From contig NZ_FNZR01000002.1 of NCBI RefSeq assembly GCF_900109365.1, forward strand, positions 124,001-188,000: DNA of 64,000 nucleotides. The letters run 5' to 3'. The position numbers were made by a program, and so were the translations under genes. How positions within the stretch are numbered: position 1 is the stretch's first letter; the number at the start of each line of letters is the position of its first letter. Positions 1 through 64,000 of this stretch are shown piece by piece. Source of the DNA: Parapedobacter koreensis (GTDB taxonomy: Bacteria; Bacteroidota; Bacteroidia; Sphingobacteriales; Sphingobacteriaceae). The notes under the pieces are model-generated. The model saw only the letters and a program-made list of their open reading frames with translations. It was not told the DNA's origin and did not search any database.

Positions 1-18
1 GCGAGTTTCAAAAAGCTA

Positions 19-47
19 TTGCGTTTATCAAAAACTGCGTATCTTTG
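19..47 (+). promoter_or_regulatory. Bacteroidota-type promoter of mqnC
   Basis: TTG at 19-21 is followed after 18 bases by TATCTTTG at 40-47, which fits the Bacteroidota housekeeping consensus (TTTG/TTG, about 19 bases, TAnnTTTG). The ATG of mqnC at 53 lies only five bases after this element, so the transcript would be leaderless or nearly so if this is the promoter used. Confidence 0.6.
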
Positions 48-52
48 CCACT

Positions 53-1177
53 ATGAACGTGGATACATTGCTTAGCCGGGCGCTGGATTTCGAGTTTCTC
101 TCCATTGAAGAAGGAATCTATTTGTACAGCAATGCCGCAATAGCGGACTTATCCTATGTGGCAAATGAACTTCGCAAGATACAAGTTCCCCACGGCAAAG
201 TGACCTGGCAAATCGATCGCAATGTCAATACGACCAACGTCTGCATCGCCAATTGCAAATTCTGTAATTTTTTCCGGAGACCGGGGCATGAAGACAGCTA
301 CATTACGGACATCGAGACCTACAAACGGAAAATCGAAGAAACATTCCGGTACGGCGGCGACCAATTGTTGTTGCAGGGTGGGCATCACCCGGATTTGGGG
401 CTGGCGTTTTATACTGACCTCTTCCGGGAATTAAAATCATTGTACCCAACGCTGAAGTTGCATTCACTTGGCCCGCCTGAAGTGGCACATATCGCCAAGT
501 TGGAAGGCATGAGCCACATCGATGTGCTCCGCGCGTTGAAAGATGCCGGGCTTGACTCACTGCCTGGTGCTGGTGCCGAGATACTGAATGACCGGGTAAG
601 GCGGCTCATATCGAAAGGCAAGTGCGGTGGCAAAGAATGGCTGGATGTGATGCGGGCAGCCCACCAAATCAATTTACCCACTTCGGCAACCATGATGTTT
701 GGGCACGTTGAGACACTTGCCGAACGTTTTGAGCACTTGGTATGGATAAGGCAAGTGCAAGCGGAGCGACCGGCAGATGCCTACGGTTTTATTGCTTTCA
801 TTCCATGGCCATTCCAGGATGATGGCACATTGCTGAAGCGTCTTCGCGGAATCAGCAATGATGTCACCGGCGAAGAATATATCCGTATGATTGCACTAAG
901 CCGTATCATGCTGCCCAACATTAAGAACATTCAAGCTTCCTGGCTTACTGTTGGAAAGCGCGTGGCACAGCTATGCCTGCATGCGGGTGCCAATGATTTC
1001 GGATCCATCATGATAGAAGAAAATGTGGTATCAGCTGCCGGTGCCCCCCATCGATTTACATCCAAATCCATCCAGGATGCTATCCGCGAAGCAGGATTCG
1101 AACCCCAGCTGCGCACGCAGAAATACGAATTCAGGGAATTGCCCAGGACAATGGAAGAACAAGTTATCGATTACTAA
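53..1177 (+). CDS. mqnC: Cyclic dehypoxanthine futalosine synthase (MqnC)
   Basis: Radical-SAM enzyme of the futalosine route to menaquinone; the family converts dehypoxanthine futalosine to its cyclic form in the cytoplasm. The 374-residue protein carries the radical-SAM cluster motif CIANCKFC (Cys64, Cys68, Cys71), typical of the MqnC/MqnE group. The following GGDQLLLQGGHHPDLGL stretch and the LPGAGAEIL motif fit MqnC rather than the longer MqnE, and the length is normal for MqnC. No other mqn gene is adjacent, as is common in Bacteroidota. scpB follows 15 bases downstream and may be co-transcribed. The start is the ATG directly after the promoter at 40-47; no nearer in-frame ATG offers a better choice. 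Confidence 0.93.
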   Translation: MNVDTLLSRALDFEFLSIEEGIYLYSNAAIADLSYVANELRKIQVPHGKVTWQIDRNVNTTNVCIANCKFCNFFRRPGHEDSYITDIETYKRKIEETFRYGGDQLLLQGGHHPDLGLAFYTDLFRELKSLYPTLKLHSLGPPEVAHIAKLEGMSHIDVLRALKDAGLDSLPGAGAEILNDRVRRLISKGKCGGKEWLDVMRAAHQINLPTSATMMFGHVETLAERFEHLVWIRQVQAERPADAYGFIAFIPWPFQDDGTLLKRLRGISNDVTGEEYIRMIALSRIMLPNIKNIQASWLTVGKRVAQLCLHAGANDFGSIMIEENVVSAAGAPHRFTSKSIQDAIREAGFEPQLRTQKYEFRELPRTMEEQVIDY

Positions 1178-1192
1178 TCACTACGGAGGATT

Positions 1193-1750
1193 TTGGAAAA
1201 CTTGAGTCGACAAATTGAAGCCCTTATCTATGCTTCTGAATACGGCATCGGTGTATCGGAAATCAAACAGGTACTTGAAATTACAGGCATTGACGTAGAA
1301 GAGCATGCGATTGAAACCGCATTGGAAGCGATTCAAGCCCGCTACCTTCATGACGAATATGTAATGGAATTGAAAGCCATCAACAATGGCTACCAATTTT
1401 TGACCAAACAACACTATTATCCTACGATCAACCAGCTCCAGACACACCGTTCGAAAAAGAAACTTAGCCAGGCCGCATTGGAGACCCTGGCTATTATCGC
1501 ATACCGGCAACCCATTACCAAATTGGAAGTCGAGCAAATCCGCGGTGTCAACTGCGATTACTCCATACAGCGATTGCTGGAAAAAGAGCTCATTAAGATC
1601 GCCGGCAAAGCTGATTCGCTGGGGAAGCCCATACTCTATGCTACAAGCGATTTATTCATGGATCACTTTGGCATAGCCAACACAGCAGGTTTACCAAAAC
1701 TTAAAGAAATCGTCCAAGAAGACAACACGATAGGCGAGATAAGCGAATGA
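1193..1750 (+). CDS. scpB: Segregation and condensation protein B (ScpB)
   Basis: Kleisin-associated subunit of the SMC-ScpA-ScpB condensin complex, which organises and segregates the chromosome. About 185 residues with two winged-helix regions; the block SQAALETLAIIAYRQPITK and the following EVEQIRGVN are the ScpB signature. There is no ATG near the beginning. A TTG at 1193 lies two bases after a GGAGGA stretch (1185-1190), and a second in-frame TTG at 1202 has more normal spacing, so the true start could be nine bases later. scpA is not adjacent. Confidence 0.92.
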   Translation: MENLSRQIEALIYASEYGIGVSEIKQVLEITGIDVEEHAIETALEAIQARYLHDEYVMELKAINNGYQFLTKQHYYPTINQLQTHRSKKKLSQAALETLAIIAYRQPITKLEVEQIRGVNCDYSIQRLLEKELIKIAGKADSLGKPILYATSDLFMDHFGIANTAGLPKLKEIVQEDNTIGEISE

Positions 1751-1856
1751 CGATGAGGGAGATAGATGAGGGAGATATTTTTTTCAAAAAAAATGTTTTA
1801 CAAATAAAAACTTGCTATTTTTATCCTAAAATAAAACAACAATACGCTATTTAACA

Positions 1857-2051
1857 ATGATTATGAAAACGCCAATGATGCAAGACAATGATTTAGCGAT
1901 TCTGGAGGATGACGTTTTGGTCTCTTTTGACAGTGGGCCTGATGATGACGACGATTCGGACGATCTTTTCGAGGATGAGGATAATTTTGAGTTGGATGAA
2001 TTAGACTCGTTGGATGAGTTTGATGATTTCGATGACGACGATGATTTCTGA
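1857..2051 (+). CDS. Small highly acidic protein, unknown function
   Basis: A 64-residue protein whose second half is almost entirely Asp/Glu with Leu and Phe (for example DDDDDSDDLFEDEDNF). No known domain is recognised. The antisense strand is also open, because GAT/GAG-rich DNA gives Ser-rich codons in reverse, but the plus strand has a plausible start, a stop and a hairpin downstream at 2185-2225. Such tails occur in small nucleic-acid-mimic or chaperone-binding proteins, but nothing in the sequence assigns a role. An alternative ATG lies at 1863. Confidence 0.6.
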   Translation: MIMKTPMMQDNDLAILEDDVLVSFDSGPDDDDDSDDLFEDEDNFELDELDSLDEFDDFDDDDDF

Positions 2052-2184
2052 TAAGACACCCTCATATTGAACTCATATTGAAAGTAAACTCTTACCTACC
2101 ATCACAAAATGTAGGATTCGTACGCCCCTTCGTTTATTCGAATTAGCGTAAATTATAATTATTTCGAATCCATAAGAATCTTAT

Positions 2185-2225
2185 CACATCTACTATGATC
2201 GCGCAAGCCGTACATAGTAGATGTG
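2185..2225. terminator. Convergent hairpin, 13-bp perfect stem
   Basis: CACATCTACTATG at 2185-2197 pairs perfectly with CATAGTAGATGTG at 2213-2225 around a 15-base loop. It lies between the acidic-protein gene (+) and the XRE regulator (-), so it can serve both. There is no long T-run on either side, so it is not a textbook intrinsic terminator. Confidence 0.5.
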
Positions 2226-2250
2226 TTTATGCTAACGTATAATAAAAGGA

Positions 2251-2589
2251 TTAGTCCGTTGCTTTTTTATGCAACAACTCGTAAAGCTCTATCACCTTCT
2301 TTTGTAACTCAATCACTTCGGTATCCCGCTCTTGGAGCCTTTTATTAGCAACAGCCAGTTCAGAGATGTATTTTTTCTCTTCTTCCGAATCATTTGTGGC
2401 CAGCAATTGTACGATAGACAGTCCAAACAGCCGGGATATTTGATCCAGTCGGGATAAGTTGACATCCGTTATTCCGGTTTCAATTTTGGAAAAAGCCGGT
2501 ATAGATATATCCAATCGTTTGGCTACATCTTCTTGGCTCCACCCCTTTTGGTGCCTTAATAATCTGATTTTTTTTCCTAATGCATTCAT
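2251..2589 (-). CDS. XRE-family helix-turn-helix regulator
   Basis: A 112-residue DNA-binding protein with a Cro/C1-type HTH over residues 5-60 (key pieces IRLLRHQKGWSQEDVAKRL and IPAFSKIETG). The second half (about 70-110) is a predicted coiled coil rich in Glu, Lys and Leu, probably for dimerisation. This build is common in Bacteroidota chromosomes and is usually of unknown target. It lies downstream of mpl on the same strand, 76 bases away, and could be read with it or alone. Confidence 0.8.
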   Translation of the reverse strand: MNALGKKIRLLRHQKGWSQEDVAKRLDISIPAFSKIETGITDVNLSRLDQISRLFGLSIVQLLATNDSEEEKKYISELAVANKRLQERDTEVIELQKKVIELYELLHKKATD

Positions 2590-2665
2590 TGGTAAGATGA
2601 TTGTTGAAATTTAATAATTGTTTAATGCTGTTTTTCTATTTGGGAATCTAATATACTTAAGTTTT

Positions 2666-4024
2666 TCATTTATACAAAAATTTATCGGCAAAATTAACAA
2701 GATTCACACCGCCGTAATTTCCTGAACTCATAAACAATAAATTCTTTCCGTCCGATTCCGTTTCCTGGAGGTATTGTTTCATGCTTTCGATACTGCTGAA
2801 ATAGACCAGATCGGGCTGGTTAAACGCCTTTTTAAGCGTATCTTCTGAAATAGCTTCCGCATTTTTTTGTTTCAAAGCGTCCTGGTTGATGAAGACCGCT
2901 GGATACTCCGCTTCGCGCATCGTATCTTTATACTCATTCAAGTACGCTTTGTTGAGGCTGCTATATGTATGTAATTCAATGATGGCAACCAGCGCCTTTG
3001 TCGGAAATTGTTCTTTAAGCGCGTGGATGCTTGCTTTTAATTTTGTAGGTGTATGAGCAAAATCCTGATAAACAACACTATCATTATTGCTGGCGACGTA
3101 CTCCAAACGCCTTGACGCTCCTTTGAATTGCTTAATTGCTTGGTAAAATGCTTCGCGCTCAACACCCAGCCATTCACAGACCGTGAATGCCGCTGCAATA
3201 TTAGACAAATTATGCCTGCCAAACACCTGCAATGGAACATCGCCCATATAGGTATGCATATAAGTAACTCCTTTGTTGATGGTATATTCAGGCGTACGGT
3301 AGCCGTGTTTATTTATTTTGGATTGGTCATCGAAAACCAACTCCTGAAGTTTTTTGTCTTCTTTATTATACACCAACGTACCTTTGGGCTCGATACTCTT
3401 AATGAATAGCCTGAACTGAGTCACATAATTTTCAAACGTAGGGAAAACGTTTACATGATCCCATGCAATACCGCTAATCAGGGCGATATGGGGCCGATAT
3501 AAATGAAACTTCGGCCGTTGATCGATCGGTGAAGCCAGATATTCATCCCCTTCGATAATCATAAGCGGGGCATCTTTCGTAAGCCTTACCATGTACTCAA
3601 ATTCGTCAAGCTTCGCCCCTACCAAATAATCGAAATCCCGTCCGATGGATTTCAACACGTGCATGATGATGCTGGTAATCGTGGTTTTGCCATGGCTCCC
3701 CCCTATTACAACCCGCATCTTATCCCGGGTTTGCTCGTAAATGAATTCCGGATAGGAATAAATCCGGATACCCATCTCCTGTGCTTTCAACAATTCGGGA
3801 TTATCTGCCTTGGCATGCATCCCCAATACCACGGCATCGATATCCGCCGTGATATGGGCCTGATCCCACCCAGGCTTGGGAAGTAATCCCTCCTTAGCGA
3901 GATTCGTGCGCGATGGTTCGTAAATGTGGTCATCCGAACCACTCACCATATACCCTTTCTTGGCCAATGCAATAGCCAGGTTGTGCATAATGCTGCCGCC
4001 AATGGCAATGAAGTGTACGCGCAT
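2666..4024 (-). CDS. mpl: UDP-MurNAc:tripeptide ligase (Mpl), peptidoglycan recycling
   Basis: Mur-ligase family enzyme that in the Mpl family reattaches L-Ala-gamma-D-Glu-meso-DAP to UDP-MurNAc during cell-wall recycling. The 452-residue sequence begins with the Rossmann-like FIAIGGSIMHNLA and has the ATP-binding P-loop GGSHGKTT at 108-115. The central block EGDEYLASPIDQRPKF and the C-terminal QDFAHTPTKLKAS are typical of Mpl rather than MurC. The gene ends a tightly packed row: prmA stops two bases upstream of the mpl start, and tpiA precedes prmA. Confidence 0.9.
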   Translation of the reverse strand: MRVHFIAIGGSIMHNLAIALAKKGYMVSGSDDHIYEPSRTNLAKEGLLPKPGWDQAHITADIDAVVLGMHAKADNPELLKAQEMGIRIYSYPEFIYEQTRDKMRVVIGGSHGKTTITSIIMHVLKSIGRDFDYLVGAKLDEFEYMVRLTKDAPLMIIEGDEYLASPIDQRPKFHLYRPHIALISGIAWDHVNVFPTFENYVTQFRLFIKSIEPKGTLVYNKEDKKLQELVFDDQSKINKHGYRTPEYTINKGVTYMHTYMGDVPLQVFGRHNLSNIAAAFTVCEWLGVEREAFYQAIKQFKGASRRLEYVASNNDSVVYQDFAHTPTKLKASIHALKEQFPTKALVAIIELHTYSSLNKAYLNEYKDTMREAEYPAVFINQDALKQKNAEAISEDTLKKAFNQPDLVYFSSIESMKQYLQETESDGKNLLFMSSGNYGGVNLVNFADKFLYK

Positions 4025-4026
4025 AA

Positions 4027-4869
4027 CTATGCTTTTTTAATAAACCGTGTAGCCACCCAATTAGCTAACTGCTTGTGGCTTTCATAAAACAGCATATGCT
4101 GGGCACCCGCGGCTTTCAGCAAGGCCAAATCTTCTCCGTCATAAAACCCACTCATATACAATATTCCTCCCGTTTCTAACGACCGGGCATACTGTTCCAG
4201 CTGACTTAGTAGGATGTTTCGGTTGATATTTGCTAATATCACATCAAATTGTTCATCCACAATCAAATCAACAGATCCGCATTTGGCCACGATATTTGGC
4301 TCGTGATTCAAGGCCTTGTTTTCTTCTACGCTGGCAATGCAAACAGGATCATTATCAATTGCCAATAGAGCTGATGCACCAAGCTTTGCCGCCAATATTG
4401 CCAATATACCTGTCCCGCAGCCCATATCCAAGATACGCTTCCCTTCAAAGGCAGTTTCCAGCATGTAATGCATCATCAACGAGGTTGTCTGGTGATGGCC
4501 TGTGCCAAAAGCCATCTTCGGATCAATGACGATTTCATAAGGATATCCGGCCTGGGGAGGGTGGAACGTGGCACGTACATAACACTGGTCTGCCACCACC
4601 ACCGGCTCAAAATTGCGTTCCCATACTGCATTCCAGTTTTGCGATGGAATTTCATTGACCTCATAGGCTACTTGGAAACCAACGGGTTGATGTATCAATA
4701 ACGCCTCCAACGATTGCATATCGAGCTGTTCCGAAGCAATATAGGCCGCAAATCCATTATCCCTCGGTTCGAAAGTATCAAACCCCATATCCGCCAAGCT
4801 GTCAATCAATAGGTCTTGGTGCCAATCTTCGCCGCCTTTGCAAGTGAAAATAACCTCGCTATATCTCAT
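4027..4869 (-). CDS. prmA: Ribosomal protein L11 methyltransferase (PrmA)
   Basis: SAM-dependent methyltransferase that modifies ribosomal protein L11. Of its 280 residues, FGTGHHQTT (121-129) and the SAM-binding ILDMGCGTGILAIL (146-159) are diagnostic, followed by LANINRNIL, the position of the usual substrate-side motif. Length is normal for the short Bacteroidota form. It sits between tpiA (20 bases upstream) and mpl (two bases downstream) on the same strand, probably one transcript. Confidence 0.92.
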   Translation of the reverse strand: MRYSEVIFTCKGGEDWHQDLLIDSLADMGFDTFEPRDNGFAAYIASEQLDMQSLEALLIHQPVGFQVAYEVNEIPSQNWNAVWERNFEPVVVADQCYVRATFHPPQAGYPYEIVIDPKMAFGTGHHQTTSLMMHYMLETAFEGKRILDMGCGTGILAILAAKLGASALLAIDNDPVCIASVEENKALNHEPNIVAKCGSVDLIVDEQFDVILANINRNILLSQLEQYARSLETGGILYMSGFYDGEDLALLKAAGAQHMLFYESHKQLANWVATRFIKKA

Positions 4870-4889
4870 GGAGTGTTTAGTCTATCTTT

Positions 4890-5657
4890 TCAATTATTGA
4901 ATACCTTGGCGATATCAATAAAATCACGCGACTTCAATGATGCCCCACCGATAAGTCCCCCATCGATATCCGGCTGTGCAAATAGTTCGGGTGCATTTTG
5001 CGGATTGCAGCTCCCTCCGTACAGTATCGTTAGCTGGTCTGCGGTATCCTGATTGTACTGTTCGGCCGCTTTGTCGCGGATAAACGCATGGACTTCCTGT
5101 GCCTGTTCCGGAGATGCGGTAAGCCCCGTGCCGATAGCCCATACCGGCTCATATGCCAATACCACGTTGCTGAATGCTTCGTTCGAAAGGTGGAAAACAC
5201 CTTGTTCCAACTGGCCACCAATGACGTCAAAATACCGATCGGCTTCACGTTCTTCCCGTGTCTCACCGATGCAAAAAACAGGAATCAATCCATGTTTCAA
5301 GGCAGCGTCCACTTTTTTGCTGAGCATGTCATCACTTTCGTTGAAGTATGCGCGACGTTCCGAATGGCCCAAAATCACATATTCAGCCCCTGCGGATTTT
5401 ACCTGAACGGCCGATATTTCTCCGGTATATGCGCCTTTTTCCTCAAAGTAAATATTCTGGGCCCCTATTGCAACACGGGAAACACCTTTCGCCAATTGGG
5501 CAATACCATGCAGATGAATAAATGGACTACAAACAACCACCTGTTGCTGGCCCAATACTTCATCCTTGGCCATGTTTACAATCTCAGAAAAAAGACTTAT
5601 CCCTTGTTGGAAGTCAAGGTTCATTTTCCAATTTCCGGCTACAATTTTCTTTCGCAT
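4890..5657 (-). CDS. tpiA: Triosephosphate isomerase
   Basis: Interconverts dihydroxyacetone phosphate and glyceraldehyde-3-phosphate in glycolysis. The 255-residue TIM barrel shows Asn9 and Lys11 (GNWKMN), the catalytic His98 in ILGHSERR, the catalytic Glu170 in VLAYEPVWAIGTG, and the phosphate-binding YGGSCNPQNA. Length and all active residues are normal. It is followed by prmA and mpl on the same strand. Confidence 0.97.
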   Translation of the reverse strand: MRKKIVAGNWKMNLDFQQGISLFSEIVNMAKDEVLGQQQVVVCSPFIHLHGIAQLAKGVSRVAIGAQNIYFEEKGAYTGEISAVQVKSAGAEYVILGHSERRAYFNESDDMLSKKVDAALKHGLIPVFCIGETREEREADRYFDVIGGQLEQGVFHLSNEAFSNVVLAYEPVWAIGTGLTASPEQAQEVHAFIRDKAAEQYNQDTADQLTILYGGSCNPQNAPELFAQPDIDGGLIGGASLKSRDFIDIAKVFNN

Positions 5658-5699
5658 GATGTTTGATATACTATATAAATAATTAAATAAATGACATTA

Positions 5700-6890
5700 T
5701 TAGAAATTACGGTGATTTTTGGTCAATTCAAACACCGAGTTTAGCAGTCTTTTTTCTATTTCGTCAAATGTACAATCCCGGCGCTGATATACCAAAGCAG
5801 CGGTTTCGAAAAGTTTGTCCAATTGATAAGTAGCGAACCCCTCGGATCCGCCCCACGAAAAATCAGGGATAAATGTAGGCGGTACACCCGCACCAAAAAT
5901 ACTTGCGCCTACTCCCACCACGGTACCTGTATTAAATGCCGTATTAATTGCGCACTTTGCGTGGTCTGCCATGATGGTACCACAAAATTGCAATCCGGTA
6001 TCACGATATTCCGATTTCCCGTAATCGTATAAACGTACGGATTTATAATTATTCTTTAAATTCGAATTGTTGGTATCCGCCCCCCAATTACACCATTCCC
6101 CCATCACTGCACTACCGAGATAGCCATCATGGCCTTTAGAAGAACGTCCCCATATCACACAGGTGTTCAATTCTCCGCCGACACGAGAATACGGCCCTAC
6201 GGTCACGTTGCTGTATATTTTGGCCCCCATTTTAATCTGCGACCCTTCGCCCAACGCAAATGCACCCCTGATGAGGCTACCTTCCCATACTTCGCTGTTT
6301 TTACCCAGATAGATAGGGCCTTTTGTACTGTTAAAGGTAGCAAATTCTGCTTTAGCACCCTCTTCTGCAAAGAAATTATCTCCAAGAAAGCGATTACTGT
6401 CTGCCAATACCGCTGAAGACCGTCCCTTTGTAATGAGCTGGAAATCGATATGAATTTGCTGGCCGTTGTTCATAAATAGATCTTCGGGATAGTTGATTTG
6501 CACAAAATCATAGCGATAAGCTACCGGCAAATAGCCTGACAAAGATAGGGGGTTCAGCTGCGGAAGTGACTCAGCATCAGTACACACAGCAATGCATTGA
6601 TCGCCAGCCATCAACGCCTGCCCTACGCGCAATGCCGCGATGGCATCCACCAACCGATCATCCGGGCAGCAATTTCCCTTAACCAGCAGGACATCCCCGG
6701 CCAATGATCCCAAGGGAAATTTTTCAGCCAAATAATTTTCACTTAGGAACGAAAATGGGGCGTTCAGCCATTTTCCCCATTTTTCGGCGATGGTCAAAAT
6801 ACCAACACGCAAATCGGCTACGGGACGTGTCAACGCCAATGGATAAAGCCCCGCCCGCCAATCCGCTTTGTCAAATAGAACGACATGCAT
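5700..6890 (-). CDS. GlmU-like putative sugar nucleotidyltransferase/acyltransferase
   Basis: A 396-residue protein of the Bacteroidota GlmU-like family. The N-terminal half (from VLFDKADWRAGLYPLALTR) is a divergent nucleotidyltransferase-like region without the classic LAAGxGxRM loop. The C-terminal half (about 180-340) is a left-handed beta-helix with hexapeptide repeats such as IYLGKNSEVWEG and GAKIYSNVTVGP. It probably takes part in UDP-GlcNAc supply, but the actual reaction cannot be read from sequence. It starts 25 bases beyond the terminator that follows L31 and lies upstream of tpiA. Confidence 0.75.
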   Translation of the reverse strand: MHVVLFDKADWRAGLYPLALTRPVADLRVGILTIAEKWGKWLNAPFSFLSENYLAEKFPLGSLAGDVLLVKGNCCPDDRLVDAIAALRVGQALMAGDQCIAVCTDAESLPQLNPLSLSGYLPVAYRYDFVQINYPEDLFMNNGQQIHIDFQLITKGRSSAVLADSNRFLGDNFFAEEGAKAEFATFNSTKGPIYLGKNSEVWEGSLIRGAFALGEGSQIKMGAKIYSNVTVGPYSRVGGELNTCVIWGRSSKGHDGYLGSAVMGEWCNWGADTNNSNLKNNYKSVRLYDYGKSEYRDTGLQFCGTIMADHAKCAINTAFNTGTVVGVGASIFGAGVPPTFIPDFSWGGSEGFATYQLDKLFETAALVYQRRDCTFDEIEKRLLNSVFELTKNHRNF

Positions 6891-6914
6891 AGGTCACCAT
6901 TTAGAACGGCTAAA

Positions 6915-6944
6915 ATAAAAAAGTCCCGATAAAATATCGGGACT
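6915..6944 (-). terminator. Intrinsic terminator downstream of rpmE2
   Basis: AGTCCCGATA (6922-6931) and TATCGGGACT (6935-6944) form a perfect 10-bp stem with a three-base loop. Read on the minus strand it is followed by a T-run (6921 downward), so it ends transcription of the L31 gene before the GlmU-like gene. Confidence 0.85.
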
Positions 6945-6969
6945 AATATTCATTTATCTAATGACTGTC

Positions 6970-7218
6970 TTATTTCTTATTATAGCGGCTACGGAATTTA
7001 TCGATACGCCCCGCGGTATCAACCAACTTCATTTTTCCGGTATAATAGGGGTGGGAAGTATGCGAGATTTCGAGTTTCACCAATGGATATTCATTGCCAT
7101 CTTCCCATTTTATGGTTTCCCGGGTATCAATGCATGATTGTGTAAGGAAGGCATAATCATTTGACATGTCCTTGAAAACCACTAACCTGTAATTCGATGG
7201 ATGCAAGTCTTTTTTCAT
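6970..7218 (-). CDS. rpmE2: 50S ribosomal protein L31, type B
   Basis: An 82-residue ribosomal protein. It starts [17 protein letters not shown] and has the type-B pattern of [19 protein letters not shown] and a basic end, without the CxxC zinc pairs of type-A L31. In many bacteria the zinc-free form is favoured when zinc is low. It has its own downstream terminator and appears to be a single-gene unit. Confidence 0.93.
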
Positions 7219-7290
7219 TTTATCTATGAGTTACTAATATGCTTTATTAAGCGTGCAAAGATAGCTAATATGAATTAAACTTCCAATATT

Positions 7291-7935
7291 TTATTGGAAA
7301 AACAATTCACCGAAATACTGCGGCAAATGGAAATTAGGGACGGGAGAATCAATCCTATTCCAGGAAACAAAATGTGGCATGGGCAACTCGTCACCACATT
7401 TGTAAAAATTCCCCATACATTCCATGCCCGCTAATGAATGAATACGGTGGACGTCAAATACGCTAAACGGTATATTCAACAACAATTGCCATTCCGTGTC
7501 TCCCCTATTGCTGTTTTGGGCTTTAATATGGCTATACGTCTTTATGTCTTCCACCGTATGTTTTGGCAGCAACCTGCGTCCACTTTTGTCTTCCGTCCCG
7601 TAGCCAATCAATCCTGTTCCCAAGCAATTGAATTCCAAGTTGTAATAACGCTCGCCGTCAAAAGACACAAAAAACTCCACACAGCTATCCCTATAAACTG
7701 GGTCATTCGTATTGCGGTATTTAGCCCTGACATGCTTTTCTTTGACCAAATATGCCAGTACCAAGCTATCCGGGGTGTGTGCAATTTTCATGTGTACCGA
7801 CGGCTTATACGGATAATCAGCCCAAGCCACCTCATCCAATTTGGTTGCATCCAAGGCGTCCAATGCTGCCCAGACGTCATCCATGCCTGAATGATAATTT
7901 ATTTGTGCAGAAAAGGGGATGACCAATCGTTTCAT
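7291..7935 (-). CDS. CBM9-like / DOMON-like carbohydrate-binding family protein
   Basis: A 214-residue beta-rich protein with the pattern of the family 9-like carbohydrate-binding fold: HMKIAHTPDSLVLAYLVKE, then YRDSCVEFFVSF, YYNLEFNCLGTG and WQLLLNIPFSVF. There is no signal peptide or catalytic domain, so it may be cytoplasmic. Its start overlaps the stop of the upstream sugar-kinase-like gene by four bases (ATGA arrangement), implying translational coupling and a shared role in handling a sugar. The ligand is unknown. Confidence 0.75.
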   Translation of the reverse strand: MKRLVIPFSAQINYHSGMDDVWAALDALDATKLDEVAWADYPYKPSVHMKIAHTPDSLVLAYLVKEKHVRAKYRNTNDPVYRDSCVEFFVSFDGERYYNLEFNCLGTGLIGYGTEDKSGRRLLPKHTVEDIKTYSHIKAQNSNRGDTEWQLLLNIPFSVFDVHRIHSLAGMECMGNFYKCGDELPMPHFVSWNRIDSPVPNFHLPQYFGELFFQ

Positions 7936-9056
7936 ATTGTATGCTTCGCTAATTGGTCTATGCTGTTACGAAGTTCAGGTTCATGTATTTCCAACAGTTC
8001 CACCAATTTGATTTGAGCCCTTGCCCGCTGCAAATTGTGGTCGGCATGGTGAACCTTATAATAATGGTCGCCCTCCAGAAAATCCGTGAGAAACCGAACA
8101 GCCTGCATATAAGGCAACAACAGCACCCCTTCCATCAATGAGTTGATTTCTTCCCGCACCAGAAAAGCATGTGCCTCTTCGAAATACCCCGCTGTATACG
8201 CTTCAAAGAGGGGGATGTTCAACGTTATGCTGCTCAAATCAGCTTCGTCTTCAGCAGCACTGTTGATGATGGTTCGGATGGCATCGCCAAAATCATAGGC
8301 CACATATCCAGGCATTACGGTATCCAAATCGATCACGCATTGCGCACGATCATGCACATCCAACAGTACGTTGTTGAATTTCGTATCATTATGGATGATG
8401 CGCAAAGGCAATTGGCCTTCAGCCGCCCGCTGCAAAATGGTATGCATGCGCTTTTCCCGTGCCTTCACAAACATCAATTCCTCTTCTACGCGACGCACCC
8501 GGTTTACTGGATCCGCAGCGATTGCCTGGTGTAATTTAGCCAACCGCCTGCCAATGTGGTGGAAGTCGGGTAATACTTCATGGATAAGCGTGACATCCAA
8601 ATCAGCCAGAAGCCGCTGAAATTGCCCGAATGCACGCCCCCCCTCCCTCGCCTGCTGCGGTGTCTCCACGATATCGTAGCTCCGTGTATCGGCAAGCAAG
8701 ATAAACATCCGCCAAAAGTTGCCCTCCGAATCCTGATGATAAGCCAACCCGGTGTGGGTAGGTATCAACGTCAATACCCGATCCGCAAGAGAGCGGCCAT
8801 TGCCACCGATAGCTTCATATTTTCGTTTCAGTTGTTGCGTGACGATCGCTATGTTCTGCATCAGCGATGGCACATCCCCAAAGACGCGATGATTTATCCG
8901 CTGGAGCAGATAGTCTCTTGCCTGTTGCTGTGCGGTCCGTACGCGGTATGTATCGTTGATATGCCCCGAACCGAAGGGTATCACGTCAATCACATCGCCC
9001 TGAATGACAAATTTATTCGCTAACGCGGTTAGCTGCTGTGGATTAAAATTGCTCAT
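7932..9056 (-). CDS. Aminoglycoside-phosphotransferase-fold sugar kinase (NahK-like)
   Basis: A 374-residue kinase of the APH/choline-kinase fold. The catalytic loop IHNDTKFNNVLLD (221-233) and the metal-binding CVIDLDTVMPGYVAYDFGD (240-258) closely follow the pattern of N-acetylhexosamine 1-kinase (NahK), where HGDTKxNN and IDLDTVMPG are characteristic. This suggests anomeric phosphorylation of an N-acetylhexosamine (inference). The family position Gly in HGD is Asn here. It is coupled by a four-base overlap to the CBM9-like gene downstream. Confidence 0.75.
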   Translation of the reverse strand: MSNFNPQQLTALANKFVIQGDVIDVIPFGSGHINDTYRVRTAQQQARDYLLQRINHRVFGDVPSLMQNIAIVTQQLKRKYEAIGGNGRSLADRVLTLIPTHTGLAYHQDSEGNFWRMFILLADTRSYDIVETPQQAREGGRAFGQFQRLLADLDVTLIHEVLPDFHHIGRRLAKLHQAIAADPVNRVRRVEEELMFVKAREKRMHTILQRAAEGQLPLRIIHNDTKFNNVLLDVHDRAQCVIDLDTVMPGYVAYDFGDAIRTIINSAAEDEADLSSITLNIPLFEAYTAGYFEEAHAFLVREEINSLMEGVLLLPYMQAVRFLTDFLEGDHYYKVHHADHNLQRARAQIKLVELLEIHEPELRNSIDQLAKHTI

Positions 9057-9223
9057 AAAATACCCGGATCAGCTCCATGCACTCCAAAATGGCATGCAAT
9101 ATGCAAATTCGCCGAATAAAAACCATATCCTATACTCAAACAATCGTTTGCGTGATTTTTAGGGAAAAGCATACGCGCATTTTCGCCATTACGGCCGCTA
9201 AAGAGGGTTGGTCACCGGCCCGA

Positions 9224-10840
9224 TTAGGCGGATGGATCAGCTGCCAGTACAAGGGGGGCGGCGTCCAATACATCCTTGCTCACACCGTCTTCGAATTTCT
9301 TGAAATTCGCTATGAAAAGCTTTGCCAGTTGGTTGGCTTGGCCATAATAGGCATTTTCATCCGGCCATAGCCGTACAGGATCCAGCACGGCATCAGGCAC
9401 TCCGGGACAATTGACAGGGTACCGCAGTCCAAACACCGGGTGGGTTTGGAATATGGATTCCTTAAGTGCACCACTCAATACCGCACTTACTATCGCCCGG
9501 GTATATTCCAATTTTATCCGGCGGCCAATACCAAATGGCCCCGCAATCCAGCCCGTATTTAGCAACCAGACATTGATTGTTCCGTCTGCCAACTTGTTCC
9601 GCAGCAATTCCGCATAATTTGAAGGGTGCAGGGGCAAAAAAGCTTCGCCGAAACATGCCGAGAATACGGCCTTCGGCTCGGTGATACCCACCTCGGTACC
9701 GCTGACTTTTGCTGTATAACCCGAGATAAAATGATACATGGCTTGCGTGGTAGACAATAACGATACCGGGGGGATGACACCAAAAGCATCAGCTGTAAGG
9801 AAAAAGACATTCTTCGGCGCAGCAGCCATACCAGACGCCACACTGCCCACGATGTGGTGAATAGGATAAGCAACCCGGGTATTTTCCGTTTTCGACCCAT
9901 CCCGATAATCCGGTGTGCGTGTGCCCGGAAAAAAATTAACATTTTCAACCAGCGCCCCGAAACGCACCGCATGGTAAATTTCGGGTTCGTCATTTTCAGT
10001 CAGCCCGATGCATTTGGCATAACACCCTCCTTCCAGGTTAAAAATCCCCTTTTCGTCCCAACCATGCTCATCATCCCCTATTAACCGCCGCCCCTTATCT
10101 GCCGAAAGCGTGGTTTTCCCTGTACCTGAGAGGCCAAAAAAGAGCGCAGTGTGCCCATGGTCATCCGTGTTGGCCGAACAATGCATGGAAAGTATCTGTT
10201 TGTCAAGTGGTAGCACATAATTCATTATTGAAAACATGCTTTTCTTTATTTCTCCGGTATAACCCGTACCAGCAATCAGCACCACCTTGCGCGTAAAGTT
10301 GATGACCACGAAATTCGTATTGTGCAGGCCATGCTTTTCAGGATGCGCGCAGGTATATCCCGGCGCAGCCAGTATGGACCATTCGGGACGCGCATTGGAG
10401 TCTGGCGAAACTGGCCGAATAAATAAGTTATTTGCAAAAATACTTTGATATGCGGTTTCCGTTACTACCCGCACACCTATACGATGGCTAGGGTCGGCTC
10501 CTACGATGGCATCGCGCACGAAAATGTCCCTGTCGTGGAAATATGTCCCCACCTGCGCAAACAGGTATTCAAACGACTCCTCGGCCAGTGGTTGGTTGAT
10601 GTTTCCCCACCACACCGTATTTTCGGTACACGCATCGCGGACAATAAATCTATCGTACGGTGTACGCCCGGTAAAATACCCGGTGTCGACACATAATGCG
10701 CCGGAATCGGCGAGCAACCCTTCACTTTTGATCACGGCATGCTCCACCAATTCCGCTGTTTTTTTCTGATAGTGTACATTCCTTGCATTTTGAATAAAAA
10801 GGTAGCTTAGGTCAGGAATTGACGTTTTTTCGGCATTCAT
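9224..10840 (-). CDS. pckA: Phosphoenolpyruvate carboxykinase (ATP)
   Basis: Converts oxaloacetate and ATP to phosphoenolpyruvate, the first step of gluconeogenesis. The 538-residue protein has the kinase-1a P-loop GLSGTGKTTLS, the metal-binding GDDEHGWDEKGIFNLEGGCYAK and the substrate-binding FTGRTPYDRF. Length and motifs are those of the ATP-dependent class. It is transcribed alone, divergently from the MBL-hydrolase gene; the shared upstream region carries a repeated 11-base motif. Confidence 0.96.
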   Translation of the reverse strand: MNAEKTSIPDLSYLFIQNARNVHYQKKTAELVEHAVIKSEGLLADSGALCVDTGYFTGRTPYDRFIVRDACTENTVWWGNINQPLAEESFEYLFAQVGTYFHDRDIFVRDAIVGADPSHRIGVRVVTETAYQSIFANNLFIRPVSPDSNARPEWSILAAPGYTCAHPEKHGLHNTNFVVINFTRKVVLIAGTGYTGEIKKSMFSIMNYVLPLDKQILSMHCSANTDDHGHTALFFGLSGTGKTTLSADKGRRLIGDDEHGWDEKGIFNLEGGCYAKCIGLTENDEPEIYHAVRFGALVENVNFFPGTRTPDYRDGSKTENTRVAYPIHHIVGSVASGMAAAPKNVFFLTADAFGVIPPVSLLSTTQAMYHFISGYTAKVSGTEVGITEPKAVFSACFGEAFLPLHPSNYAELLRNKLADGTINVWLLNTGWIAGPFGIGRRIKLEYTRAIVSAVLSGALKESIFQTHPVFGLRYPVNCPGVPDAVLDPVRLWPDENAYYGQANQLAKLFIANFKKFEDGVSKDVLDAAPLVLAADPSA

Positions 10841-10848
10841 AGCTATTA

Positions 10849-10891
10849 TTTACAGATTATATTTTCATTGACGCAGTAAATTTACAGATTA
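10849..10891. repeat. Direct repeat upstream of pckA, possible regulator site
   Basis: TTTACAGATTA occurs at 10849-10859 and again at 10881-10891, 32 bases apart (three helical turns). A related inverted form (CTGTAAATC) lies near 10920. The repeats fall just upstream of the pckA start in the 277-base divergent region before the MBL gene. The spacing suggests binding sites for one regulator; which one is unknown. The rest of this intergenic stretch is AT-rich with no gene. Confidence 0.4.
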
Positions 10892-11117
10892 AAAAATCAT
10901 AAAATCAAACAAAACATACTGTAAATCAGATTATTGTAAATACTACACTAAGTCAATAGGCTGGCATACAATACCGTTTATCGTTTTAGCCAATTTCAAA
11001 AAAAATGAATCACCTAAGCAAATGTGTCACATAATACACGGGCATTTTTAACTTTTATACGCTTTTGCTATCTTTAGCAATTGGCCAAGTACACTATATA
11101 ATTAAAGACTAAAAACG

Positions 11118-11960
11118 ATGAGACTGTATACTATTGATACCGGATTTTTCAAGCTCGACGGAGGAGCAATGTTCGGCGTAGTGCCTAAATCGATATGGCA
11201 GCGAACCAACCCTGCAGACGACCGGAACATGTGCACGTGGGCGACACGATTACTGCTCATCGAAGACGGAGCAAGGCTGATTTTGGTGGACACGGGAATA
11301 GGCAACAAGCAAGGCGACAAATTTTTCAGCCACTATTACCGCCATGGCGATGCCACGTTGGATAGCTCACTCGCCGCCCACGGTTTCCACCGAGATGATA
11401 TTACCGATGTCTTCATCACCCATCTTCATTTTGACCACGTCGGAGGCGCCATTACACGCGAACAAGGAAACCTCGTTCCCGCCTTTAAAAATGCGACGTA
11501 CTGGAGTAATGAGCAGCACTGGGATTGGGCTTTGTTTCCTAATCACCGGGAAAAGCCTTCCTTTTTACAGGAAAACATTATTCCCATCTATGAAAGTGGC
11601 CAGCTTCGTTTCATTGACGTCGAAGACGGCATTAGATTCAGTGAACATATCACTATCCGGTTTGCTTACGGCCATACCGATGCCATGATGCTGCCACAAA
11701 TCGATTATCATGGCAAGACACTGCTCTATATGGCTGATCTCCTTCCATCGGCAGGCCATATCCCGCTACCCTATGTGATGAGCTATGACGTGAGACCGCT
11801 TACCACCATGGAAGAGCGCAAAAACTACTGGCAGGAAGCCGTGGACAACGATTACGCCTTATTTTTAGAACACGACCCCCTAAACGAATGTTGCACAATA
11901 CAACTTACTGAAAAAGGATATCGACTAAAGGACACGTTTGCATTGAACGACTGGCTGTAA
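11118..11960 (+). CDS. Metallo-beta-lactamase-fold hydrolase
   Basis: A 280-residue cytoplasmic hydrolase of the MBL superfamily. The zinc-binding motif THLHFDHVGG is at 101-110 (His102, His104, Asp106, His107), with further ligands in YGHTDAM and FLEHDP. The overall pattern (VDTGIGNK, then the MBL motif, then YMADLLPSAGHIP) resembles the AHL-lactonase-like and related lactonase groups, but the substrate is not predictable. It stands alone, ending just before the hairpin at 11962-11995. Confidence 0.85.
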   Translation: MRLYTIDTGFFKLDGGAMFGVVPKSIWQRTNPADDRNMCTWATRLLLIEDGARLILVDTGIGNKQGDKFFSHYYRHGDATLDSSLAAHGFHRDDITDVFITHLHFDHVGGAITREQGNLVPAFKNATYWSNEQHWDWALFPNHREKPSFLQENIIPIYESGQLRFIDVEDGIRFSEHITIRFAYGHTDAMMLPQIDYHGKTLLYMADLLPSAGHIPLPYVMSYDVRPLTTMEERKNYWQEAVDNDYALFLEHDPLNECCTIQLTEKGYRLKDTFALNDWL

Positions 11961-11961
11961 G

Positions 11962-11995
11962 AAAAAAGCCGTCCCAATGTACATCGGGACGGCTT
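11962..11995 (-). terminator. Intrinsic terminator downstream of aconitase
   Basis: AAGCCGTCCC (11966-11975) pairs with GGGACGGCTT (11986-11995), with a further ATGT/ACAT inside. On the minus strand it is followed by a run of T, terminating the aconitase transcript. The same hairpin also lies immediately after the MBL gene stop on the plus strand, but without a T-run there. Confidence 0.8.
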
Positions 11996-12023
11996 ACGTG
12001 TAGTTTAGTTAGTAAGTTTTACG

Positions 12024-14294
12024 CTAAGCAGAAGCTTGGCTTTGACGAATGATATTCAAGGCACCACCAGCCCTGAACCAGCCTATTTGCTGCTCATTAT
12101 AGCTGTGGTTCACCTGGATTTCGTCTACTGAGCCATCTGCATGATGGATGACCAATGTAAGGGGTTTATTGGGTGCAAACTCCGTAAGCCCTACGATATC
12201 AAAGGTGTCATCTTCCAATATTTTGTTATAGTCATCCTTATCGACAAACGTCAATGCCAGCATCCCTTGCTTTTTCAAATTGGTCTCGTGGATACGGGCA
12301 AATGACTTGACCAATACCGCACGAACGCCCAGGTGGCGCGGTTCCATCGCCGCATGCTCGCGAGATGATCCCTCGCCATAGTTTTCATCTCCTACAACAA
12401 TAGAACCTATTCCAGCCGCTTTATAGTCACGTTGTGTAGCGGGTACTGGGCCATACTCGTTGGTCAGCTGGTTTTTCACGGAATCTGTTTGTTCATTGAA
12501 GAAATTGACGGCACCGATAAGCAAGTTATTGGAAATATTATCCAAGTGACCACGATATTTCAGCCAAGGCCCCGCCATGGAGATATGGTCGGTCGTACAT
12601 TTGCCTTTTGCTTTGATGAGCAACTTCAAGCCCGTAACATCGGTTCCCTCCCATGCAGGAAACGGATCAAGCAATTGCAGCCGATCAGAAGTTGGCGACA
12701 CGGCCACCACGACATTGCTGCCATCCTCCGCCGGTGCTTGATAGCCCGGATCTTCCACATCAAACCCCTTTTGGGGCAATTCATCCCCTGAGGGTGGATC
12801 CAATTTTACAGCTTCACCTTTATTGTTGACCAAGGTATCCGTAATTGGGTTGAACGACAAGTCACCCGAAATCGCAATGGCCGCTACGAGCTCCGGAGAA
12901 GCCACAAACGCATAGGTATTTGGATTACCGTCCGCCCGTTTCGCGAAATTGCGGTTAAACGAATGGACGATGGTATTTTTTTCGGCTTTCTCAGCACCGA
13001 CACGTGCCCACATACCGATACAAGGGCCACAAGCGTTGGTGAAAATCGTTGCATCCAAATCCGTGAACGTATCCAGCAAACCATCCCGCTCTGCGGTGTA
13101 ACGCACCTGTTCAGAACCGGGATTGATACCAAACTCAGCTTTGGTTACCAGTCCTTTTTCTATGGCCTGTTTAGCTACAGATGCTGCACGGGACAAATCC
13201 TCGTAGGAAGAGTTGGTACAAGATCCTATCAATCCCCACTCAACCTTCAACGGCCAGCCATTCTTTGCCGCCTCCTCTTTCATTTTAGAAACAGGTGTGG
13301 CCAAATCCGGCGTAAAGGGGCCATTCAAGTGTGGCTCAAGCTCGGAAAGATTGATTTCCACGACCTGATCAAAATAGCTTTCAGGATCGGCATACACTTC
13401 CGGGTCGGCAGTAAGGTGTTCTTTGACCGCATTTGCAGCATCCGCTACATCGGCACGGTTTGTAGCACGCAGGTAACGCTCCATGGACTCGTCATAACCA
13501 AAGGTAGACGTCGTAGCTCCTATCTCTGCTCCCATGTTGCAGATGGTACCTTTGCCGGTACAAGACATCGACTGTGCCCCCTCACCAAAATACTCGACAA
13601 TACAACCCGTACCACCTTTCACGGTGAGGATACCGGCCACCTTCAGTATCACATCCTTGGGCGCTGTCCATCCATTAAGCTTACCTGTTAGTTTAACACC
13701 GATTAATTTCGGAAATTTAAGTTCCCATGGCAGGCCAGCCATCACATCGCAGGCATCAGCCCCTCCGACCCCAATAGCCAACATTCCCAATCCACCCGCA
13801 TTGACCGTATGCGAATCCGTACCTATCATCATACCACCGGGGAATGCATAATTTTCCAGCACCACCTGATGGATAATACCTGCGCCAGGCTTCCAGAAGC
13901 CGATACCATATTTATTGGATACAGATGCCAGGAAATCAAACACTTCTTTACTTTCAGTAGTCGCCACTGCTAAGTCCTTTTCCGCCCCTTCTTTTGCCCG
14001 GATAAGGTGGTCACAATGCACTGTCGATGGGACAGCCACCCGCGATCTGCCCGCCTGCATAAATTGCAATAACGCCATCTGAGCGGTAGCATCCTGCATC
14101 GCCACGCGGTCGGGCGCAAAATCCACATAAGAAGCACCACGTTCATACCCCTGCGTTGCGTTGCCATCCCACAAATGCGTGTATAAGATCTTCTCAGTAA
14201 GCGTCAAAGGCCGGTTTACCACCTTACGGGCAGCGGCAATCCGCTCCCCATATTGGGCGTAGACCTTTTTAATCATATCGATATCAAATGCCAT
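12024..14294 (-). CDS. acn: Aconitate hydratase, mitochondrial-type
   Basis: Isomerises citrate to isocitrate in the TCA cycle with a [4Fe-4S] cluster. The 756-residue length and motifs ([51 protein letters not shown]) match the mitochondrial-type aconitases found in Bacteroidota rather than the roughly 890-residue AcnA or AcnB. The cluster cysteines in GSCTNS and ACGPC are present. It is a single gene with its own terminator. The 180 bases upstream hold no gene and include an ACGAT...ATCGT inverted pair near 14338-14356. Confidence 0.94.
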
Positions 14295-14473
14295 CTATTA
14301 AGTAATTAGTGATGATAAAGAAAAGAAATAAAACAACGATCGATAACGTATCGTTGATATTTAAATTGTTGCGAATTTACGAAAAAAACAGGTCACAATG
14401 AGCTTTGGTAATCCGCTCCTTTAATTTGGAAATATTCTAAACAATGTAAACCTTATCAATTCATGGGAATCGA

Positions 14474-15154
14474 TTACATCGAAATTAAATCCGGTGTTAT
14501 GCGTTTAAGTTCGGCAATGGCATGTACAGGATTTTTAGCCGCAAATATAAAATTACCGGCCACCAGCACGTCCGCACCTGCTTTTAACAAGGCCAGTGCG
14601 TTATGATTGCTTATCCCGCCGTCAATTTCGATGAGCAAACCATCATTCCTTCCTGCGGCCAAGTCCCTCAATTCCCGTATTTTCCGGTAAGTAGTTTCAA
14701 TGAATTTTTGCCCTCCAAAGCCGGGGTTGACCGACATGATGAGCACAACGTCTACATCTTCAACGATCTCATGAAGCAGGGCAACTGGTGTGCTTGGATT
14801 GATGGCCACGCCAGCGGTACATCCCAACTCTTTAATGGCATGCACGGTACGGTTAAGATGTGTACAGGCTTCCAAATGCACAGTGATGTTATCTGCCCCG
14901 GCCGCTTTGAATTGCTTGATGTATTTATCCGGATCGGTAATCATTAAATGTACGTCCAGTGGCTTCCTCGCATAATGTGCTATTGAAGCCAACACCGGAA
15001 ATCCGAATGAAATGTTGGGCACAAAAACCCCATCCATGATATCAATATGGAACCAATCAGCTTCGCTTTGATTGACCATTGCAATATCGTCATACAAATG
15101 TGCGAAATCTGCGGATAGCACGGAAGGAGCGACAAGATGTTTACGCTTGGACAT
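14474..15154 (-). CDS. rpe: Ribulose-phosphate 3-epimerase
   Basis: Interconverts ribulose-5-phosphate and xylulose-5-phosphate in the pentose phosphate pathway. The TIM-barrel protein shows LVAPSVLSADFAHL, the catalytic Asp in FHIDIMDGVFVPNISFG, DVHLMI, SVNPGFGGQKF and the second catalytic Asp in EIDGGIS. I chose the ATG at 15154 (226 residues, MSKRKHLVAPS) because an in-frame start 45 bases earlier adds a low-complexity Ser/Asn tail not expected in the family. Confidence 0.95.
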   Translation of the reverse strand: MSKRKHLVAPSVLSADFAHLYDDIAMVNQSEADWFHIDIMDGVFVPNISFGFPVLASIAHYARKPLDVHLMITDPDKYIKQFKAAGADNITVHLEACTHLNRTVHAIKELGCTAGVAINPSTPVALLHEIVEDVDVVLIMSVNPGFGGQKFIETTYRKIRELRDLAAGRNDGLLIEIDGGISNHNALALLKAGADVLVAGNFIFAAKNPVHAIAELKRITPDLISM

Positions 15155-15212
15155 GACTTTTTTTGGCAAAGATAATGAATTGCTATTATTGTCAGCCAAA
15201 GCAAAGCCGATA

Positions 15213-15422
15213 TTACTTGTCGGCTAAAAAGTCAAAACGTTCGCCCAGCTCAGCTGGGTATTTATTGACTAAGTCCTCATCATTTACAAGCCCCTTTTCA
15301 TAATGCAAGCCACCACTGAGCAACCTATTCAGCAGTTTACGCACCAACGGATATTCAAATTCGGATTTATCCAGGGTGATGAGGTACGCATTGTCCGTGA
15401 TTTCAATACTAGATTTTGTCAT
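15213..15422 (-). CDS. Small conserved-looking protein, unknown
   Basis: A 69-residue protein (76 if the ATG at 15443 is used) beginning MTKSSIEITDNAYLITLDK. It is predicted to be alpha/beta with a KLLNRLLSGG helix and a charged end. There is no signal peptide, membrane segment or known motif. It lies 58 bases upstream of rpe on the same strand and could be co-transcribed. The function is not recognised. Confidence 0.55.
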   Translation of the reverse strand: MTKSSIEITDNAYLITLDKSEFEYPLVRKLLNRLLSGGLHYEKGLVNDEDLVNKYPAELGERFDFLADK

Positions 15423-15443
15423 GATACGACTTTTTGTTTTCAT

Positions 15444-15714
15444 TCGTAACTAATTACTTTTCAATAACCTCCTGCCTGCGGCAGGAAACCTGTGTTTTCA
15501 TCGTCTTTTGTCAAAGTCACTGACATGACAGGTTTCATGGGCAAAAGTTACAACGCAAATGATAAGCTATCATTAATCATGATTTATCATACTGTTAAAA
15601 ACTGGATGGCCAAGCATGGTATGAAAGGTTTTGTTACATTTGCCGCGGTTAGGTACACCATTCCTTCCGTATAACGGATTTTTTTAATAAATTTGGGTAA
15701 AAATATACGGCGAC
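15444..15714. other. Intergenic region with inverted repeats
   Basis: A 271-base gap between divergent genes. It holds a short palindrome (CCTGCCTGCGGCAGG near 15471-15485) followed by AAACCTGT at 15486-15493, which pairs with ACAGGTTT at 15528-15535. A TAnnTTTG-like element (TAAATTTG, 15688-15695) lies before the GTG start of the next gene. I see no convincing gene here. Confidence 0.4.
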
Positions 15715-17859
15715 GTGGCACGGTTAAAAATCAAATATCAAGCAGTCAATAGTGGCGGACGCTATGCCTATTTCCTCAAATACGGGATGATACTGTCCAG
15801 TATTATCTTGATTACCATATTTTTGCCCAAACAACCCCGCTTCAGGTATGAATTTGAGAAGGGTAAGGTCTGGATGCATGAAGATCTGATCTCGCCTTAT
15901 AACTTTGCCGTTTTGAAAACCCAGGCAGAGCTCGAAAAAGAACGGGAAGGTGTATTGAAATCGGTCTATCCCATCTACGACCACAATACGCAGGTTGGTG
16001 AGCAGCAACTCACGCAATATGAAGCGGATTTGCCGGAAAAATGGCAAGCCGCAGGGCTAGACACGTTGAACGAACAGCTATCCACATACGAGCAGGTTGG
16101 CAAACAGTTACTGGCGGAGATTTACAAGCGAGGCGTTATCGCGTTGAATAATAAATTCCAAGGCGATCGTACCCAGTATAACTTCACATTGCTGACCGAC
16201 CATATAGCCAAACAAATGAATACTGCGGCTGTATTTACTACAGAGACAGCTCTGGAGTACATCACCAAGGCCGCCAGCAACCGATCTGCCATCAAGCAAA
16301 AGGAATGGTTTATTGACGCTATAGGCAGCTATATTTCCGTGAATTACGTGTTTAATGAGTCACTTACTGCAAGACTGGAAGAGGATGCCTTGGCTAGCAT
16401 TTCTACCACCAGAGGCATGGTGCAACGGGGTGAGCTTATTGTGGCAAACGGCACTACCGTAAACAATGAAATTTATCAAAAAATCGAATCCTTACGGAAA
16501 GCCTATGAAGAAGAAGCCCGCATCGGCGGCAATAGCACGTTGGTGACGCTGGGCCAATTTTTCATTGTTGCGTTGGTGGTTTCGTTGCTTTTTGTGTTCG
16601 TTTACCTCTTCCGCAAAGACATCTATCACAACAACCGATTAATATCCCTCATTCTTATTGTCATTACCGGCATGCTGCTTGTACTGTCTTGGGCCATTAA
16701 AATCAAGCTTCCGAGCCTCTATTACATCCCATATTGCATTGTGCCGGTGATTATACGGATTCTTTTCGACACGCGTCTGGCCTTAAATATCCACCTGCTG
16801 ATGGTTTTGTTGGCTGCTTTCTTTGTGCCAAACAGTTTTGAATTTGTCTTCCTGCAATTCTCAACGGGGATGGTGGCCATATACAGCATCAAGACCCTCG
16901 TAAAGCGGGAGCAATTCCTGATTTCGTCGGCCGTCATTTTGGGCACTTATTTAGTAGCTTATATCGGGATGGGACTCATGCGCGATGGTTCATTGACCAA
17001 CCTCTATTGGTCGGATATCGCACCTTTCGTGTTCAGCGTGTTGCTTACTTTGCTGGCCTATCCGTTAATTTATGCCTTTGAGCGCTTATTTGGCATCATC
17101 TCAGACGTCACATTAATGGAGCTCACCAACAGCAACTCCAAGTTGCTCCGCGAGTTGTCTTATAAAGCTCCCGGCACGTTTCAGCACTCCATGCAAGTAG
17201 CCAATCTTGCGGAGGCAGCCATCTATAAGATCGGCGGCAACACGCTATTGGTAAGGGCCGGCGCGCTGTACCACGACATCGGCAAGATGTCGAACCCACA
17301 ATATTTTATTGAAAACCAAACCAAAGGATATAATCCCCACGATGGTCTTTCTTTCGAACAAAGCGCTCAAATCATCATTTCGCACGTAGTCAAGGGCGTA
17401 GAGCTTGCAAGAAAGAACCAATTACCCGAAGTCATCATTGACTTTATCCGTACTCACCATGGCACCACGAGGGTGGATTATTTTTATCAATCTTATATCA
17501 AATCCTTCCCGGAAAAGTTTGTGGATGAAGATGTATTTCATTATCCCGGCCCTATCCCCTTCTCGCGCGAAACGGCAGTATTAATGATGGCCGATTCGGT
17601 AGAAGCCGCATCGAGAAGTCTAAAAGAACCGAGTGCGCAAAGCTTGAATGACCTGGTCGACAAAATTATCGAGTCCAAGCTAAGCCAAAAGCAATTGATA
17701 AACAGCAACATCACCTTGAAGGACATTACCATGGTCAGTGAAATATTCAAAGACATGCTGAAAAGCATTTACCATGTGCGCATTGACTACGATACCAGCG
17801 GCAAAAAAAGTAATACCATGCAAAAGGTGGATATCGAAACACCCCAGCATACCGACTGA
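15715..17859 (+). CDS. 7TM-HD (HDIG) phosphodiesterase, PgpH-like
   Basis: A 714-residue membrane protein. It has an N-terminal membrane anchor (about 22-40), an extracytoplasmic 7TMR-HDED-like region (about 45-280), seven membrane segments (about 285-480) and a cytoplasmic HD domain with LYHDIGKMSNPQYF at about 518-531 and THHGTTRVDYF. PgpH in Gram-positives hydrolyses cyclic-di-AMP, so a cyclic-dinucleotide phosphodiesterase role is likely but not proven here. The start is a GTG at 15715. It is followed 82 bases later by a membrane glycosyltransferase gene. Confidence 0.85.
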   Translation: MARLKIKYQAVNSGGRYAYFLKYGMILSSIILITIFLPKQPRFRYEFEKGKVWMHEDLISPYNFAVLKTQAELEKEREGVLKSVYPIYDHNTQVGEQQLTQYEADLPEKWQAAGLDTLNEQLSTYEQVGKQLLAEIYKRGVIALNNKFQGDRTQYNFTLLTDHIAKQMNTAAVFTTETALEYITKAASNRSAIKQKEWFIDAIGSYISVNYVFNESLTARLEEDALASISTTRGMVQRGELIVANGTTVNNEIYQKIESLRKAYEEEARIGGNSTLVTLGQFFIVALVVSLLFVFVYLFRKDIYHNNRLISLILIVITGMLLVLSWAIKIKLPSLYYIPYCIVPVIIRILFDTRLALNIHLLMVLLAAFFVPNSFEFVFLQFSTGMVAIYSIKTLVKREQFLISSAVILGTYLVAYIGMGLMRDGSLTNLYWSDIAPFVFSVLLTLLAYPLIYAFERLFGIISDVTLMELTNSNSKLLRELSYKAPGTFQHSMQVANLAEAAIYKIGGNTLLVRAGALYHDIGKMSNPQYFIENQTKGYNPHDGLSFEQSAQIIISHVVKGVELARKNQLPEVIIDFIRTHHGTTRVDYFYQSYIKSFPEKFVDEDVFHYPGPIPFSRETAVLMMADSVEAASRSLKEPSAQSLNDLVDKIIESKLSQKQLINSNITLKDITMVSEIFKDMLKSIYHVRIDYDTSGKKSNTMQKVDIETPQHTD

Positions 17860-17941
17860 TTGTTTCCACTTCTTTTTCTTAATTGAAAAATAGCATTACC
17901 ATAATGGTATGATAGTATCCAATACTTAAAATTGGCCTATC

Positions 17942-19588
17942 ATGCGTTCGCCATCCATTAAACAAAAAACCAGCTGGCTATTTACTTCCGTTTTGACGCC
18001 TTTAAACACCTTCACGCCCCAACTCATCTTCATATCTGCCGCATTGTTGCTCTTACTCGGTTTGGGGGCGGCACCTGTTTACATCCTTGACGAAGCAAAA
18101 AACGCCCAAACCGCACGGGAAATGCTGGAGCAAAAAGAATGGATTGTTCCCACTTTCAATGGGACATTAAGGTCGCATAAACCGCCATTGCATTACTATT
18201 TCATGCAGCTATCTTATACCTTTTTTGGCGTCAATGCATTTGGAGCACGTTTTTTTTCGGCAATCATGGGATGGCTTACCGTGTGGATAACGTGGTATTT
18301 TGTAAAAAAATTCATTGGAAAACAAGAAGCATCCTGGGCGGCCGTCACGTTACTGTTATCAACACATTTTTTGTTTGAATTCCGGCTCGCAGTTCCAGAT
18401 CCATACCTTATTTTCTTCGTTACCGCCGGCACGCTTTGTTTCCACGCTTACGTCATGGAAAATCGGATGAAGTGGCTGATGTTGTCTGCTATCGCCATCG
18501 CACTGGCTATACTGGCCAAAGGCCCTGTAGCGCTGGCCTTGCCCGGACTATCTGTGATTTGCTGGACGCTAATGACCAAAAGATTTCCCGCGTTGCTTTC
18601 ATTTCGGATGATTCTTTATTTTTTAACGATCCTGGCCGTTGCAGCCCCTTGGTATGTTGCCGTACACATTGCTACTGATGGGGCATTCTCCCGGGAGTTC
18701 TTTTTCACACACAATGTTGGAAGGTTTAAAAAACCGATGGAAGACCATGGCGGCAATATAGCACTGATACCTGTAATTGTTTTTACTGGTTTGTTGCCCT
18801 TGTCAGTCTTCGCCGTGAATATTTTCAAATCCAAGTCTCATTTTCAAGGTAATGCATTGTGGCAATTGTCGTTGTACGTAGCCGTCATTACCATCCTGTT
18901 TTTCAGTATTTCGGGAACCAAGCTTCCCAACTATCCCATGTCTTGTTATCCATTTGTGGCCATACTGGTAGGCTGTTGTTTGGCACGTCTGACGGCATAT
19001 CACCCTGCTGGGGGCAGGGACGCGCTGTGGGTACTGCTCTTCCTCTCCTGCGGCTTATTTGTCGGAGGATTCGTTGCGCTATCCTTCGAAAAGGCACTCA
19101 AAAACATGATGATGTGGCCATTGATTTTCCTAATCCCCATCATCGCCACGGCAATCGCCTTGCGCCAGCAGCGCAAAAAGGGAATAGGGCCTGCGCTTGT
19201 AGTCATTAGCGGCGGATATGCACTATTTAATCTCGTTGCGCTGTCATTGGCTTATCCCGCGCTTTACCAGCAGAATCCGGTGGCAAAAACAGTCCATCTT
19301 TTTCAACCGGGGGAACAGGTTTATGCCTATAAACGCTATAATTCAGCTTATAACTTCTATTTGGATAACCCCATTATTGTGTTAAGTGATAAAAAATCAT
19401 TACAGGAACTGTTAGCAAGGTCTCCAAATGCCAAAATCATTTCAAGGGAAAATGAGCTGGCTGGACTTGCTGGCATCCCCATTAAAGTAATCGCCTCGGA
19501 AAACGATCTTTTTGAAACGCCCACCACCGTTATCTTTTGTGCCAAGATTCCTTCTGGTTATGAAGCATCCATTTTCAAGGCCGAATAG
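17942..19588 (+). CDS. GT39-family membrane glycosyltransferase (ArnT/PMT-like)
   Basis: A 548-residue polytopic protein with about 11-12 hydrophobic segments. The first loop carries the acidic motif YILDEAKNAQTAREM, followed by GTLRSHKPPLHYYFMQ, the hallmark of lipid-linked-sugar glycosyltransferases of the ArnT/dolichyl-mannosyl group. It probably moves a polyprenyl-linked sugar onto lipid A or another envelope acceptor. A soluble C-terminal part follows the last membrane helix. It lies downstream of the 7TM-HD gene and may share its transcript. Confidence 0.85.
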   Translation: MRSPSIKQKTSWLFTSVLTPLNTFTPQLIFISAALLLLLGLGAAPVYILDEAKNAQTAREMLEQKEWIVPTFNGTLRSHKPPLHYYFMQLSYTFFGVNAFGARFFSAIMGWLTVWITWYFVKKFIGKQEASWAAVTLLLSTHFLFEFRLAVPDPYLIFFVTAGTLCFHAYVMENRMKWLMLSAIAIALAILAKGPVALALPGLSVICWTLMTKRFPALLSFRMILYFLTILAVAAPWYVAVHIATDGAFSREFFFTHNVGRFKKPMEDHGGNIALIPVIVFTGLLPLSVFAVNIFKSKSHFQGNALWQLSLYVAVITILFFSISGTKLPNYPMSCYPFVAILVGCCLARLTAYHPAGGRDALWVLLFLSCGLFVGGFVALSFEKALKNMMMWPLIFLIPIIATAIALRQQRKKGIGPALVVISGGYALFNLVALSLAYPALYQQNPVAKTVHLFQPGEQVYAYKRYNSAYNFYLDNPIIVLSDKKSLQELLARSPNAKIISRENELAGLAGIPIKVIASENDLFETPTTVIFCAKIPSGYEASIFKAE

Positions 19589-19617
19589 GATTACCTCGCT
19601 TCGCTCATCTTTTTTCC

Positions 19618-19690
19618 GTTATAGCGGTTTTGGTTGAGCGAGCTCACAAAAGCGCTATAACAGAAAAACCCGACTACGTCGGGCTTTAGT
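19618..19690 (-). terminator. Hairpins between the GT39 gene and tRNA-Ser
   Basis: GTTATAGCG (19618-19626) pairs with CGCTATAAC (19653-19661). A tighter hairpin CCCGAC-TAC-GTCGGG at 19669-19683 follows. Read on the minus strand the second is followed by a T-run, making it the terminator of tRNA-Ser; the first probably ends the glycosyltransferase transcript from the other side. Confidence 0.7.
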
Positions 19691-19695
19691 TGCGT

Positions 19696-19785
19696 TGGCG
19701 GTGAGGGCGGGATTCGAACCCGCGGTACCGTTTCCAGTACGACAGTTTAGCAAACTGTTCCTTTCGGCCACTCAGGCACCTCACC
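19696..19785 (-). tRNA. tRNA-Ser (anticodon GCU)
   Basis: A 90-nt class-II tRNA including an encoded CCA. Acceptor arms GGTGAGG (5' end at 19785) and CCTCACC (19700-19706) pair fully. The anticodon loop is CAGTTTGCTAAACTG with anticodon GCT. A long variable arm (GTACTGGAAACGGTAC) and the GTTCGAATC T-loop are present. Confidence 0.96.
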
Positions 19786-19920
19786 GTTTTTGCGAGTGCA
19801 AACGTACTACAAAAAATCGAATTTGAAAAACTTGTTCACGAAAAAATAAGGTAAAAGAAGCTAATTTTCCAACGGACAACTTCTCGCGTTCAACGACCAT
19901 ACAAAAGGTATCTTGTACTG

Positions 19921-20301
19921 CTAAGCACCAACGCTACTTTTCGCAAACTTTTGCTTTCTCAAATACACATACGACACCAGTAATACAATAAAAGCCACCA
20001 CAGGGCCGATTACTACAGAAGTCGGATCACCGCTGGCTACGTGCGCAATAAATGCCGAAATAAAGGTAATGCCAAAACCTACGTAGGTCCATTCTTTCAA
20101 CCAGATGGGCACAAAGGGCAATAAGAGGAACAATACGCCGATAATTTTGGCTACGCCCAACTGTATTCTAAAATAACTTGGAAAACCCAAATGAGTAAAA
20201 CCCTGGCTTACATTCGGGTCAGTGAAATAAGCATACCCCGAAAATAACATCATTAATGATATTAATCCCGTAGCTATCCAATAAATTACGTTCTGTTTCA
20301 T
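19921..20301 (-). CDS. DoxX-like four-helix membrane protein
   Basis: A 126-residue integral membrane protein with four hydrophobic helices (about 8-25, 45-65, 72-90, 95-115) and the DoxX-like opening IYWIATGLISLMMLFSGYAYF followed by FRIQLGVAKIIGVLFLL. DoxX-like proteins are linked to redox or quinone-related stress, but the function here is unknown. It is divergent from an HxlR regulator across a region with two AT-rich palindromes, so it is the likely target of that regulator. Confidence 0.8.
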   Translation of the reverse strand: MKQNVIYWIATGLISLMMLFSGYAYFTDPNVSQGFTHLGFPSYFRIQLGVAKIIGVLFLLLPFVPIWLKEWTYVGFGITFISAFIAHVASGDPTSVVIGPVVAFIVLLVSYVYLRKQKFAKSSVGA

Positions 20302-20336
20302 GTTCTATATTTTTTAATAATAACCGCTGCAAAATT

Positions 20337-20383
20337 ATGATATATTAACTATATATCATATATTACTATACTAATGTATAGTA
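20337..20383. promoter_or_regulatory. Two AT-rich palindromes, probable HxlR operators
   Basis: ATGATATA (20337-20344) pairs with TATATCAT (20352-20359), and TACTATAC (20364-20371) pairs with GTATAGTA (20376-20383). Both lie between the divergent doxX-like and hxlR genes, upstream of the hxlR promoter at 20409. HxlR dimers typically bind such dyads; the assignment is inference from position. Confidence 0.5.
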
Positions 20384-20408
20384 TGTATTAATAATATAAA
20401 AAAAGGCG

Positions 20409-20416
20409 TACCTTTG
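20409..20416 (+). promoter_or_regulatory. -7 element of the hxlR promoter
   Basis: TACCTTTG matches the Bacteroidota TAnnTTTG element. It supports the downstream ATG at 20445 as the start rather than the in-frame ATG at 20424, which would fall at or before the expected transcription start. Confidence 0.5.
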
Positions 20417-20444
20417 TGAGAAGGTGTGTTCACCTCGTTTTATC

Positions 20445-20825
20445 ATGGAAGAATTACACAAATTAGATCACTCGGAATGCCAAAATCGTATTCGGCCAGT
20501 AAAGGACGCCTTAGCATTTCTAAGCGGTAAATGGAAGCTTCCGATCATTCTTTCCCTTTGGCTTGGCAATAAGCGATTTTCGGAGATATCCAAAGAAGTA
20601 AATGGTATCACTGATCGCATGTTATCCAAAGAACTGCGGGATTTAGAAATAAACGGTCTTGTAAAACGTATTATCCACGACTCTTATCCGGTAGTCGTAG
20701 AATACATCCTTACCGATTATGGTAAAACCTTAAAGCCCATCATCGATGCTTTAGGCGCATGGGGGGCAACACACCGCCATCGTCTGGCAAACGGATGGAA
20801 GCAGGATTCCAGTGATGAAAAATAA
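20445..20825 (+). CDS. HxlR-family transcriptional regulator
   Basis: A 126-residue winged-helix regulator. The HxlR pattern is complete: VKDALAFLSGKWKLPIILSL, RFSEISKEVNGITDRMLSKEL (recognition helix), LEINGLVKR and the wing and end VVEYILTDYGKTLKPII. Such proteins often sense electrophiles or oxidants and act next to their target. Here the divergent DoxX-like gene is the likely target, with palindromes between them. The start at 20445 is favoured over 20424 by the promoter position. Confidence 0.88.
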   Translation: MEELHKLDHSECQNRIRPVKDALAFLSGKWKLPIILSLWLGNKRFSEISKEVNGITDRMLSKELRDLEINGLVKRIIHDSYPVVVEYILTDYGKTLKPIIDALGAWGATHRHRLANGWKQDSSDEK

Positions 20826-20880
20826 TCTCCTGTAAAACAATTCTTCCAAGTGTGGGATCGGATTTTTTTTTCACAGAACA

Positions 20881-20910
20881 TTGCCAACTGGAAGGAAAAA
20901 TGTACTTTTG
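20881..20910 (+). promoter_or_regulatory. tRNA-Lys promoter
   Basis: TTG at 20881-20883, 19 bases, then TACTTTTG at 20903-20910: a full match to the Bacteroidota promoter pattern. tRNA-Lys starts 12 bases later at 20922. Confidence 0.7.
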
Positions 20911-20921
20911 CCAAGAATTTT

Positions 20922-20994
20922 GACTCCGTAGCTCAGCTGGTAGAGCAAATGACTCTTAATCATTGGGTCCTGAGTTCGAATCTCAGCGGGGTCA
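20922..20994 (+). tRNA. tRNA-Lys (anticodon CUU), ICE integration site
   Basis: A 73-nt tRNA. Acceptor arms GACTCCG (20922-20928) and CGGGGTC (20987-20993) pair with one G-T. The anticodon loop GACTCTTAATC contains CTT, and the T-loop is GTTCGAATC. No CCA is encoded. The 3' end contains the left attachment core (20984-20995); the ICE begins there but leaves the tRNA intact. Confidence 0.95.
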
Positions 20995-22528
20995 CCTCTT
21001 GGGACAAGTCTAAAAAAGAAAGACTTGTCCCATTTTTTTGGCCTTGTAACTTGTTGTTATTCTGATAGATAAGAGCAATCGCAGAATTTAGTCTCGGAGT
21101 TCGATGTCTTGTTCCGTCAAATTCCAAAAATTCGGGGAACATCGAACTCACTATAAGCCTTTTTTCCTCAATATCGCCGTTTTCATAGCGTCTATCAATG
21201 TTTGCGACCTTTTTTAAGGTAGAAGCTACCAAATCTTTAATTTCCGTTCCTACTACTGCCAAGTCGTTTAATCTTCTTTCCAAAACCTCAATCTTCCCTT
21301 TGGTCAATTTCTTTACTTCTTGGAAATCATCGTCTGCCATTTCCCCATCGGCATTCTTTAATAGTGCATTTTGATAGCGTTTATTCAACGCATCAATCTC
21401 ACCTATGATATTTGTGCGTTCGGTGTTTTGGGCTTTGGTTTTGTTATTAAAGTCTTTTATAAAGGCTTCAATAAAAACATCAACCATACCCTCTTTTGGC
21501 GACATATACCGCAGTTGTTTTAAGAAAGCCTCGTTAGCCGTGTCTGCTTTGAACCGTGTTCCGCAGGGGGAACTACAATGATAGTAATAATAGTAGTTTC
21601 CCATCTTTCCCTTTGAAGCACTTCCAGTCAGCATACGCTCGCATTTAGGACATTTGAGAAAGCCTCTTAGCGGTAAATTGTCCATAGCCACGATTTTAGG
21701 CTTTACAATCCTCTTTCTCCCATCGAGAATATCCTGTACATCGGCAAACGTCTTTTCGCTGATTATTGGCTCATGCTGCCCTTTGACAAAATATCCCTTT
21801 TCCTCTTTATAGGGAGGAATGAATATTTTACCACAGTACAAGGGATTTCGGACAGCTACCCAAAAATTATTTTTGCTAAACCGACCTTTTCCTTCGGCTT
21901 TCTCCCGAACCATTTTCCAAATCTGTTCTGTATTGAAATTATTGGAAACGATTTGTTCAAACGCCCATTTCAAAAGGGGTGCTTCAAACTCGTGGGGTGC
22001 AATGTATTTCTTTTTGCCTTCTGTTATCTTGTTCGCATACCCCAATGGAGCAGTTCCCATATACCGCCCTTCTTTTTTCGCCCTGCGCATTCCGTGAAAA
22101 ACATTTAATGCACGCCTGTCGTTTTCAACTTCCGGCGATGCAAGATAGAATGCAAGCATGATTTTATTTTCGGGAATGGTAAGGTCTAAGGGCTGTTCTA
22201 TTGCCACAGGCTCAACACCGTGCGACCGTAACTGGTTAATCATTTGATAGGCATCCCCTGCGTTCCTACTGAACCTATCCCATTTAGTAAATAATATTAT
22301 TGACCCCGATTTGTTATTCTTTGATTTACGTAGGTTGGATAAATACTTCTGCCACTCTGGGCGTTTGAAAGATTTTGCCGAATGGTCTTCTATGTAAACA
22401 TCCCTTACCGGAATGCCTTTTATCTCACAATATCTTCTTAATCGGTCTTCTTGGTCACGTTGCGAATATCCCTTGTCCGCTTGCTCATCTGTCGATACAC
22501 GTATGTATAAATCTGCCTTTCTCATCAC
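20960..22528 (-). CDS. Large serine recombinase (ICE integrase)
   Basis: A 522-residue integrase of the resolvase/invertase superfamily. The N-terminal catalytic domain has the nucleophile Ser in YIRVSTDEQ (Ser12) and the RFSRN and IALNVF-like region around AFYLASPEVENDRRALNVF. A recombinase domain follows (APLGYANKITEG, NNFWVAVRNPLYCGK), then a zinc ribbon (CPKCERML ... HCSSPCGTRF) and a long coiled coil (about 370-440). The last 11 or so codons are the antisense of the tRNA-Lys 3' end. The reading frame continues across attL, so the C-terminus depends on integration state (see 60196-60360). A 53-residue protein gene lies 23 bases upstream. Confidence 0.92.
   Translation of the reverse strand: MMRKADLYIRVSTDEQADKGYSQRDQEDRLRRYCEIKGIPVRDVYIEDHSAKSFKRPEWQKYLSNLRKSKNNKSGSIILFTKWDRFSRNAGDAYQMINQLRSHGVEPVAIEQPLDLTIPENKIMLAFYLASPEVENDRRALNVFHGMRRAKKEGRYMGTAPLGYANKITEGKKKYIAPHEFEAPLLKWAFEQIVSNNFNTEQIWKMVREKAEGKGRFSKNNFWVAVRNPLYCGKIFIPPYKEEKGYFVKGQHEPIISEKTFADVQDILDGRKRIVKPKIVAMDNLPLRGFLKCPKCERMLTGSASKGKMGNYYYYYHCSSPCGTRFKADTANEAFLKQLRYMSPKEGMVDVFIEAFIKDFNNKTKAQNTERTNIIGEIDALNKRYQNALLKNADGEMADDDFQEVKKLTKGKIEVLERRLNDLAVVGTEIKDLVASTLKKVANIDRRYENGDIEEKRLIVSSMFPEFLEFDGTRHRTPRLNSAIALIYQNNNKLQGQKNGTSLSFLDLSQEVTPLRFELRTQ
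20984..20995. other. attL core
   Basis: CAGCGGG-G-TCAC at the 3' end of tRNA-Lys matches CAGCGGG-T-TCAC at 60349-60360. In a wider 23-base comparison 17 positions agree without gaps. Together with the stranded tRNA terminator at 60365, this places the left end of the integrated element here. Confidence 0.75.
21001..21038 (+). terminator. Element-supplied terminator after tRNA-Lys
   Basis: GGGACAAGTCT (21001-21011) pairs with AGACTTGTCCC (21021-21031), followed by ATTTTTTT. It ends tRNA-Lys transcription in the integrated state. It lies inside the antisense of the recombinase coding end, so element DNA provides a substitute for the native terminator displaced to 60365. Confidence 0.8.
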
Positions 22529-22551
22529 AACAATTTTCCTTGTTCATTGGG

Positions 22552-22713
22552 TTAAAGTTTTCCTCTTAGATACTGGTTAACGGCAATGTGAGCTATTTTC
22601 TTGACAAACTCCAAAATGGCTTCTGCTTCCTCTAAATCGACCTCCGTTCCTTTCTTTTTCAAGATTTGTACAACTCTTTCGGGAGTTAAATCGTTCGCTT
22701 TTTCTTTCTCCAT
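22552..22713 (-). CDS. Small recombinase-linked protein, unknown
   Basis: A 53-residue protein that I translated directly: it starts MEKEKANDLTPERVVQ, then has KKKGTEVDLEEAEAILEF and ends NQYLRGKL. It is all-helical by appearance, with no known domain. It sits 23 bases upstream of the recombinase gene on the same strand, and this pairing suggests a helper or regulatory role in integration or excision (inference). The frame stays open about 110 bases further upstream without an ATG, so an alternative start or a longer ancestral protein is possible. Confidence 0.6.
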   Translation of the reverse strand: MEKEKANDLTPERVVQILKKKGTEVDLEEAEAILEFVKKIAHIAVNQYLRGKL

Positions 22714-23375
22714 CTTCAACTCTATTTTGCTTGTTAACCAAGCGGAATAATCCGCATCACAAACAAACTTATAGAGATGATGGAATGAATATCGGGTTAT
22801 GTCTTTTGACTGAATTACTTGGCTTAGAATGGCTCAATGCATTAATATAGCCGAAGCACATTTACGGTATTCGCTCCGCTACTGACCGCAAAAGAGCTTA
22901 CGGCTATGATTGGGAACAGGAGATTGAAGATGTCGTTCCACAGATTAGGCTGTTGCACTCCATACTTCAATCACCTGTTGTCATAATGATTGGCTTTAAA
23001 TTCTTATTGCACCATTTACCAACGCTATCCTCATTATTTCCACAGTTGCTTTTATCTAAAAAGCGAGTATGCCTGTTATTCACGTTTCATGGAGCAAAGG
23101 TATTTCCGTGTTCTTAACGGAGGCAAAAGGTCAAGACAAGTTTGGAAAAAAATCTCCAGCCCGTTGGGTGTATTTTTTATCCAAAACCTTGTGCCTACTA
23201 AACACTAACCTTTTATGCTCCCGAAACGAAACACAGTATACTCCAGCTCTTTACACGAATAAAAAAAATGTCAAGCATGAGGAAAATAAGCATTAGAAAT
23301 GGTATTGAAACAAAACAACAGCACCTCCTCTCATTGCCGAATAAATCAAAAAAAACAATTCAAAACAGTAAAGAA
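22714..23375. other. Gap upstream of ardA, possible gene remnant
   Basis: No complete gene is visible in this 660-base stretch between the small ORF and ardA. One plus frame (about 22853-23110) reads HIYGIRSATDRKRAYGYDWE and on through DVVPQIRLLHSILQSP for roughly 80 codons without a start codon, which looks like a gene end or remnant. The part after 23200 probably holds the ardA leader and promoter; a TAACCTTTT stretch lies near 23206. Confidence 0.35.
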
Positions 23376-23909
23376 ATGACACATCAAATAAACACATCAG
23401 AAGCAAGCGTATATGTTGGCACATACGCAAAATATAATGACGGTTCAATCTTCGGAAAGTGGCTAAAACTATCCGATTATGCGGACAAGGAAGAATTTTA
23501 CACGGCTTGCAGGGAGCTGCACGATGACGAGGAAGACCCCGAATTTATGTTTCAAGATTATGAGAACATTCCGAACGGCTTAATCGATGAATGTTGGATA
23601 AGTGATAAAATATTTGAGGTTTTGGAAGCTTTGGAAGACATGGACGAAACCCGAAAAGAGGCATTTCTAATATGGTGCGACAACGGACATCGTAAGCTAT
23701 CCGAGGGGGATATAAACGACCTAATAAGCGACTTTGACAATGACTATATAGGCGAATACGAGGACGAGGAAGATTTTGCCTTTGAACAGGTGGAGCAAAT
23801 GGATTTACCCGAATTTGCAAAAACGTACTTCGATTATGAGGCTTATGCCCGTGACCTGTTTTGCGGTGATTATTGGAGCGAGGACGGTCATGTATTCTAT
23901 AATTCGTAG
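23376..23909 (+). CDS. ardA: Antirestriction protein ArdA
   Basis: A 177-residue acidic DNA mimic of the ArdA family, which binds type I restriction-modification enzymes and shields DNA entering a new host. The sequence shows the ArdA pattern ASVYVGTYAKYNDGSIFGKWLKL, many Asp/Glu runs (DFDNDYIGEYEDEEDFA), and ends EYA/DYEAYARDLFCGDYW. I chose ATG 23376 (MTHQINTSE); an in-frame ATG at 23268 would add 36 basic residues foreign to the family. Location near the leading end of an ICE is typical. A terminator follows. Confidence 0.9.
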   Translation: MTHQINTSEASVYVGTYAKYNDGSIFGKWLKLSDYADKEEFYTACRELHDDEEDPEFMFQDYENIPNGLIDECWISDKIFEVLEALEDMDETRKEAFLIWCDNGHRKLSEGDINDLISDFDNDYIGEYEDEEDFAFEQVEQMDLPEFAKTYFDYEAYARDLFCGDYWSEDGHVFYNS

Positions 23910-23920
23910 ATACAATTTTC

Positions 23921-23940
23921 GGGAACGGTGAGCCGTTCCC
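23921..23940 (+). terminator. Terminator of ardA
   Basis: GGGAACGG-TGAG-CCGTTCCC, an 8-bp stem with a four-base loop starting 11 bases after the ardA stop, followed by a T-rich stretch (ATCTTTATT). A second, weaker inverted pair (GCAAAAA...TTTTTGC, 23962-24004) follows. Confidence 0.7.
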
Positions 23941-24237
23941 ATCTTTATTAAATTTGCTCGGGCAAAAAAGACAGATCCTCCCCAGGTCGGAACAGTCTTT
24001 TTGCGAAAAATGGCACAATCACTATAAAATACGACTGTTTCACTATTTCTTAGATTGTATTTTTAAGATTAGTTGAGGAAGTATTTATACAGACTATAAG
24101 TCAGATAGTAGATGATATTGTCACAAATCCATGACAGAAAACGATATCAAACAGACAAAATGTCCGAAAAATCAGCACGGAATAAAATTTGATATTAACT
24201 AAATGCCGAACTTACTGAAAAGTAGAGTAAGGGAAGA

Positions 24238-24494
24238 ATGTTAATATTTGGCGTTATTACTGCAAAGATAGTTATTTCTGCCCACACTTCCAAACCGTTA
24301 GGGAGTAAGCTGTATAACACTTGCTTGATAATAATAGTCATTACTGTTACATTCATATTGTTCACAAACGAGGGTTTGCCATCAGCAGTGATGGTTGAAT
24401 GGTTGGGGGTAACTCTAACTTCGCTTGTCCGAAAGGCTTGCACGAATTGCCACCTTTGAATAACCTCGGTTCAGGCAATTCGTAATGAAATTAT
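24238..24494 (+). ncRNA. Candidate structured RNA upstream of the reverse transcriptase
   Basis: About 500 bases (24005-24500) without a recognisable gene precede the RT. The last 260 contain stacked hairpins: CAAAC-GAGG-GTTTG (24365-24378), directly abutted by CCATCA-GCAG-TGATGG (24379-24394), then CGAATTGCC (24443-24451) pairing with GGCAATTCG (24474-24482) around a 22-base loop that itself holds AACC-TC-GGTT. A weaker CTTACT...AGTAAG lies at 24211-24231. Several defence RTs (for example DRT2 and DRT9) use a structured RNA placed just here, so this is a candidate template RNA. The boundaries are guesses. Confidence 0.4.
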
Positions 24495-24500
24495 TTGAGA

Positions 24501-25934
24501 ATGGCTTATGAGAAATATTGGAGTTCATTTATAAATAAAGAACTTACATTTTATGATACTGCAAATAGAAAATACCTAAAAAAAGGGTATTTACATTTTG
24601 ACAATCGCATTTGGTTTCCTGAATTTCAGATAAAATTTAAAAGGTTTATAACTAACCCCAATAGTGTTGCATCTCACTCTTTCTTTCCATTCTTGAAAGT
24701 CATTCTCGAAATTAAAAGACGAAAGGGTTACAATCAAAGAAAAAATAAAAGACAGATTAGGATTAAGGAAAGACCTATCTGCTACGCCGCTCACTTTGAT
24801 GCATTGATTTACTCGTTCTATTCAACATATTTATCAGAAAAATATGAAGAATTTGTTACAGAGAGCAGTATTGGCGAATCAGTATTGGCTTATCGTTCTC
24901 TTGAATCATGTAATATTGATTTTGCAAAAGAAGTTTTTGATTATATCAAATCAAAGGGTAAATGTGTAGCAGTAGCTTTAGATATTAAGGGCTTTTTTGA
25001 CAATTTAAATCACGACACTTTAAAAGCGAATTGGCTAAAAGTTATTAACACCAATGAAAATGAGACTTTTGACAAGCTACCTAAAGACCAATTCAAGCTG
25101 TTTAATTCGTTGACGAAATTTGCTTTTATCGAAAAGAAGAATCTGCTCAGTGTATTAGAATTAAAAGAAAAAGATATTCAAAAGAATAGGTTAACAAGGT
25201 TTTGCGACATTCAGCATTTCAGAAATAAAGTAAAGTTAGCATCTACCTCTCCCCTCCAAGTAAATACTGAAAAAGGAATTCCCCAAGGTTCGCCAATGAG
25301 CGCTGTCCTATCAAATGTCTATATGATAGAGTATGACAAATCAATTATGTCTTTAAAAAAGGATTATGACTTTATCTACCGTAGATATTGTGATGATATC
25401 GTTATTGTATGTGATATTAACGACTTACAATTTTTAAAAAACAAACTATACCAAGAAATTGAAAAGCTCGATTTAGAAATTCAGCCTGAAAAAGAGGAAA
25501 TAGTTTATTTCATTAGCGACCCCAAGAAAGGTTTAAGAGGATATGATGATTATAACGGAAAAAACTTTAAAAATTTGCAGTATTTAGGCTTTGAATTTAA
25601 TGGACAAAATTCATATATACGTTCCTCAAGCCTTTCAAGATTTCACAGAAGAATGAAAGCGGGCGTAAGAGAAACGATTAAGCGTGCGTACGGCAAAAAC
25701 GCAAAAGGAAAGGCACTTCTAAAGAAAAAGCTATATAATAGGTTCACACATTTGGGAGGACAGAACTTCTTAACCTATGCTTATCGTGCATCCCAGATAA
25801 TGGATGATTCTGAAACTATTAAGAAGCAGGTGTCCAAGCATTTTGACCACCTAAACGCAAATATTGAGGAAAAAACGGAAAAACATTTAAAAAAGCTAAA
25901 GCGAAAAGGCAAAATAATGAATAAGAAAAAATAA
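24501..25934 (+). CDS. Defence-type (unknown-group) reverse transcriptase
   Basis: A 477-residue single-domain reverse transcriptase. Motif A is ALDIKGFFDNLNHD (about 159-172), the next block is GIPQGSPMSAVLSNVYM (259-275), and the catalytic motif is YRRYCDDIVIV with YCDD at 296-299, followed by LQYLGFEF. The maturase and endonuclease parts of group II introns are absent, and the N-terminal HFDNRIWFPE region and RPICYAAHFDALIYSFYS resemble the bacterial UG/Abi RT groups. A DRT2-like identity is possible but not established. ATG 24501 is chosen over an in-frame TTG six bases earlier. The gene is AT-rich compared with the tra genes. The Shedu-family gene follows after 27 bases. Confidence 0.85.
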   Translation: MAYEKYWSSFINKELTFYDTANRKYLKKGYLHFDNRIWFPEFQIKFKRFITNPNSVASHSFFPFLKVILEIKRRKGYNQRKNKRQIRIKERPICYAAHFDALIYSFYSTYLSEKYEEFVTESSIGESVLAYRSLESCNIDFAKEVFDYIKSKGKCVAVALDIKGFFDNLNHDTLKANWLKVINTNENETFDKLPKDQFKLFNSLTKFAFIEKKNLLSVLELKEKDIQKNRLTRFCDIQHFRNKVKLASTSPLQVNTEKGIPQGSPMSAVLSNVYMIEYDKSIMSLKKDYDFIYRRYCDDIVIVCDINDLQFLKNKLYQEIEKLDLEIQPEKEEIVYFISDPKKGLRGYDDYNGKNFKNLQYLGFEFNGQNSYIRSSSLSRFHRRMKAGVRETIKRAYGKNAKGKALLKKKLYNRFTHLGGQNFLTYAYRASQIMDDSETIKKQVSKHFDHLNANIEEKTEKHLKKLKRKGKIMNKKK

Positions 25935-25961
25935 AAACTACCCTAACCCTAAACTAATCAG

Positions 25962-27206
25962 ATGAAAGGAATTAAACTTATACAAGAAAAAAAACTGGCA
26001 ACCAAAACTACCTTCGTTGTAGAATTTGAGAGAACCAAAACCAATTTTATAGGCAAGGAAGTATTTAATAACGGCACAACTAAGTATTATCCTTTCTACG
26101 AGAAAGATGGGAAAATTGAAAAGAAATACAAATCTATCCATTGTATAACAATCGATAAGGGTGTACTCTTAAAATCAGGTGTTTCTTTTACTGAAAGTAA
26201 GGGCTTTGGTTTCACCAACCCCAAAGGAGTTTCTAATTTGTTTTATTATTTTCAAGACAAGTTTCCTAACGTAAATGAGTTAGTGATATCAAAAACAGCT
26301 ACCTCAAAAATTGATGGCAATAAGTTTATTTTGAATTTTGATGATTTCGTACGATTAGAGGAACAGACAGGTAATTTTGTTGAGAACAAAAAAAATGAGA
26401 GCCAGAATCTATATCAGTTGATACTGCACAAAGTGATTCCTTCGGAAATTGACCCTCCAAACAAACCGGAATATGTCAAAGGTTCTCTAAAACTATTTAT
26501 TGAACAATACAACAATGTTAACTTTTCAGATGAAGAAACTAAAGATTTAACCAATCTTTTGATTAACTCTGGTCTGCCACAGGAAACGCTGATTTCGGCA
26601 AAAACAGACATCGACATTATTTACATTGAAGATATTATTGAAGAATATAAAGGAATCTTAAAACAAACAACCGATACCTCGTCATTAGAGGAACGTTGGC
26701 ATCAGTTTTTCAAAAAGCACACTTGGATATTTTCTCAAATATTTTCCTTTCCTGCGGTCTTTCTTGATGATAAAGTAAATGTTGGCGGACATAATATAGG
26801 TGGAAGTAAAGACAAAATTGTAGATTTTCTATACAGAAATAAGATTAATAAAAACATAGCTTTTATTGAAATAAAAACTCATTTGACACCAATAGTATCA
26901 AATTCTGAATATCGAAACGACTTATACCCCATCAGTAATCAACTAACTGGCGCAATAGTTCAGGTGCTTGACCAAAAGAACAATCTGTTGAAGAATTACC
27001 ACTCTATAGTCGGAACTGAAGCAGAATCATTGAACTCGGTTTGTGTCGTTGTTGCTGGAGATACCTCCAAATTTGGAAAGAAAGGTCAAGATGCCTCCTT
27101 TGAATTATTCAGGTGGAGTAACAAAGATGTGTTGATTATTCCTTTTAACGAACTTCTCGATAAAATAGTAAATCTGCTTGACCTGTTTAAAAAGAAAACG
27201 GTATAA
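25962..27206 (+). CDS. Shedu-family (DUF4263) nuclease
   Basis: A 414-residue protein. The C-terminal half is the Shedu/DUF4263 PD-(D/E)XK-like nuclease: ERWHQFFKKHTWIFSQIF (244-261), DKIVDFLYRN with Asp288, FIEIKTHLTP with Glu303 and Lys305, and the family block YPISNQLTGAIVQVLDQKN (322-340). Residues 1-230 are an uncharacterised domain probably used for sensing or regulation, as other Shedu proteins have variable N-termini. Shedu is a known anti-phage system acting as a DNA nuclease. It is 27 bases downstream of the RT, so the two are probably one operon. Confidence 0.85.
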   Translation: MKGIKLIQEKKLATKTTFVVEFERTKTNFIGKEVFNNGTTKYYPFYEKDGKIEKKYKSIHCITIDKGVLLKSGVSFTESKGFGFTNPKGVSNLFYYFQDKFPNVNELVISKTATSKIDGNKFILNFDDFVRLEEQTGNFVENKKNESQNLYQLILHKVIPSEIDPPNKPEYVKGSLKLFIEQYNNVNFSDEETKDLTNLLINSGLPQETLISAKTDIDIIYIEDIIEEYKGILKQTTDTSSLEERWHQFFKKHTWIFSQIFSFPAVFLDDKVNVGGHNIGGSKDKIVDFLYRNKINKNIAFIEIKTHLTPIVSNSEYRNDLYPISNQLTGAIVQVLDQKNNLLKNYHSIVGTEAESLNSVCVVVAGDTSKFGKKGQDASFELFRWSNKDVLIIPFNELLDKIVNLLDLFKKKTV

Positions 27207-27233
27207 GAGATTGTGAAACCTATGAGATTATAA

Positions 27234-27665
27234 TTACTTTTTAAAATATTCCGATGCTATTCCGCTAATCCCAACACTGAAATATTTTCTGTTTTCGCTC
27301 AATACCTTAACGGCGGTTAGCATTTCATCGGGGTCAGCGTATTTCAGTATATAGCCCGATACGCCTATTTTCAGCATATCCGTTACGCTCTCCGTGTCAT
27401 CTTCCGTACTTGAAATTAGGACTTTCAAATCGGGATGCTTTTCGAGTATAAGTTTAGCCGTAGTAAAGTCATCCTCAATGAGACAGACATCCGGCAACTT
27501 GCCACCCTCTTTTATTTTTTGTAGGGCATCCTGCCCATACCCCGATTGGAACAATACCGTATAGCCTGAATTTTCAAGTTGCTTTACAGACATATCCCGA
27601 AGCTTTGGGTTGTCATCTATGACCGCTACATAGACATTGTTTTTGTTGTCTTTTCCAGTATTCAT
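27234..27665 (-). CDS. Degenerate response-regulator receiver protein
   Basis: A 143-residue stand-alone receiver domain without an output domain. The acidic pair is present (VAVIDDNPKLRDMS), as are the conserved Ser/Thr (VLISSTEDD) and Lys (GYILKYADPDEM). At the phosphorylation position, however, the pattern PDVCLIEDDF puts Glu where Asp is expected, and the usual loop after it (MPxxxG) is missing. It may be a phosphorylation-independent partner or DNA-binding adaptor. ATG 27665 (MNTGKDNKNN) is preferred over 27713. It is convergent with the Shedu gene and preceded by a 111-base dyad structure. Confidence 0.75.
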   Translation of the reverse strand: MNTGKDNKNNVYVAVIDDNPKLRDMSVKQLENSGYTVLFQSGYGQDALQKIKEGGKLPDVCLIEDDFTTAKLILEKHPDLKVLISSTEDDTESVTDMLKIGVSGYILKYADPDEMLTAVKVLSENRKYFSVGISGIASEYFKK

Positions 27666-27723
27666 AATATCTGTTTTTAAAGTAGCGACCTGCAATAAAA
27701 AAAGCGCAGGCAACTACACTTAC

Positions 27724-27834
27724 CGATACTAAGGCACTGGTACGCCGAACCCCGAATAAGCGAGCGCCCACGCCATAACGTGAGCGTCCTTACTTATTGT
27801 CTCGGGGTTTAAAAATTACCAGTTTTTAGTATCG
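27724..27834. repeat. 111-base nested inverted repeat
   Basis: Four successive arms pair in order: CGATACTAA (27724-27732) with TTAGTATCG (27826-27834); ACTGGTA (27736-27742) with TACCAGT (27817-27823); AACCCCGA (27748-27755, overlapping bases) with TCGGGGTT (27802-27809); and AATAAG (27755-27760) with CTTATT (27793-27798). An inner CACG...CGTG pair lies at the tip. It lies 59 bases upstream of the receiver-protein start, in its leader or promoter region. It could be a structured leader RNA or a protein-bound cruciform. Confidence 0.65.
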
Positions 27835-27962
27835 AGACTTAAAGCAAAAACACTTTAAGTATTTTAATATTTTCTATTAGCAAAGATAACGAAGCGATTT
27901 ATTATACACAATATTATAATCCTACCCTTTAAGTACAAAACATCTTATGTATTAAGCCCATT

Positions 27963-27992
27963 AAAAATCCCGCCACATCGGGCAGGATTTTT
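27963..27992 (-). terminator. Terminator at the end of the tra operon
   Basis: AAAAATCC-c-GCC (27963-27974) pairs with GGC-a-GGATTTTT (27981-27992). It stands seven bases after the traQ stop on the minus strand, with a T-rich 3' arm. Confidence 0.75.
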
Positions 27993-27998
27993 CTGTCT

Positions 27999-28445
27999 TT
28001 AATTACGGCTGTTAAACTGGAAACTTATTTGCTTCTCATTCCCGAAGTTGTCCGAAATCCAAATATCAAACGACTGTGATACGGTGGACTGCGAGGTGTA
28101 ATACAGCCTAAATTGTGTCTGTGGCAACACGTACACGTCATTGGGCATATACGGCGGTTCACTGTAATAGCGCAATACTCCCTGTCCGTCAAATTGGAAA
28201 TAGCGGATAAAGTATTTCGCATCATTAAAATTGCCCGACCGTTGAACGGTAATCCGTATTTCAACGGTCTGCCCGTTCGTTACCTCTTTGGGTACAGGCA
28301 TCACCTGTACCTCAAAAGGGTAATTCTGCCTGATGTCGAGTTCGTCTTTTTCGCACGAGGTCAGCACCACGGCGCAGACCAACATCGCCAAGAGCATAAA
28401 CATCGCCTGTACATTTAGCCCGTATTTTCTGATTAATGTTTTCAT
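27999..28445 (-). CDS. traQ: Conjugal transfer protein TraQ (DUF3872)
   Basis: A 148-residue lipoprotein-like protein with a signal peptide ending in a lipobox (VVLTSCEKDELD) and a beta-rich domain (FEVQVMPVPKEVTNGQTVEI...FDIWISDNFGNEKQISFQFN). This is the DUF3872/TraQ family found at the end of Bacteroidota tra operons. It follows traO directly; no traP (primase-like) gene lies between them as in the CTnDOT order. Confidence 0.85.
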   Translation of the reverse strand: MKTLIRKYGLNVQAMFMLLAMLVCAVVLTSCEKDELDIRQNYPFEVQVMPVPKEVTNGQTVEIRITVQRSGNFNDAKYFIRYFQFDGQGVLRYYSEPPYMPNDVYVLPQTQFRLYYTSQSTVSQSFDIWISDNFGNEKQISFQFNSRN

Positions 28446-28457
28446 CCCAAATCAATT

Positions 28458-29015
28458 TTAAAAGTTAAACCTTAGTCCAATCCCTGCCGATGGACGGAAC
28501 TGTTTCAAATCCGTACCCCAAAGCACTTTGGTACGCCCTTGCAGAAGCAAGACAAAGCGGTCGGACAGGTACGTTTCGAGCGTGAGCCGTCCGCCTGTGC
28601 CATAAACGAAATTGTCTTTGTCGAGGATGGTCGAACCGTCCGGTAGCATGGCTTCGCTCCGGTTGATGGTTTCGTAACCTGCCACGGCTGTAAGCCCTGC
28701 ATTCAGCGTAACGGTCTTTCTTGCATCCCCCAATTGCTGAAGACTGTAACCCACCTCGCCCGTATAGGTTTCGAGCGGTATCTGTACATCCCTGTAACCG
28801 AAAAATTGATGGGTGTACTCCGCACCCCATATCCAGTAATTGCCGTTCTTTCCGTTCACGGTCAATGTCAAATTCAGATAGTAATTGTCGCTTATTTCTC
28901 TGGACAGCATACCTGCGTTTATTTCCAATCCCTTTTGTTTGGGGAGCATCCGCTGTGCCTGTACCGCCGTCATGCTTAGCATGGCAAGCACCACGGCAAA
29001 AATGTATCGTATCAT
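28458..29015 (-). CDS. traO: Conjugal transfer protein TraO
   Basis: A 185-residue outer-membrane-type protein with a cleavable signal (MTAVQAQRML), a beta-strand-rich body with GxxxSxxxSxxYYLNL-like alternation, and the C-terminal GIGLRFNF ending in Phe typical of outer-membrane proteins. It is recognised as TraO of the Bacteroidota conjugation apparatus by sequence and by its place between traN and traQ. Confidence 0.87.
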   Translation of the reverse strand: MIRYIFAVVLAMLSMTAVQAQRMLPKQKGLEINAGMLSREISDNYYLNLTLTVNGKNGNYWIWGAEYTHQFFGYRDVQIPLETYTGEVGYSLQQLGDARKTVTLNAGLTAVAGYETINRSEAMLPDGSTILDKDNFVYGTGGRLTLETYLSDRFVLLLQGRTKVLWGTDLKQFRPSAGIGLRFNF

Positions 29016-29032
29016 TGTTCGTTCTTTTTGGG

Positions 29033-29935
29033 TTAATTAATCTTTAGGTGCATATCGCTTATCAGCTTGGCGTGTACGAGGTCTGAATTTTCCACCTGCA
29101 ATACCTGTTGTCTGCCCCCGTTCTTTTCAAAAATTTCGATAATCAGAACCTCGTCATCCGTAACGGTAAACTGGTCAAGCAGGAACACGTTTTGGTCGGT
29201 GGTATTGCCTGTTATTTCGCCGAGCGTTTTGTACGTACGCAATGGGTTCATTGCCTTTTCCTGCACCACGGTACGCTTGGCGACTTTCTTGTCCACGACC
29301 TTGAAATTCACAAAATCAATGTTGAACGGCACATTGCTTTTGTTGCGCAGTTCCGTATGGAAATAGAATTTTCCGTAATGGACGTAGATACCTTTTAGCA
29401 GGAACTGAATGCCGTAGCTTTTTGCCCCGATGTGCTTTACAATCCTTTTATTCTTTTTGTAAATCGTTTCCATGAGCAAGCCAGCCAGTGACGGCGAATT
29501 ACCCCCCAATTCCTCAAACAGAACATCGTTGCCGTTTTCCCTGTCGGATGCTTTTTGCATGGTCAGCAAATCATAATTCAGTGTTGCAGGATAAGGACTG
29601 TAAAAGACATTGAAATTGTAAAACCGACCATCGTCCGTGATGACCGAAAAATTGGTTTCCTCGTCAAAATCCCTTACGCTTGCCTTAATACGCAGTACGT
29701 TTTCCGCATCTTCGGCTTTGCCTGCGATAAGGTATTCACTGCCCAAATCCACATAGCGGATTGCCGAGGGGAATATGAGGTGCGAGGTCTTGCTGTACGT
29801 CACCTGCATTTCGTAAGGCTCAACCTTGCCCATGCTCAATTTTGTTGTACTGGATGCCATTTGCTGTGCATTCGCACCTTTGATAAAGACCGTTAAACAG
29901 ACCATTGCCATGAGGCTTTTAAATATTGCGTTCAT
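29033..29935 (-). CDS. traN: Conjugal transfer protein TraN (DUF4138)
   Basis: A 300-residue exported protein with a signal peptide (about 1-24, ending GANAQQ), two beta-sandwich-like halves and the DUF4138 features SHLIFPSAIRYVDLGSEYLIAGKA and ILRIKASVRDFDEETN. It is considered the VirB9-like component linking to TraM. It lies 17 bases from traO on the same strand. Confidence 0.9.
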   Translation of the reverse strand: MNAIFKSLMAMVCLTVFIKGANAQQMASSTTKLSMGKVEPYEMQVTYSKTSHLIFPSAIRYVDLGSEYLIAGKAEDAENVLRIKASVRDFDEETNFSVITDDGRFYNFNVFYSPYPATLNYDLLTMQKASDRENGNDVLFEELGGNSPSLAGLLMETIYKKNKRIVKHIGAKSYGIQFLLKGIYVHYGKFYFHTELRNKSNVPFNIDFVNFKVVDKKVAKRTVVQEKAMNPLRTYKTLGEITGNTTDQNVFLLDQFTVTDDEVLIIEIFEKNGGRQQVLQVENSDLVHAKLISDMHLKIN

Positions 29936-30036
29936 ATCGTTATTGTTTATTTTTTAATGGAGATATGGAATGTCCATGTGTGTTTGTTTTTTTAGAAACA
30001 TGAACATTTCATTTTCTTTCTGATTTTAGTTAAACA

Positions 30037-31362
30037 TTAATTTTTTGAAACGAGGAATAGCTGATGACCGGCTTTGACGGTTACTTTCGGTGGCCTCAAT
30101 TTCTTGGAGAAGTAACCCGATACGCCCTGTACCACACCACGGGAAAGGTCGCCTGCCATCTGTTGCCCTGCCGAACGTGTCATCATGATACTTGTTCCCC
30201 CCGTTTGGCTCATGTTGGAGGCTATCTCGGTAAGGGCATTCATTTCGGGAGAGTAAGGCACATATAGCCCTTGTTGTCCGTCCACGTCATACACGGTTAT
30301 ATCGACCGGAATAATGTTGCCCTCAAATTCGATGGATGTTACCTTTAACTGCAACCTGCCACTTTGAAACTTGGCATTAGCCGTCAGTACCGTTCCTGCC
30401 GGAATGGAACGGACGGGAGTTTGCGCCGTTTCCAACAGTCGCAACCGTACACCGCTTTCGCCCGTCACGGTCTGCGTTTCCTGCACCACAGCCCTAATGC
30501 TGTTTTTCGGTTGTATGACCTGTTCCGAAACGCCTGCCGTATAAAAGCCACGGTTTCGGGTTTCGTTCCAGTTTGCCAAAAATGCACTGTCGGTCGGCTC
30601 ACGGTACAATGCGGACACCGTATTTTTCCTTACGGGTGTGAATGCCACGAAATGCTCTTTTTGCGAGGCACTCTTTGCTGAAACCGTTGTGTCCGCATTG
30701 CCCGTCTGTGCCGGATTTGACGGCAGGTAACGGGATGCCATTTCGTATGACTTTTCCATCAAAGCCAGTTGATCTTCTACGGTTGTTACAGGCGGTACGT
30801 CCTTTTCCGCCAGTTGCTCTTTCAGTTCCTCAACCTGTCTGCGGAGTTCCTGCGTTTCGTAATCGTTGTTGTCGTAGAACGAGGTCAGCGTACTTTGCGC
30901 ACTTCGGTAACTGTTCAGAGCAGGGTTGCTGTTCCTGCGTGTACCACCGCCGTAAGCGTAGCCGTCTTCGTTGCCCTCATCCGGTTGCTCCGCTTCCGGA
31001 TCGGCGGTACTGTCCTCGCTCCAATAGTCGGACAGTGACAGGAGTGCATTCCGCTTTTCCTGCATTTTCTGTTCGAGCATTTCCTGTTCATAAGCCTTTT
31101 GCTTATCGGATTGAAGCCCTGCATCGGTAGCCTGTGGTACGGCATCGTTCAGACCAATATCCTCAACCGTTTTCTTATCGGAGGATGGTTTGAAGATGAG
31201 GTACATACAGCCGAGGAACACCACGCCCATGAGGGCAAAAATGATGGGCTTTTTCAGCTTTTCGGCTTTGTTCTGCGCACCGTCCTGCGGTGCATCCATT
31301 CCGTTTTTTGGGTCGTCATCTTCGACCAAAAAACTTACCCTTTTGTTTTCACTGTCTTTCAT
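30037..31362 (-). CDS. traM: Conjugal transfer protein TraM (VirB10-like)
   Basis: A 441-residue inner-membrane-anchored protein: a short cytoplasmic part, one membrane helix (about 38-56, PIIFALMGVVFLGCMYLIF), a Glu/Gln-rich periplasmic linker and coiled coil (170-200), and a C-terminal beta-rich domain (about 260-430) with VRAVVQETQTVTGESGVRLRLLE-type repeats. It probably bridges the inner and outer membrane parts of the channel. Its start overlaps the traL stop by 14 bases. Confidence 0.9.
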   Translation of the reverse strand: MKDSENKRVSFLVEDDDPKNGMDAPQDGAQNKAEKLKKPIIFALMGVVFLGCMYLIFKPSSDKKTVEDIGLNDAVPQATDAGLQSDKQKAYEQEMLEQKMQEKRNALLSLSDYWSEDSTADPEAEQPDEGNEDGYAYGGGTRRNSNPALNSYRSAQSTLTSFYDNNDYETQELRRQVEELKEQLAEKDVPPVTTVEDQLALMEKSYEMASRYLPSNPAQTGNADTTVSAKSASQKEHFVAFTPVRKNTVSALYREPTDSAFLANWNETRNRGFYTAGVSEQVIQPKNSIRAVVQETQTVTGESGVRLRLLETAQTPVRSIPAGTVLTANAKFQSGRLQLKVTSIEFEGNIIPVDITVYDVDGQQGLYVPYSPEMNALTEIASNMSQTGGTSIMMTRSAGQQMAGDLSRGVVQGVSGYFSKKLRPPKVTVKAGHQLFLVSKN

Positions 31363-31636
31363 ACATTTTGCGTTTTAAGATTGTGTTAATACTGTCCTGC
31401 GGAGAAACCGAGGATTTGTTTTGCCCGTTAATCGGGTTTTCGATATGCTCTATCGTGATGGTATTATCGGAATGTGCTACATCGTAGCACACTTTCAACA
31501 GTACGGCAACGGACAATAGCGCATAGCCCAAAAAGAGCAGTAGCGTATAGCGGTGCTGTTTTTTAACGGGCATCGCTCGCCACTGTCCATCGAGCCTGTC
31601 AAACCAATTATTGATTGTTGTTCTTAGATTTTTCAT
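31349..31636 (-). CDS. traL: Conjugal transfer protein TraL (DUF3989)
   Basis: A 95-residue protein with a single membrane helix (LLLFLGYALLSVAVLLKVCY, about 32-51) and a polar C-terminal tail. ATG 31636 (MKNLRTTINNWFDRLDG) is chosen over an upstream in-frame ATG at 31699 that lies inside the preceding gene. The stop overlaps the traM start, indicating coupling. Confidence 0.82.
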   Translation of the reverse strand: MKNLRTTINNWFDRLDGQWRAMPVKKQHRYTLLLFLGYALLSVAVLLKVCYDVAHSDNTITIEHIENPINGQNKSSVSPQDSINTILKRKMYERQ

Positions 31637-31649
31637 GCCTTGACCATGT

Positions 31650-32069
31650 TTAGTGCTTGAAACGCCTGTTTTGGGAAGTAGCCTTTTGTGCAGGTACATC
31701 GCTGACCATAGCGATTGCTTCCTTTGCTTTGGGAGCGGTCACGACCGACAGGTCGGTCAGTTCCGATTGTTTCAGCACTTGCCCGTAACGGTCTTTTTTC
31801 GCAACTTCCATGCTGTTAAGGAAGAATTTGCCGTTTAGGTACTTCACCCTCATAAGGCATTCTACCCTGGGCAGGTCTTCGCCTGCCCATTGCAGAAAGC
31901 AGGTCAGCAACAACTCCTGTTTAACCACACCTTTGGGGCTGTTGGCGAGATATTCGCTGATGCTTGCTTTCAGTTTTCCGGCATACGCACCCTGCGTATG
32001 GAAATAGCCGTCATACCCTTTTGCGGTAAGGATTTTGGCGAACGTGTTTAAATCTGATATTGCTTCCAT
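31650..32069 (-). CDS. Tra-operon protein of unknown function
   Basis: A 139-residue soluble protein starting MEAISDLNTFAKILTAKGYDG, with no signal, membrane segment or known motif that I recognise. It sits between traK and traL with gaps of 10 and 13 bases, so it is clearly part of the operon. The tail (from about 115) is rich in Ala, Lys and Gln and looks disordered. It may be an element-specific insertion in the standard traK-traL order. Confidence 0.75.
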   Translation of the reverse strand: MEAISDLNTFAKILTAKGYDGYFHTQGAYAGKLKASISEYLANSPKGVVKQELLLTCFLQWAGEDLPRVECLMRVKYLNGKFFLNSMEVAKKDRYGQVLKQSELTDLSVVTAPKAKEAIAMVSDVPAQKATSQNRRFKH

Positions 32070-32079
32070 AATCTTGGCT

Positions 32080-32703
32080 TTAACGGTCTACGACTTCTAT
32101 ATCCCTGTTTTCCAACACGGCAAACTTTTCGATATTGAAGCCCTGTGGGTTGTTGTCAGACTTGACCGAGTTCAACAATAGGCATGAAGTGACCAAATTC
32201 CGTTTGGTCACGTTGCTTGGACGGATGATATACTGTTTCGCATACGTCCTAACGGCATAGGGATAAGTGTCGAAGTTGCATACCACGCTGTCCACCTCGA
32301 TACGCTGTTGCACGTTGCCCGAAATGATACGGTTGTAGTACCCTTTTTCCGAGAGGTCTTTGTAATAATCAAAAGCAGATTTGTCGGCAAGGTTAAAAGC
32401 CCTTTTCATGTTGCTTTCGATAGCGTTCTTATCGGGTGCGAGCGTAAAGAACAGTTCATGGAAACGCTTAACGTGTTCTCTTGCCTCAACAGGTCTGTTG
32501 ATGCTTGCATCCTGTGAAAGTGCCAACATCAAGGATTTGCCTTTGTCCATTACATATATTTTTTGGCGTTGTGCCTCGGCAAACTGGTAGGACTGCCATA
32601 CGGCATAACCTACCACAGCGATGCAGAGTACGGCAAATACAATGGCGTACAGCCGTATTTGCCTAAAGCTGTTTTCGATATTTCTTAGTGTCTTAAATTC
32701 CAT
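32080..32703 (-). CDS. traK: Conjugal transfer protein TraK (VirB8-like)
   Basis: A 207-residue inner-membrane protein: short N-terminus FKTLRNIENSFRQIRLY, membrane helix at about 17-35, and a periplasmic domain (AFNLADKSAFDYYKDLSEKGYYNRIISGN ... DSVVCNFDTYPY). This is the TraK family, a VirB8-like assembly factor. It lies between traJ (13 bases upstream) and the unknown operon gene. Confidence 0.9.
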   Translation of the reverse strand: MEFKTLRNIENSFRQIRLYAIVFAVLCIAVVGYAVWQSYQFAEAQRQKIYVMDKGKSLMLALSQDASINRPVEAREHVKRFHELFFTLAPDKNAIESNMKRAFNLADKSAFDYYKDLSEKGYYNRIISGNVQQRIEVDSVVCNFDTYPYAVRTYAKQYIIRPSNVTKRNLVTSCLLLNSVKSDNNPQGFNIEKFAVLENRDIEVVDR

Positions 32704-32716
32704 TGCTTCTTGATTT

Positions 32717-33712
32717 TTATTTGTTCATTAACCTGCCACCGATATTGCCTGCAACTGCACCCGTTCCTGCTCCGGCGATGTTTCCGGTTTTCGATGCCGT
32801 AGAGTTTACGTTGCGCATGAAGTTCCCTGCGCCCCCTGCCTGTATCACCCAACCTGCCACCGTTGGAACGGTGAAGTAGCCCACGATGCCAATTATCATG
32901 AAGATGATATACACGGTGTTGGATGTGTCGGGGATGTAGGTCGGGTCGGCAAGCATATCAATATCCCGTTCGATGATGAGGGATTGTATCTTGGCGAGCA
33001 TGGAGCTGAACATATCGGCGATGGGCAACCACAGGTACACGCTGATATATCGGGTCAGCCATTGCGTAAGTGTGGATTGAAAACCATCCCATACACTTAT
33101 CGCAAAGGCTATCGGCCCGAGTATGGACAGCACGATAAGAAAGAATGTCCGTATGGTGTCTATGACCAAAGCGGATGCTTGGAAAAGGACTTCCAGTAGT
33201 TCCCGAAACCAGTCACGGATGCTTTTCTTTAAATCGTACATTCCACGCTCCATGTACATACCGGATATGGCAACCAAATCGGACGGCGACCATCCCAATT
33301 CGTCCAGTTTCTTATCAAATTCCTCATCGCTTACGAGATAAGCGGTTTCGGGATTGCGGAGCATCGCCTCTCTCTCTAAAAGGTCTTTTTGTTCCTGCAA
33401 TTTATTGAGGTCAAGCACTTGGTTTTCGAGCATGGCGTTTGTGCCTTTTACGACCGGACTTAATACCGCATTGATAGTTCCTAATACGATGGTCGGGAAG
33501 AACATAATGCAAAGCCCGATGGCGAACGGTCGCAGGAGCGGAAACACGTCTATCGGTTCTGCACGGCTCAATGCCTGCCACACTTTCAGTGCCACGTAGA
33601 ACAGTGCGCCCAATCCGGCGATGCCCTTAGCCACTGTCGCCATATCGGCGGACAGTGGGAGCATCTCATCGTAAAGCGAGCGCAGGAGTTCGTGAAGATT
33701 GTTCCATTCCAT
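32717..33712 (-). CDS. traJ: Conjugal transfer protein TraJ (VirB6-like)
   Basis: A 331-residue polytopic membrane protein with about six hydrophobic helices (residues 25-45, 55-80, 185-215, 225-250, 275-300 and near 305) and a soluble charged loop at 95-160. The C-terminus is Gly/Ala/Asn-rich (TGNIAGAGTGAVAGNIGGRLM). It is identified as TraJ, the VirB6-like channel component, by topology and by place after traI (three bases between). Confidence 0.9.
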   Translation of the reverse strand: MEWNNLHELLRSLYDEMLPLSADMATVAKGIAGLGALFYVALKVWQALSRAEPIDVFPLLRPFAIGLCIMFFPTIVLGTINAVLSPVVKGTNAMLENQVLDLNKLQEQKDLLEREAMLRNPETAYLVSDEEFDKKLDELGWSPSDLVAISGMYMERGMYDLKKSIRDWFRELLEVLFQASALVIDTIRTFFLIVLSILGPIAFAISVWDGFQSTLTQWLTRYISVYLWLPIADMFSSMLAKIQSLIIERDIDMLADPTYIPDTSNTVYIIFMIIGIVGYFTVPTVAGWVIQAGGAGNFMRNVNSTASKTGNIAGAGTGAVAGNIGGRLMNK

Positions 33713-33715
33713 AGC

Positions 33716-34348
33716 TTACCAGTATTTTTGTTCAGCAGTTCCGTACAGTTCAAGCACCCTTTGGGTGTTGTTCTGTTTTTTTGCCCTCAAAATGCTTACG
33801 GAAATATTCTTGTTGGTGAAATACCTTACAAGACTGTGGTAATCCTTGACCTCTTTGTAAACCCTGTCTATGATGTCCATACGTTCCTTGTCATTTAGGG
33901 AAAGTCCGGTCGAGCTTACAATCTGTTTCAGTTCTTTGAGCAGTTCCGTACTTTCGTTTAGGAGCGTGGAATATCCGTTGGCGATTGCCGTCAGTTCCTG
34001 CTCACTGAAATTCGGGTCGTTCATCATTTTGCCGAAATTGTTCACGTACATTTCGGACACATCGCCCACGAGCAACACGGTCTGTTGCACCTTACGGGCA
34101 TCTTTCACCAAGTTGTTTACGGCTTTCAATTTGTCGTAGTATTCCTTGCCCTGTTCATACACTTTTTTTACCTCGTTGAAATTCTTTACCACGTTTGAAA
34201 CGGTGGAAGAAGTCTGTATGATTTCATTTGCACTGTTGATGATACCCGATGCAAGGTTTGCAGGGTCTGTAACAACAAATTGTGCTTTTGCGGACGGTGC
34301 AACGGCAAGCATAAATGCCGTACACACCAGTAACATTGTTTTCTTCAT
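33716..34348 (-). CDS. traI: Conjugal transfer protein TraI (DUF4141)
   Basis: A 210-residue exported protein with a signal peptide (MKKTMLLVCTAFMLAVAPSAKAQ) and a long helical body (FNEVKKVYEQGKEYYDKLKAV ... NLVKDARKVQQ) as in VirB5/P-type minor pilus proteins and DUF4141. I use ATG 34348, at the signal peptide; an earlier in-frame ATG at 34408 would overlap traG and hide the signal. Confidence 0.87.
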   Translation of the reverse strand: MKKTMLLVCTAFMLAVAPSAKAQFVVTDPANLASGIINSANEIIQTSSTVSNVVKNFNEVKKVYEQGKEYYDKLKAVNNLVKDARKVQQTVLLVGDVSEMYVNNFGKMMNDPNFSEQELTAIANGYSTLLNESTELLKELKQIVSSTGLSLNDKERMDIIDRVYKEVKDYHSLVRYFTNKNISVSILRAKKQNNTQRVLELYGTAEQKYW

Positions 34349-34370
34349 TGTCTCTGATTTTTTTAAATGA

Positions 34371-36878
34371 TTAATAACTATTTCCTTTTTCCCGTCTCTG
34401 CCCGGCAATGCGTTTTATCGCCAGTTCCACATTACCGTCCAGTTCGGATGCCAGTTGCATGACTTCCATTTTTTCGGTTTCCTCGGTGGTGTAGGCGAGG
34501 TATTCTTCGAGCGAAACCTCTGTGGCATACACGGCGGAGTGCGTACCGCCAAGCCCAATCCATACCTCTTTGTAAAGCCTTGACGGGTCATTGTTCTGAT
34601 TGATGGAAAGGATTTGGGATTTTTCCTTTTCTGTAAGCCCCAACATTTCCTGTATCGCATCGAATTTGTTCATGTACTTGCGTTGGTCAAGCAGGATTTT
34701 ACAGTCGGAATTGTTGATGATACTTTCCTTGACCACGGGTGACTGGATGATGTCGTCCACTTCCTGCGTGACCACGATGGCTTCACCAAAAAATTTGCGG
34801 ACGGTCTTAAAAAGGTACTTGATATACTCCGCCATTCCCTCTTTTGCGATGGCTTTCCACGCTTCCTCAATCAGTATCAGTTTACGCACACCTTTGAGCC
34901 TGCGCATCTTATTGATGAAGACTTCCATAATGATGATGGTCACTATGGGAAAGAGGATTTTGTGGTCTTTAATCGCATCAATTTCAAACACGATAAAGCG
35001 TTTGGAAAGCAGGTCAAGTTGCTTGTCTGAATTGAGCAGGTAATCGTACTCACCCCCACGGTAGTAAGGCTCTAATACATTCAGGAAACCTGCAACGTCA
35101 AAGTCTTTTTCCCTTACCTGTTTTTCTTCCAGTATCTTTTTGTAGTCACCTTTCACGTACTCGTAAAATCCATTGAAAGATGGATATTCACCGCTTTGCT
35201 TGATACGGTCGATATAACCGCTCACGGCGTTGGACAACGCCACTTCCTCCGAACGGGTCGGCGGTTCGTCATCACGCTTCCATAAGGTCAGTATCAAAGT
35301 CTTGATACTTTCCCTTTTCTCGATGTCGAAAACACCATCGCCCGTGTAGAAAGGATTGAACGCAATCGGGTTGTCTTCTGTGTAAGTGAAGTAAACCCCG
35401 TCCTCACCTTTGGTCTTGCCCTTAATCAACTCGCACAATCCTTGATAGGAATTTCCGGTATCTACGAGCAGGACGTGTGCGCCCTGTTCGTAGTATTGCC
35501 GTACCATGTGATTGGTGAAAAAAGACTTACCCGAACCTGACGGACCAAGTATGAACTTGTTCCGATTCGTGATAATGCCTTTTTTCATAGGCAGGTCGGA
35601 AATGTCCAAATGGATAGGCTTGCCCGTGAGCCTGTCCGCCATCTTGATACCGAAAGGCGATGGCGAACTTTGGTAATTGGTTTCCTCGGTGAAGAAGCAC
35701 AGTGCAGGTTCGATGAACGTATAGAAACTTTCCTCTGCCGGAAAGTCGCCTGCATTGCCTGCCATGCCTGCCCAATACAGCGTAGCGACATCCACCGTGT
35801 TATGCCTCGGTCTGCATTCCATCAATGCCAATGCACTGCCCGTATCGTTCTTTAGCTGTTTTAGCTCGTTCGGGTCATCCGACCACGCCATCACATTGAA
35901 GTGCGCACGGATGGAGGATAGCCCGAAGCTGTGCGCTTCGTTCAGATACCTTTCAATCCACTCTTTATTAATCTGGTTGGCACGGCTGTACCTTGCCAGT
36001 GAGTGCATATTACGGGCTGACTTTTCAAACTTGCGCAGGTTCTCATCGCTGTTATCCAAAAACAGGTACTGGTTATAGATATGGTTACAGCTAAGGAGCA
36101 AGCCCACGGGAGAGGCAAAGGACAATAGGCAATCGCTCCTGTCCGTGGACAGCTTTTCATACCTCGTATTTGCCGATACCGTGCCCGGCAAATCGTCCGT
36201 ATCGGACAGGGTGTGCAGGCACAGCCTTTTGTTGCCGATACGCACATCCTCACTTCCCAAAGCTATATCCTGCATAGGTGTTCCGGCTTTCCTCGACAGG
36301 GTAAGGTACTGTTCGAGCAATCCCTGTGTGTCGTCTGTTCCGATGATGTCATCCTCGGTCAAGCGTTCCAGTTTCACAAAACCGCTATCATTGATAATCC
36401 GCTCAAACTGTGCAACCGTCTCCATGAAACGGCGGACGGTTTCTTTATCCCTAATTTCTTTCGGGATAAGCACACCTCTGCAAAGCGAACTAAAGTTGCT
36501 CTGCATCCGCATCCGCTCTTTGGTCGTCTTGGTCAAAAAGAGATAGCAGTAATGGTTTAAAAAAGGACGTTCGTTGAAATGTTGCTGATAGGATTTCGCA
36601 AGGAAACTTTGGTCTTCCCGTGCAATATCCGGTGCATAACTTTCCTTGATGTACCAGTCCTGTTTATGGACAATGGTATAGTCCGGCAAGGTCTTGATAG
36701 CCTTGTGCCAAGCCGAATGAATAGCATCGTACTCTGCCGATGCTACCGTGAACAGTTCCGGCAGGTGTACCCGAAAGCAAGCTGTGATGTCCGCATCTTT
36801 TGAAATGATACAGTTGTGTTCCACAGCCAGTAATGGAAACTTGCTTTCCAACGTTGTGGCTTTTCCTGTATTTCTCAT
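34371..36878 (-). CDS. traG: Conjugation ATPase TraG (VirB4-like)
   Basis: An 835-residue cytoplasmic ATPase that powers assembly of the transfer channel. The Walker A motif ILGPSGSGKSFFTNH lies near residue 445, and the Walker B region is LILIEEAWKAIA. The N-terminal half (TraG-N/DUF3875 type) includes LESKFPLLAVEHNCIISKDAD. Length and order are those of Bacteroidota TraG. The start overlaps the traF stop by four bases. Confidence 0.95.
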   Translation of the reverse strand: MRNTGKATTLESKFPLLAVEHNCIISKDADITACFRVHLPELFTVASAEYDAIHSAWHKAIKTLPDYTIVHKQDWYIKESYAPDIAREDQSFLAKSYQQHFNERPFLNHYCYLFLTKTTKERMRMQSNFSSLCRGVLIPKEIRDKETVRRFMETVAQFERIINDSGFVKLERLTEDDIIGTDDTQGLLEQYLTLSRKAGTPMQDIALGSEDVRIGNKRLCLHTLSDTDDLPGTVSANTRYEKLSTDRSDCLLSFASPVGLLLSCNHIYNQYLFLDNSDENLRKFEKSARNMHSLARYSRANQINKEWIERYLNEAHSFGLSSIRAHFNVMAWSDDPNELKQLKNDTGSALALMECRPRHNTVDVATLYWAGMAGNAGDFPAEESFYTFIEPALCFFTEETNYQSSPSPFGIKMADRLTGKPIHLDISDLPMKKGIITNRNKFILGPSGSGKSFFTNHMVRQYYEQGAHVLLVDTGNSYQGLCELIKGKTKGEDGVYFTYTEDNPIAFNPFYTGDGVFDIEKRESIKTLILTLWKRDDEPPTRSEEVALSNAVSGYIDRIKQSGEYPSFNGFYEYVKGDYKKILEEKQVREKDFDVAGFLNVLEPYYRGGEYDYLLNSDKQLDLLSKRFIVFEIDAIKDHKILFPIVTIIIMEVFINKMRRLKGVRKLILIEEAWKAIAKEGMAEYIKYLFKTVRKFFGEAIVVTQEVDDIIQSPVVKESIINNSDCKILLDQRKYMNKFDAIQEMLGLTEKEKSQILSINQNNDPSRLYKEVWIGLGGTHSAVYATEVSLEEYLAYTTEETEKMEVMQLASELDGNVELAIKRIAGQRREKGNSY

Positions 36879-37207
36879 AAATGACTGGATTTAGAAGTGA
36901 ATTTTAAATAGCGGTGTACGGCTCTGCGACAGATGATGTATTTCGGATGCCTTTTCTTTGCCCCGACTTTCATCAATCCGTATTCGCCGTATTTGCCGTT
37001 CAATGCGAATGTTTGCCAAACGATGAGCGATGCACCGCCTGCCCCGACAAGCAGGCACACGTAGGAGTTTACACCTGCCATGTACATGACCATGACGAGG
37101 ATAAGCACGCCGAGCAGACCACCTGCGAAGATGAACAGGTACTGTGCTTTCAGTCCTTTGAACTCGACCGTCCTGCCGATACCTTTATTGATATTGTAAT
37201 TGCTCAT
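36875..37207 (-). CDS. traF: Conjugal transfer protein TraF (DUF4133, VirB3-like)
   Basis: A 110-residue membrane protein with two helices (YLFIFAGGLLGVLILVMVMY and YVCLLVGAGGASLIVWQTF) and a basic C-terminus. ATG 37207 (MSNYNINKGIGRTVEFKGL) is the family start; a longer in-frame ATG at 37282 overlaps traE. It is coupled to traG by overlap and follows traE after 11 bases. Confidence 0.9.
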   Translation of the reverse strand: MSNYNINKGIGRTVEFKGLKAQYLFIFAGGLLGVLILVMVMYMAGVNSYVCLLVGAGGASLIVWQTFALNGKYGEYGLMKVGAKKRHPKYIICRRAVHRYLKFTSKSSHL

Positions 37208-37218
37208 AATACGCCAGC

Positions 37219-37524
37219 TTAAAGGAAGAATGAGCGGAGAATGGTCGCCGCTACGATGAGGAAGATACAAGCCCCAAACCACGACGCCGCAGTCTTGCTT
37301 GTATCGGGGTCACCGCTACTAAATTTATTGTACACCTTTACGCCACCGATTAACCCGACCACAGCCCCAATCGCATAAATTAATTGGGTCGCAGGGTCGA
37401 AATAGGATGTCACCATCTGCGTGGCTTCAGTGATACCTGCCGAGCCGTTGCCCTGTGCAAACACACCGAATGCCGACAGGAACGCAACGCCTGTCAGCAA
37501 CACTTTTTTGCTTTGTTTTACCAT
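37219..37524 (-). CDS. traE: Conjugal transfer protein TraE (DUF4134, VirB2-like pilin)
   Basis: A 101-residue protein with a long signal (VLLTGVAFLSAFGVFAQ) and two hydrophobic helices in the mature part (LIYAIGAVVGLIGGVKVYNKF and WFGACIFLIVAATILRSFFL). The build matches VirB2-like pilins of the DUF4134 family. It begins a sub-block traE-traQ; the SIR2-pAgo gene separates it from traD. Confidence 0.9.
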   Translation of the reverse strand: MVKQSKKVLLTGVAFLSAFGVFAQGNGSAGITEATQMVTSYFDPATQLIYAIGAVVGLIGGVKVYNKFSSGDPDTSKTAASWFGACIFLIVAATILRSFFL

Positions 37525-37810
37525 GATTTAACTGAATTAAATTGTTACTACTTGCCCACCTCGTGTGGGCTTTCGCAACAAAAGTCTTATGGAAATCGAA
37601 GCGTTATGGGAAAGTGGAATTCAGCGGAATTAGTTGGCAGTGAGTGGCGATTAGACACTCAAAAATTAGTATTTTAGCAAATAATTGAATCAAGCAAAAC
37701 TTTTAAGTGTTTCAAAACTGATTTGAACTTTACTTATTGTTAATCGCTCATTTTTCATGGTAGAAATTATAGGACTTTTATGTTCCTGAATAACTTGGAA
37801 TTATTACTTT
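37525..37810. other. Divergent region between traE and the SIR2-pAgo gene
   Basis: A 286-base gap without a gene. GCCCAC (37554-37559) pairs with GTGGGC (37565-37570), a small hairpin upstream of traE. The remainder must contain the promoter of the SIR2-pAgo gene. GC content falls abruptly from here into the defence gene, marking the left edge of the inserted cargo. Confidence 0.5.
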
Positions 37811-40800
37811 ATGACGGAAAATATACAACTTGAATATGATGCCTTTTTAAGGTCATTTAAAAGAAATGTGGATGTTCCACATTCATTTTTATTAGGTGCA
37901 GGAGCTTCAATTAGTTCTGGAATTCAATCTGCATACGATTGTATTTGGGAATGGAAGAAGGATATCTATCTTTCGAAAAATATAAATTCCGCAGAGTTTT
38001 ATAAAAACTACAAAAATGAATCTGTCCGAAAGAGCATTCAAAACTGGTTAGACAATCAAGGAGAATATCCTCCTATAGATTCTCCTAATGAATATTCTTT
38101 TTATGCCGAAAAAGCTTATCCTATTGCCGATGATAGACGGAAATATTTTTTCAGTCTCATTGAAAATAAAGAACCCTATATCGGATATAAATTACTTTGC
38201 ACGTTAGCTGAACATAACATTGTCAAATCCGTTTGGACGACAAATTTTGATGGGTTAATTGTTCGTTCAGCACATCAGAATAAACTGACACCAATAGAGG
38301 TAACATTAGATAACGCTGATAGAATTTATAGAAATCAAAGTAGTAAAGAGTTGCTAACTATCGCCTTACATGGTGATTACAAATTCTCTACTCTGAAGAA
38401 TACGGAAAAGGAGTTAGACAATCAAAATGATACTTTTATAGAGCATTTTTCTAATTATCACATTGATAAAAATCTAATAGTGTTAGGCTATAGTGGCAGA
38501 GATAAGTCTCTTATGGACGCAATTTTTATGGCGTTCTCCAAAAAAGGCTCTGGTAGATTATATTGGTGTGGATTTGGTGACCAAATAAATAAAGAAGTAT
38601 CTGATTTGATTTCAAAAATCAGGAAGTCGGGACGAGAAGCATATTACATATCAACTGATGGTTTCGATAAGACCTTAATACATTTATCAAAATCGGCATT
38701 TGAGGGAAATTCTGAAATTGAGCAACAAATCCAAAAAGCTCTGGAGTCCTCAAAAGATGAAGAATATTTTAAAACAGAGTTTAGCCTAAATATTAAGAAA
38801 ACGGATAAATACATAAAAAGCAACCTTCATGCTGTTACATTTCCAAAAGAAGTTTTTCAGTTTGAGATAGATTATAAAGATGAAAGACCGTGGAGTTTTT
38901 TAAAGGAAATAACAAAGGAAACAAGTATATGTGCAGTACCTTTTAAAGGTAAGGTCTATGCTATCGGAACGTTAACAGACATAGATAAAGTTTTCAAAGC
39001 ACACCTAAAAACGGAAATAAAAAGAGAGCCTATTTCAAAATATGATGTAGAAAATGTTTCTGCCTTTCAGTCTTTAATGTTAAAAGCAGTCTTGAAATAT
39101 ATTGTCAACAAGTATGAAATAGACACGAATTTCAAGGGTAAAATTTGGTTAAAATCTATCGTTGGTAAATACGATGAGATTAACATACACAAGGCATTGT
39201 TTCTTTCGTTTTACTTCGATAAAAACAGCAAATTTGCATATTTATCTTTCGTTCCTGCCGTTCATCTTACTTCTAATAACGAGATTTCAAAACAGCATAA
39301 ACAATCGATAAGTAAAGGGCAATTAGAAAAATTATACAACAATAAATATGATGAATTATTGAGTTTTTGGAATGGAATTATATTTCCAGAAAGGAATTTA
39401 AAATTCGAATATCCCGAAAAGTCGGGAACTGGATTTGAGTTTCAAATATCTTCCAATACTGCATTTGGTGAAATTAATGTTTTAGACCCAAATTTTCGGA
39501 CATATAATCCGAATAATTATAACAAAAGGCAAACCCAATTTAGAGGTGTTCAGTTTTTAGAACCACAGTTGATGTTCCGAAATGTTGCATCAGATATCGA
39601 ATTCAAAGATTATCACCCGATGAGAGGTTTAGTCAATAATAGGCCTTTTGATGTCAATTTAAATGGATTAGTCTATTCGACGGAGGTAAATCTCACCGTC
39701 ATATGCGGTAGAAATTATGCTGACAAACTATTTGATTTCCTTTCAGAATTAAATTCAAAGCATGCGCCAGAAAACAACAATTCTGACTATTTAATCGAAT
39801 ATCCTGGTTTTTTATCTACATACAATTTACCCATAAATATACCGAATGCTGATAATAGCGAAAAATGGGTAGATATTAATTTTAAAGCGGATAGTGTGGA
39901 GGAAAATCATACAAATGCTTTGAAATTAGCAAGATTGATAACATCGAGAATAGAACAATTAGCGAATACTCAAAGTGTGGGACCTGTCGTGATATTTATT
40001 CCCAATGAATGGCAACCATTTGAGAATTACACTAATCAAGGTGAAACTTTTGACTTACATGATTACGTCAAGGCATTTTCTGCTTCCAAAGGCGTTACTA
40101 CACAATTAATAAGAGAGGAGACATTAGATGATAAATTGAAGTGTCAAATTTATTGGTGGCTTTCACTATCCTTTTACGTTAAATCACTTAGAACACCTTG
40201 GCTGTTATATGGTCAAGAGAAAAACACAGCTTATGCAGGAATTGGGTATAGTATTTCACATAGGGGAGATAAATCTGAAATTGTTATCGGTTGTAGTCAT
40301 ATTTACGATTCTAATGGTCAAGGGTTAAAATATAGGCTTTCAAAAATTGATAATTATTTTTTAGATAATCAAAATAACCCTTATCTGTCTTTTAAGGAAG
40401 CTTTTCAATTTGGGGTATCAATCCATGAACTATTTTATCAGTCGATGGACAAAGTACCTGAAAGAGTGGTGATACACAAAAGAACCAAGTTTACGGAGGA
40501 TGAAATTAACGGTATAAAAGCAAGTCTTAATAAAGCTGGAATAAAAAAGATTGACCTTATAGAAATAAACTACGAAGCAGATGCACGGTTCTTAGCAATG
40601 AGTGTGTATCAGAATAATTTACAAATTGACAAATTCCCAATCTCAAGAGGTACTTGCATTGTAACAAATAAACATACAGCTCTGTTATGGACACATGGTA
40701 TAGTACCTTCTGTACGACAACCTAACTATAAATTTTATTTAGGGGGTCGGAGTATCCCTGCACCGATAAAAATAATTAAGCATTATGGTGAATCGAATAT

Positions 40801-40969
40801 AGATATTATTGCGAGAGAAATATTAGGATTAACTAAGATGAATTGGAACTCTCTTGATTTATATTCTAAACTTCCTGCGACAATTGATTCATCAAATCAG
40901 ATTGCTCGAATTGGTAAACTGCTTTCAAGATTTGAGGGAAAATCGTATGATTATAGACTTTTTATATAA
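37811..40969 (+). CDS. Single-chain SIR2-APAZ-short Argonaute (SPARSA-type)
   Basis: A 1052-residue defence fusion. The SIR2 domain at about 20-290 has LLGAGASISSG (27-37), TTNFDG (143-148), ALHGDY with catalytic-position His187, and LIVLGYSGRD (222-231). An APAZ-like region follows (about 330-560). MID and PIWI regions end the protein (about 620-1050; NLTVICGRNYADKLFDFL, PERVVIHKRTKFTEDEING). The PIWI lacks an evident catalytic DEDX set (AGIGYSISHRGD where a catalytic Asp is expected), as in short pAgos. Known SPARSA systems (usually two proteins) degrade NAD+ after guide-directed recognition of invader DNA. AT-rich and opposite to the tra genes, it is inserted between traE and traD. Confidence 0.85.
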   Translation: MTENIQLEYDAFLRSFKRNVDVPHSFLLGAGASISSGIQSAYDCIWEWKKDIYLSKNINSAEFYKNYKNESVRKSIQNWLDNQGEYPPIDSPNEYSFYAEKAYPIADDRRKYFFSLIENKEPYIGYKLLCTLAEHNIVKSVWTTNFDGLIVRSAHQNKLTPIEVTLDNADRIYRNQSSKELLTIALHGDYKFSTLKNTEKELDNQNDTFIEHFSNYHIDKNLIVLGYSGRDKSLMDAIFMAFSKKGSGRLYWCGFGDQINKEVSDLISKIRKSGREAYYISTDGFDKTLIHLSKSAFEGNSEIEQQIQKALESSKDEEYFKTEFSLNIKKTDKYIKSNLHAVTFPKEVFQFEIDYKDERPWSFLKEITKETSICAVPFKGKVYAIGTLTDIDKVFKAHLKTEIKREPISKYDVENVSAFQSLMLKAVLKYIVNKYEIDTNFKGKIWLKSIVGKYDEINIHKALFLSFYFDKNSKFAYLSFVPAVHLTSNNEISKQHKQSISKGQLEKLYNNKYDELLSFWNGIIFPERNLKFEYPEKSGTGFEFQISSNTAFGEINVLDPNFRTYNPNNYNKRQTQFRGVQFLEPQLMFRNVASDIEFKDYHPMRGLVNNRPFDVNLNGLVYSTEVNLTVICGRNYADKLFDFLSELNSKHAPENNNSDYLIEYPGFLSTYNLPINIPNADNSEKWVDINFKADSVEENHTNALKLARLITSRIEQLANTQSVGPVVIFIPNEWQPFENYTNQGETFDLHDYVKAFSASKGVTTQLIREETLDDKLKCQIYWWLSLSFYVKSLRTPWLLYGQEKNTAYAGIGYSISHRGDKSEIVIGCSHIYDSNGQGLKYRLSKIDNYFLDNQNNPYLSFKEAFQFGVSIHELFYQSMDKVPERVVIHKRTKFTEDEINGIKASLNKAGIKKIDLIEINYEADARFLAMSVYQNNLQIDKFPISRGTCIVTNKHTALLWTHGIVPSVRQPNYKFYLGGRSIPAPIKIIKHYGESNIDIIAREILGLTKMNWNSLDLYSKLPATIDSSNQIARIGKLLSRFEGKSYDYRLFI

Positions 40970-41004
40970 CTTCTTAATCAAGACCAAATAATAAGGGAGC
41001 TTGC

Positions 41005-41643
41005 TCACACAAACTCCCCAATGTCGAAATCCTCTAAATCACTTTTCCGCAAATCGGGAGAACTGAAATCCGTTCCGGCGGAGAGGCTCTTGTCCAACAA
41101 CTCTGCAATCTTCCGTGAAGCCCCATCCATTGAGTTTTCGAGCAGACTTAACAATTCAGTTCCCTGTAATCGCTGAACTATATCCACCGCTTTCTGTTGC
41201 TGGGCAGGTTCAAGTGTATCTTGCTCCAACCATGCCCCCACGGTCGTCAGTTCATCAAAGGTAACCCCTGTGGCAAACTCATTGTCGCTGTCCTCAAACC
41301 CGTATTCATCCCATTCGTCTGCCTCATTTTCAAAATCGGACATATTCCCGAAATCTTCATCCGGCTCTCCCTCAATCTGCGGATTTTCCAATCCAACACC
41401 TATCCCGTAGGTTTCTGTACCAAAATTATCCGCTATCCAGTCACGTTCGCCCGATTGTCTCTTTGTGGCATTCGGTGGCAAGGTGTGGCGTTCCACAGGC
41501 TTCGGAAGCCCCATAATATCCGGCAGGTCTGAACTTTTCTTTTCCGGCTTTATTTTCCTGTGGACGTTCTTATGGATGACCACCTTATCTTTCAGCAAAA
41601 GGATGATGACGATAATAAGGCATATTACAATCAATGTTTCCAT
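41005..41643 (-). CDS. traD: Conjugal transfer protein TraD
   Basis: A 212-residue protein with one N-terminal membrane helix (LIVICLIIVIILLLKDKVV) and a long acidic cytoplasmic part (GEPDEDFGNMSDFENEADEWDEYG). It is identified as TraD of Bacteroidota elements by this pattern and by place after the DUF3408 genes. The inverted pair GGGAG...CTCCC (40995-41018) overlaps its stop and can terminate both this gene and the SIR2-pAgo gene. Confidence 0.8.
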   Translation of the reverse strand: METLIVICLIIVIILLLKDKVVIHKNVHRKIKPEKKSSDLPDIMGLPKPVERHTLPPNATKRQSGERDWIADNFGTETYGIGVGLENPQIEGEPDEDFGNMSDFENEADEWDEYGFEDSDNEFATGVTFDELTTVGAWLEQDTLEPAQQQKAVDIVQRLQGTELLSLLENSMDGASRKIAELLDKSLSAGTDFSSPDLRKSDLEDFDIGEFV

Positions 41644-41645
41644 AG

Positions 41646-41921
41646 CTATAATATTGGCTTTTGCTTGTCGGCGTAGATAATCTTTATTTCGTCTCCGAAC
41701 TCCTCAAAGTGGTGTTTCAGTACACTGTGCAGGTAATCGGTAAGCGTAATTTCTCCCTCTCCGAGCAGAAAGACAATACGGGATAATTTCTTATGAAAAT
41801 CGGGGCTTATATAGACCGATTTTCCGCACCTTGCCACGACCCCTGTCGGTCTTAAAAATGCCGATTTGTAATGCGCTTTGCGCAATACCTTTTCCGGTTG
41901 TTTTTGCTGTGTCTTGTTCAT
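41646..41921 (-). CDS. DUF3408-type conjugal transfer protein (TraC-like)
   Basis: A 91-residue basic protein with KSVYISPDFHKKLSRIVFLLGEGEITLTDYLHSVLKHHFEEF, the ribbon-helix-helix-like DUF3408 pattern. It is paralogous to the next gene upstream (compare KSIYIRQEYHERLSRIVQVIGE). Both probably bind DNA near the origin with TraA. It is two bases from traD and 11 bases from the upstream gene. Confidence 0.82.
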   Translation of the reverse strand: MNKTQQKQPEKVLRKAHYKSAFLRPTGVVARCGKSVYISPDFHKKLSRIVFLLGEGEITLTDYLHSVLKHHFEEFGDEIKIIYADKQKPIL

Positions 41922-41932
41922 AATCGAATACT

Positions 41933-42367
41933 TTAAAAAATGGGTTTAAACTTATTGTTGAAATCATCGGTGATGGCTTTCTCGAACTGTTCAAAATGAT
42001 GTTCGAGAATATTGTCCAAATAGGCATATAGGGGTATCTTATCTTCCCCTATAACCTGCACGATACGGGAAAGCCGTTCGTGGTATTCCTGCCGGATGTA
42101 GATGCTCTTATCACCACGGCGTGTCATGGTATGGCTGTTGAGGAAACGCTCGCCATAGCCCGTATCGGAAGCCCTCTTTTGTCGGGTACGTTCTTTGGCT
42201 ACGGGCTTTTCCGTTGGCTTTTCCGTTGGCATTTCCTTTGTCGGCTCTGCGTTCGGCTCTTGCGGTGCTACCGCCTGTTGGGGCTTCTTTGTTTCGCCCG
42301 CCATGATGGACATGAGATATGCCTCGTCAATCGGAGCATTCGGCTTTTTCTTGTTTTCATTCTCCAT
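41933..42367 (-). CDS. DUF3408-type conjugal transfer protein (TraB-like)
   Basis: A 144-residue protein: a disordered Pro/Glu/Lys-rich first half (QAVAPQEPNAEPTKEMPTEK) and a C-terminal DUF3408 domain (about 85-140, SIYIRQEYHERLSRIVQVIG ... YLDNILEHHFEQFEKA). It lies between traA and the shorter paralogue, typical of the traA-traB-traC order. Confidence 0.82.
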   Translation of the reverse strand: MENENKKKPNAPIDEAYLMSIMAGETKKPQQAVAPQEPNAEPTKEMPTEKPTEKPVAKERTRQKRASDTGYGERFLNSHTMTRRGDKSIYIRQEYHERLSRIVQVIGEDKIPLYAYLDNILEHHFEQFEKAITDDFNNKFKPIF

Positions 42368-42372
42368 AGCGG

Positions 42373-43140
42373 TTACAGTTTGACGGTTCTTAGAAATTCA
42401 CTGATGAACAAGTCCAAGCCGGAGGCTTTCATCAATCTTTTGTCGGGGGGCAATAGTGTGGAGCGGAAGACGGTCTTTGCCGTTGCCTCGCTTTCCTTGC
42501 GGAAGCGTTTGCTATCGGCAATGCGTGTTTCCATTGCTTGCAGTCCGACCTCGTTAATGACATTGCCGTAGATTTCGTACAGTTGCGATTTTTCCCTGCC
42601 ATCGACCATGTTCCAAAACAGCCGTATGGTTTCGATGGAGGTCTGCCCGTGTTTCATAAGGACATTGGTCAGCACATCGGTAAAGCTCAATGTGCTTTCC
42701 ATGACCACACGGTCTGCCGTAATGGGCGAAAAGATGTGGTGCATTCCTGCCAGTGTGTTCAGCAAGCCCGAAGTGTTCACCGTTCCGGTCAAATCAAAGA
42801 AAACCACATCCACGGGAATGGTCGAGGACTGTATGAATGCTTCCGCATCCGTTAGGGCATTGTCAGCCTTGCTTTGCAGTACCGGATAGGCTTTCTTGTT
42901 GATGGTGGAAAATTGGCGGTGTGCCAGTTTTTTCAGCACCTCGTTCTGCATGACCGCTTTCAAATCCCGTTCCCTCATTTGGCAGATGCTGTGCTGTGGA
43001 TAGTCACAGTCAAAGACGGCTACATTATAACCCATTTGGTAATGGAGTATGCTTGCCGTAACCGTTGTAAACGTACTTTTTCCAACGCCCCCTTTTTGGC
43101 TTGAAAAAGCAATGAATTTTGTCCTGTTTGTTGCTTCCAT
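42373..43140 (-). CDS. traA: ParA-family ATPase TraA
   Basis: A 255-residue Walker-type ATPase with deviant Walker A FSSQKGGVGKSTFTT near the N-terminus, switch FDCDYPQHS and VFFDLTGTVNT. It is the first gene of the tra operon and probably positions the element or relaxosome. ATG 43140 (MEATNRTKFIAFSS) places the P-loop normally; the ATG at 43218 would add 26 residues of low-quality sequence. It is divergent from mobA across the probable origin region. Confidence 0.9.
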   Translation of the reverse strand: MEATNRTKFIAFSSQKGGVGKSTFTTVTASILHYQMGYNVAVFDCDYPQHSICQMRERDLKAVMQNEVLKKLAHRQFSTINKKAYPVLQSKADNALTDAEAFIQSSTIPVDVVFFDLTGTVNTSGLLNTLAGMHHIFSPITADRVVMESTLSFTDVLTNVLMKHGQTSIETIRLFWNMVDGREKSQLYEIYGNVINEVGLQAMETRIADSKRFRKESEATAKTVFRSTLLPPDKRLMKASGLDLFISEFLRTVKL

Positions 43141-43181
43141 TTCTATTCTATTTTTAAGTTTCTGTTTCCGTGGACTACCTG

Positions 43182-43430
43182 CCGTCCTGCATGGAGCAGG
43201 GCTTTCATCCCTGCACACTGTCCGTCAGTCTTGATACAATTCCGTCTGTCGGACTTGCCCTCATTCGTTCAGTCAGCCATGCCGTCATTCCGGCTTTCAT
43301 ACAGGCAAGACCGATGGCTTGCCTATCGTCCTGCCTGTTGGAACGGCTACTGGATAGTTTTCATGCCGTCCGGTATTCGTGCCTGCCGAGCGGAACGCCG
43401 TCATGTGTTCCGGCATTCCTGCGCTCCGTC
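43182..43430. repeat. Spaced CCGTC motifs
   Basis: CCGTC occurs on the plus strand at 43182, 43222, 43242, 43282, 43366, 43398 and 43426. The first four are 40, 20 and 40 bases apart, close to whole helical turns on one DNA face. They may be binding sites for TraA/TraB-type proteins, or a chance enrichment; see findings. Confidence 0.4.
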
Positions 43431-43662
43431 TTTCACAACTGCCATCGGGAGCGGATGCCTGCAAACAGGCTTGCGTGACTGATAGCGCAAAGAAGCAGGT
43501 TATTCCGTTCCATTGATTTAAAGCGGTAATCCACGGCATTTTTTGGCAATGTTTGGTCGTGGCGGATAGGTCAATGCTTTGAAAAAGCTACCCTTACTTT
43601 GTAAGGGCTTAAATGCAAAGGGTGAATGGAAAAATCATTGGAGAATGGAAGTTATGGGCGGA

Positions 43663-43727
43663 ACGGCGCAAAGCCGTTTTTTTCCGCTTTACCCAATCCG
43701 CATCCGCCGATAGGCGGACGGATTTTC
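43663..43727 (+). terminator. Two strong hairpins before the oriT candidate
   Basis: ACGGC-GCAAA-GCCGT (43663-43677) is followed by a T-run and reads as an intrinsic terminator on the plus strand. A second hairpin, AATCCG-cat-CCGCC-gata-GGCGG-a-CGGATT (43695-43724), follows and is itself followed by TTTC. They may insulate mobA from upstream transcription. Confidence 0.6.
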
Positions 43728-43743
43728 TGTTCACCCGAACAGA

Positions 43744-43797
43744 GCAAGTTATGTTTTGAGATGCTCGAAATAAATTCCGCACCTCAAAACCACTTGC
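43744..43797. other. Candidate origin of transfer (oriT)
   Basis: A two-part inverted repeat: GCAAGT (43744-43749) and GTTTTGAG (43753-43760) pair with CTCAAAAC (43783-43790) and ACTTGC (43792-43797) around a 22-base centre. It lies 83 bases upstream of mobA/mobB, the usual position of oriT next to the relaxase genes. Function is inferred from position and symmetry only. Confidence 0.5.
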
Positions 43798-43879
43798 CCT
43801 TGCAGGGGGCTGAAAACCGCTCCGAAGTCGCAGTTTATAGTAATTAACTAAAGTTGAGCTCGCTGAAGCTCGGTTATTA

Positions 43880-44329
43880 ATGGATTTAGATATGGAAGAC
43901 AACAGAAGAAACCGAACAAACAAAGTTGGTCGCAAGCCTAAGAAAGACCCTGCCATCCACCGTTATTCGATTAGTCTCAACGACATGGAAAATGCACAGT
44001 TCCTTACGTTGTTCGAGCAATCGGGAATGAAAGTAATGGCGCATTTTATTACAGCCTGTATCTTTCAGAAGCCAGTCAAAACCGTAAAAATTGACATGGA
44101 TGCAGTCGATTTTCATACGAGGCTCACCAATTTTTACAGCCAGTTCAGAGCGGTTGGCGTGAATTACAACCAAATCGTGAAGATACTTTACCGCAATTTC
44201 TCGGAGAAAAAGGCATCGGCTTATCTCTTTAAACTGGAAAAGCAGACGGCAGAAATGGCGGACTTATGCCGGAAAGTGATTGAACTAACACAGGAATTTG
44301 AAAAAGAACACCTGCAAAAACACAGATAA
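43880..44329 (+). CDS. mobA: Mobilisation protein MobA (relaxosome accessory)
   Basis: A 149-residue basic DNA-binding protein with a ribbon-helix-helix-type beginning (KKDPAIHRYSISLNDMENAQFLTLFEQSG) and a C-terminal helical region (NYNQIVKILYRNFSEKKASAYLFKLE). The VGVNYNQIVK element is typical of MobA/MobC-type relaxosome helpers, which bind oriT and assist nicking. A second in-frame ATG at 43892 (MEDNRRN) is possible. The relaxase gene starts one base after its stop. Confidence 0.85.
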   Translation: MDLDMEDNRRNRTNKVGRKPKKDPAIHRYSISLNDMENAQFLTLFEQSGMKVMAHFITACIFQKPVKTVKIDMDAVDFHTRLTNFYSQFRAVGVNYNQIVKILYRNFSEKKASAYLFKLEKQTAEMADLCRKVIELTQEFEKEHLQKHR

Positions 44330-44330
44330 G

Positions 44331-45617
44331 ATGATAGCAAAGATTGGAAAGGGTGAGAATTTGTACGGTGCTATTTCCTATAACCAAAAGAAGATTGACA
44401 GCGAAAACGGACAGGTTCTGTTGTTGAACAGAATGCCCGAAACGTTGGATAATACCTATTCGACCGCTTACCTGCACCAGTGTTTTGAGCCGTATCTGTC
44501 CGCAAATATCAAAACAGAAAAGCCAGTGCGCCACATATCGCTGAACCCTGATCCTGCGGACAGGGTCAGCGATGGGCAGTTCGTAAAAATGGCGCAGGAG
44601 TACATGGAGGGTATGGGTTATGGCAACCAACCTTATATCGTTTTTAAGCATACCGATATTGAACGCACCCATATCCATATCGTAACGATCTGTGTGGGTT
44701 TGGACGGCAAGAAGCTACCGGACAGTTACGACCATCCACGTTCGATGGCAATCTGTCGGGATTTGGAACAAACGTACAATCTTATACCTGCCACGGAAAA
44801 ACAGCGCACCGGAAACGAGCAGGTATTCCGTCCGGTGGATTACAGAGCCGGAGACGTTAAGAGCCAAATCGCTTCGGTGGTGCGACACCTGCCGAAGTAT
44901 TACGGGTACGCAAGCCTCGGAGCATACAACGCCTTGCTTTCACTTTTCAATATTACGGCAGAGGAAGTCAAAGGGGAATTGCACGGACAGCCTAAAAACG
45001 GGCTTGTCTATTTTGCATTGAACGAACAGGGAGAAAAAGCGAGCAATCCATTTAAAGCATCCCTTTTTGGCAAACAGGCAGGACTGGACGAACTGCAAAA
45101 CCAATTTGCAAAGGCTAAGCAGAAAATGAAAGCCGACCCTGTAAGAGCCGTACTCAAAAGCACCATTGAAGTGGCGATGGACACCGCCACTAATGAAGCC
45201 GATTTTAAAAAGCAACTGTTGGAGCAGGGCATCAATGCCGTGGTACGGCGAAACGATGAGGGGCGTATATATGGTATGACTTTTATCGACCATGAAAGCC
45301 GTACCGTTTGGAACGGTTCAGCTTTGGGCAAAAACCTATCGGCTAATGTCTTTAATGATTGGTGGAACGGGCAGGCGGTCGGGCAACGCCAAGAAGCTGA
45401 AAAAGCAACCTCACAAAATCCGCCATCGACCGCAGAGAAAGAGGAAGCCCATGCACTTTTTAACTTCCTTAATAAAGAACAGCAGACCAATGATTTGTTG
45501 ATAGACGGATTGGGAGGGCTATTGCCGGAAGCACAGGGCGAAGACTACGAGGAACAGGCATTTGCCAACCGCATGAAGAAAAAGAAGAAACACAGAAAAC
45601 GGGGAAGACAACAATAG
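44331..45617 (+). CDS. mobB: Relaxase MobB
   Basis: A 428-residue relaxase of the MOBP-like Bacteroidota family that nicks oriT and pilots the strand into the recipient. The histidine motif is HTDIERTHIHIV (about residues 106-117), with an upstream candidate Tyr in NLYGAISYNQKK near the N-terminus. The C-terminal part (from about 230) is charged and helical. ATG 44331 (MIAKIGKGENLYG) follows the mobA stop by one base and gives the family start; the earlier in-frame ATG at 44298 lies inside mobA. Confidence 0.93.
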   Translation: MIAKIGKGENLYGAISYNQKKIDSENGQVLLLNRMPETLDNTYSTAYLHQCFEPYLSANIKTEKPVRHISLNPDPADRVSDGQFVKMAQEYMEGMGYGNQPYIVFKHTDIERTHIHIVTICVGLDGKKLPDSYDHPRSMAICRDLEQTYNLIPATEKQRTGNEQVFRPVDYRAGDVKSQIASVVRHLPKYYGYASLGAYNALLSLFNITAEEVKGELHGQPKNGLVYFALNEQGEKASNPFKASLFGKQAGLDELQNQFAKAKQKMKADPVRAVLKSTIEVAMDTATNEADFKKQLLEQGINAVVRRNDEGRIYGMTFIDHESRTVWNGSALGKNLSANVFNDWWNGQAVGQRQEAEKATSQNPPSTAEKEEAHALFNFLNKEQQTNDLLIDGLGGLLPEAQGEDYEEQAFANRMKKKKKHRKRGRQQ

Positions 45618-45768
45618 CTTTTTTGACCATCAATGACCAGGATTAACATCTTGGTCATCGTGGTTTTTAAATACTGTCAAACAAAGCCACCAAAAGCCAT
45701 CCTAAACCGCTTTGGATATGCCCTTTTAAATACCCTCTAAATTTCCTGCATCACTAAAATTTTTTGTT

Positions 45769-47766
45769 ATGCAGGGAGAAGACGATTTGAGAGGATTAGC
45801 CAAAATCATGGCTTTTATGCGTGCGGTAAGTATTCTTTTGATACTGATGCACTTTTATTGGTTCTGTTACGGGTTCTTTGCCGAACGTGGATGGACACTG
45901 GAAATTATCGGCAAGATACTGACCAATTTCAACCGTACCGCAGGACTGTTTGCCCACACCCTTTACACCAAGATTTTTGCATTGCTGTTGTTGGCGTTAA
46001 GCTGTCTCGGCACTAAAGGTGTAAAGAATGAAAAGATAACATGGACTAAGATTTACACCGCCTTAGTTATCGGCTTTGTGCTGTTCTTTCTGAACACGCC
46101 ATTGTTAAACCTGTCGGCAGGGGTTGCCACATTCCTTTACATCCTTACAACAAGTCTGGGATATATAGCCTTGCTCATGGCAGGGGTATGGATGAGCCGA
46201 CTACTCCGCAACAATCTGATGGACGATGTTTTCAATAATGAAAACGAGAGTTTCAAACAGGAAACCCGTCTGATAGAAAATGAATACTCGGTCAATCTTC
46301 CTACAAAGTTTTTTTACAAAGGCAAGTGGAACAATGGATGGATTAATATCGTCAACCCTTTTCGAGCCTCGATTGTACTTGGTACTCCCGGTTCGGGAAA
46401 ATCCTACGCCATCGTAAACAACTACATCAAGCAACACATCGAAAAGGGCTTTGCGATGTATATCTACGACTTCAAGTTTGACGACCTTTCCACGATTGCC
46501 TACAACCATTTGCTGAAACATTCCGATAAGTATAAGGTAAAGCCCAAGTTTTATGTTATCAACTTTGACGACCCACGCCGAAGCCACCGATGCAATCCCC
46601 TAAGCCCTGCCTTTATGACAGACATTTCCGATGCTTACGAAGCCTCATATACCATCATGCTCAACCTCAACAGGTCGTGGATTTTGAAGCAAGGGGATTT
46701 TTTCGTGGAAAGCCCAATTATATTGCTTGCTTCAATCATTTGGTTTCTGAAAATCTATGAAGACGGAAAGTATTGCACGTTTCCCCATGCTATTGAATTG
46801 CTGAATAAAAAATATGCAGACGTTTTTACGATACTCACCTCATATCCCGAACTGGAAAACTATCTTTCGGCTTTCATGGATGCGTGGCAGGGCGGAGCGC
46901 AAGACCAATTGCAGGGGCAGATAGCATCGGCAAAAATTCCATTGTCACGGATGATTTCGCCACAGCTTTATTGGGTGATGACGGGGGATGATTTTTCACT
47001 GGACATCAACAACCCACAAGAGCCGAAAATCCTGTGCGTGGGTAATAATCCCGACCGTCAAAATATCTATTCGTCCGCTTTGGGATTGTACAATTCGAGG
47101 ATTGTAAAACTCATCAATAAGAAAGGACAGCTTCAAAGTTCCATTGTCATAGATGAGTTGCCCACCATTTATTTTAGGGGTTTGGATTTTATCAGTACGG
47201 CACGTTCAAATCGGATTTCGTCACTTTTCGGCATCCAAGACTATTCGCAGTTAACGAGGGATTACGGCGATAAAGAAAGTAAGGTTATACAAAACTTGGT
47301 CGGTAATATCTTTAGTGGACAGGTCGTTGGGGAGACAGCAAAATCACTTTCTGAACGCTTTGGAAAGGTCTTGCAGAAACGTCAAAGCATCACCATTAAC
47401 CGCAATGATAAATCCACGTCTATATCCACCCAATTAGACACGCTTATACCTGCATCTAAAATATCCACCTTGACACAGGGAATGTTCGTTGGGTCTGTTT
47501 CAGATAATTTTGATGAGCGTATCGAGCAGAAAATCTTTCATGCTGAAATCGTGGTGGACAACGAAAAGGTTTCTGCCGAAACCAAAGCCTATAAGAAGAT
47601 ACCGCAGATATTATCCTTTGCCGATGAACACGGCAACGATAATATGAAGCAGGTCATCGAAGCCAATTACAGACAGGTCAAAGCGGACGTTGTACATATT
47701 GTAGAAAGCGAAATGGAACGTATCAAGAATGACCCGAATTTACAACATTTGGTGCAACAGGAATAA
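45769..47766 (+). CDS. mobC: Coupling protein MobC (VirD4/TraG-type ATPase)
   Basis: A 665-residue type IV coupling protein that delivers the relaxase-DNA complex to the channel. About four membrane helices occupy residues 10-150. Walker A is VLGTPGSGKSYAIVN (near 206) and Walker B SIVIDELPTIYF. The C-terminal end (AETKAYKKIP ... QHLVQQE) is repeated as a fragment at 50610-50801. It stands 151 bases after mobB. Whether it is transcribed with mobB is not clear. Confidence 0.93.
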   Translation: MQGEDDLRGLAKIMAFMRAVSILLILMHFYWFCYGFFAERGWTLEIIGKILTNFNRTAGLFAHTLYTKIFALLLLALSCLGTKGVKNEKITWTKIYTALVIGFVLFFLNTPLLNLSAGVATFLYILTTSLGYIALLMAGVWMSRLLRNNLMDDVFNNENESFKQETRLIENEYSVNLPTKFFYKGKWNNGWINIVNPFRASIVLGTPGSGKSYAIVNNYIKQHIEKGFAMYIYDFKFDDLSTIAYNHLLKHSDKYKVKPKFYVINFDDPRRSHRCNPLSPAFMTDISDAYEASYTIMLNLNRSWILKQGDFFVESPIILLASIIWFLKIYEDGKYCTFPHAIELLNKKYADVFTILTSYPELENYLSAFMDAWQGGAQDQLQGQIASAKIPLSRMISPQLYWVMTGDDFSLDINNPQEPKILCVGNNPDRQNIYSSALGLYNSRIVKLINKKGQLQSSIVIDELPTIYFRGLDFISTARSNRISSLFGIQDYSQLTRDYGDKESKVIQNLVGNIFSGQVVGETAKSLSERFGKVLQKRQSITINRNDKSTSISTQLDTLIPASKISTLTQGMFVGSVSDNFDERIEQKIFHAEIVVDNEKVSAETKAYKKIPQILSFADEHGNDNMKQVIEANYRQVKADVVHIVESEMERIKNDPNLQHLVQQE

Positions 47767-47842
47767 ACTTAAAAATAGAAATCTAAAATTTCTTTTTCCC
47801 TCTGAATTGTTATAGTAATATTATGATATGTAAAATAGAGCA

Positions 47843-48151
47843 ATGGGACTTACTAAATCAGATATATTTTCAAACGAACAAAATAGATTAGCTTCGTTAA
47901 TTAAAGTTTTTGGACATCATGCAAGAGTAACGATACTTCAACATATAATCAATCAGAAAGCTTGTATTTGTAGTAATTTAGTAGATGAATTAGGCTTAGC
48001 ACAGGCAACTATTTCGCAGCACTTAAAAGAATTGAAAAATATAGGTGTCATACAAGGTCCTATTGAAGGAAAATCAGTTCGTTACTGCTTAGATAAAAAG
48101 ATTTGGAAAACAATAAAGAAAGAATTTGATACTTTTTCAATTAAGATGTAA
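47843..48151 (+). CDS. ArsR-family HTH regulator
   Basis: A 102-residue winged-helix regulator: FGHHARVTILQHIINQKACICSNLVDEL, then LAQATISQHLKELKNIGVI (recognition helix) and GKSVRYCLDKKIW. The ACICSNL element resembles the ELCVC metal-binding helix of ArsR/SmtB, with Cys residues available for metal or metalloid, but the ligand is unknown. It is the first gene of the first cargo block after mobC, with no obvious metal gene adjacent. Confidence 0.85.
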   Translation: MGLTKSDIFSNEQNRLASLIKVFGHHARVTILQHIINQKACICSNLVDELGLAQATISQHLKELKNIGVIQGPIEGKSVRYCLDKKIWKTIKKEFDTFSIKM

Positions 48152-48374
48152 AAGGAAATCAATGCGATTTAAGGCATTTTTTTTATCACTTTCAATATCG
48201 TTATATTGCTATATGTAGCTTAATGAAAGACCAGTTTTACAATCAAATTATAGAGAAATAACAGAACACCAACATAATAAAACGATATGTGATGAAACTA
48301 TCAAAAATCAAATAAATCTTAACTAACTTTGTTAAAGACCCATCTAATAACAATAAATAATTAATCGATATAAA

Positions 48375-48950
48375 ATGTCTGATATATTTAAAAAACATAT
48401 AGAAAAATTTCTGAAAATTTCTGATGAAGAATTTAATGAAATCCTGAAGTTCTTTACCATAAGCCAAATAGCCAAAAAAGAAAACCTATTAGAGGAAGGA
48501 CAGATTTGCAAACATCATTATTTTGTTTTGAAAGGCTTATTGCGAAAATTTTACATCAACGAAAAAGGTGTTGAACAAACCACCGAATTTGCCATAGAAA
48601 CTTGGTGGATGACCGATAACTTCGCCTACGAACACCAAGTCCCTACGGAATTTTATATTCAGGCTGTAGAAAAATCTATAGTACTTTATATCACTCAAGA
48701 GAAGCAGGAAAAGTTATTAGAGAAATTTCCGGTAATGGAACGTTATTTCCGTTTTGTATACCAACGTGCCTATGCAGCGGCACAAAAGCGTTTCAAATTT
48801 CTTTTTTCATTTTCGAAAGAAGAATTTTATTTGCAGGCAGTTAAAAATCACCCAGAATTTATCCAGCGTGTCCCCCAATATTTAATCGCTTCATATTTGG
48901 GATTCACCCCTGAATATTTAAGCGAAATCCGCAAAAGGCTTCTTTCTTAA
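48375..48950 (+). CDS. Crp/Fnr-family regulator 1
   Basis: A 191-residue regulator with an N-terminal cyclic-nucleotide-binding-like beta barrel (about 15-120; KKENLLEEGQICKHHYFVLKGLLRKFYIN) and a C-terminal HTH (VPQYLIASYLGFTPEYLSEIRKRL). The cNMP phosphate cassette is not evident, as in many Bacteroidota members. A 16-bp palindrome right at its 3' end, upstream of the next gene, is a likely binding site. It resembles regulator 2 at 50912. Confidence 0.87.
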   Translation: MSDIFKKHIEKFLKISDEEFNEILKFFTISQIAKKENLLEEGQICKHHYFVLKGLLRKFYINEKGVEQTTEFAIETWWMTDNFAYEHQVPTEFYIQAVEKSIVLYITQEKQEKLLEKFPVMERYFRFVYQRAYAAAQKRFKFLFSFSKEEFYLQAVKNHPEFIQRVPQYLIASYLGFTPEYLSEIRKRLLS

Positions 48951-48990
48951 ACCAGTTTAAGTTTTTTTGCCTCCGTATTTTTCAATTTTG
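48946..48990 (+). promoter_or_regulatory. Operator and promoter of the AhpD-like gene
   Basis: CTTAAA-CCAG-TTTAAG (48946-48961) is a perfect 6-4-6 palindrome of Crp type, overlapping the end of regulator 1. Exactly 22 bases later comes AATTTTG (48984-48990), a -7-like element. The same operator-22-AATTTTG layout occurs at 50863 and 51490. Confidence 0.6.
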
Positions 48991-49018
48991 TGTTGTCAAA
49001 CTTTTAAACAATAATACA

Positions 49019-49471
49019 ATGCAAAAAAGATTTAACATCAAAACAGTAGCTCCCAATGCTCTAAAGGCAATGATTGGTTTAGAAACCTATTTAGCACAGT
49101 GTTCTATATCTAAAACAACCAAAGAATTAATAAAAATTCGGGCTTCGCAAATAAACGGATGTGCATTTTGTGTCAATATTCACACTCAAGACGCAGTTAA
49201 AAATGGAGAAACCAATCAGCGTATATTTTTACTGAGTGTGTGGAAAGAAACTGAAAATATTTTTACAGACGAGGAAAAAGTAGTGCTGGCTATAACGGAA
49301 GAGATAACTTTAATCCATCAAAATGGGTTGTCGGATGAAACCTATGCAAACGCCTTACAATTTTTTAGCGAAACCCAAATTGCAGATATAATAACGGCAA
49401 TCATTACAATCAATCTCTGGAATAGGGTTATACTTAGCACCCACCTAATGATAGGCGAAACTCTTGCATAA
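49019..49471 (+). CDS. AhpD/carboxymuconolactone-decarboxylase-like peroxidase
   Basis: A 150-residue helical protein of the CMD/AhpD family. The redox motif CAFC lies in ASQINGCAFCVNIHTQDAVKNGE (from about 40), with the relay His downstream as in AhpD-like alkylhydroperoxidases, so disulfide-based peroxide or thiol chemistry is likely. It is preceded by an apparent Crp operator and promoter and followed by a strong terminator, forming a one-gene unit controlled by regulator 1. Confidence 0.87.
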   Translation: MQKRFNIKTVAPNALKAMIGLETYLAQCSISKTTKELIKIRASQINGCAFCVNIHTQDAVKNGETNQRIFLLSVWKETENIFTDEEKVVLAITEEITLIHQNGLSDETYANALQFFSETQIADIITAIITINLWNRVILSTHLMIGETLA

Positions 49472-49486
49472 AAGTATTACAAATAA

Positions 49487-49514
49487 AAATCACAGGTTTA
49501 AGAGCCTGTGATTT
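49487..49514 (+). terminator. Terminator after the AhpD-like gene
   Basis: AAATCACAGG (49487-49496) pairs with CCTGTGATTT (49505-49514), a 10-bp stem with an eight-base loop 15 bases after the stop codon. Confidence 0.75.
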
Positions 49515-49685
49515 CCCATTTGGTAAGAGCCTACATTAATACTTCTGTGGTATTGGCGTGTTCAGTATTTTCATATAAAGAATTTTTCTATTAACAGCCT
49601 GCATCCCGGTATCCTATAATGAAGAATTTAGACAGCTATGACGTAGTTATTTCAAATTAAACAAATTTGTTGATTACACAAAAAA

Positions 49686-49730
49686 ATGCTAACAGTGCCT
49701 AAATAAAACAAATTTAGGCACTGTTAGCAT
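49686..49730. promoter_or_regulatory. 19-bp perfect inverted repeat upstream of rteC copy 1
   Basis: ATGCTAACAGTGCCTAAAT (49686-49704) pairs perfectly with the arm at 49712-49730 around seven bases. It ends 40 bases before the rteC start. The core GCCTAAA...TTTAGGC is repeated before rteC copy 2 (53871-53897), so it is probably a regulator site or attenuator tied to rteC. Confidence 0.6.
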
Positions 49731-49770
49731 TAAGACTAACCCCAAATATTAGAAATCTCAAATGAAGCGG

Positions 49771-50598
49771 ATGGACAATTTCTATAATGAAACATACCTT
49801 AAACTTGAAACTGCAATCCAAGAACTGGAGATTGAAACTGACTGCTCCGTACAACGGATAGAGGCTGTTATACACCTCATTGTTGAAAACCTGTCCGAAT
49901 TAAAGGAACGTGTTCTAAAAAGAGGGTTTAAGAATACTGACGAAGAAATCCGTTTTTTCAAATATCAGAAACCTGCCATTGTAGCAAAACTCATTTACTA
50001 CAATGCCATTTACAAAATCGAAACGAAGAAACCCTACGGAGCAAAGCCCATAAGGAAGTACCTCAACAAAGAACTGAAAAAGCTAAAAAGGTTCTTTGAC
50101 AACAACCTCGATTTTTATAAGTATTATCGTAGCAATAATTCGTTCCTTGACGAAAGTTTTTTTGTTCGTGGCAACCACGATATAAAGCTATGGTTGGACA
50201 CCTATTATTTCCAGTCTGACCAGTCCTTTTCCACGTCACATGATTACAAGGTCGCCAAGATAATAGCCAACGATTTGATACAGGTTTACATCGAAGACCA
50301 GTTGTATAACAAATTCCAAAAAGACAAATCGAAAGCACCGAAAAATCTGAAATGGACAGGTAGCAAAGTGGCATTGATAGAATTGATTTATGCCCTGCAT
50401 TATCAAAATGTGTTTGACAACGGGAACAACGATATAAGGGAAGTAGCCCAATATTTTGAAAGTGCCTTTGGCATTGATTTGGGCAATTTCTACCAGACCT
50501 ATTTGGAATTGAGAAACCGGAAGATGAACCGTACTAAATTCCTTGATACACTTCGGGAGGAACTAATACGGAGAATGGATGAGCGGGATGAAAAGTAA
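49771..50598 (+). CDS. RteC-family regulator, copy 1
   Basis: A 275-residue DNA-binding regulator related to RteC of CTnDOT, which activates the excision operon. Diagnostic stretches: EEIRFFKYQKPAIVAKLIYYNAIYKIE, KKLKRFFDNNLDFYKYYRS, FSTSHDYKVAKIIANDLI and KWTGSKVALIELIYALHYQ; the helix-turn-helix is in the C-terminal third. ATG 49771 (MDNFYNET) matches the start of copy 2; another ATG nine bases earlier is possible. Copy 2 at 53928 is very similar (roughly nine residues in ten). Confidence 0.88.
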   Translation: MDNFYNETYLKLETAIQELEIETDCSVQRIEAVIHLIVENLSELKERVLKRGFKNTDEEIRFFKYQKPAIVAKLIYYNAIYKIETKKPYGAKPIRKYLNKELKKLKRFFDNNLDFYKYYRSNNSFLDESFFVRGNHDIKLWLDTYYFQSDQSFSTSHDYKVAKIIANDLIQVYIEDQLYNKFQKDKSKAPKNLKWTGSKVALIELIYALHYQNVFDNGNNDIREVAQYFESAFGIDLGNFYQTYLELRNRKMNRTKFLDTLREELIRRMDERDEK

Positions 50599-50609
50599 AT
50601 AACTTCATT

Positions 50610-50801
50610 GCCGAAACCAAAGCCTACAAAAAGATACCAAAGATATTATCCTTTACCAATGAACACGGCAACGACAATATGAAGCAGGTCATTGAAGCCA
50701 ATTACAGGCAGGTTAAAACGGACGTTATGCAGATTGTCGAAAGCGAAATGGAGCGGATTAAGAACGACCCCGATTTACAGCATTTGATACAGCAGGAGTA
50801 A
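50610..50801 (+). pseudogene. mobC 3'-end remnant
   Basis: 64 codons including the stop, starting without an initiation codon 11 bases after rteC copy 1. The translation AETKAYKKIPKILSF ... QHLIQQE matches the last 63 residues of MobC (47575-47766) at nearly all positions. The similarity starts abruptly. It marks the joint where a second mobC-cargo-rteC block was added. Confidence 0.9.
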
Positions 50802-50862
50802 GGGTATAAGAATAAGTGACTAAACGATAGTTACCTTAGGAAACACAGAAATAATATTGCAT

Positions 50863-50907
50863 TTTGTCATTTGGCAAATCGTCATACCAAACCATTTAAT
50901 AATTTTG
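50863..50907 (+). promoter_or_regulatory. Operator and promoter of Crp/Fnr regulator 2
   Basis: TTTGTC-ATTT-GGCAAA (50863-50878) is a 6-4-6 near-palindrome, followed after exactly 22 bases by AATTTTG (50901-50907; with the preceding T it reads TAATTTTG). If transcription starts near 50912 the operator is centred near -41.5, a class II activator position. The ATG at 50912 would then be leaderless. Confidence 0.6.
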
Positions 50908-50911
50908 TACT

Positions 50912-51481
50912 ATGGAAGAATTTATAAATTACCTGTTGCAGTTCGGTAATTTGAACAAACAGCAGATAGACTTGATTACAAGCAAGGCGACAGAAATAGA
51001 ACTCAAAAAAGACGAATATTATTGGGAAGCGGGAAAAACAGTTAGACAGGTTGGGTTTCTTACGGACGGTGTTATTCGTGTTTTTTATTACAACAACAAA
51101 GGTGAAGAAATTACACGCTATTTTATTGAGGAAAACCATTTGATTTTATCGGGAAACACAGTTGATGAAGTTTTTACGCCTTCCGAATATCTGTCTGCCA
51201 TTACCGATTGCAAATTGGTTGTTTTTTCAAAACAAAATTGGAAAGACCTTTCCGCAACGATTATTGGTTGGGATAGCATTATTCAAAAAATAATCACTAA
51301 ACATCACGGCGAAAAAATTGCAAGAAGAAGCGAATTGGTTTCGCAGGACGGAACAGAACGCTACCTTGACTTTATCGAGAAGTTTCCAACATTGGTAAAT
51401 CGTGTGCCTTTGTCATACATCGCTTCCTATTTGGGCATTACGCAATCATCTTTAAGCAGAATAAGAAAGAATATCCGCTAA
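50912..51481 (+). CDS. Crp/Fnr-family regulator 2
   Basis: A 189-residue paralogue of regulator 1: cyclic-nucleotide-binding-like barrel (KDEYYWEAGKTVRQVGFLTDGVIRVFYYN) and C-terminal HTH (VPLSYIASYLGITQSSLSRIRKNI). The same near-palindrome (TTTGYC-N4-GGCAAA) occurs before this gene and before the aldo-keto reductase gene, so it probably controls both. It belongs to the second cargo block. Confidence 0.87.
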   Translation: MEEFINYLLQFGNLNKQQIDLITSKATEIELKKDEYYWEAGKTVRQVGFLTDGVIRVFYYNNKGEEITRYFIEENHLILSGNTVDEVFTPSEYLSAITDCKLVVFSKQNWKDLSATIIGWDSIIQKIITKHHGEKIARRSELVSQDGTERYLDFIEKFPTLVNRVPLSYIASYLGITQSSLSRIRKNIR

Positions 51482-51489
51482 AATCACTT

Positions 51490-51534
51490 TTTGCCAAATG
51501 GCAAATGGTTTCATTTTTTATTGAGCCAATTTTG
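51490..51534 (+). promoter_or_regulatory. Operator and promoter of the aldo-keto reductase gene
   Basis: TTTGCC-AAAT-GGCAAA (51490-51505), a perfect 6-4-6 palindrome, followed after exactly 22 bases by AATTTTG (51528-51534) and then TACTA, the same bases that follow the element before regulator 2. Regulator 2 is the likely binder. Confidence 0.65.
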
Positions 51535-51540
51535 TACTAA

Positions 51541-52533
<993 letters not shown>

Positions 52534-52542
52534 ATATACCGT

Positions 52543-53790
52543 ATGCTTCTTTTCTATGCCATACTTATTGTCGCTTTGGACTTTTATGTTTTCTTCGCAT
52601 TGCGTGGGTCGAGCATCCCCTTTGCGAAGAAAATATGGTTTGGATGGCTGTGGTGGGGGTATAGCATCATGCTCCTAATCGGGTTATTCACAGCGCTTCG
52701 CTCCGATTTTCCGTTTGCTTACCGTTCCGGTATTGTGATTACATTTATCATTACGACCATGTGTAAATTTAGCTATGGACTGGTCTTGGTTACTGACGAC
52801 ATTAGGCGTGGAGGCGTGTGGATTTCCCGTTTTCTCTTTCCAAAAAAAGAAAAAGAAACTCCCTCTCCCCAACTTATCGGAGACAAGCAGAGGCATGTAA
52901 TCACACGTTCCGATTTTTTGCTCAAGTCGGGATTGGTCGTGGCTTCGTTGCCGTTCTTTGGGCTATCGTGGGGTGTAATTTCGGGTGCATACGATTATAG
53001 GATTCGTCGGCAAAAGCTGTACCTGCCTAATCTTCCACAAACCTTTCATGGTATGACCATTGCACAGATTTCGGATGTGCATTCGGGTTCGTTTTACAAT
53101 AAAAAAGCGGTATCAGGTGGGATAGAGTTATTGATGGGGGAAAAACCGGATATGATTTTTTTTACGGGCGACTTGGTCAATCACCTTGCTTCGGAGATGT
53201 GGGACTATCAAGATTTGTTTTCCAAGTTGAAAGCCGATTTAGGGGTATTCTCGGTACTCGGAAACCATGACTATGGCGATTACCATTTCGGTTACGGGGA
53301 TTCTCCCGAAAAGCACCGAAACCTCAAAAACCTCGTTGGCACACATAAGGTCATGGGATGGGATTTGCTTCGCAACGAGAACCGCAAGGTCAAAGTGGAT
53401 AACGAAACTATTTCCATCGTGGGAGTAGAAAACTGGGGTACGAGGAACTTTTCGAATAGAGGGAATATTCAAAAGGCATTGCTCGGAACCGAGGAAGAAG
53501 CAGTAAAACTACTCCTGTCACACGACCCATCGCATTGGCGTGAACAGGTATTAGATACGGATGTTGATGCAATGTTTGCCGGACATACACATGGAATGCA
53601 GTTTGGTGTGCGGAGCGAACACTTCCAATGGAGTCCTGTGCAATACATTTACAAAGAATGGGCAGGGCTTTATTCGGAGGGAAACAAGCAGCTATATGTT
53701 AATGCTGGTTTTGGATTTCTTGGATATCCCGGTCGTGTGGGTATACTTCCAGAAATCACCATCTTTGAATTGCAGAAAGGCAGTGTTTAG
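52543..53790 (+). CDS. Membrane-anchored metallophosphoesterase
   Basis: A 415-residue protein: several N-terminal membrane helices (about 1-25, 38-55, 62-85 and 125-150), then a calcineurin-like phosphoesterase domain with ISDVHSGS, FTGDLVNHLASEMWD, LGNHDYGDYH, LLSHDPSHW and FAGHTHGMQFG. All five metal-binding blocks are present. The substrate is unknown; some relatives cleave lipid A precursors or nucleotides. It is co-directional with and nine bases after the aldo-keto reductase gene, suggesting an operon. Confidence 0.88.
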   Translation: MLLFYAILIVALDFYVFFALRGSSIPFAKKIWFGWLWWGYSIMLLIGLFTALRSDFPFAYRSGIVITFIITTMCKFSYGLVLVTDDIRRGGVWISRFLFPKKEKETPSPQLIGDKQRHVITRSDFLLKSGLVVASLPFFGLSWGVISGAYDYRIRRQKLYLPNLPQTFHGMTIAQISDVHSGSFYNKKAVSGGIELLMGEKPDMIFFTGDLVNHLASEMWDYQDLFSKLKADLGVFSVLGNHDYGDYHFGYGDSPEKHRNLKNLVGTHKVMGWDLLRNENRKVKVDNETISIVGVENWGTRNFSNRGNIQKALLGTEEEAVKLLLSHDPSHWREQVLDTDVDAMFAGHTHGMQFGVRSEHFQWSPVQYIYKEWAGLYSEGNKQLYVNAGFGFLGYPGRVGILPEITIFELQKGSV

Positions 53791-53870
53791 CTATTCTTTA
53801 TTAAAAAAATAGCGTGTAGATGATGGGTAGCCCTGTCATCTCTCTAAAATTATAAACGAGGAATTGGATA

Positions 53871-53897
53871 ATGCCTAAACACAACAGATTTAGGCAT
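53871..53897. promoter_or_regulatory. Inverted repeat upstream of rteC copy 2
   Basis: ATGCCTAAA (53871-53879) pairs with TTTAGGCAT (53889-53897), ending 30 bases before the rteC start. It shares the GCCTAAA...TTTAGGC core with the longer repeat before rteC copy 1. Confidence 0.6.
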
Positions 53898-53927
53898 TTC
53901 TAATAAAATAGCAATTAAAATAATTGG

Positions 53928-54755
53928 ATGGATAAATTTTACAATGAAACACTTTCTAAACTGGAAACCTCAATCACCGAAACTGGAATAGATGCTGATT
54001 GCTCTGTACAACGAATAGAGGCTGTTATACACGTAATTGTACAATGCTTGTCCGAAGTAAAGGAATATGTCTTGAAAAGAGGGTTTAAGAATGTGAATGA
54101 AGAAATCCGTTTTTTCAAATATCAGAAACCTGCTATTTTAGCAAAACTCATTTACTACAACGCCATTTATAAAATCGAGACAAAGAAGCCCTACAGAGCA
54201 AAGCCCATAAGGAAATACCTCAAAAAAGAACTGAAAAAGCTAAAGAGGTTCTTTGACAACAACCTCGATTTTTACAAGTACTACCGTAGCAATAACTCGT
54301 TCCTTGACGAGAAAATGTTTTTACGGGGCAACCACGATATTAAGCTATGGTTGGACACTTATTATTTCCAGTCTGACCAGTCCTTTTCCACCTCACATGA
54401 TTACAAGGTCGCCAAGATAATAGCCAATGATTTGATACAGGTTTACATCGAAGACCAGTTGTATAACAAATTCCAAAAAGATAAATCGAAAACCCAAAAG
54501 AAGCTGAAATGGACAGGTAGCAAAGTAGCCTTGATAGAACTGATTTATGCCCTGCACTATCAAAATGTATTTGACAACGGGAACAACGATATAAGGGAAG
54601 TAGCCCAAATCTTTGAAAGCACATTTGATATTGATTTGGGCAATTTTTATCAGACTTATTTGGAGTTGAGAAACCGGAAGATGAACCGTACCAAATTCCT
54701 TGATGCGCTTCGGGAGGAACTTATCAAGAAAATGGACGGGCAGGACGAAAAGTAG
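53928..54755 (+). CDS. RteC-family regulator, copy 2
   Basis: A 275-residue paralogue of the protein at 49771, with the same key stretches (EEIRFFKYQKPAILAKLIYYNA, FSTSHDYKVAKIIANDLI, FLDALREELIKKMDG). Differences are scattered along the whole length, so this is a diverged copy and not a very recent exact duplication. It ends the second cargo block. Convergent topB begins 160 bases downstream. Confidence 0.88.
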   Translation: MDKFYNETLSKLETSITETGIDADCSVQRIEAVIHVIVQCLSEVKEYVLKRGFKNVNEEIRFFKYQKPAILAKLIYYNAIYKIETKKPYRAKPIRKYLKKELKKLKRFFDNNLDFYKYYRSNNSFLDEKMFLRGNHDIKLWLDTYYFQSDQSFSTSHDYKVAKIIANDLIQVYIEDQLYNKFQKDKSKTQKKLKWTGSKVALIELIYALHYQNVFDNGNNDIREVAQIFESTFDIDLGNFYQTYLELRNRKMNRTKFLDALREELIKKMDGQDEK

Positions 54756-54789
54756 GATTTGGGCGTGCCACCGTCTGCATTTTATCCCC

Positions 54790-54904
54790 ATGCCCAGGCT
54801 ATCGAAAAATGCAGACGGGTCGGGCTATCCGCTGTATCTTTTGCGGATCTGCGAGGACCGCAAAAGGATGTCGCTTCTATCCCTCACGCTGTATGCCGTC
54901 CAAA
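54790..54904 (+). pseudogene. Possible tyrosine-recombinase N-terminal fragment
   Basis: Within the gap between rteC copy 2 and topB, a plus frame starting MPRLSKNADGSGYPLYL and continuing RICEDRKRMSLLSL resembles the Arm-binding start of Bacteroidota tyrosine recombinases (DGtxPIYLRI...KRxxISL). It then runs into the antisense of topB. It may be a scar of a lost integron-like or transposon insertion, or chance. Confidence 0.25.
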
Positions 54905-54915
54905 AAACAAAACAT

Positions 54916-57000
54916 TTATTTCCTTTTTGGTTTCCTGTTCTCAAACTCAAAGGAGGTTTCGGCTTTATCGTTCATCACGATATAGGCATTGAATTTATTG
55001 CCCGAATTGCTTTTCATGCCTTTGATAAGGTTGGTCTTTCCTTTGGTCACGAGGTTTTCTATATCGGCAACGCTCAACGGCACTCCGCACACGGTACGGA
55101 ATTGAAGCCAGTTGCAAGCCTCATCGGGGCATTTTACAACCTTGTTCCAAACCAATAGCTGACGGCTCTTGCATTTGGGGCAGGTCAGTTCGGGTTGCTT
55201 TTCATGGGCAATGCCCGTGTCCAAAAGTTCCCGTGTAATGAAAGTGGCATAGGTTTCCATATCACGGTGAAAAGCATCTGCATTTGCATCGTTGTTCTCG
55301 ATTTTCTGCAAAGCCATTTCCCATTCGGCGGTCATGGCTACATCCGCAATCTTTTTGTCCTTAACCGCCCCGTAAACCTGCAATCCCTTATGGGTAGGGA
55401 TAAGGGATTTCTTTTCACGCCGAATGTAATCCCTCTTAAAAAGCGTTTCTATAATGGAGGCTCTTGTGGCAGGTGTACCGATACCGATGTCTTTTAGGGC
55501 TTTCCGTTCGTCCTCGTTGTCAATCTCTTTTCCGGCATTTTCCATTGCGGACAACAGACCTGCCTCGGTATAAAGCACAGGCGGTTTGGTTTTCTTTTCA
55601 AGTACGGATGCCACTTTGATTTTCAGCTCATCGCCCACCTTTAATTCCGGCAGTTCCTGCACAGGGTCGCTGTCCTCATCCGTGAATTTTCCCTTGATGC
55701 CACGCCAGCCGGCTTCTATGATTTTACACCCTTTCAGTGTAAAATCATAGTGAAAAGCCTGCAATCCGATGTCGGTTATTTCTTTGGTACAGGCAGACGA
55801 AAGGGCTTCCAGTAGGCGGTGCGCAATCATATCATAGATAACATTTTCATGCGCTGTTAATTCGGATGGGATTTTCTCGGTAATCAACAGACCGTGGTGG
55901 TCTGTTACTTTTACATCGTTCACTATGCGTTTATTGAAACGCCCCCATTTCACTTTTCCGACCGCTTTTTTGCAGGAAGCACGGGCTTCCAAATTCCTTA
56001 CCAGTGCAGGGATTTCCGACCACATATCTTCGGGAATATATTTACTCCCTGTACGTGGATAGGTGATAAACTTCTTTTCATACAGGCTTTGGGCAATGTT
56101 CAATGTTTCCTCGGCAGTATAGGATGCTCTTTTATTGGCTTCTTTCTGCAACCCCGTAAGGTCGAACAGTAAAGGCGGTTGCTCCGTAACTGTTTTGGTT
56201 TCCATTGCCGTAACGGTCGCTGTTCCGTTACGCTGAATGGATTTTAGCGTATCGTCAGCAAGTTTCCTGTCATCCCATTTGGTTTTGGAAAGGCTCTTAA
56301 AGTCCGTAAATTCTTTGCGGTGTTCCAACTGGATTTGAAAGTATTTCTTGACGGCAAAGTCTTTGTTTTCCAAATACCGCTTGCAGATAAGGGCAAGCGT
56401 AGGCGTTTGTACCCTGCCAAGCGAGTAAACGCCACGCCCTGCCGAAATGCTCAACGCCTGCGAGGCATTGATGCCCACAAGCCAATCGGCTTTGCTCCGT
56501 CCTTGTCCGGCTCTGTATAGCCCGTCAAAATCGCTTCCGGCTTTTAGGTTGTCAAAACCCTGTTTAATCGCCTTTTCCGTGAGCGAGCTTATCCATAAAC
56601 GTTCGAAAGGTTTCCGGCACTTTAGGTATTCATAGATATACCTAAAGATGAGTTCCCCCTCACGTCCGGCATCGGTAGCCACGATAATACTATCGCATCT
56701 GCCGATGACCTGTTCGATAATATTTAACTGTTTTAATGCCCCGTTATCGGGAACATAGCTTTTGTCCTTTTTAATCTTTCGTACCGTCAGTAAAAAAGGG
56801 TTGGGCAATATGGGCAGGGCTTCCCTTTGGAAGCCCGATACCCCGTAATCTTCGGGCATCGCCAGTCCGACCAGATGCCCCAATGCCCACGTAACTTCAT
56901 AGCCGTTCCCTATTAGGTAGCCATCCCGTTTTTCGGTCGCTCCCAACAGGGTAGCTATTTCCCTCGCCACACTTGGCTTTTCTGCAATGATTGCTTTCAT
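54916..57000 (-). CDS. topB: DNA topoisomerase III (TopB; Exc-like)
   Basis: A 694-residue type IA topoisomerase. The Toprim region has AEKPSVAREIATLLG and SIIVATDAGREGELIFR, and the active Tyr lies in FITYPRTGSKYIP (near 314). A C-terminal zinc-like part (CPKCKSRQLLVWNKVVKCPDEACN) follows. In CTnDOT the exc gene is a topoisomerase III homologue in the excision operon; here topB follows DUF3945 and HTH genes on the same strand in the same order, so it is likely the Exc counterpart. Confidence 0.93.
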   Translation of the reverse strand: MKAIIAEKPSVAREIATLLGATEKRDGYLIGNGYEVTWALGHLVGLAMPEDYGVSGFQREALPILPNPFLLTVRKIKKDKSYVPDNGALKQLNIIEQVIGRCDSIIVATDAGREGELIFRYIYEYLKCRKPFERLWISSLTEKAIKQGFDNLKAGSDFDGLYRAGQGRSKADWLVGINASQALSISAGRGVYSLGRVQTPTLALICKRYLENKDFAVKKYFQIQLEHRKEFTDFKSLSKTKWDDRKLADDTLKSIQRNGTATVTAMETKTVTEQPPLLFDLTGLQKEANKRASYTAEETLNIAQSLYEKKFITYPRTGSKYIPEDMWSEIPALVRNLEARASCKKAVGKVKWGRFNKRIVNDVKVTDHHGLLITEKIPSELTAHENVIYDMIAHRLLEALSSACTKEITDIGLQAFHYDFTLKGCKIIEAGWRGIKGKFTDEDSDPVQELPELKVGDELKIKVASVLEKKTKPPVLYTEAGLLSAMENAGKEIDNEDERKALKDIGIGTPATRASIIETLFKRDYIRREKKSLIPTHKGLQVYGAVKDKKIADVAMTAEWEMALQKIENNDANADAFHRDMETYATFITRELLDTGIAHEKQPELTCPKCKSRQLLVWNKVVKCPDEACNWLQFRTVCGVPLSVADIENLVTKGKTNLIKGMKSNSGNKFNAYIVMNDKAETSFEFENRKPKRK

Positions 57001-57104
57001 GATACTATCTCTTTTAATGGATTATATGATGGACATTTCTCTTTGAGAACCCCATTCGTATTCTGTGAAAGGGGATTTCCAAAGAAAAATGTTTTTTGAT
57101 GGTA

Positions 57105-58547
57105 TTATCTTCTTACCCCTCTGGATTTAGCCGGACGGTTGGGGTCATTTTGCCGTTGCTGTTGAGTTTTATTTTTCGGCGTTTGTTGTTCCGGTTTCAG
57201 AGGCTCGTTGACGTGTTTGGTCGCTTCGTTGGTTTTTCCGTTGGAGTTTACGGCAACCTGTGTTTTGTGCGCTTCGGCAGGCTGTACCTTATTTTTCAGC
57301 GCATTGGGGTTTTTAAAGCTGAAATTATAACCCCCTGTTTCTTTGTTCAGCGTAACGTAGCCTTTATACGGGTTTCCTTTTCCGTCCTTGAAATCCGAAA
57401 CATAAATCGTCTTGCCCTCGGTGAGTTGCTTGTACTGTTCATCCGAAAACACTTTGTTGCGGAATATTTTCGGGTCGTTTTCCTGTGTCTGTTTGGGGGC
57501 TTTATCGCCAAAAAGGTACTCTGGATATTTTTTGTCGGCGTTGAACTGCACATGGGCATTTTTGTTCGTACTGTTCTTAAAATCCAACCCCTCTAAATAA
57601 ATGGCTTTCCCATCTTTTAAATCCCGTTTTTGGTCTTCGGTCAACTTTACGCCCTTAATCTCATCGGGTACTTTTATCCTGTCCTGCCGGAATGCGATAA
57701 CCTCGTTCGTTAGGTGGTCAATACTGATAATGGACGGTATCTTTTCTCCTGTCTTGCGGTTGGTCAATTCCACCACACGCCCCATGTTTCCGGTTTTGAG
57801 CAGGTTTTCCCTGTCCTCTTTGGTAAACTCGTGACCAAAGAAAGGGGCTTTAAGGTTGGGTTCATGGCGTACACCATACATCATAAGTACAGGTTTTCCG
57901 TCTTCACCGTCTTGGAAACCGAGCCTTGCATCCGAGCGCATGATAACCGCACCGAAATTGACACTTGTGGGATATACCTTATTGGTCTTATAGCCCTTTA
58001 ACAGTAAATCCAATTGCCCGTCTTTTTCAAGCCTCTCTTTGTTTATCCCAAATTGCGCTAAATAATTCCAGTCCACATCTTCCGCCTTATAGCGGTATTC
58101 GCTTTTTTCCTGTGCTTGCGGAGCTTCCGGTGTCGCCTGTGGTGCTTCCACATCCTTTTTGGTTTCCTGTTGTTGCTCCTTTGGCTCTTTGACCTCATGC
58201 TTTGCCATAACAGCCTCGCCCTCTTTGGTGGGGGCATCGACCTGTTTCTGCATTTCATTAGCGGTTTCGACCGCTTCCTTTGCAGGCACTTTGAAGAATG
58301 AAAAATGGGTCGGGTCTTTAAGCTGTCGCCAAAAGTTGGAGAAGAAATTTGTAAATAAATCTCCGGCTCTGTCCACTCGCATAAATTGGCTTTGGTTTTT
58401 CTTGGTGGCATCAACGGTTTTCAGATTGCCGTTTTCGTCAACACCCGTGACGGCTTGGATTTTCTTTTTTTCCTTGTCCATCACCAACAGCACATCCGAA
58501 AGCTGTTCGGGATATTGCTGTGGATTTTCATTTGTCTGTTCGCTCAT
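57105..58547 (-). CDS. DUF3945/DUF4099-type ICE protein
   Basis: A 480-residue protein with an N-terminal region (LSDVLLVMDKEKKKIQAVTG), a charged low-complexity part (about 105-150) and repeated DUF3945-type motifs (LTEDQKRDLKDGKAIYLEGL and YKQLTEGKTIYVSDFKDG), ending in a basic tail. It is commonly found between an HTH gene and topB in Bacteroidota ICEs (counterpart of orf3 in the CTnDOT excision operon). The molecular role is unknown; the repeats suggest protein or nucleic-acid binding. Confidence 0.8.
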   Translation of the reverse strand: MSEQTNENPQQYPEQLSDVLLVMDKEKKKIQAVTGVDENGNLKTVDATKKNQSQFMRVDRAGDLFTNFFSNFWRQLKDPTHFSFFKVPAKEAVETANEMQKQVDAPTKEGEAVMAKHEVKEPKEQQQETKKDVEAPQATPEAPQAQEKSEYRYKAEDVDWNYLAQFGINKERLEKDGQLDLLLKGYKTNKVYPTSVNFGAVIMRSDARLGFQDGEDGKPVLMMYGVRHEPNLKAPFFGHEFTKEDRENLLKTGNMGRVVELTNRKTGEKIPSIISIDHLTNEVIAFRQDRIKVPDEIKGVKLTEDQKRDLKDGKAIYLEGLDFKNSTNKNAHVQFNADKKYPEYLFGDKAPKQTQENDPKIFRNKVFSDEQYKQLTEGKTIYVSDFKDGKGNPYKGYVTLNKETGGYNFSFKNPNALKNKVQPAEAHKTQVAVNSNGKTNEATKHVNEPLKPEQQTPKNKTQQQRQNDPNRPAKSRGVRR

Positions 58548-58634
58548 GATATTGATTTTTTAAAGTTTACATTGTCCGAAAGTAGGCGAAGCAGGTACGG
58601 CATAGCCGTACTCGTCTTTTCGTGGTAGGGTTTG

Positions 58635-58943
58635 TCATCGGTTTTCTTTTGTGCGCCGTAAGGGGGCTTTAAAACTTTCCCTAATGAACTGGTGTACATC
58701 CGATAGTTTGTAGTACAGTTTTCCACTAATGGTGTAATACGGTAGCTTGCCCGTGGAGCGGTATCGTTGTAGGGAGCGGTGGCTGATTTTCAGCATAAGG
58801 AGCAGGTCTTGGTTGTCCAGTAATTCCTCGCCGTCTATGCTGTGCCGTTCTTTCTTGATGTTTAGGACGTACTCTTTCAAAATATCGAAACGCTCCATTA
58901 TACGTTCCATCCATGCGATAAATTCCATTCTGTCGATGTTCAT
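58635..58943 (-). CDS. Excisionase-like HTH protein (Xis-type)
   Basis: A 102-residue DNA-binding protein: a helical start (MEFIAWMERIMERFDILKEYV) and a MerR/excisionase-type winged HTH (NQDLLLMLKISHRSLQRYRSTGKLPYYTISGKLYYKLSDV). By family and position upstream of DUF3945 and topB it is the counterpart of Xis2d of the CTnDOT excision operon. Upstream lies a region with paired inverted repeats (59005-59141). Confidence 0.82.
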   Translation of the reverse strand: MNIDRMEFIAWMERIMERFDILKEYVLNIKKERHSIDGEELLDNQDLLLMLKISHRSLQRYRSTGKLPYYTISGKLYYKLSDVHQFIRESFKAPLRRTKENR

Positions 58944-59004
58944 AACAATACTTTTTAATGATTTCTAACACCACAAAATTGGAGCGATTGGCGCAGGCTG
59001 TCTT

Positions 59005-59141
59005 CCGATACGTGTCTATCAAAAAGGCACTTTTTTCATTTTTTTACAATTCATGCAAAGTGCTGTTTTTGGGGGATTTTTGCACTTTTGGTCAATCGGT
59101 CGGCATCCAAATCAATGGGTTTGCCGATAGACACATATAGG
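59005..59141. repeat. Paired inverted repeats upstream of the Xis-like gene
   Basis: CCGATACGTGTCTATC (59005-59020) and GATAGACACATATAGG (59126-59141) are inverted copies agreeing at 14 of 16 positions, 105 bases apart. Inside lies AAAGTGC (59057-59063) pairing with GCACTTT (59082-59088). The region is directly upstream of the excision-type genes, so these may be sites for RteC-type or Xis proteins. No gene is seen here. Confidence 0.55.
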
Positions 59142-59150
59142 CAAACGGGC

Positions 59151-59185
59151 AAAAAAAGACAGCACCGATTGATGCTGTCCTTTTT
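59151..59185. terminator. Bidirectional terminator after the rteC copy 3 remnant
   Basis: GACAGCA (59158-59164) pairs with TGCTGTC (59173-59179). A run of T follows on the plus strand (59181-59185) and a longer run on the minus strand (from 59157 down), so it ends the rteC copy 3 transcript. Confidence 0.75.
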
Positions 59186-59206
59186 GATGGAAAGAGAATA
59201 CAAAAA

Positions 59207-60054
59207 TTATAGGTCGTCTTCCCTGTCCATATATTCCTCTAAGCTGTATTTGAGTTGGTCTAAAAACAACGTCCGTGAGCCTGCACGGGTTTTCATCCGG
59301 TGGAAGCTGTTATGGATGTCGTTCAGTGATACACGGAACAGGATTTGGAAAACCATGCTGATTTTGCGGATGCCTATTTTCCCATGTGAAATGGCATCGC
59401 AGGCGTAGAGTGCATAAATCAATTCGATAAGGGCATTTTTCGATTGTGTCCAAAAAACATCTTTGGTTTCCTCATGCTGTAGCAGGACATCGGGATTTTG
59501 TTCGGGGCTTAGCTTACTAGTTAGGTAATTATAGATTAATTCGTTGGCTATGATTTTCGCCACTTTGTAATCAAAATAGGTTGAAAATTTGGGGTCGATT
59601 TCAAATACAAAGCTGTTCAGCCCGTCATGGTAATTGATATTTCCCAACGTGAAATATTCTCCGTCCTTATCGGTTCTACCGGAACGGTGGTACCTGTAAA
59701 AAGCCGAATTGCAAACATGCTCTCTGTATTCCTGTGTCAATTCACGAAGCTGTAAGGCATAATAGTTTTGGTTCATGTTGCCGTTATCCACGGGGCAAGC
59801 CGTCTCAATCCGGTACACCTTATTGTAATAGATAAGTTTTCCGAGTATGTTCGGCTTTATCTGTTTAAAGAAATGGATTTCCTCGTTCTTGTCGGAAAAG
59901 CCCTCGTTATCACATCCTCTTTGACGGCACATAATAATTCTTGGAGGTAAATCGTCATCTTATATGCCTCGTCAATGAAACTGGATGTTTCGGCTGACAG
60001 CTTTCTCTCTTGCTTCTGTATTTCAGCCACAATATTGTTCAAAGGATGTCTCAT
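59207..60054 (-). pseudogene. RteC-family regulator, copy 3, frameshifted
   Basis: A diverged RteC homologue broken by a one-base frameshift. The first part (from ATG 60054, MRHPLNNIVAEIQKQERK) reads correctly to VKEDVITR. The family pattern then continues in another frame as GFSDKNEEIHFFKQIKP and on to the end at 59207. The shift is at a run of three G on the minus strand (59901-59903), where a fourth G would restore RGF. It is likely an inactive gene, unless the base is a sequencing error. It lies just upstream of the excision-type genes, the normal place of rteC. Confidence 0.85.
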
Positions 60055-60195
60055 AGCTAAGGGTTTTTAAATTGTACACTATCACTATCTAAACACAAAT
60101 ATTGCTCTTAGCAATGAGTTTGATACAGAATACAGGTCGAAGTAGGGAAAGATTTTTTTGCAGGAAGCATGAAAATTTTCCGAGGAAACGCATTG

Positions 60196-60360
60196 TCATT
60201 TTTTCAATTTGTTTACCTTTGTCGAAATTTGAAGCTGTTTAGGTTTAGGTTGATTTACCTTTTCCACGAATATATCAGATTGGTACGGACTGTCTTTAAG
60301 TTGATTTAATCGCCTTAAATCTTCCAAAAAAGAGTTCGAGTTCTGTACCAGCGGGTTCAC
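60196..60360 (-). other. Detached 3' end of the recombinase gene
   Basis: 54 open codons plus stop on the minus strand, starting at the attR core in the same frame as the recombinase at attL: V-NPLVQNSNSFLEDLRR ... QLQISTKVNKLKK-stop. In the excised circle the recombinase would run from 22528 through the joined site into this tail, giving about 565 residues rather than 522. On the chromosome side of the core an in-frame TAA stands just upstream, so the tail is untranslated while integrated. Confidence 0.75.
60349..60360. other. attR core
   Basis: CAGCGGG-T-TCAC, matching attL (20984-20995) with one difference. Immediately to the right is the displaced terminator of tRNA-Lys; to the left is the recombinase tail. 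Position 56 in this line is T where attL has G; the intact tRNA pairing needs the G, which supports crossover to the right of that base (in or near TCAC). Confidence 0.75.
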
Positions 60361-60364
60361 TTAA

Positions 60365-60397
60365 GGAGACACCAAGTAATGGTTGTCTCCTTTTTTT
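60365..60397 (+). terminator. Displaced native terminator of tRNA-Lys
   Basis: GGAGAC (60365-60370) pairs with GTCTCC (60385-60390), extended by CC/GG with one bulge, followed by seven T. It stands five bases after attR with no gene in front of it; joined to attL it would fall directly after tRNA-Lys. Confidence 0.75.
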
Positions 60398-60441
60398 ATA
60401 CCAATAAAAACCTGTGACCCAAATTGTAATAGCCTAGTCAA

Positions 60442-60666
60442 TTATCGTTCGATTTTTACGATTAAATCTTTAGATTGTAGTGTAAGATTCTCTAAAAAAA
60501 CTTGCTTAAAGCCATCGTTACACTGTTTTTTGTAAAGTTCGATTTCTCTTTGAGGTTTCTGCATCTTTTTCTTACCTGTCGCGAGAAAAGTATCAGAAAG
60601 TTCTTCATGTTCATGTTTTATTGAATTCAGTTTCCGGCCGCACTGAAACATGAACGACCGAACCAA
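60442..60666 (-). CDS. Hypothetical small protein, doubtful
   Basis: A possible 74-residue basic protein (MVRSFMFQCGRKLNSIKHEHEE ... NLTLQSKDLIVKIER) with no recognised motif. It may be a real small gene, or a remnant in the chromosomal flank. The DNA changes from AT-rich to GC-rich at about 60640, inside or just before it, which suggests a junction and argues against a conserved gene. The bases 60667-60766 hold no other clear gene. Confidence 0.3.
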   Translation of the reverse strand: MVRSFMFQCGRKLNSIKHEHEELSDTFLATGKKKMQKPQREIELYKKQCNDGFKQVFLENLTLQSKDLIVKIER

Positions 60667-60766
60667 GGGAAGGCACCGACGGTACCAAGCCCTATCCCAT
60701 AATGACCTGGATTATTGACTACAACCGGTGCAGGAGAGAAAGCCGTATCCGGTACCGGAAAAACGA

Positions 60767-61129
60767 CTACGCATTGCCTTTTGGGGGGCCGCGAAGATAA
60801 AATATTTCAGGTACCGGGGATTGGATAGACTGCGGCAACGGGAATGCCACATGGCAAACTGCATGCCCGAATAGCAGTGCATCGATCCCATCCAGGGTCT
60901 CCCCGCCGAGGAACGTCGCGGCAAAGAGGATGTCAAGGCGGTAAAGCTCATCCCCGTTGTGCGGGTGCTGCTTTACACGCCCATCGTCATCCAGCGGATA
61001 GGGGTGCACGTGGATGATGATCCGGCCATTAGCCACATGGCTGTGCATGAATAGCATGTTGCTTGTCAGCATGCCCAGGAGCAGCGCCAGCTGGAAAATT
61101 GCGATCAATGGACATAAACGTGCTTTCAT
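60767..61129 (-). CDS. Exported His-rich protein, unknown
   Basis: A 120-residue protein with an N-terminal hydrophobic signal (LCPLIAIFQLALLLGMLTSNML) and a His-rich segment (FMHSHVANGRIIIHVHPYP, then KQHPHNGDELYRLD). The His pattern suggests metal binding in the periplasm, a guess supported by the nearby arsenite-type permease. It is divergent from the flavin oxidoreductase gene across a 23-bp palindrome. Confidence 0.6.
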   Translation of the reverse strand: MKARLCPLIAIFQLALLLGMLTSNMLFMHSHVANGRIIIHVHPYPLDDDGRVKQHPHNGDELYRLDILFAATFLGGETLDGIDALLFGHAVCHVAFPLPQSIQSPVPEIFYLRGPPKGNA

Positions 61130-61177
61130 TGCCTAATCCGGCTTCTACTGGATATGCAAATCTACAGACACTGTAAA

Positions 61178-61233
61178 ATAAAGCAACAATGTTGCTTTAT
61201 TTTTTTTCCGTACACCCAAACCACTTATATTTG
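61178..61233 (+). promoter_or_regulatory. 23-bp palindrome with promoter element
   Basis: ATAAAGCAACA-a-TGTTGCTTTAT (61178-61200) is a perfect palindrome with a one-base centre. TATATTTG (61226-61233), a TAnnTTTG element, follows on the plus strand, about 115 bases before the oxidoreductase start. The palindrome is the right size for a dimeric repressor such as an ArsR-type protein, but no regulator gene is in the window. Confidence 0.6.
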
Positions 61234-61347
61234 TCCCGGTTTGGAAACGGCATTCGCCCGGGTATACATCATTTTCCCCGACCAGGGGGGACTAACTAAG
61301 AGAAGATAGGTGCCGCCGGAATCCGCCATATAGCGATTCATTCGGAA

Positions 61348-62493
61348 ATGGATACAAAAAAAAGTAGCAAGCAGCAGAAAACACTGAAAACGTACCGCAC
61401 CGTGATCGTTGGCGCGGGACCCGCGGGTATCGGGATGGGCGTGGCACTGAAGGATTTCGGCGTCTATGACTTCGTCATCCTCGAAAAGGGGCTTATCGGC
61501 TCTACGTTCCTGAAATGGACAACGGAAACGCGTTTCCTGACCCCATCATTCCAAAGCACACAGTTCGGCCTGCTCGACCTCAATGCCGTGGCCATCAATA
61601 CCTCGCCAGCCTACAGCTCGGGAAAGGAGCACCTGAGCGGACCGGAATATGTCCACTACCTGAACCGAGTGGTCTACGAGTTCCAGCTGCCCGTCCACGA
61701 AGAGCGGGAGGTGATGACCGTCGTGAAACGCGACAGGGACTTTGTGCTGGAAACCGTTGATGCCTACTATGTGGCGGAATACCTTATCTGGTCCACGGGG
61801 GAGTTCCAGTTTCCCAACGACCGCCCTTTTCCGGGTGCGGAACTGTGCATCCACAACTCGCGCATTGGCTCCTACCGAGATCTCCTGGGCGATGATTTCA
61901 CCATCATCGGCGGGTACGAAAGCGGTGTCGATGCCGCGCTGAATCTTGCCATGCTGGGCAGGGAAACCGCAATCCTTGAACGGGGAACGGTTATGGACAG
62001 CAAAAGCCAGGATCCGAGCGTTACCCTCTCGTTTTATACCAAACAGCGGCTCGATGAAACCACGGCCGCGGACGGTATCCGACTGGAGGAGCGAACGGAA
62101 GTAAAGAAGGTGACCCACGGTGGCAATGGTGCCTTCCGCATACATACCGGCAGCGGCTATTATGAGTCGCCTACCCCGCCCATACTTGCGACGGGATTCA
62201 AGGGAGGCGAGGAGCAGATCCACGATTTATTCTACAACACTGGTGGCCGCCCGCAGCTTAATGAATGGGATGAATCCACGAGGACACCCAACCTCTACCT
62301 TGCCGGCCCGCACGTGATGCACCAGAACGTAATTTTCTGCTTCATCTACAAATTCCGGCAGCGATTTGGCATCGTGGCTCACCGGATAGCCACCCAGCTC
62401 GGTATGGATACTGATGCGGCTGTCAAACTGTACCGCCGCCACAACATGTTCCTCGATGACCTTTCCTGCTGCCAAGAGGATTGCAAATGTTAA
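61348..62493 (+). CDS. Flavin-dependent NAD(P) oxidoreductase/monooxygenase-like protein
   Basis: A 381-residue two-dinucleotide-fold flavoprotein: FAD motif VIVGAGPAGIGMGVAL (about 19-34), the WSTGEFQFPN stretch and a second, weaker NAD(P) motif IIGGYESGVDAALNLAM (about 190-206). The C-terminal end FLDDLSCCQEDCKC has four cysteines and could bind metal or take part in redox. Flavin monooxygenase-like proteins occur in some arsenic operons (ArsO), and an arsenite-type permease follows two genes later, but the substrate is unproven. Confidence 0.8.
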   Translation: MDTKKSSKQQKTLKTYRTVIVGAGPAGIGMGVALKDFGVYDFVILEKGLIGSTFLKWTTETRFLTPSFQSTQFGLLDLNAVAINTSPAYSSGKEHLSGPEYVHYLNRVVYEFQLPVHEEREVMTVVKRDRDFVLETVDAYYVAEYLIWSTGEFQFPNDRPFPGAELCIHNSRIGSYRDLLGDDFTIIGGYESGVDAALNLAMLGRETAILERGTVMDSKSQDPSVTLSFYTKQRLDETTAADGIRLEERTEVKKVTHGGNGAFRIHTGSGYYESPTPPILATGFKGGEEQIHDLFYNTGGRPQLNEWDESTRTPNLYLAGPHVMHQNVIFCFIYKFRQRFGIVAHRIATQLGMDTDAAVKLYRRHNMFLDDLSCCQEDCKC

Positions 62494-62505
62494 CCGGAAT
62501 TTGAT

Positions 62506-62871
62506 ATGGATATCACGATAGTTCACTATATCGCACCCGGAAAGGCAGGTGAAAGGCTGCAGCTGCATATCCATGCAACCGTGGACCTCAGAAGTTTCAC
62601 GGTTTCCGACAGTCTTGGGCACAGCTTCGGCTTTGGCGACCGCCGGGACGTACCGGGAGACAAGATCGTGCTCTACACCGGAAAGGGCACACCGTATTCC
62701 ATCGGTCCAGAGGAAAACGACGACCCGGTGGAAACCATCCATGTTTTTTATTGGGATACGGACACCGACGGCTGGGACACGGAAACCACGACCGTGTCCA
62801 TCTCCGATGGAAAGGATATCGACACCTATAAGCTCGGGGAGCTGCTGTATGTTCCACCCGCGATTGATTGA
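62506..62871 (+). CDS. Lamin-tail-domain-like protein
   Basis: A 121-residue protein that is mostly one beta-sandwich: LRSFTVSDSLGHSFGFGD, then VPGDKIVLYTGKG, FYWDTDTDGWD and TTTVSISDGKDIDTY. This follows the pattern of bacterial lamin-tail domains (DSxGHxFxF ... VxxYTGxG ... DTxxLxDxxG). There is no signal peptide, whereas most bacterial LTD proteins are exported. It lies between the flavoprotein (12 bases) and the permease; its role there is unknown. Confidence 0.7.
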   Translation: MDITIVHYIAPGKAGERLQLHIHATVDLRSFTVSDSLGHSFGFGDRRDVPGDKIVLYTGKGTPYSIGPEENDDPVETIHVFYWDTDTDGWDTETTTVSISDGKDIDTYKLGELLYVPPAID

Positions 62872-62945
62872 TAGGTTCTATGCCGACCCCGCAAAACCAT
62901 GGTATCCACACATTCCCTCAAAGATACCCGAAGCTTTATCAAGAC

Positions 62946-63890
62946 ATGAACGATAACCCCACCAGCTTTTACACCACCGCGCTTATCGTTGCCGGTATCC
63001 TTGCCGGTTCCGCAATCGGATCCATCGCTCCGGCTACAGGCGAACTGCTCGGGAACTATGTTGACCACGTTGTGCTCACACTGGTGGGTCTTTTATTCTT
63101 TGAGGTCAGATTTGAAATCCTGGCACGGGCACGCAGATACCTGCTATTCCTTACCGTAGCGTGGGTGGCCAATTTCATTATCATCTCAACCCTCGGCTTT
63201 CTGGTTGCCTCCCTCTTCCTTTCAGGGCAGCCGCTCTTTTTTACCGGCTTGCTGATTTACTTCATGGCGCCCTGCACCGACTGGATGCTTGGTTTTACCA
63301 AGCTTGCCAATGGCAATGTGACGCTCGGTGCCATCCTGATTCCCGTCAATATGGTAACGCAGCTTTTCCTCTATCCGGTCTACCTCTGGCTGTTTGCCGC
63401 CAAACAGGTTGAGCTGCCGGTATCCCTGTTGGATACGGTTATACACTGGTTCCTGATGCCGTTTGCGGGTGCGGTTATCCTGAGAATGATCCTTAAAATC
63501 CTTTTGCCCGCAAAGCTGTTCGACCGGTCCGTGGCGCTGGCGGGTGCTTCCACACCATACGTCATCGCCCTGCTGGTCACGCTGATCTTTTCCGCCAATG
63601 TCGGTATCATCCTTGATCACGCGGGCACTTTTGCCATCATCCTGCTCGCTGTCTTCCTGTTTTTTGTGACCACTTATTTTATCGGTGAAGGATTATCGAA
63701 CCTCTTCGGGTTCTCCCGCCCGGAACGTGTCCTGCTAGCCATGACCACCGCCGCCCGTAATGCACCCCTCATGCTCGGCGTGACCGTGGTAACCCTCCCC
63801 GGGCAACCGCTTATCTATGCCGCGATCATCATAGGCATGTTGGTTGAGTTCCCCCACCTTACCGCGCTTACCCATCTACTCCGGAAATAG
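62946..63890 (+). CDS. Arsenic-resistance-type permease (ACR3/BASS-like)
   Basis: A membrane transporter of about 314 residues with ten predicted helices, of the bile-acid/arsenite (BART) superfamily. The helix-4 block LLIYFMAPCTDWMLGFTKLANG contains the Cys expected for arsenite permeases of the ACR3 type, and TTAARNAPLMLGVTV forms the second repeat. It probably exports arsenite or a related oxyanion. In-frame ATGs at 62880 and a TTG at 62868 are other possible starts; the ATG at 62946 places the first helix near the N-terminus. Confidence 0.8.
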   Translation: MNDNPTSFYTTALIVAGILAGSAIGSIAPATGELLGNYVDHVVLTLVGLLFFEVRFEILARARRYLLFLTVAWVANFIIISTLGFLVASLFLSGQPLFFTGLLIYFMAPCTDWMLGFTKLANGNVTLGAILIPVNMVTQLFLYPVYLWLFAAKQVELPVSLLDTVIHWFLMPFAGAVILRMILKILLPAKLFDRSVALAGASTPYVIALLVTLIFSANVGIILDHAGTFAIILLAVFLFFVTTYFIGEGLSNLFGFSRPERVLLAMTTAARNAPLMLGVTVVTLPGQPLIYAAIIIGMLVEFPHLTALTHLLRK

Positions 63891-64000
63891 GATATTTCCG
63901 ATGGTGCCTGATTTCGAATCCGCTATGTGGTTATTACGTAGCGGAGCAAATCCTGATTGAAACGCATGCACTCCATCCGCTGCATCCTGCATCGGAATGA
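63891..64000. other. Window end, no gene seen
   Basis: The last 110 bases after the permease stop hold no recognisable gene start, only GC-rich intergenic sequence. Confidence 0.4.

Follow-up and report, generated by a model that had tools for sequence, protein, structure and literature searches.

Positions 24018..27214 (forward strand) of the window, the 64,000-nucleotide stretch of Parapedobacter koreensis DNA analysed here, hold a 3.2 kb cargo cassette in which a putative non-coding RNA (ncRNA), a reverse transcriptase (RT) and a Shedu nuclease follow one another. The RT belongs to the DRT2 family, and we read the locus as a DRT2 system from a Bacteroidota clade, whose Neo design is predicted to be a variant one and which is carried together with Shedu. 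The reading that we favour, with rather better than even confidence, is that an integrative conjugative element (ICE) carries, as cargo, an anti-phage DRT2 system working by the Neo mechanism and, behind it in the one cassette, a Shedu that acts independently. Most likely, these are two defence genes carried together. The RT-Shedu arrangement reported by a first-pass annotation is confirmed as real; its recurrence elsewhere is not borne out.

The Reverse Transcriptase and the Putative RNA Upstream of It

The RT gene (24501..25934, forward strand) encodes 477 aa and starts with the ATG at 24501, an alternative in-frame TTG being present at 24495. By profile, the protein is a member of the named family DRT2. 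The NCBIfam Drt2 profile gives 479.8 bits (cut-off 390) and the PADLOC Drt2 profile 480 bits, the solved Drt2 structure 9c0i aligns with residues 25–445 (E 3.5e-84), and the YCDD active site is found at residues 296–299. The first-pass annotation had recognized a stand-alone RT of the defence type and had proposed a search against DRT profiles; both profile collections return Drt2. It had also described about 500 gene-free bases 5' of the RT, which agrees with the 591 nt between the end of the ArdA gene (23909) and the RT ATG, where no sense-strand ORF of at least 80 aa is present.

This region looks like a DRT2 ncRNA. The putative RNA, about 280 nt long, would occupy 24199..24480 on the forward strand, with both ends placed by comparison with relatives and with a match to the Rfam family RT-12 in its 3' part. 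The element AATAAAATTTG on its 5' side resembles, by eye, the TAnnTTTG box that precedes the ncRNA of two related loci, L135 and L179. Close to the 5' end, a candidate handle hairpin (24211..24231, forward strand) has the perfect 6-bp stem CTTACT/AGTAAG, which a fraction of 0.0475 of 400 shuffles can equal. Different perfect stems, of 6–8 bp, were found at the handle position in L001, L097, L135 and L179. The 3' scaffold (24362..24482, forward strand), drawn from the RT-12 match and the predicted fold, contains hairpins, a tower CGAATTGCC/GGCAATTCG and a possible pseudoknot CGAGG/CCTCG, for which complementarity is the evidence. The stacked hairpins that had been claimed for the last 130 or so bases before the RT are seen again here, with a minimum free energy of −39.4 kcal/mol for 24362–24482 (z −2.36; 5 of 200 shuffles as stable). 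The stability of the whole of 24199–24480 (282 nt) is not unusual (z −1.23; 20 of 200 shuffles as stable).

RT-12 can be taken as a DRT2 RNA because four of the 11 DRT2 loci scanned (L180, L181, L182 and L186) have it immediately 5' of the RT, at 72.9–84.9 bits; another of the 11, L189, has RT-13 instead. In the window, the match to 24362–24479 covers all 117 positions of the model and ends 21 nt before the RT ATG, at a weak 17.9 bits (gathering threshold 44.2). An Rfam scan of 15 close loci together found no RNA of the RT-12 kind. A scaffold model built from L135, L179 and L097 missed the scaffolds of the window, of L001 and of the viral loci, and an alignment of five scaffolds has a mean identity of 62% with many gaps. 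The assignment of the window scaffold to DRT2 thus rests on the weak RT-12 match together with position and anatomy. A lack of conserved structure upstream of the RT, which the first-pass annotation had named as counting against it, is not borne out. The earlier proposal of a template RNA just 5' of the RT holds in so far as such an RNA is probably there; the stretch that tells most about it is found farther upstream, on the antisense strand.

The Proposed Template Unit and Its Antisense Reading

In the DRT2 of Klebsiella pneumoniae (KpnDRT2), a 120-nt template is described as being copied into tandem repeats whose antisense reading has a promoter and no stop (PMC11100668, PMC12039810). A candidate unit of the same length can be proposed in the window at 24239..24358 (reverse strand), with the repeat TGTT at 24239–24242 and at 24359–24362. 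When the antisense strand of this unit is read as a concatemer, one of its three frames is open: MNVTVMTIIIKQVLYSLLPNGLEVWAEITIFAVITPNINN. The reverse complement of 24239–24358 would then be the Neo repeat, predicted at 40 residues. An open frame occurs in 0.071 of shuffled units, and the antisense stop-free run in the window reaches 91 codons (P 0.0225, 2000 shuffles). Since the openness was known before the unit was chosen, it is no independent test of the unit.

A Bacteroidota-type promoter, TTTG-N20-TATCTTTG, is predicted on the antisense strand at 24263..24294, as a perfect match to the pattern that lies whole inside the unit. Counting both strands, the 64 kb hold three matches to the pattern TTTG-N19-21-TAnnTTTG, and the pattern turns up in a fraction of 0.0007 of 3000 shuffled units. 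The open frame has an ATG 26 nt after TTTG-N20-TATCTTTG, though only in the concatemer; the promoter is complete within one unit, and it is its coupling to the ATG that needs the junction.

An automatic scan for a unit with an open frame, a promoter and an ATG was passed by 15 different units in the window, so the template boundaries given above are a best estimate resting on anatomy judged by eye. A first scan, with the unit ends limited to 24251–24300, had given one open candidate, 24197–24292. Two other candidates were rejected. The sequence TATTTCTG (24270–24277), considered as the Neo start, reads ATA, and its distance upstream of the RT is 225 nt, against 117–169 nt for the CATTTCTG starts of the relatives. 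TCACAAA (24121–24127 and 24362–24368), considered as the jump repeat, has a spacing of 241, which is not divisible by 3. The micro-repeats ATTACTG (84 nt) and TTACTG (84 and 129 nt) give open units that may still be candidates; they were set aside because no handle hairpin and pseudoknot strand lie next to them.

The locus is thus proposed to share with KpnDRT2 (PMC11100668, PMC12039810) the RT family, an ncRNA of about 280 nt and a 120-nt antisense unit with one open frame, the last two being predicted in the window. It would differ in three respects: the jump repeat is ACA in Klebsiella and is proposed to be TGTT here; the sigma-70 promoter is split by the junction there, whereas the window has a whole Bacteroidota −33/−7 promoter inside the unit; and DRT2 is described as lacking any other protein gene (PMC11100668), whereas in the window the RT is followed by Shedu. 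A search of the window for in-frame ACA pairs gave none whose unit is open, and we take the ACA-1/ACA-2 flanks to characterize the Klebsiella-like clade and not DRT2 at large. The absent ACA motifs, the template ends that are not fixed and the 15 candidate units would also suit a DRT2 relative that makes another cDNA product, not Neo, the antisense frame being a by-product of composition. The published annotation of Neo is described as more challenging in the divergent clades outside the Klebsiella-like one (PMC11100668), which is compatible with such a product. We consider this explanation improbable. The single open frame and the promoter in the 120-nt unit speak against it, as does the recurrence of the antisense openness in other loci.

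The Predicted Antisense Design in Other DRT2 Loci

When the longest stop-free runs around 90–210 nt 5' of the RT are compared between the strands, the antisense one exceeds the sense one in 74 of 89 DRT2 loci, a set to which the window belongs (Wilcoxon p 5e-11; the loci are not independent). Near-identical loci (L010/L014, L180–182 and L135/L179) were kept in the counts. The automatic scan of the 89 loci found designs with a sigma-70-like promoter in 24 on the antisense strand versus five on the sense strand. With the Bacteroidota promoter, the numbers were six (the window, L001, L131, L142, L160 and L175) versus one. A third count, for lengths not divisible by 3 and with no frame test, was four.

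The viral contigs L180–L182 (IMG/VR) served as controls. Their RTs are 37–39% identical to the RT of the window and their scaffold is RT-12, the family that the window matches weakly, but their units are of the ACA type and their downstream gene encodes an 8xMP membrane protein. When the published ACA rule is applied to them, the units come out at 117 nt, each with a single open frame, and the strict pattern TTGACA-N17-TATAAT, split across the junction, was found in two of the three (L180 and L182).

The Bacteroidota relatives L135, L179, L097 and L001, whose RTs are 40–44% identical to that of the window, share by eye one order of elements: handle hairpin, AGTT, template, AGTT, about five nt and the pseudoknot strand. 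L001 has a design like that of the window, which also argues against a product other than Neo; its 138-nt unit has one open frame, and its promoter TTTG-N20-TAACT|TTG is formed across the junction. The 144-nt units of L135 and L179 have one open frame, and the strict promoter pattern was not found in them. For L097, the AGTT unit of 142 nt fails, and a GTTA unit of 138 nt was found afterwards. The upstream region looks different in L100 (39% RT identity) and in the group L099–L105 and L136 (35–39%).

The Shedu Gene

The Shedu gene (25962..27206, forward strand; 414 aa) begins 27 nt after the RT gene, as the first-pass annotation had stated, and its family is borne out by SduA_C (DUF4263; 76.2 bits, cut-off 27) and by PADLOC SduA (206.5 bits), the latter match beginning at residue 90. 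The nuclease core of the solved Shedu (SduA) structures 8ti9 (E 1.1e-32) and 8ti8 (E 1.6e-32) recurs intact in the protein, its D, E and K being retained. These residues, D288, E303 and K305, stand opposite the 8ti9 core and, on our reading of the motif, are the catalytic PD-(D/E)XK residues. However, only about residues 198–409 align with these structures, and the N-terminal part resembles that of other Bacteroidota Shedu proteins. An N-terminal half is thus present, as had been noted earlier, but it is not special to this locus: the Shedu proteins of L224, L226 and L229, which have no adjacent RT, align from residues 1, 9 and 14 of the window protein. No terminator-like site was found between the RT and Shedu, and together with the 27-nt gap this suggests that Shedu is probably co-transcribed with the RT.

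A Single Cassette in an Integrative Conjugative Element

The surrounding element is, by its sequence, an integrative conjugative element, presumably of the CTnDOT kind. The ArdA gene stands upstream of the cassette, and a serine recombinase gene overlapping a tRNA-Lys is found nearby, together with genes for TraJ, TraM, TraO and TraQ. With the right flank as DNA query, 15 of 120 genomes gave a match, among them the one from which the window comes, and five related elements were compared, the rearranged G022 and partial matches being left out. These five ICEs align with the window up to 24008–24017 and again from 27215 (27238 in L255), with 115–144 nt between. The left end of the cassette is uncertain, from 24009 to about 24031, as the homology of L253 perhaps continues, by eye, to about 24031. 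Three of the five hold other extra DNA, about 0.6–1 kb, slightly upstream, which suggests that the insertion site is a cargo slot.

Since all five elements are without the stretch of about 24018–27214, the ncRNA, the RT and Shedu form one cassette, and on this comparison the three were gained, or deleted, together at this site. The first-pass annotation had joined the RT and Shedu in one module, and to this extent it is supported. However, the cassette is a single event and is by itself no sign of joint action of the two proteins. It is also the single copy known, as would fit a decayed or silent cargo cassette. This we regard as very unlikely, as both ORFs are of full length with their catalytic residues kept and no stop interrupts the antisense frame for 91 codons.

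Does the Pairing Recur?

No Shedu was found in the flanks of the 88 other DRT2 loci, of which 0.46 to 6 kb downstream were covered. L141 (the same as L012), L164 (the same as L138) and G389 (the same as L002) are omitted from this count, and 19 of 27 plasmid records, two of three phage records, one place in G853 and the fragment L183 were left out of the DRT2 sample. Among 44 same-strand downstream neighbours within 500 nt, Pfam SduA_C did not occur in the best 25 of 48 families, and in the best 25 of 162 PADLOC families, the top Shedu model matched the window Shedu alone among 45 proteins. The neighbours include, among the matches listed, RmuC (five), the 8xMP membrane protein (three), a DUF4357 protein (two), Abi_2, Mrr and an N6 methylase. 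The DUF4357 protein stands at +2 and −4 nt from DRT2 in L159 and L168.

From the side of Shedu, 45 other loci were available (50 places minus the window itself and four with a weak or partial match). A Shedu profile made for this analysis marked 37 of them, and the RT search spanned all 45 stretches. None has an adjacent DRT2, and one (L217, in genome G164) has an adjacent RT; in L218, an RT lies 10.7 kb from Shedu and was not counted as adjacent. L217 is like the window in that the RT precedes Shedu on the same strand, 112 nt apart. However, its RT is of the UG39 type (599.5 bits) with a PrimPol partner, and it stands between RdrB and AbiH, so this neighbourhood looks like ordinary defence-island clustering. 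A genome-level association is also absent: Shedu is no commoner in genomes with DRT2 than in the rest of the family sample. By a hand count, it is present in four of the 38 genomes whose DRT2 is full-length (at least 289 bits; window's genome excluded) and in 40 of 360 others, or in five of 39 when the window's genome is included, from 399 genomes, apparently the same draw for both searches. A search of plasmid DNA with the whole locus, a search for Shedu in phages and viral scans with the single proteins gave none.

A conserved RT-Shedu module is not supported by these counts; relatives of the RT occur mostly without Shedu, an outcome that the first-pass annotation had named as counting against it, and the pairing is seen only here. 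The related statement that no RT-Shedu pairing has been described agrees with the literature searched, where no paper treats both DRT2 and Shedu, though DUF4263 and reverse transcriptase do co-occur in one paper.

A functional module of DRT2 and Shedu would have the nuclease recognize the cDNA ends or the double-stranded concatemer, either clearing stray cDNA from healthy cells as a safety lock or being switched on by it at infection. According to PMC12904381, Shedu senses the ends of DNA, and DRT2 is described as making long linear DNA (PMC12039810); for this reason the coupling is a fair hypothesis. The 27-nt gap, the one cassette and the closely spaced defence-type genes downstream of other DRT2 loci, such as DUF4357 in L159 and L168, point the same way. 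Yet the lack of Shedu in the flanks covered at the 88 other DRT2 loci, the alignable Shedu relatives that have no RT next to them, the lack of a genome-level excess and the one insertion event all weigh against it, and we hold it to be unlikely.

Proposed Mechanism and Meaning

The likely mechanism is the known biology of DRT2 with variant details, given the DRT2 profile, the RT-12 match and the antisense open unit with its promoter; the ends of the template are placed by anatomy. By analogy with KpnDRT2, the RT would, on infection, copy the template of about 120 nt repeatedly, jumping at the short repeat TGTT. In the double-stranded concatemer, the promoter would come to precede an ATG that opens an endless frame, and growth of the cell would be arrested by the Neo protein made from it. 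Co-transcribed Shedu may cut linear DNA as a further line of defence, independent of the first. A two-layer module, in which a Bacteroidota-type DRT2 (a GTT-type jump repeat, and a −33/−7 promoter that comes before a start codon only after concatenation) is joined to a Shedu that senses cDNA ends and either restrains the cDNA or is fired by it at infection, seems doubtful to us.

The window and some of its relatives suggest that a Bacteroidota clade of DRT2 may have a design of its own, in which a GTT-type repeat replaces ACA and the promoter is of the Bacteroidota type where other DRT2 systems have sigma-70. The window yields a prediction of an exact 40-residue Neo repeat. Because five sister elements have the site empty, the ncRNA, RT and Shedu can be seen to travel as one cassette, and this would offer a clean test case for whether a DNA-making and a DNA-cutting defence gene help each other.

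Element End and Repeats in the Window

The serine recombinase gene at 20922-22528 overlaps tRNA-Lys at its 3' end, and this overlap is probably the attachment end of the integrative conjugative element that carries the cassette. Two short repeats were seen in the cassette region. The heptamer CACAATC at 24014-24020 recurs as its reverse complement, GATTGTG, at 27209-27215, close to both cassette ends, and an exact direct repeat of TCACAAA (24121-24127 and 24362-24368, with a spacing of 241 nt) lies around the putative ncRNA. Elsewhere in the window, the Rfam family Flavo-1 RNA was matched on the minus strand at 54814-54894 with 52.9 bits, exceeding the gathering threshold of 42.

Candidate Neo Units in Other Loci

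Candidate Neo units were found upstream of the reverse transcriptase (RT) in three compared loci (L142, L160 and L175), where a Bacteroidota promoter arises at the junction. These junction promoters end in TATCTTTG, which resembles the -7 box of the window promoter.

Genes Adjacent to the Reverse Transcriptase

In the nearest relative of the RT, L135, a 314-aa gene (4368-5312) starts 2 nt past the RT; its product has no match in Pfam or PADLOC, and the gene that follows the RT in the close relative L179 is a different one. Shedu also occurs near another type of RT: a single-strand defence cluster at L217:3526-11655 holds RdrB, PrimPol, a UG39 RT, Shedu and AbiH.

Five loci of family f54 (L138, L162, L163, L165 and L166) have RmuC immediately 3' of DRT2, a neighbourhood already entered in PADLOC as RTasRmuC. 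RmuC may mark a hotspot for insertion into the chromosome and not be a partner of DRT2. The octameric membrane protein 8xMP is encoded downstream of the RT in three DRT2 loci from viral contigs (L180, L181 and L182).

A DUF4357 gene directly follows the DRT2 RT in L159 (3036-3875, +2 nt from the RT) and L168 (3024-3863, -4 nt), encoding a 279-aa protein (PADLOC PDC-S14). Since the same kind of gene adjoins the RT in two different genera, DUF4357 is a better candidate than Shedu for a recurrent DRT2 partner.
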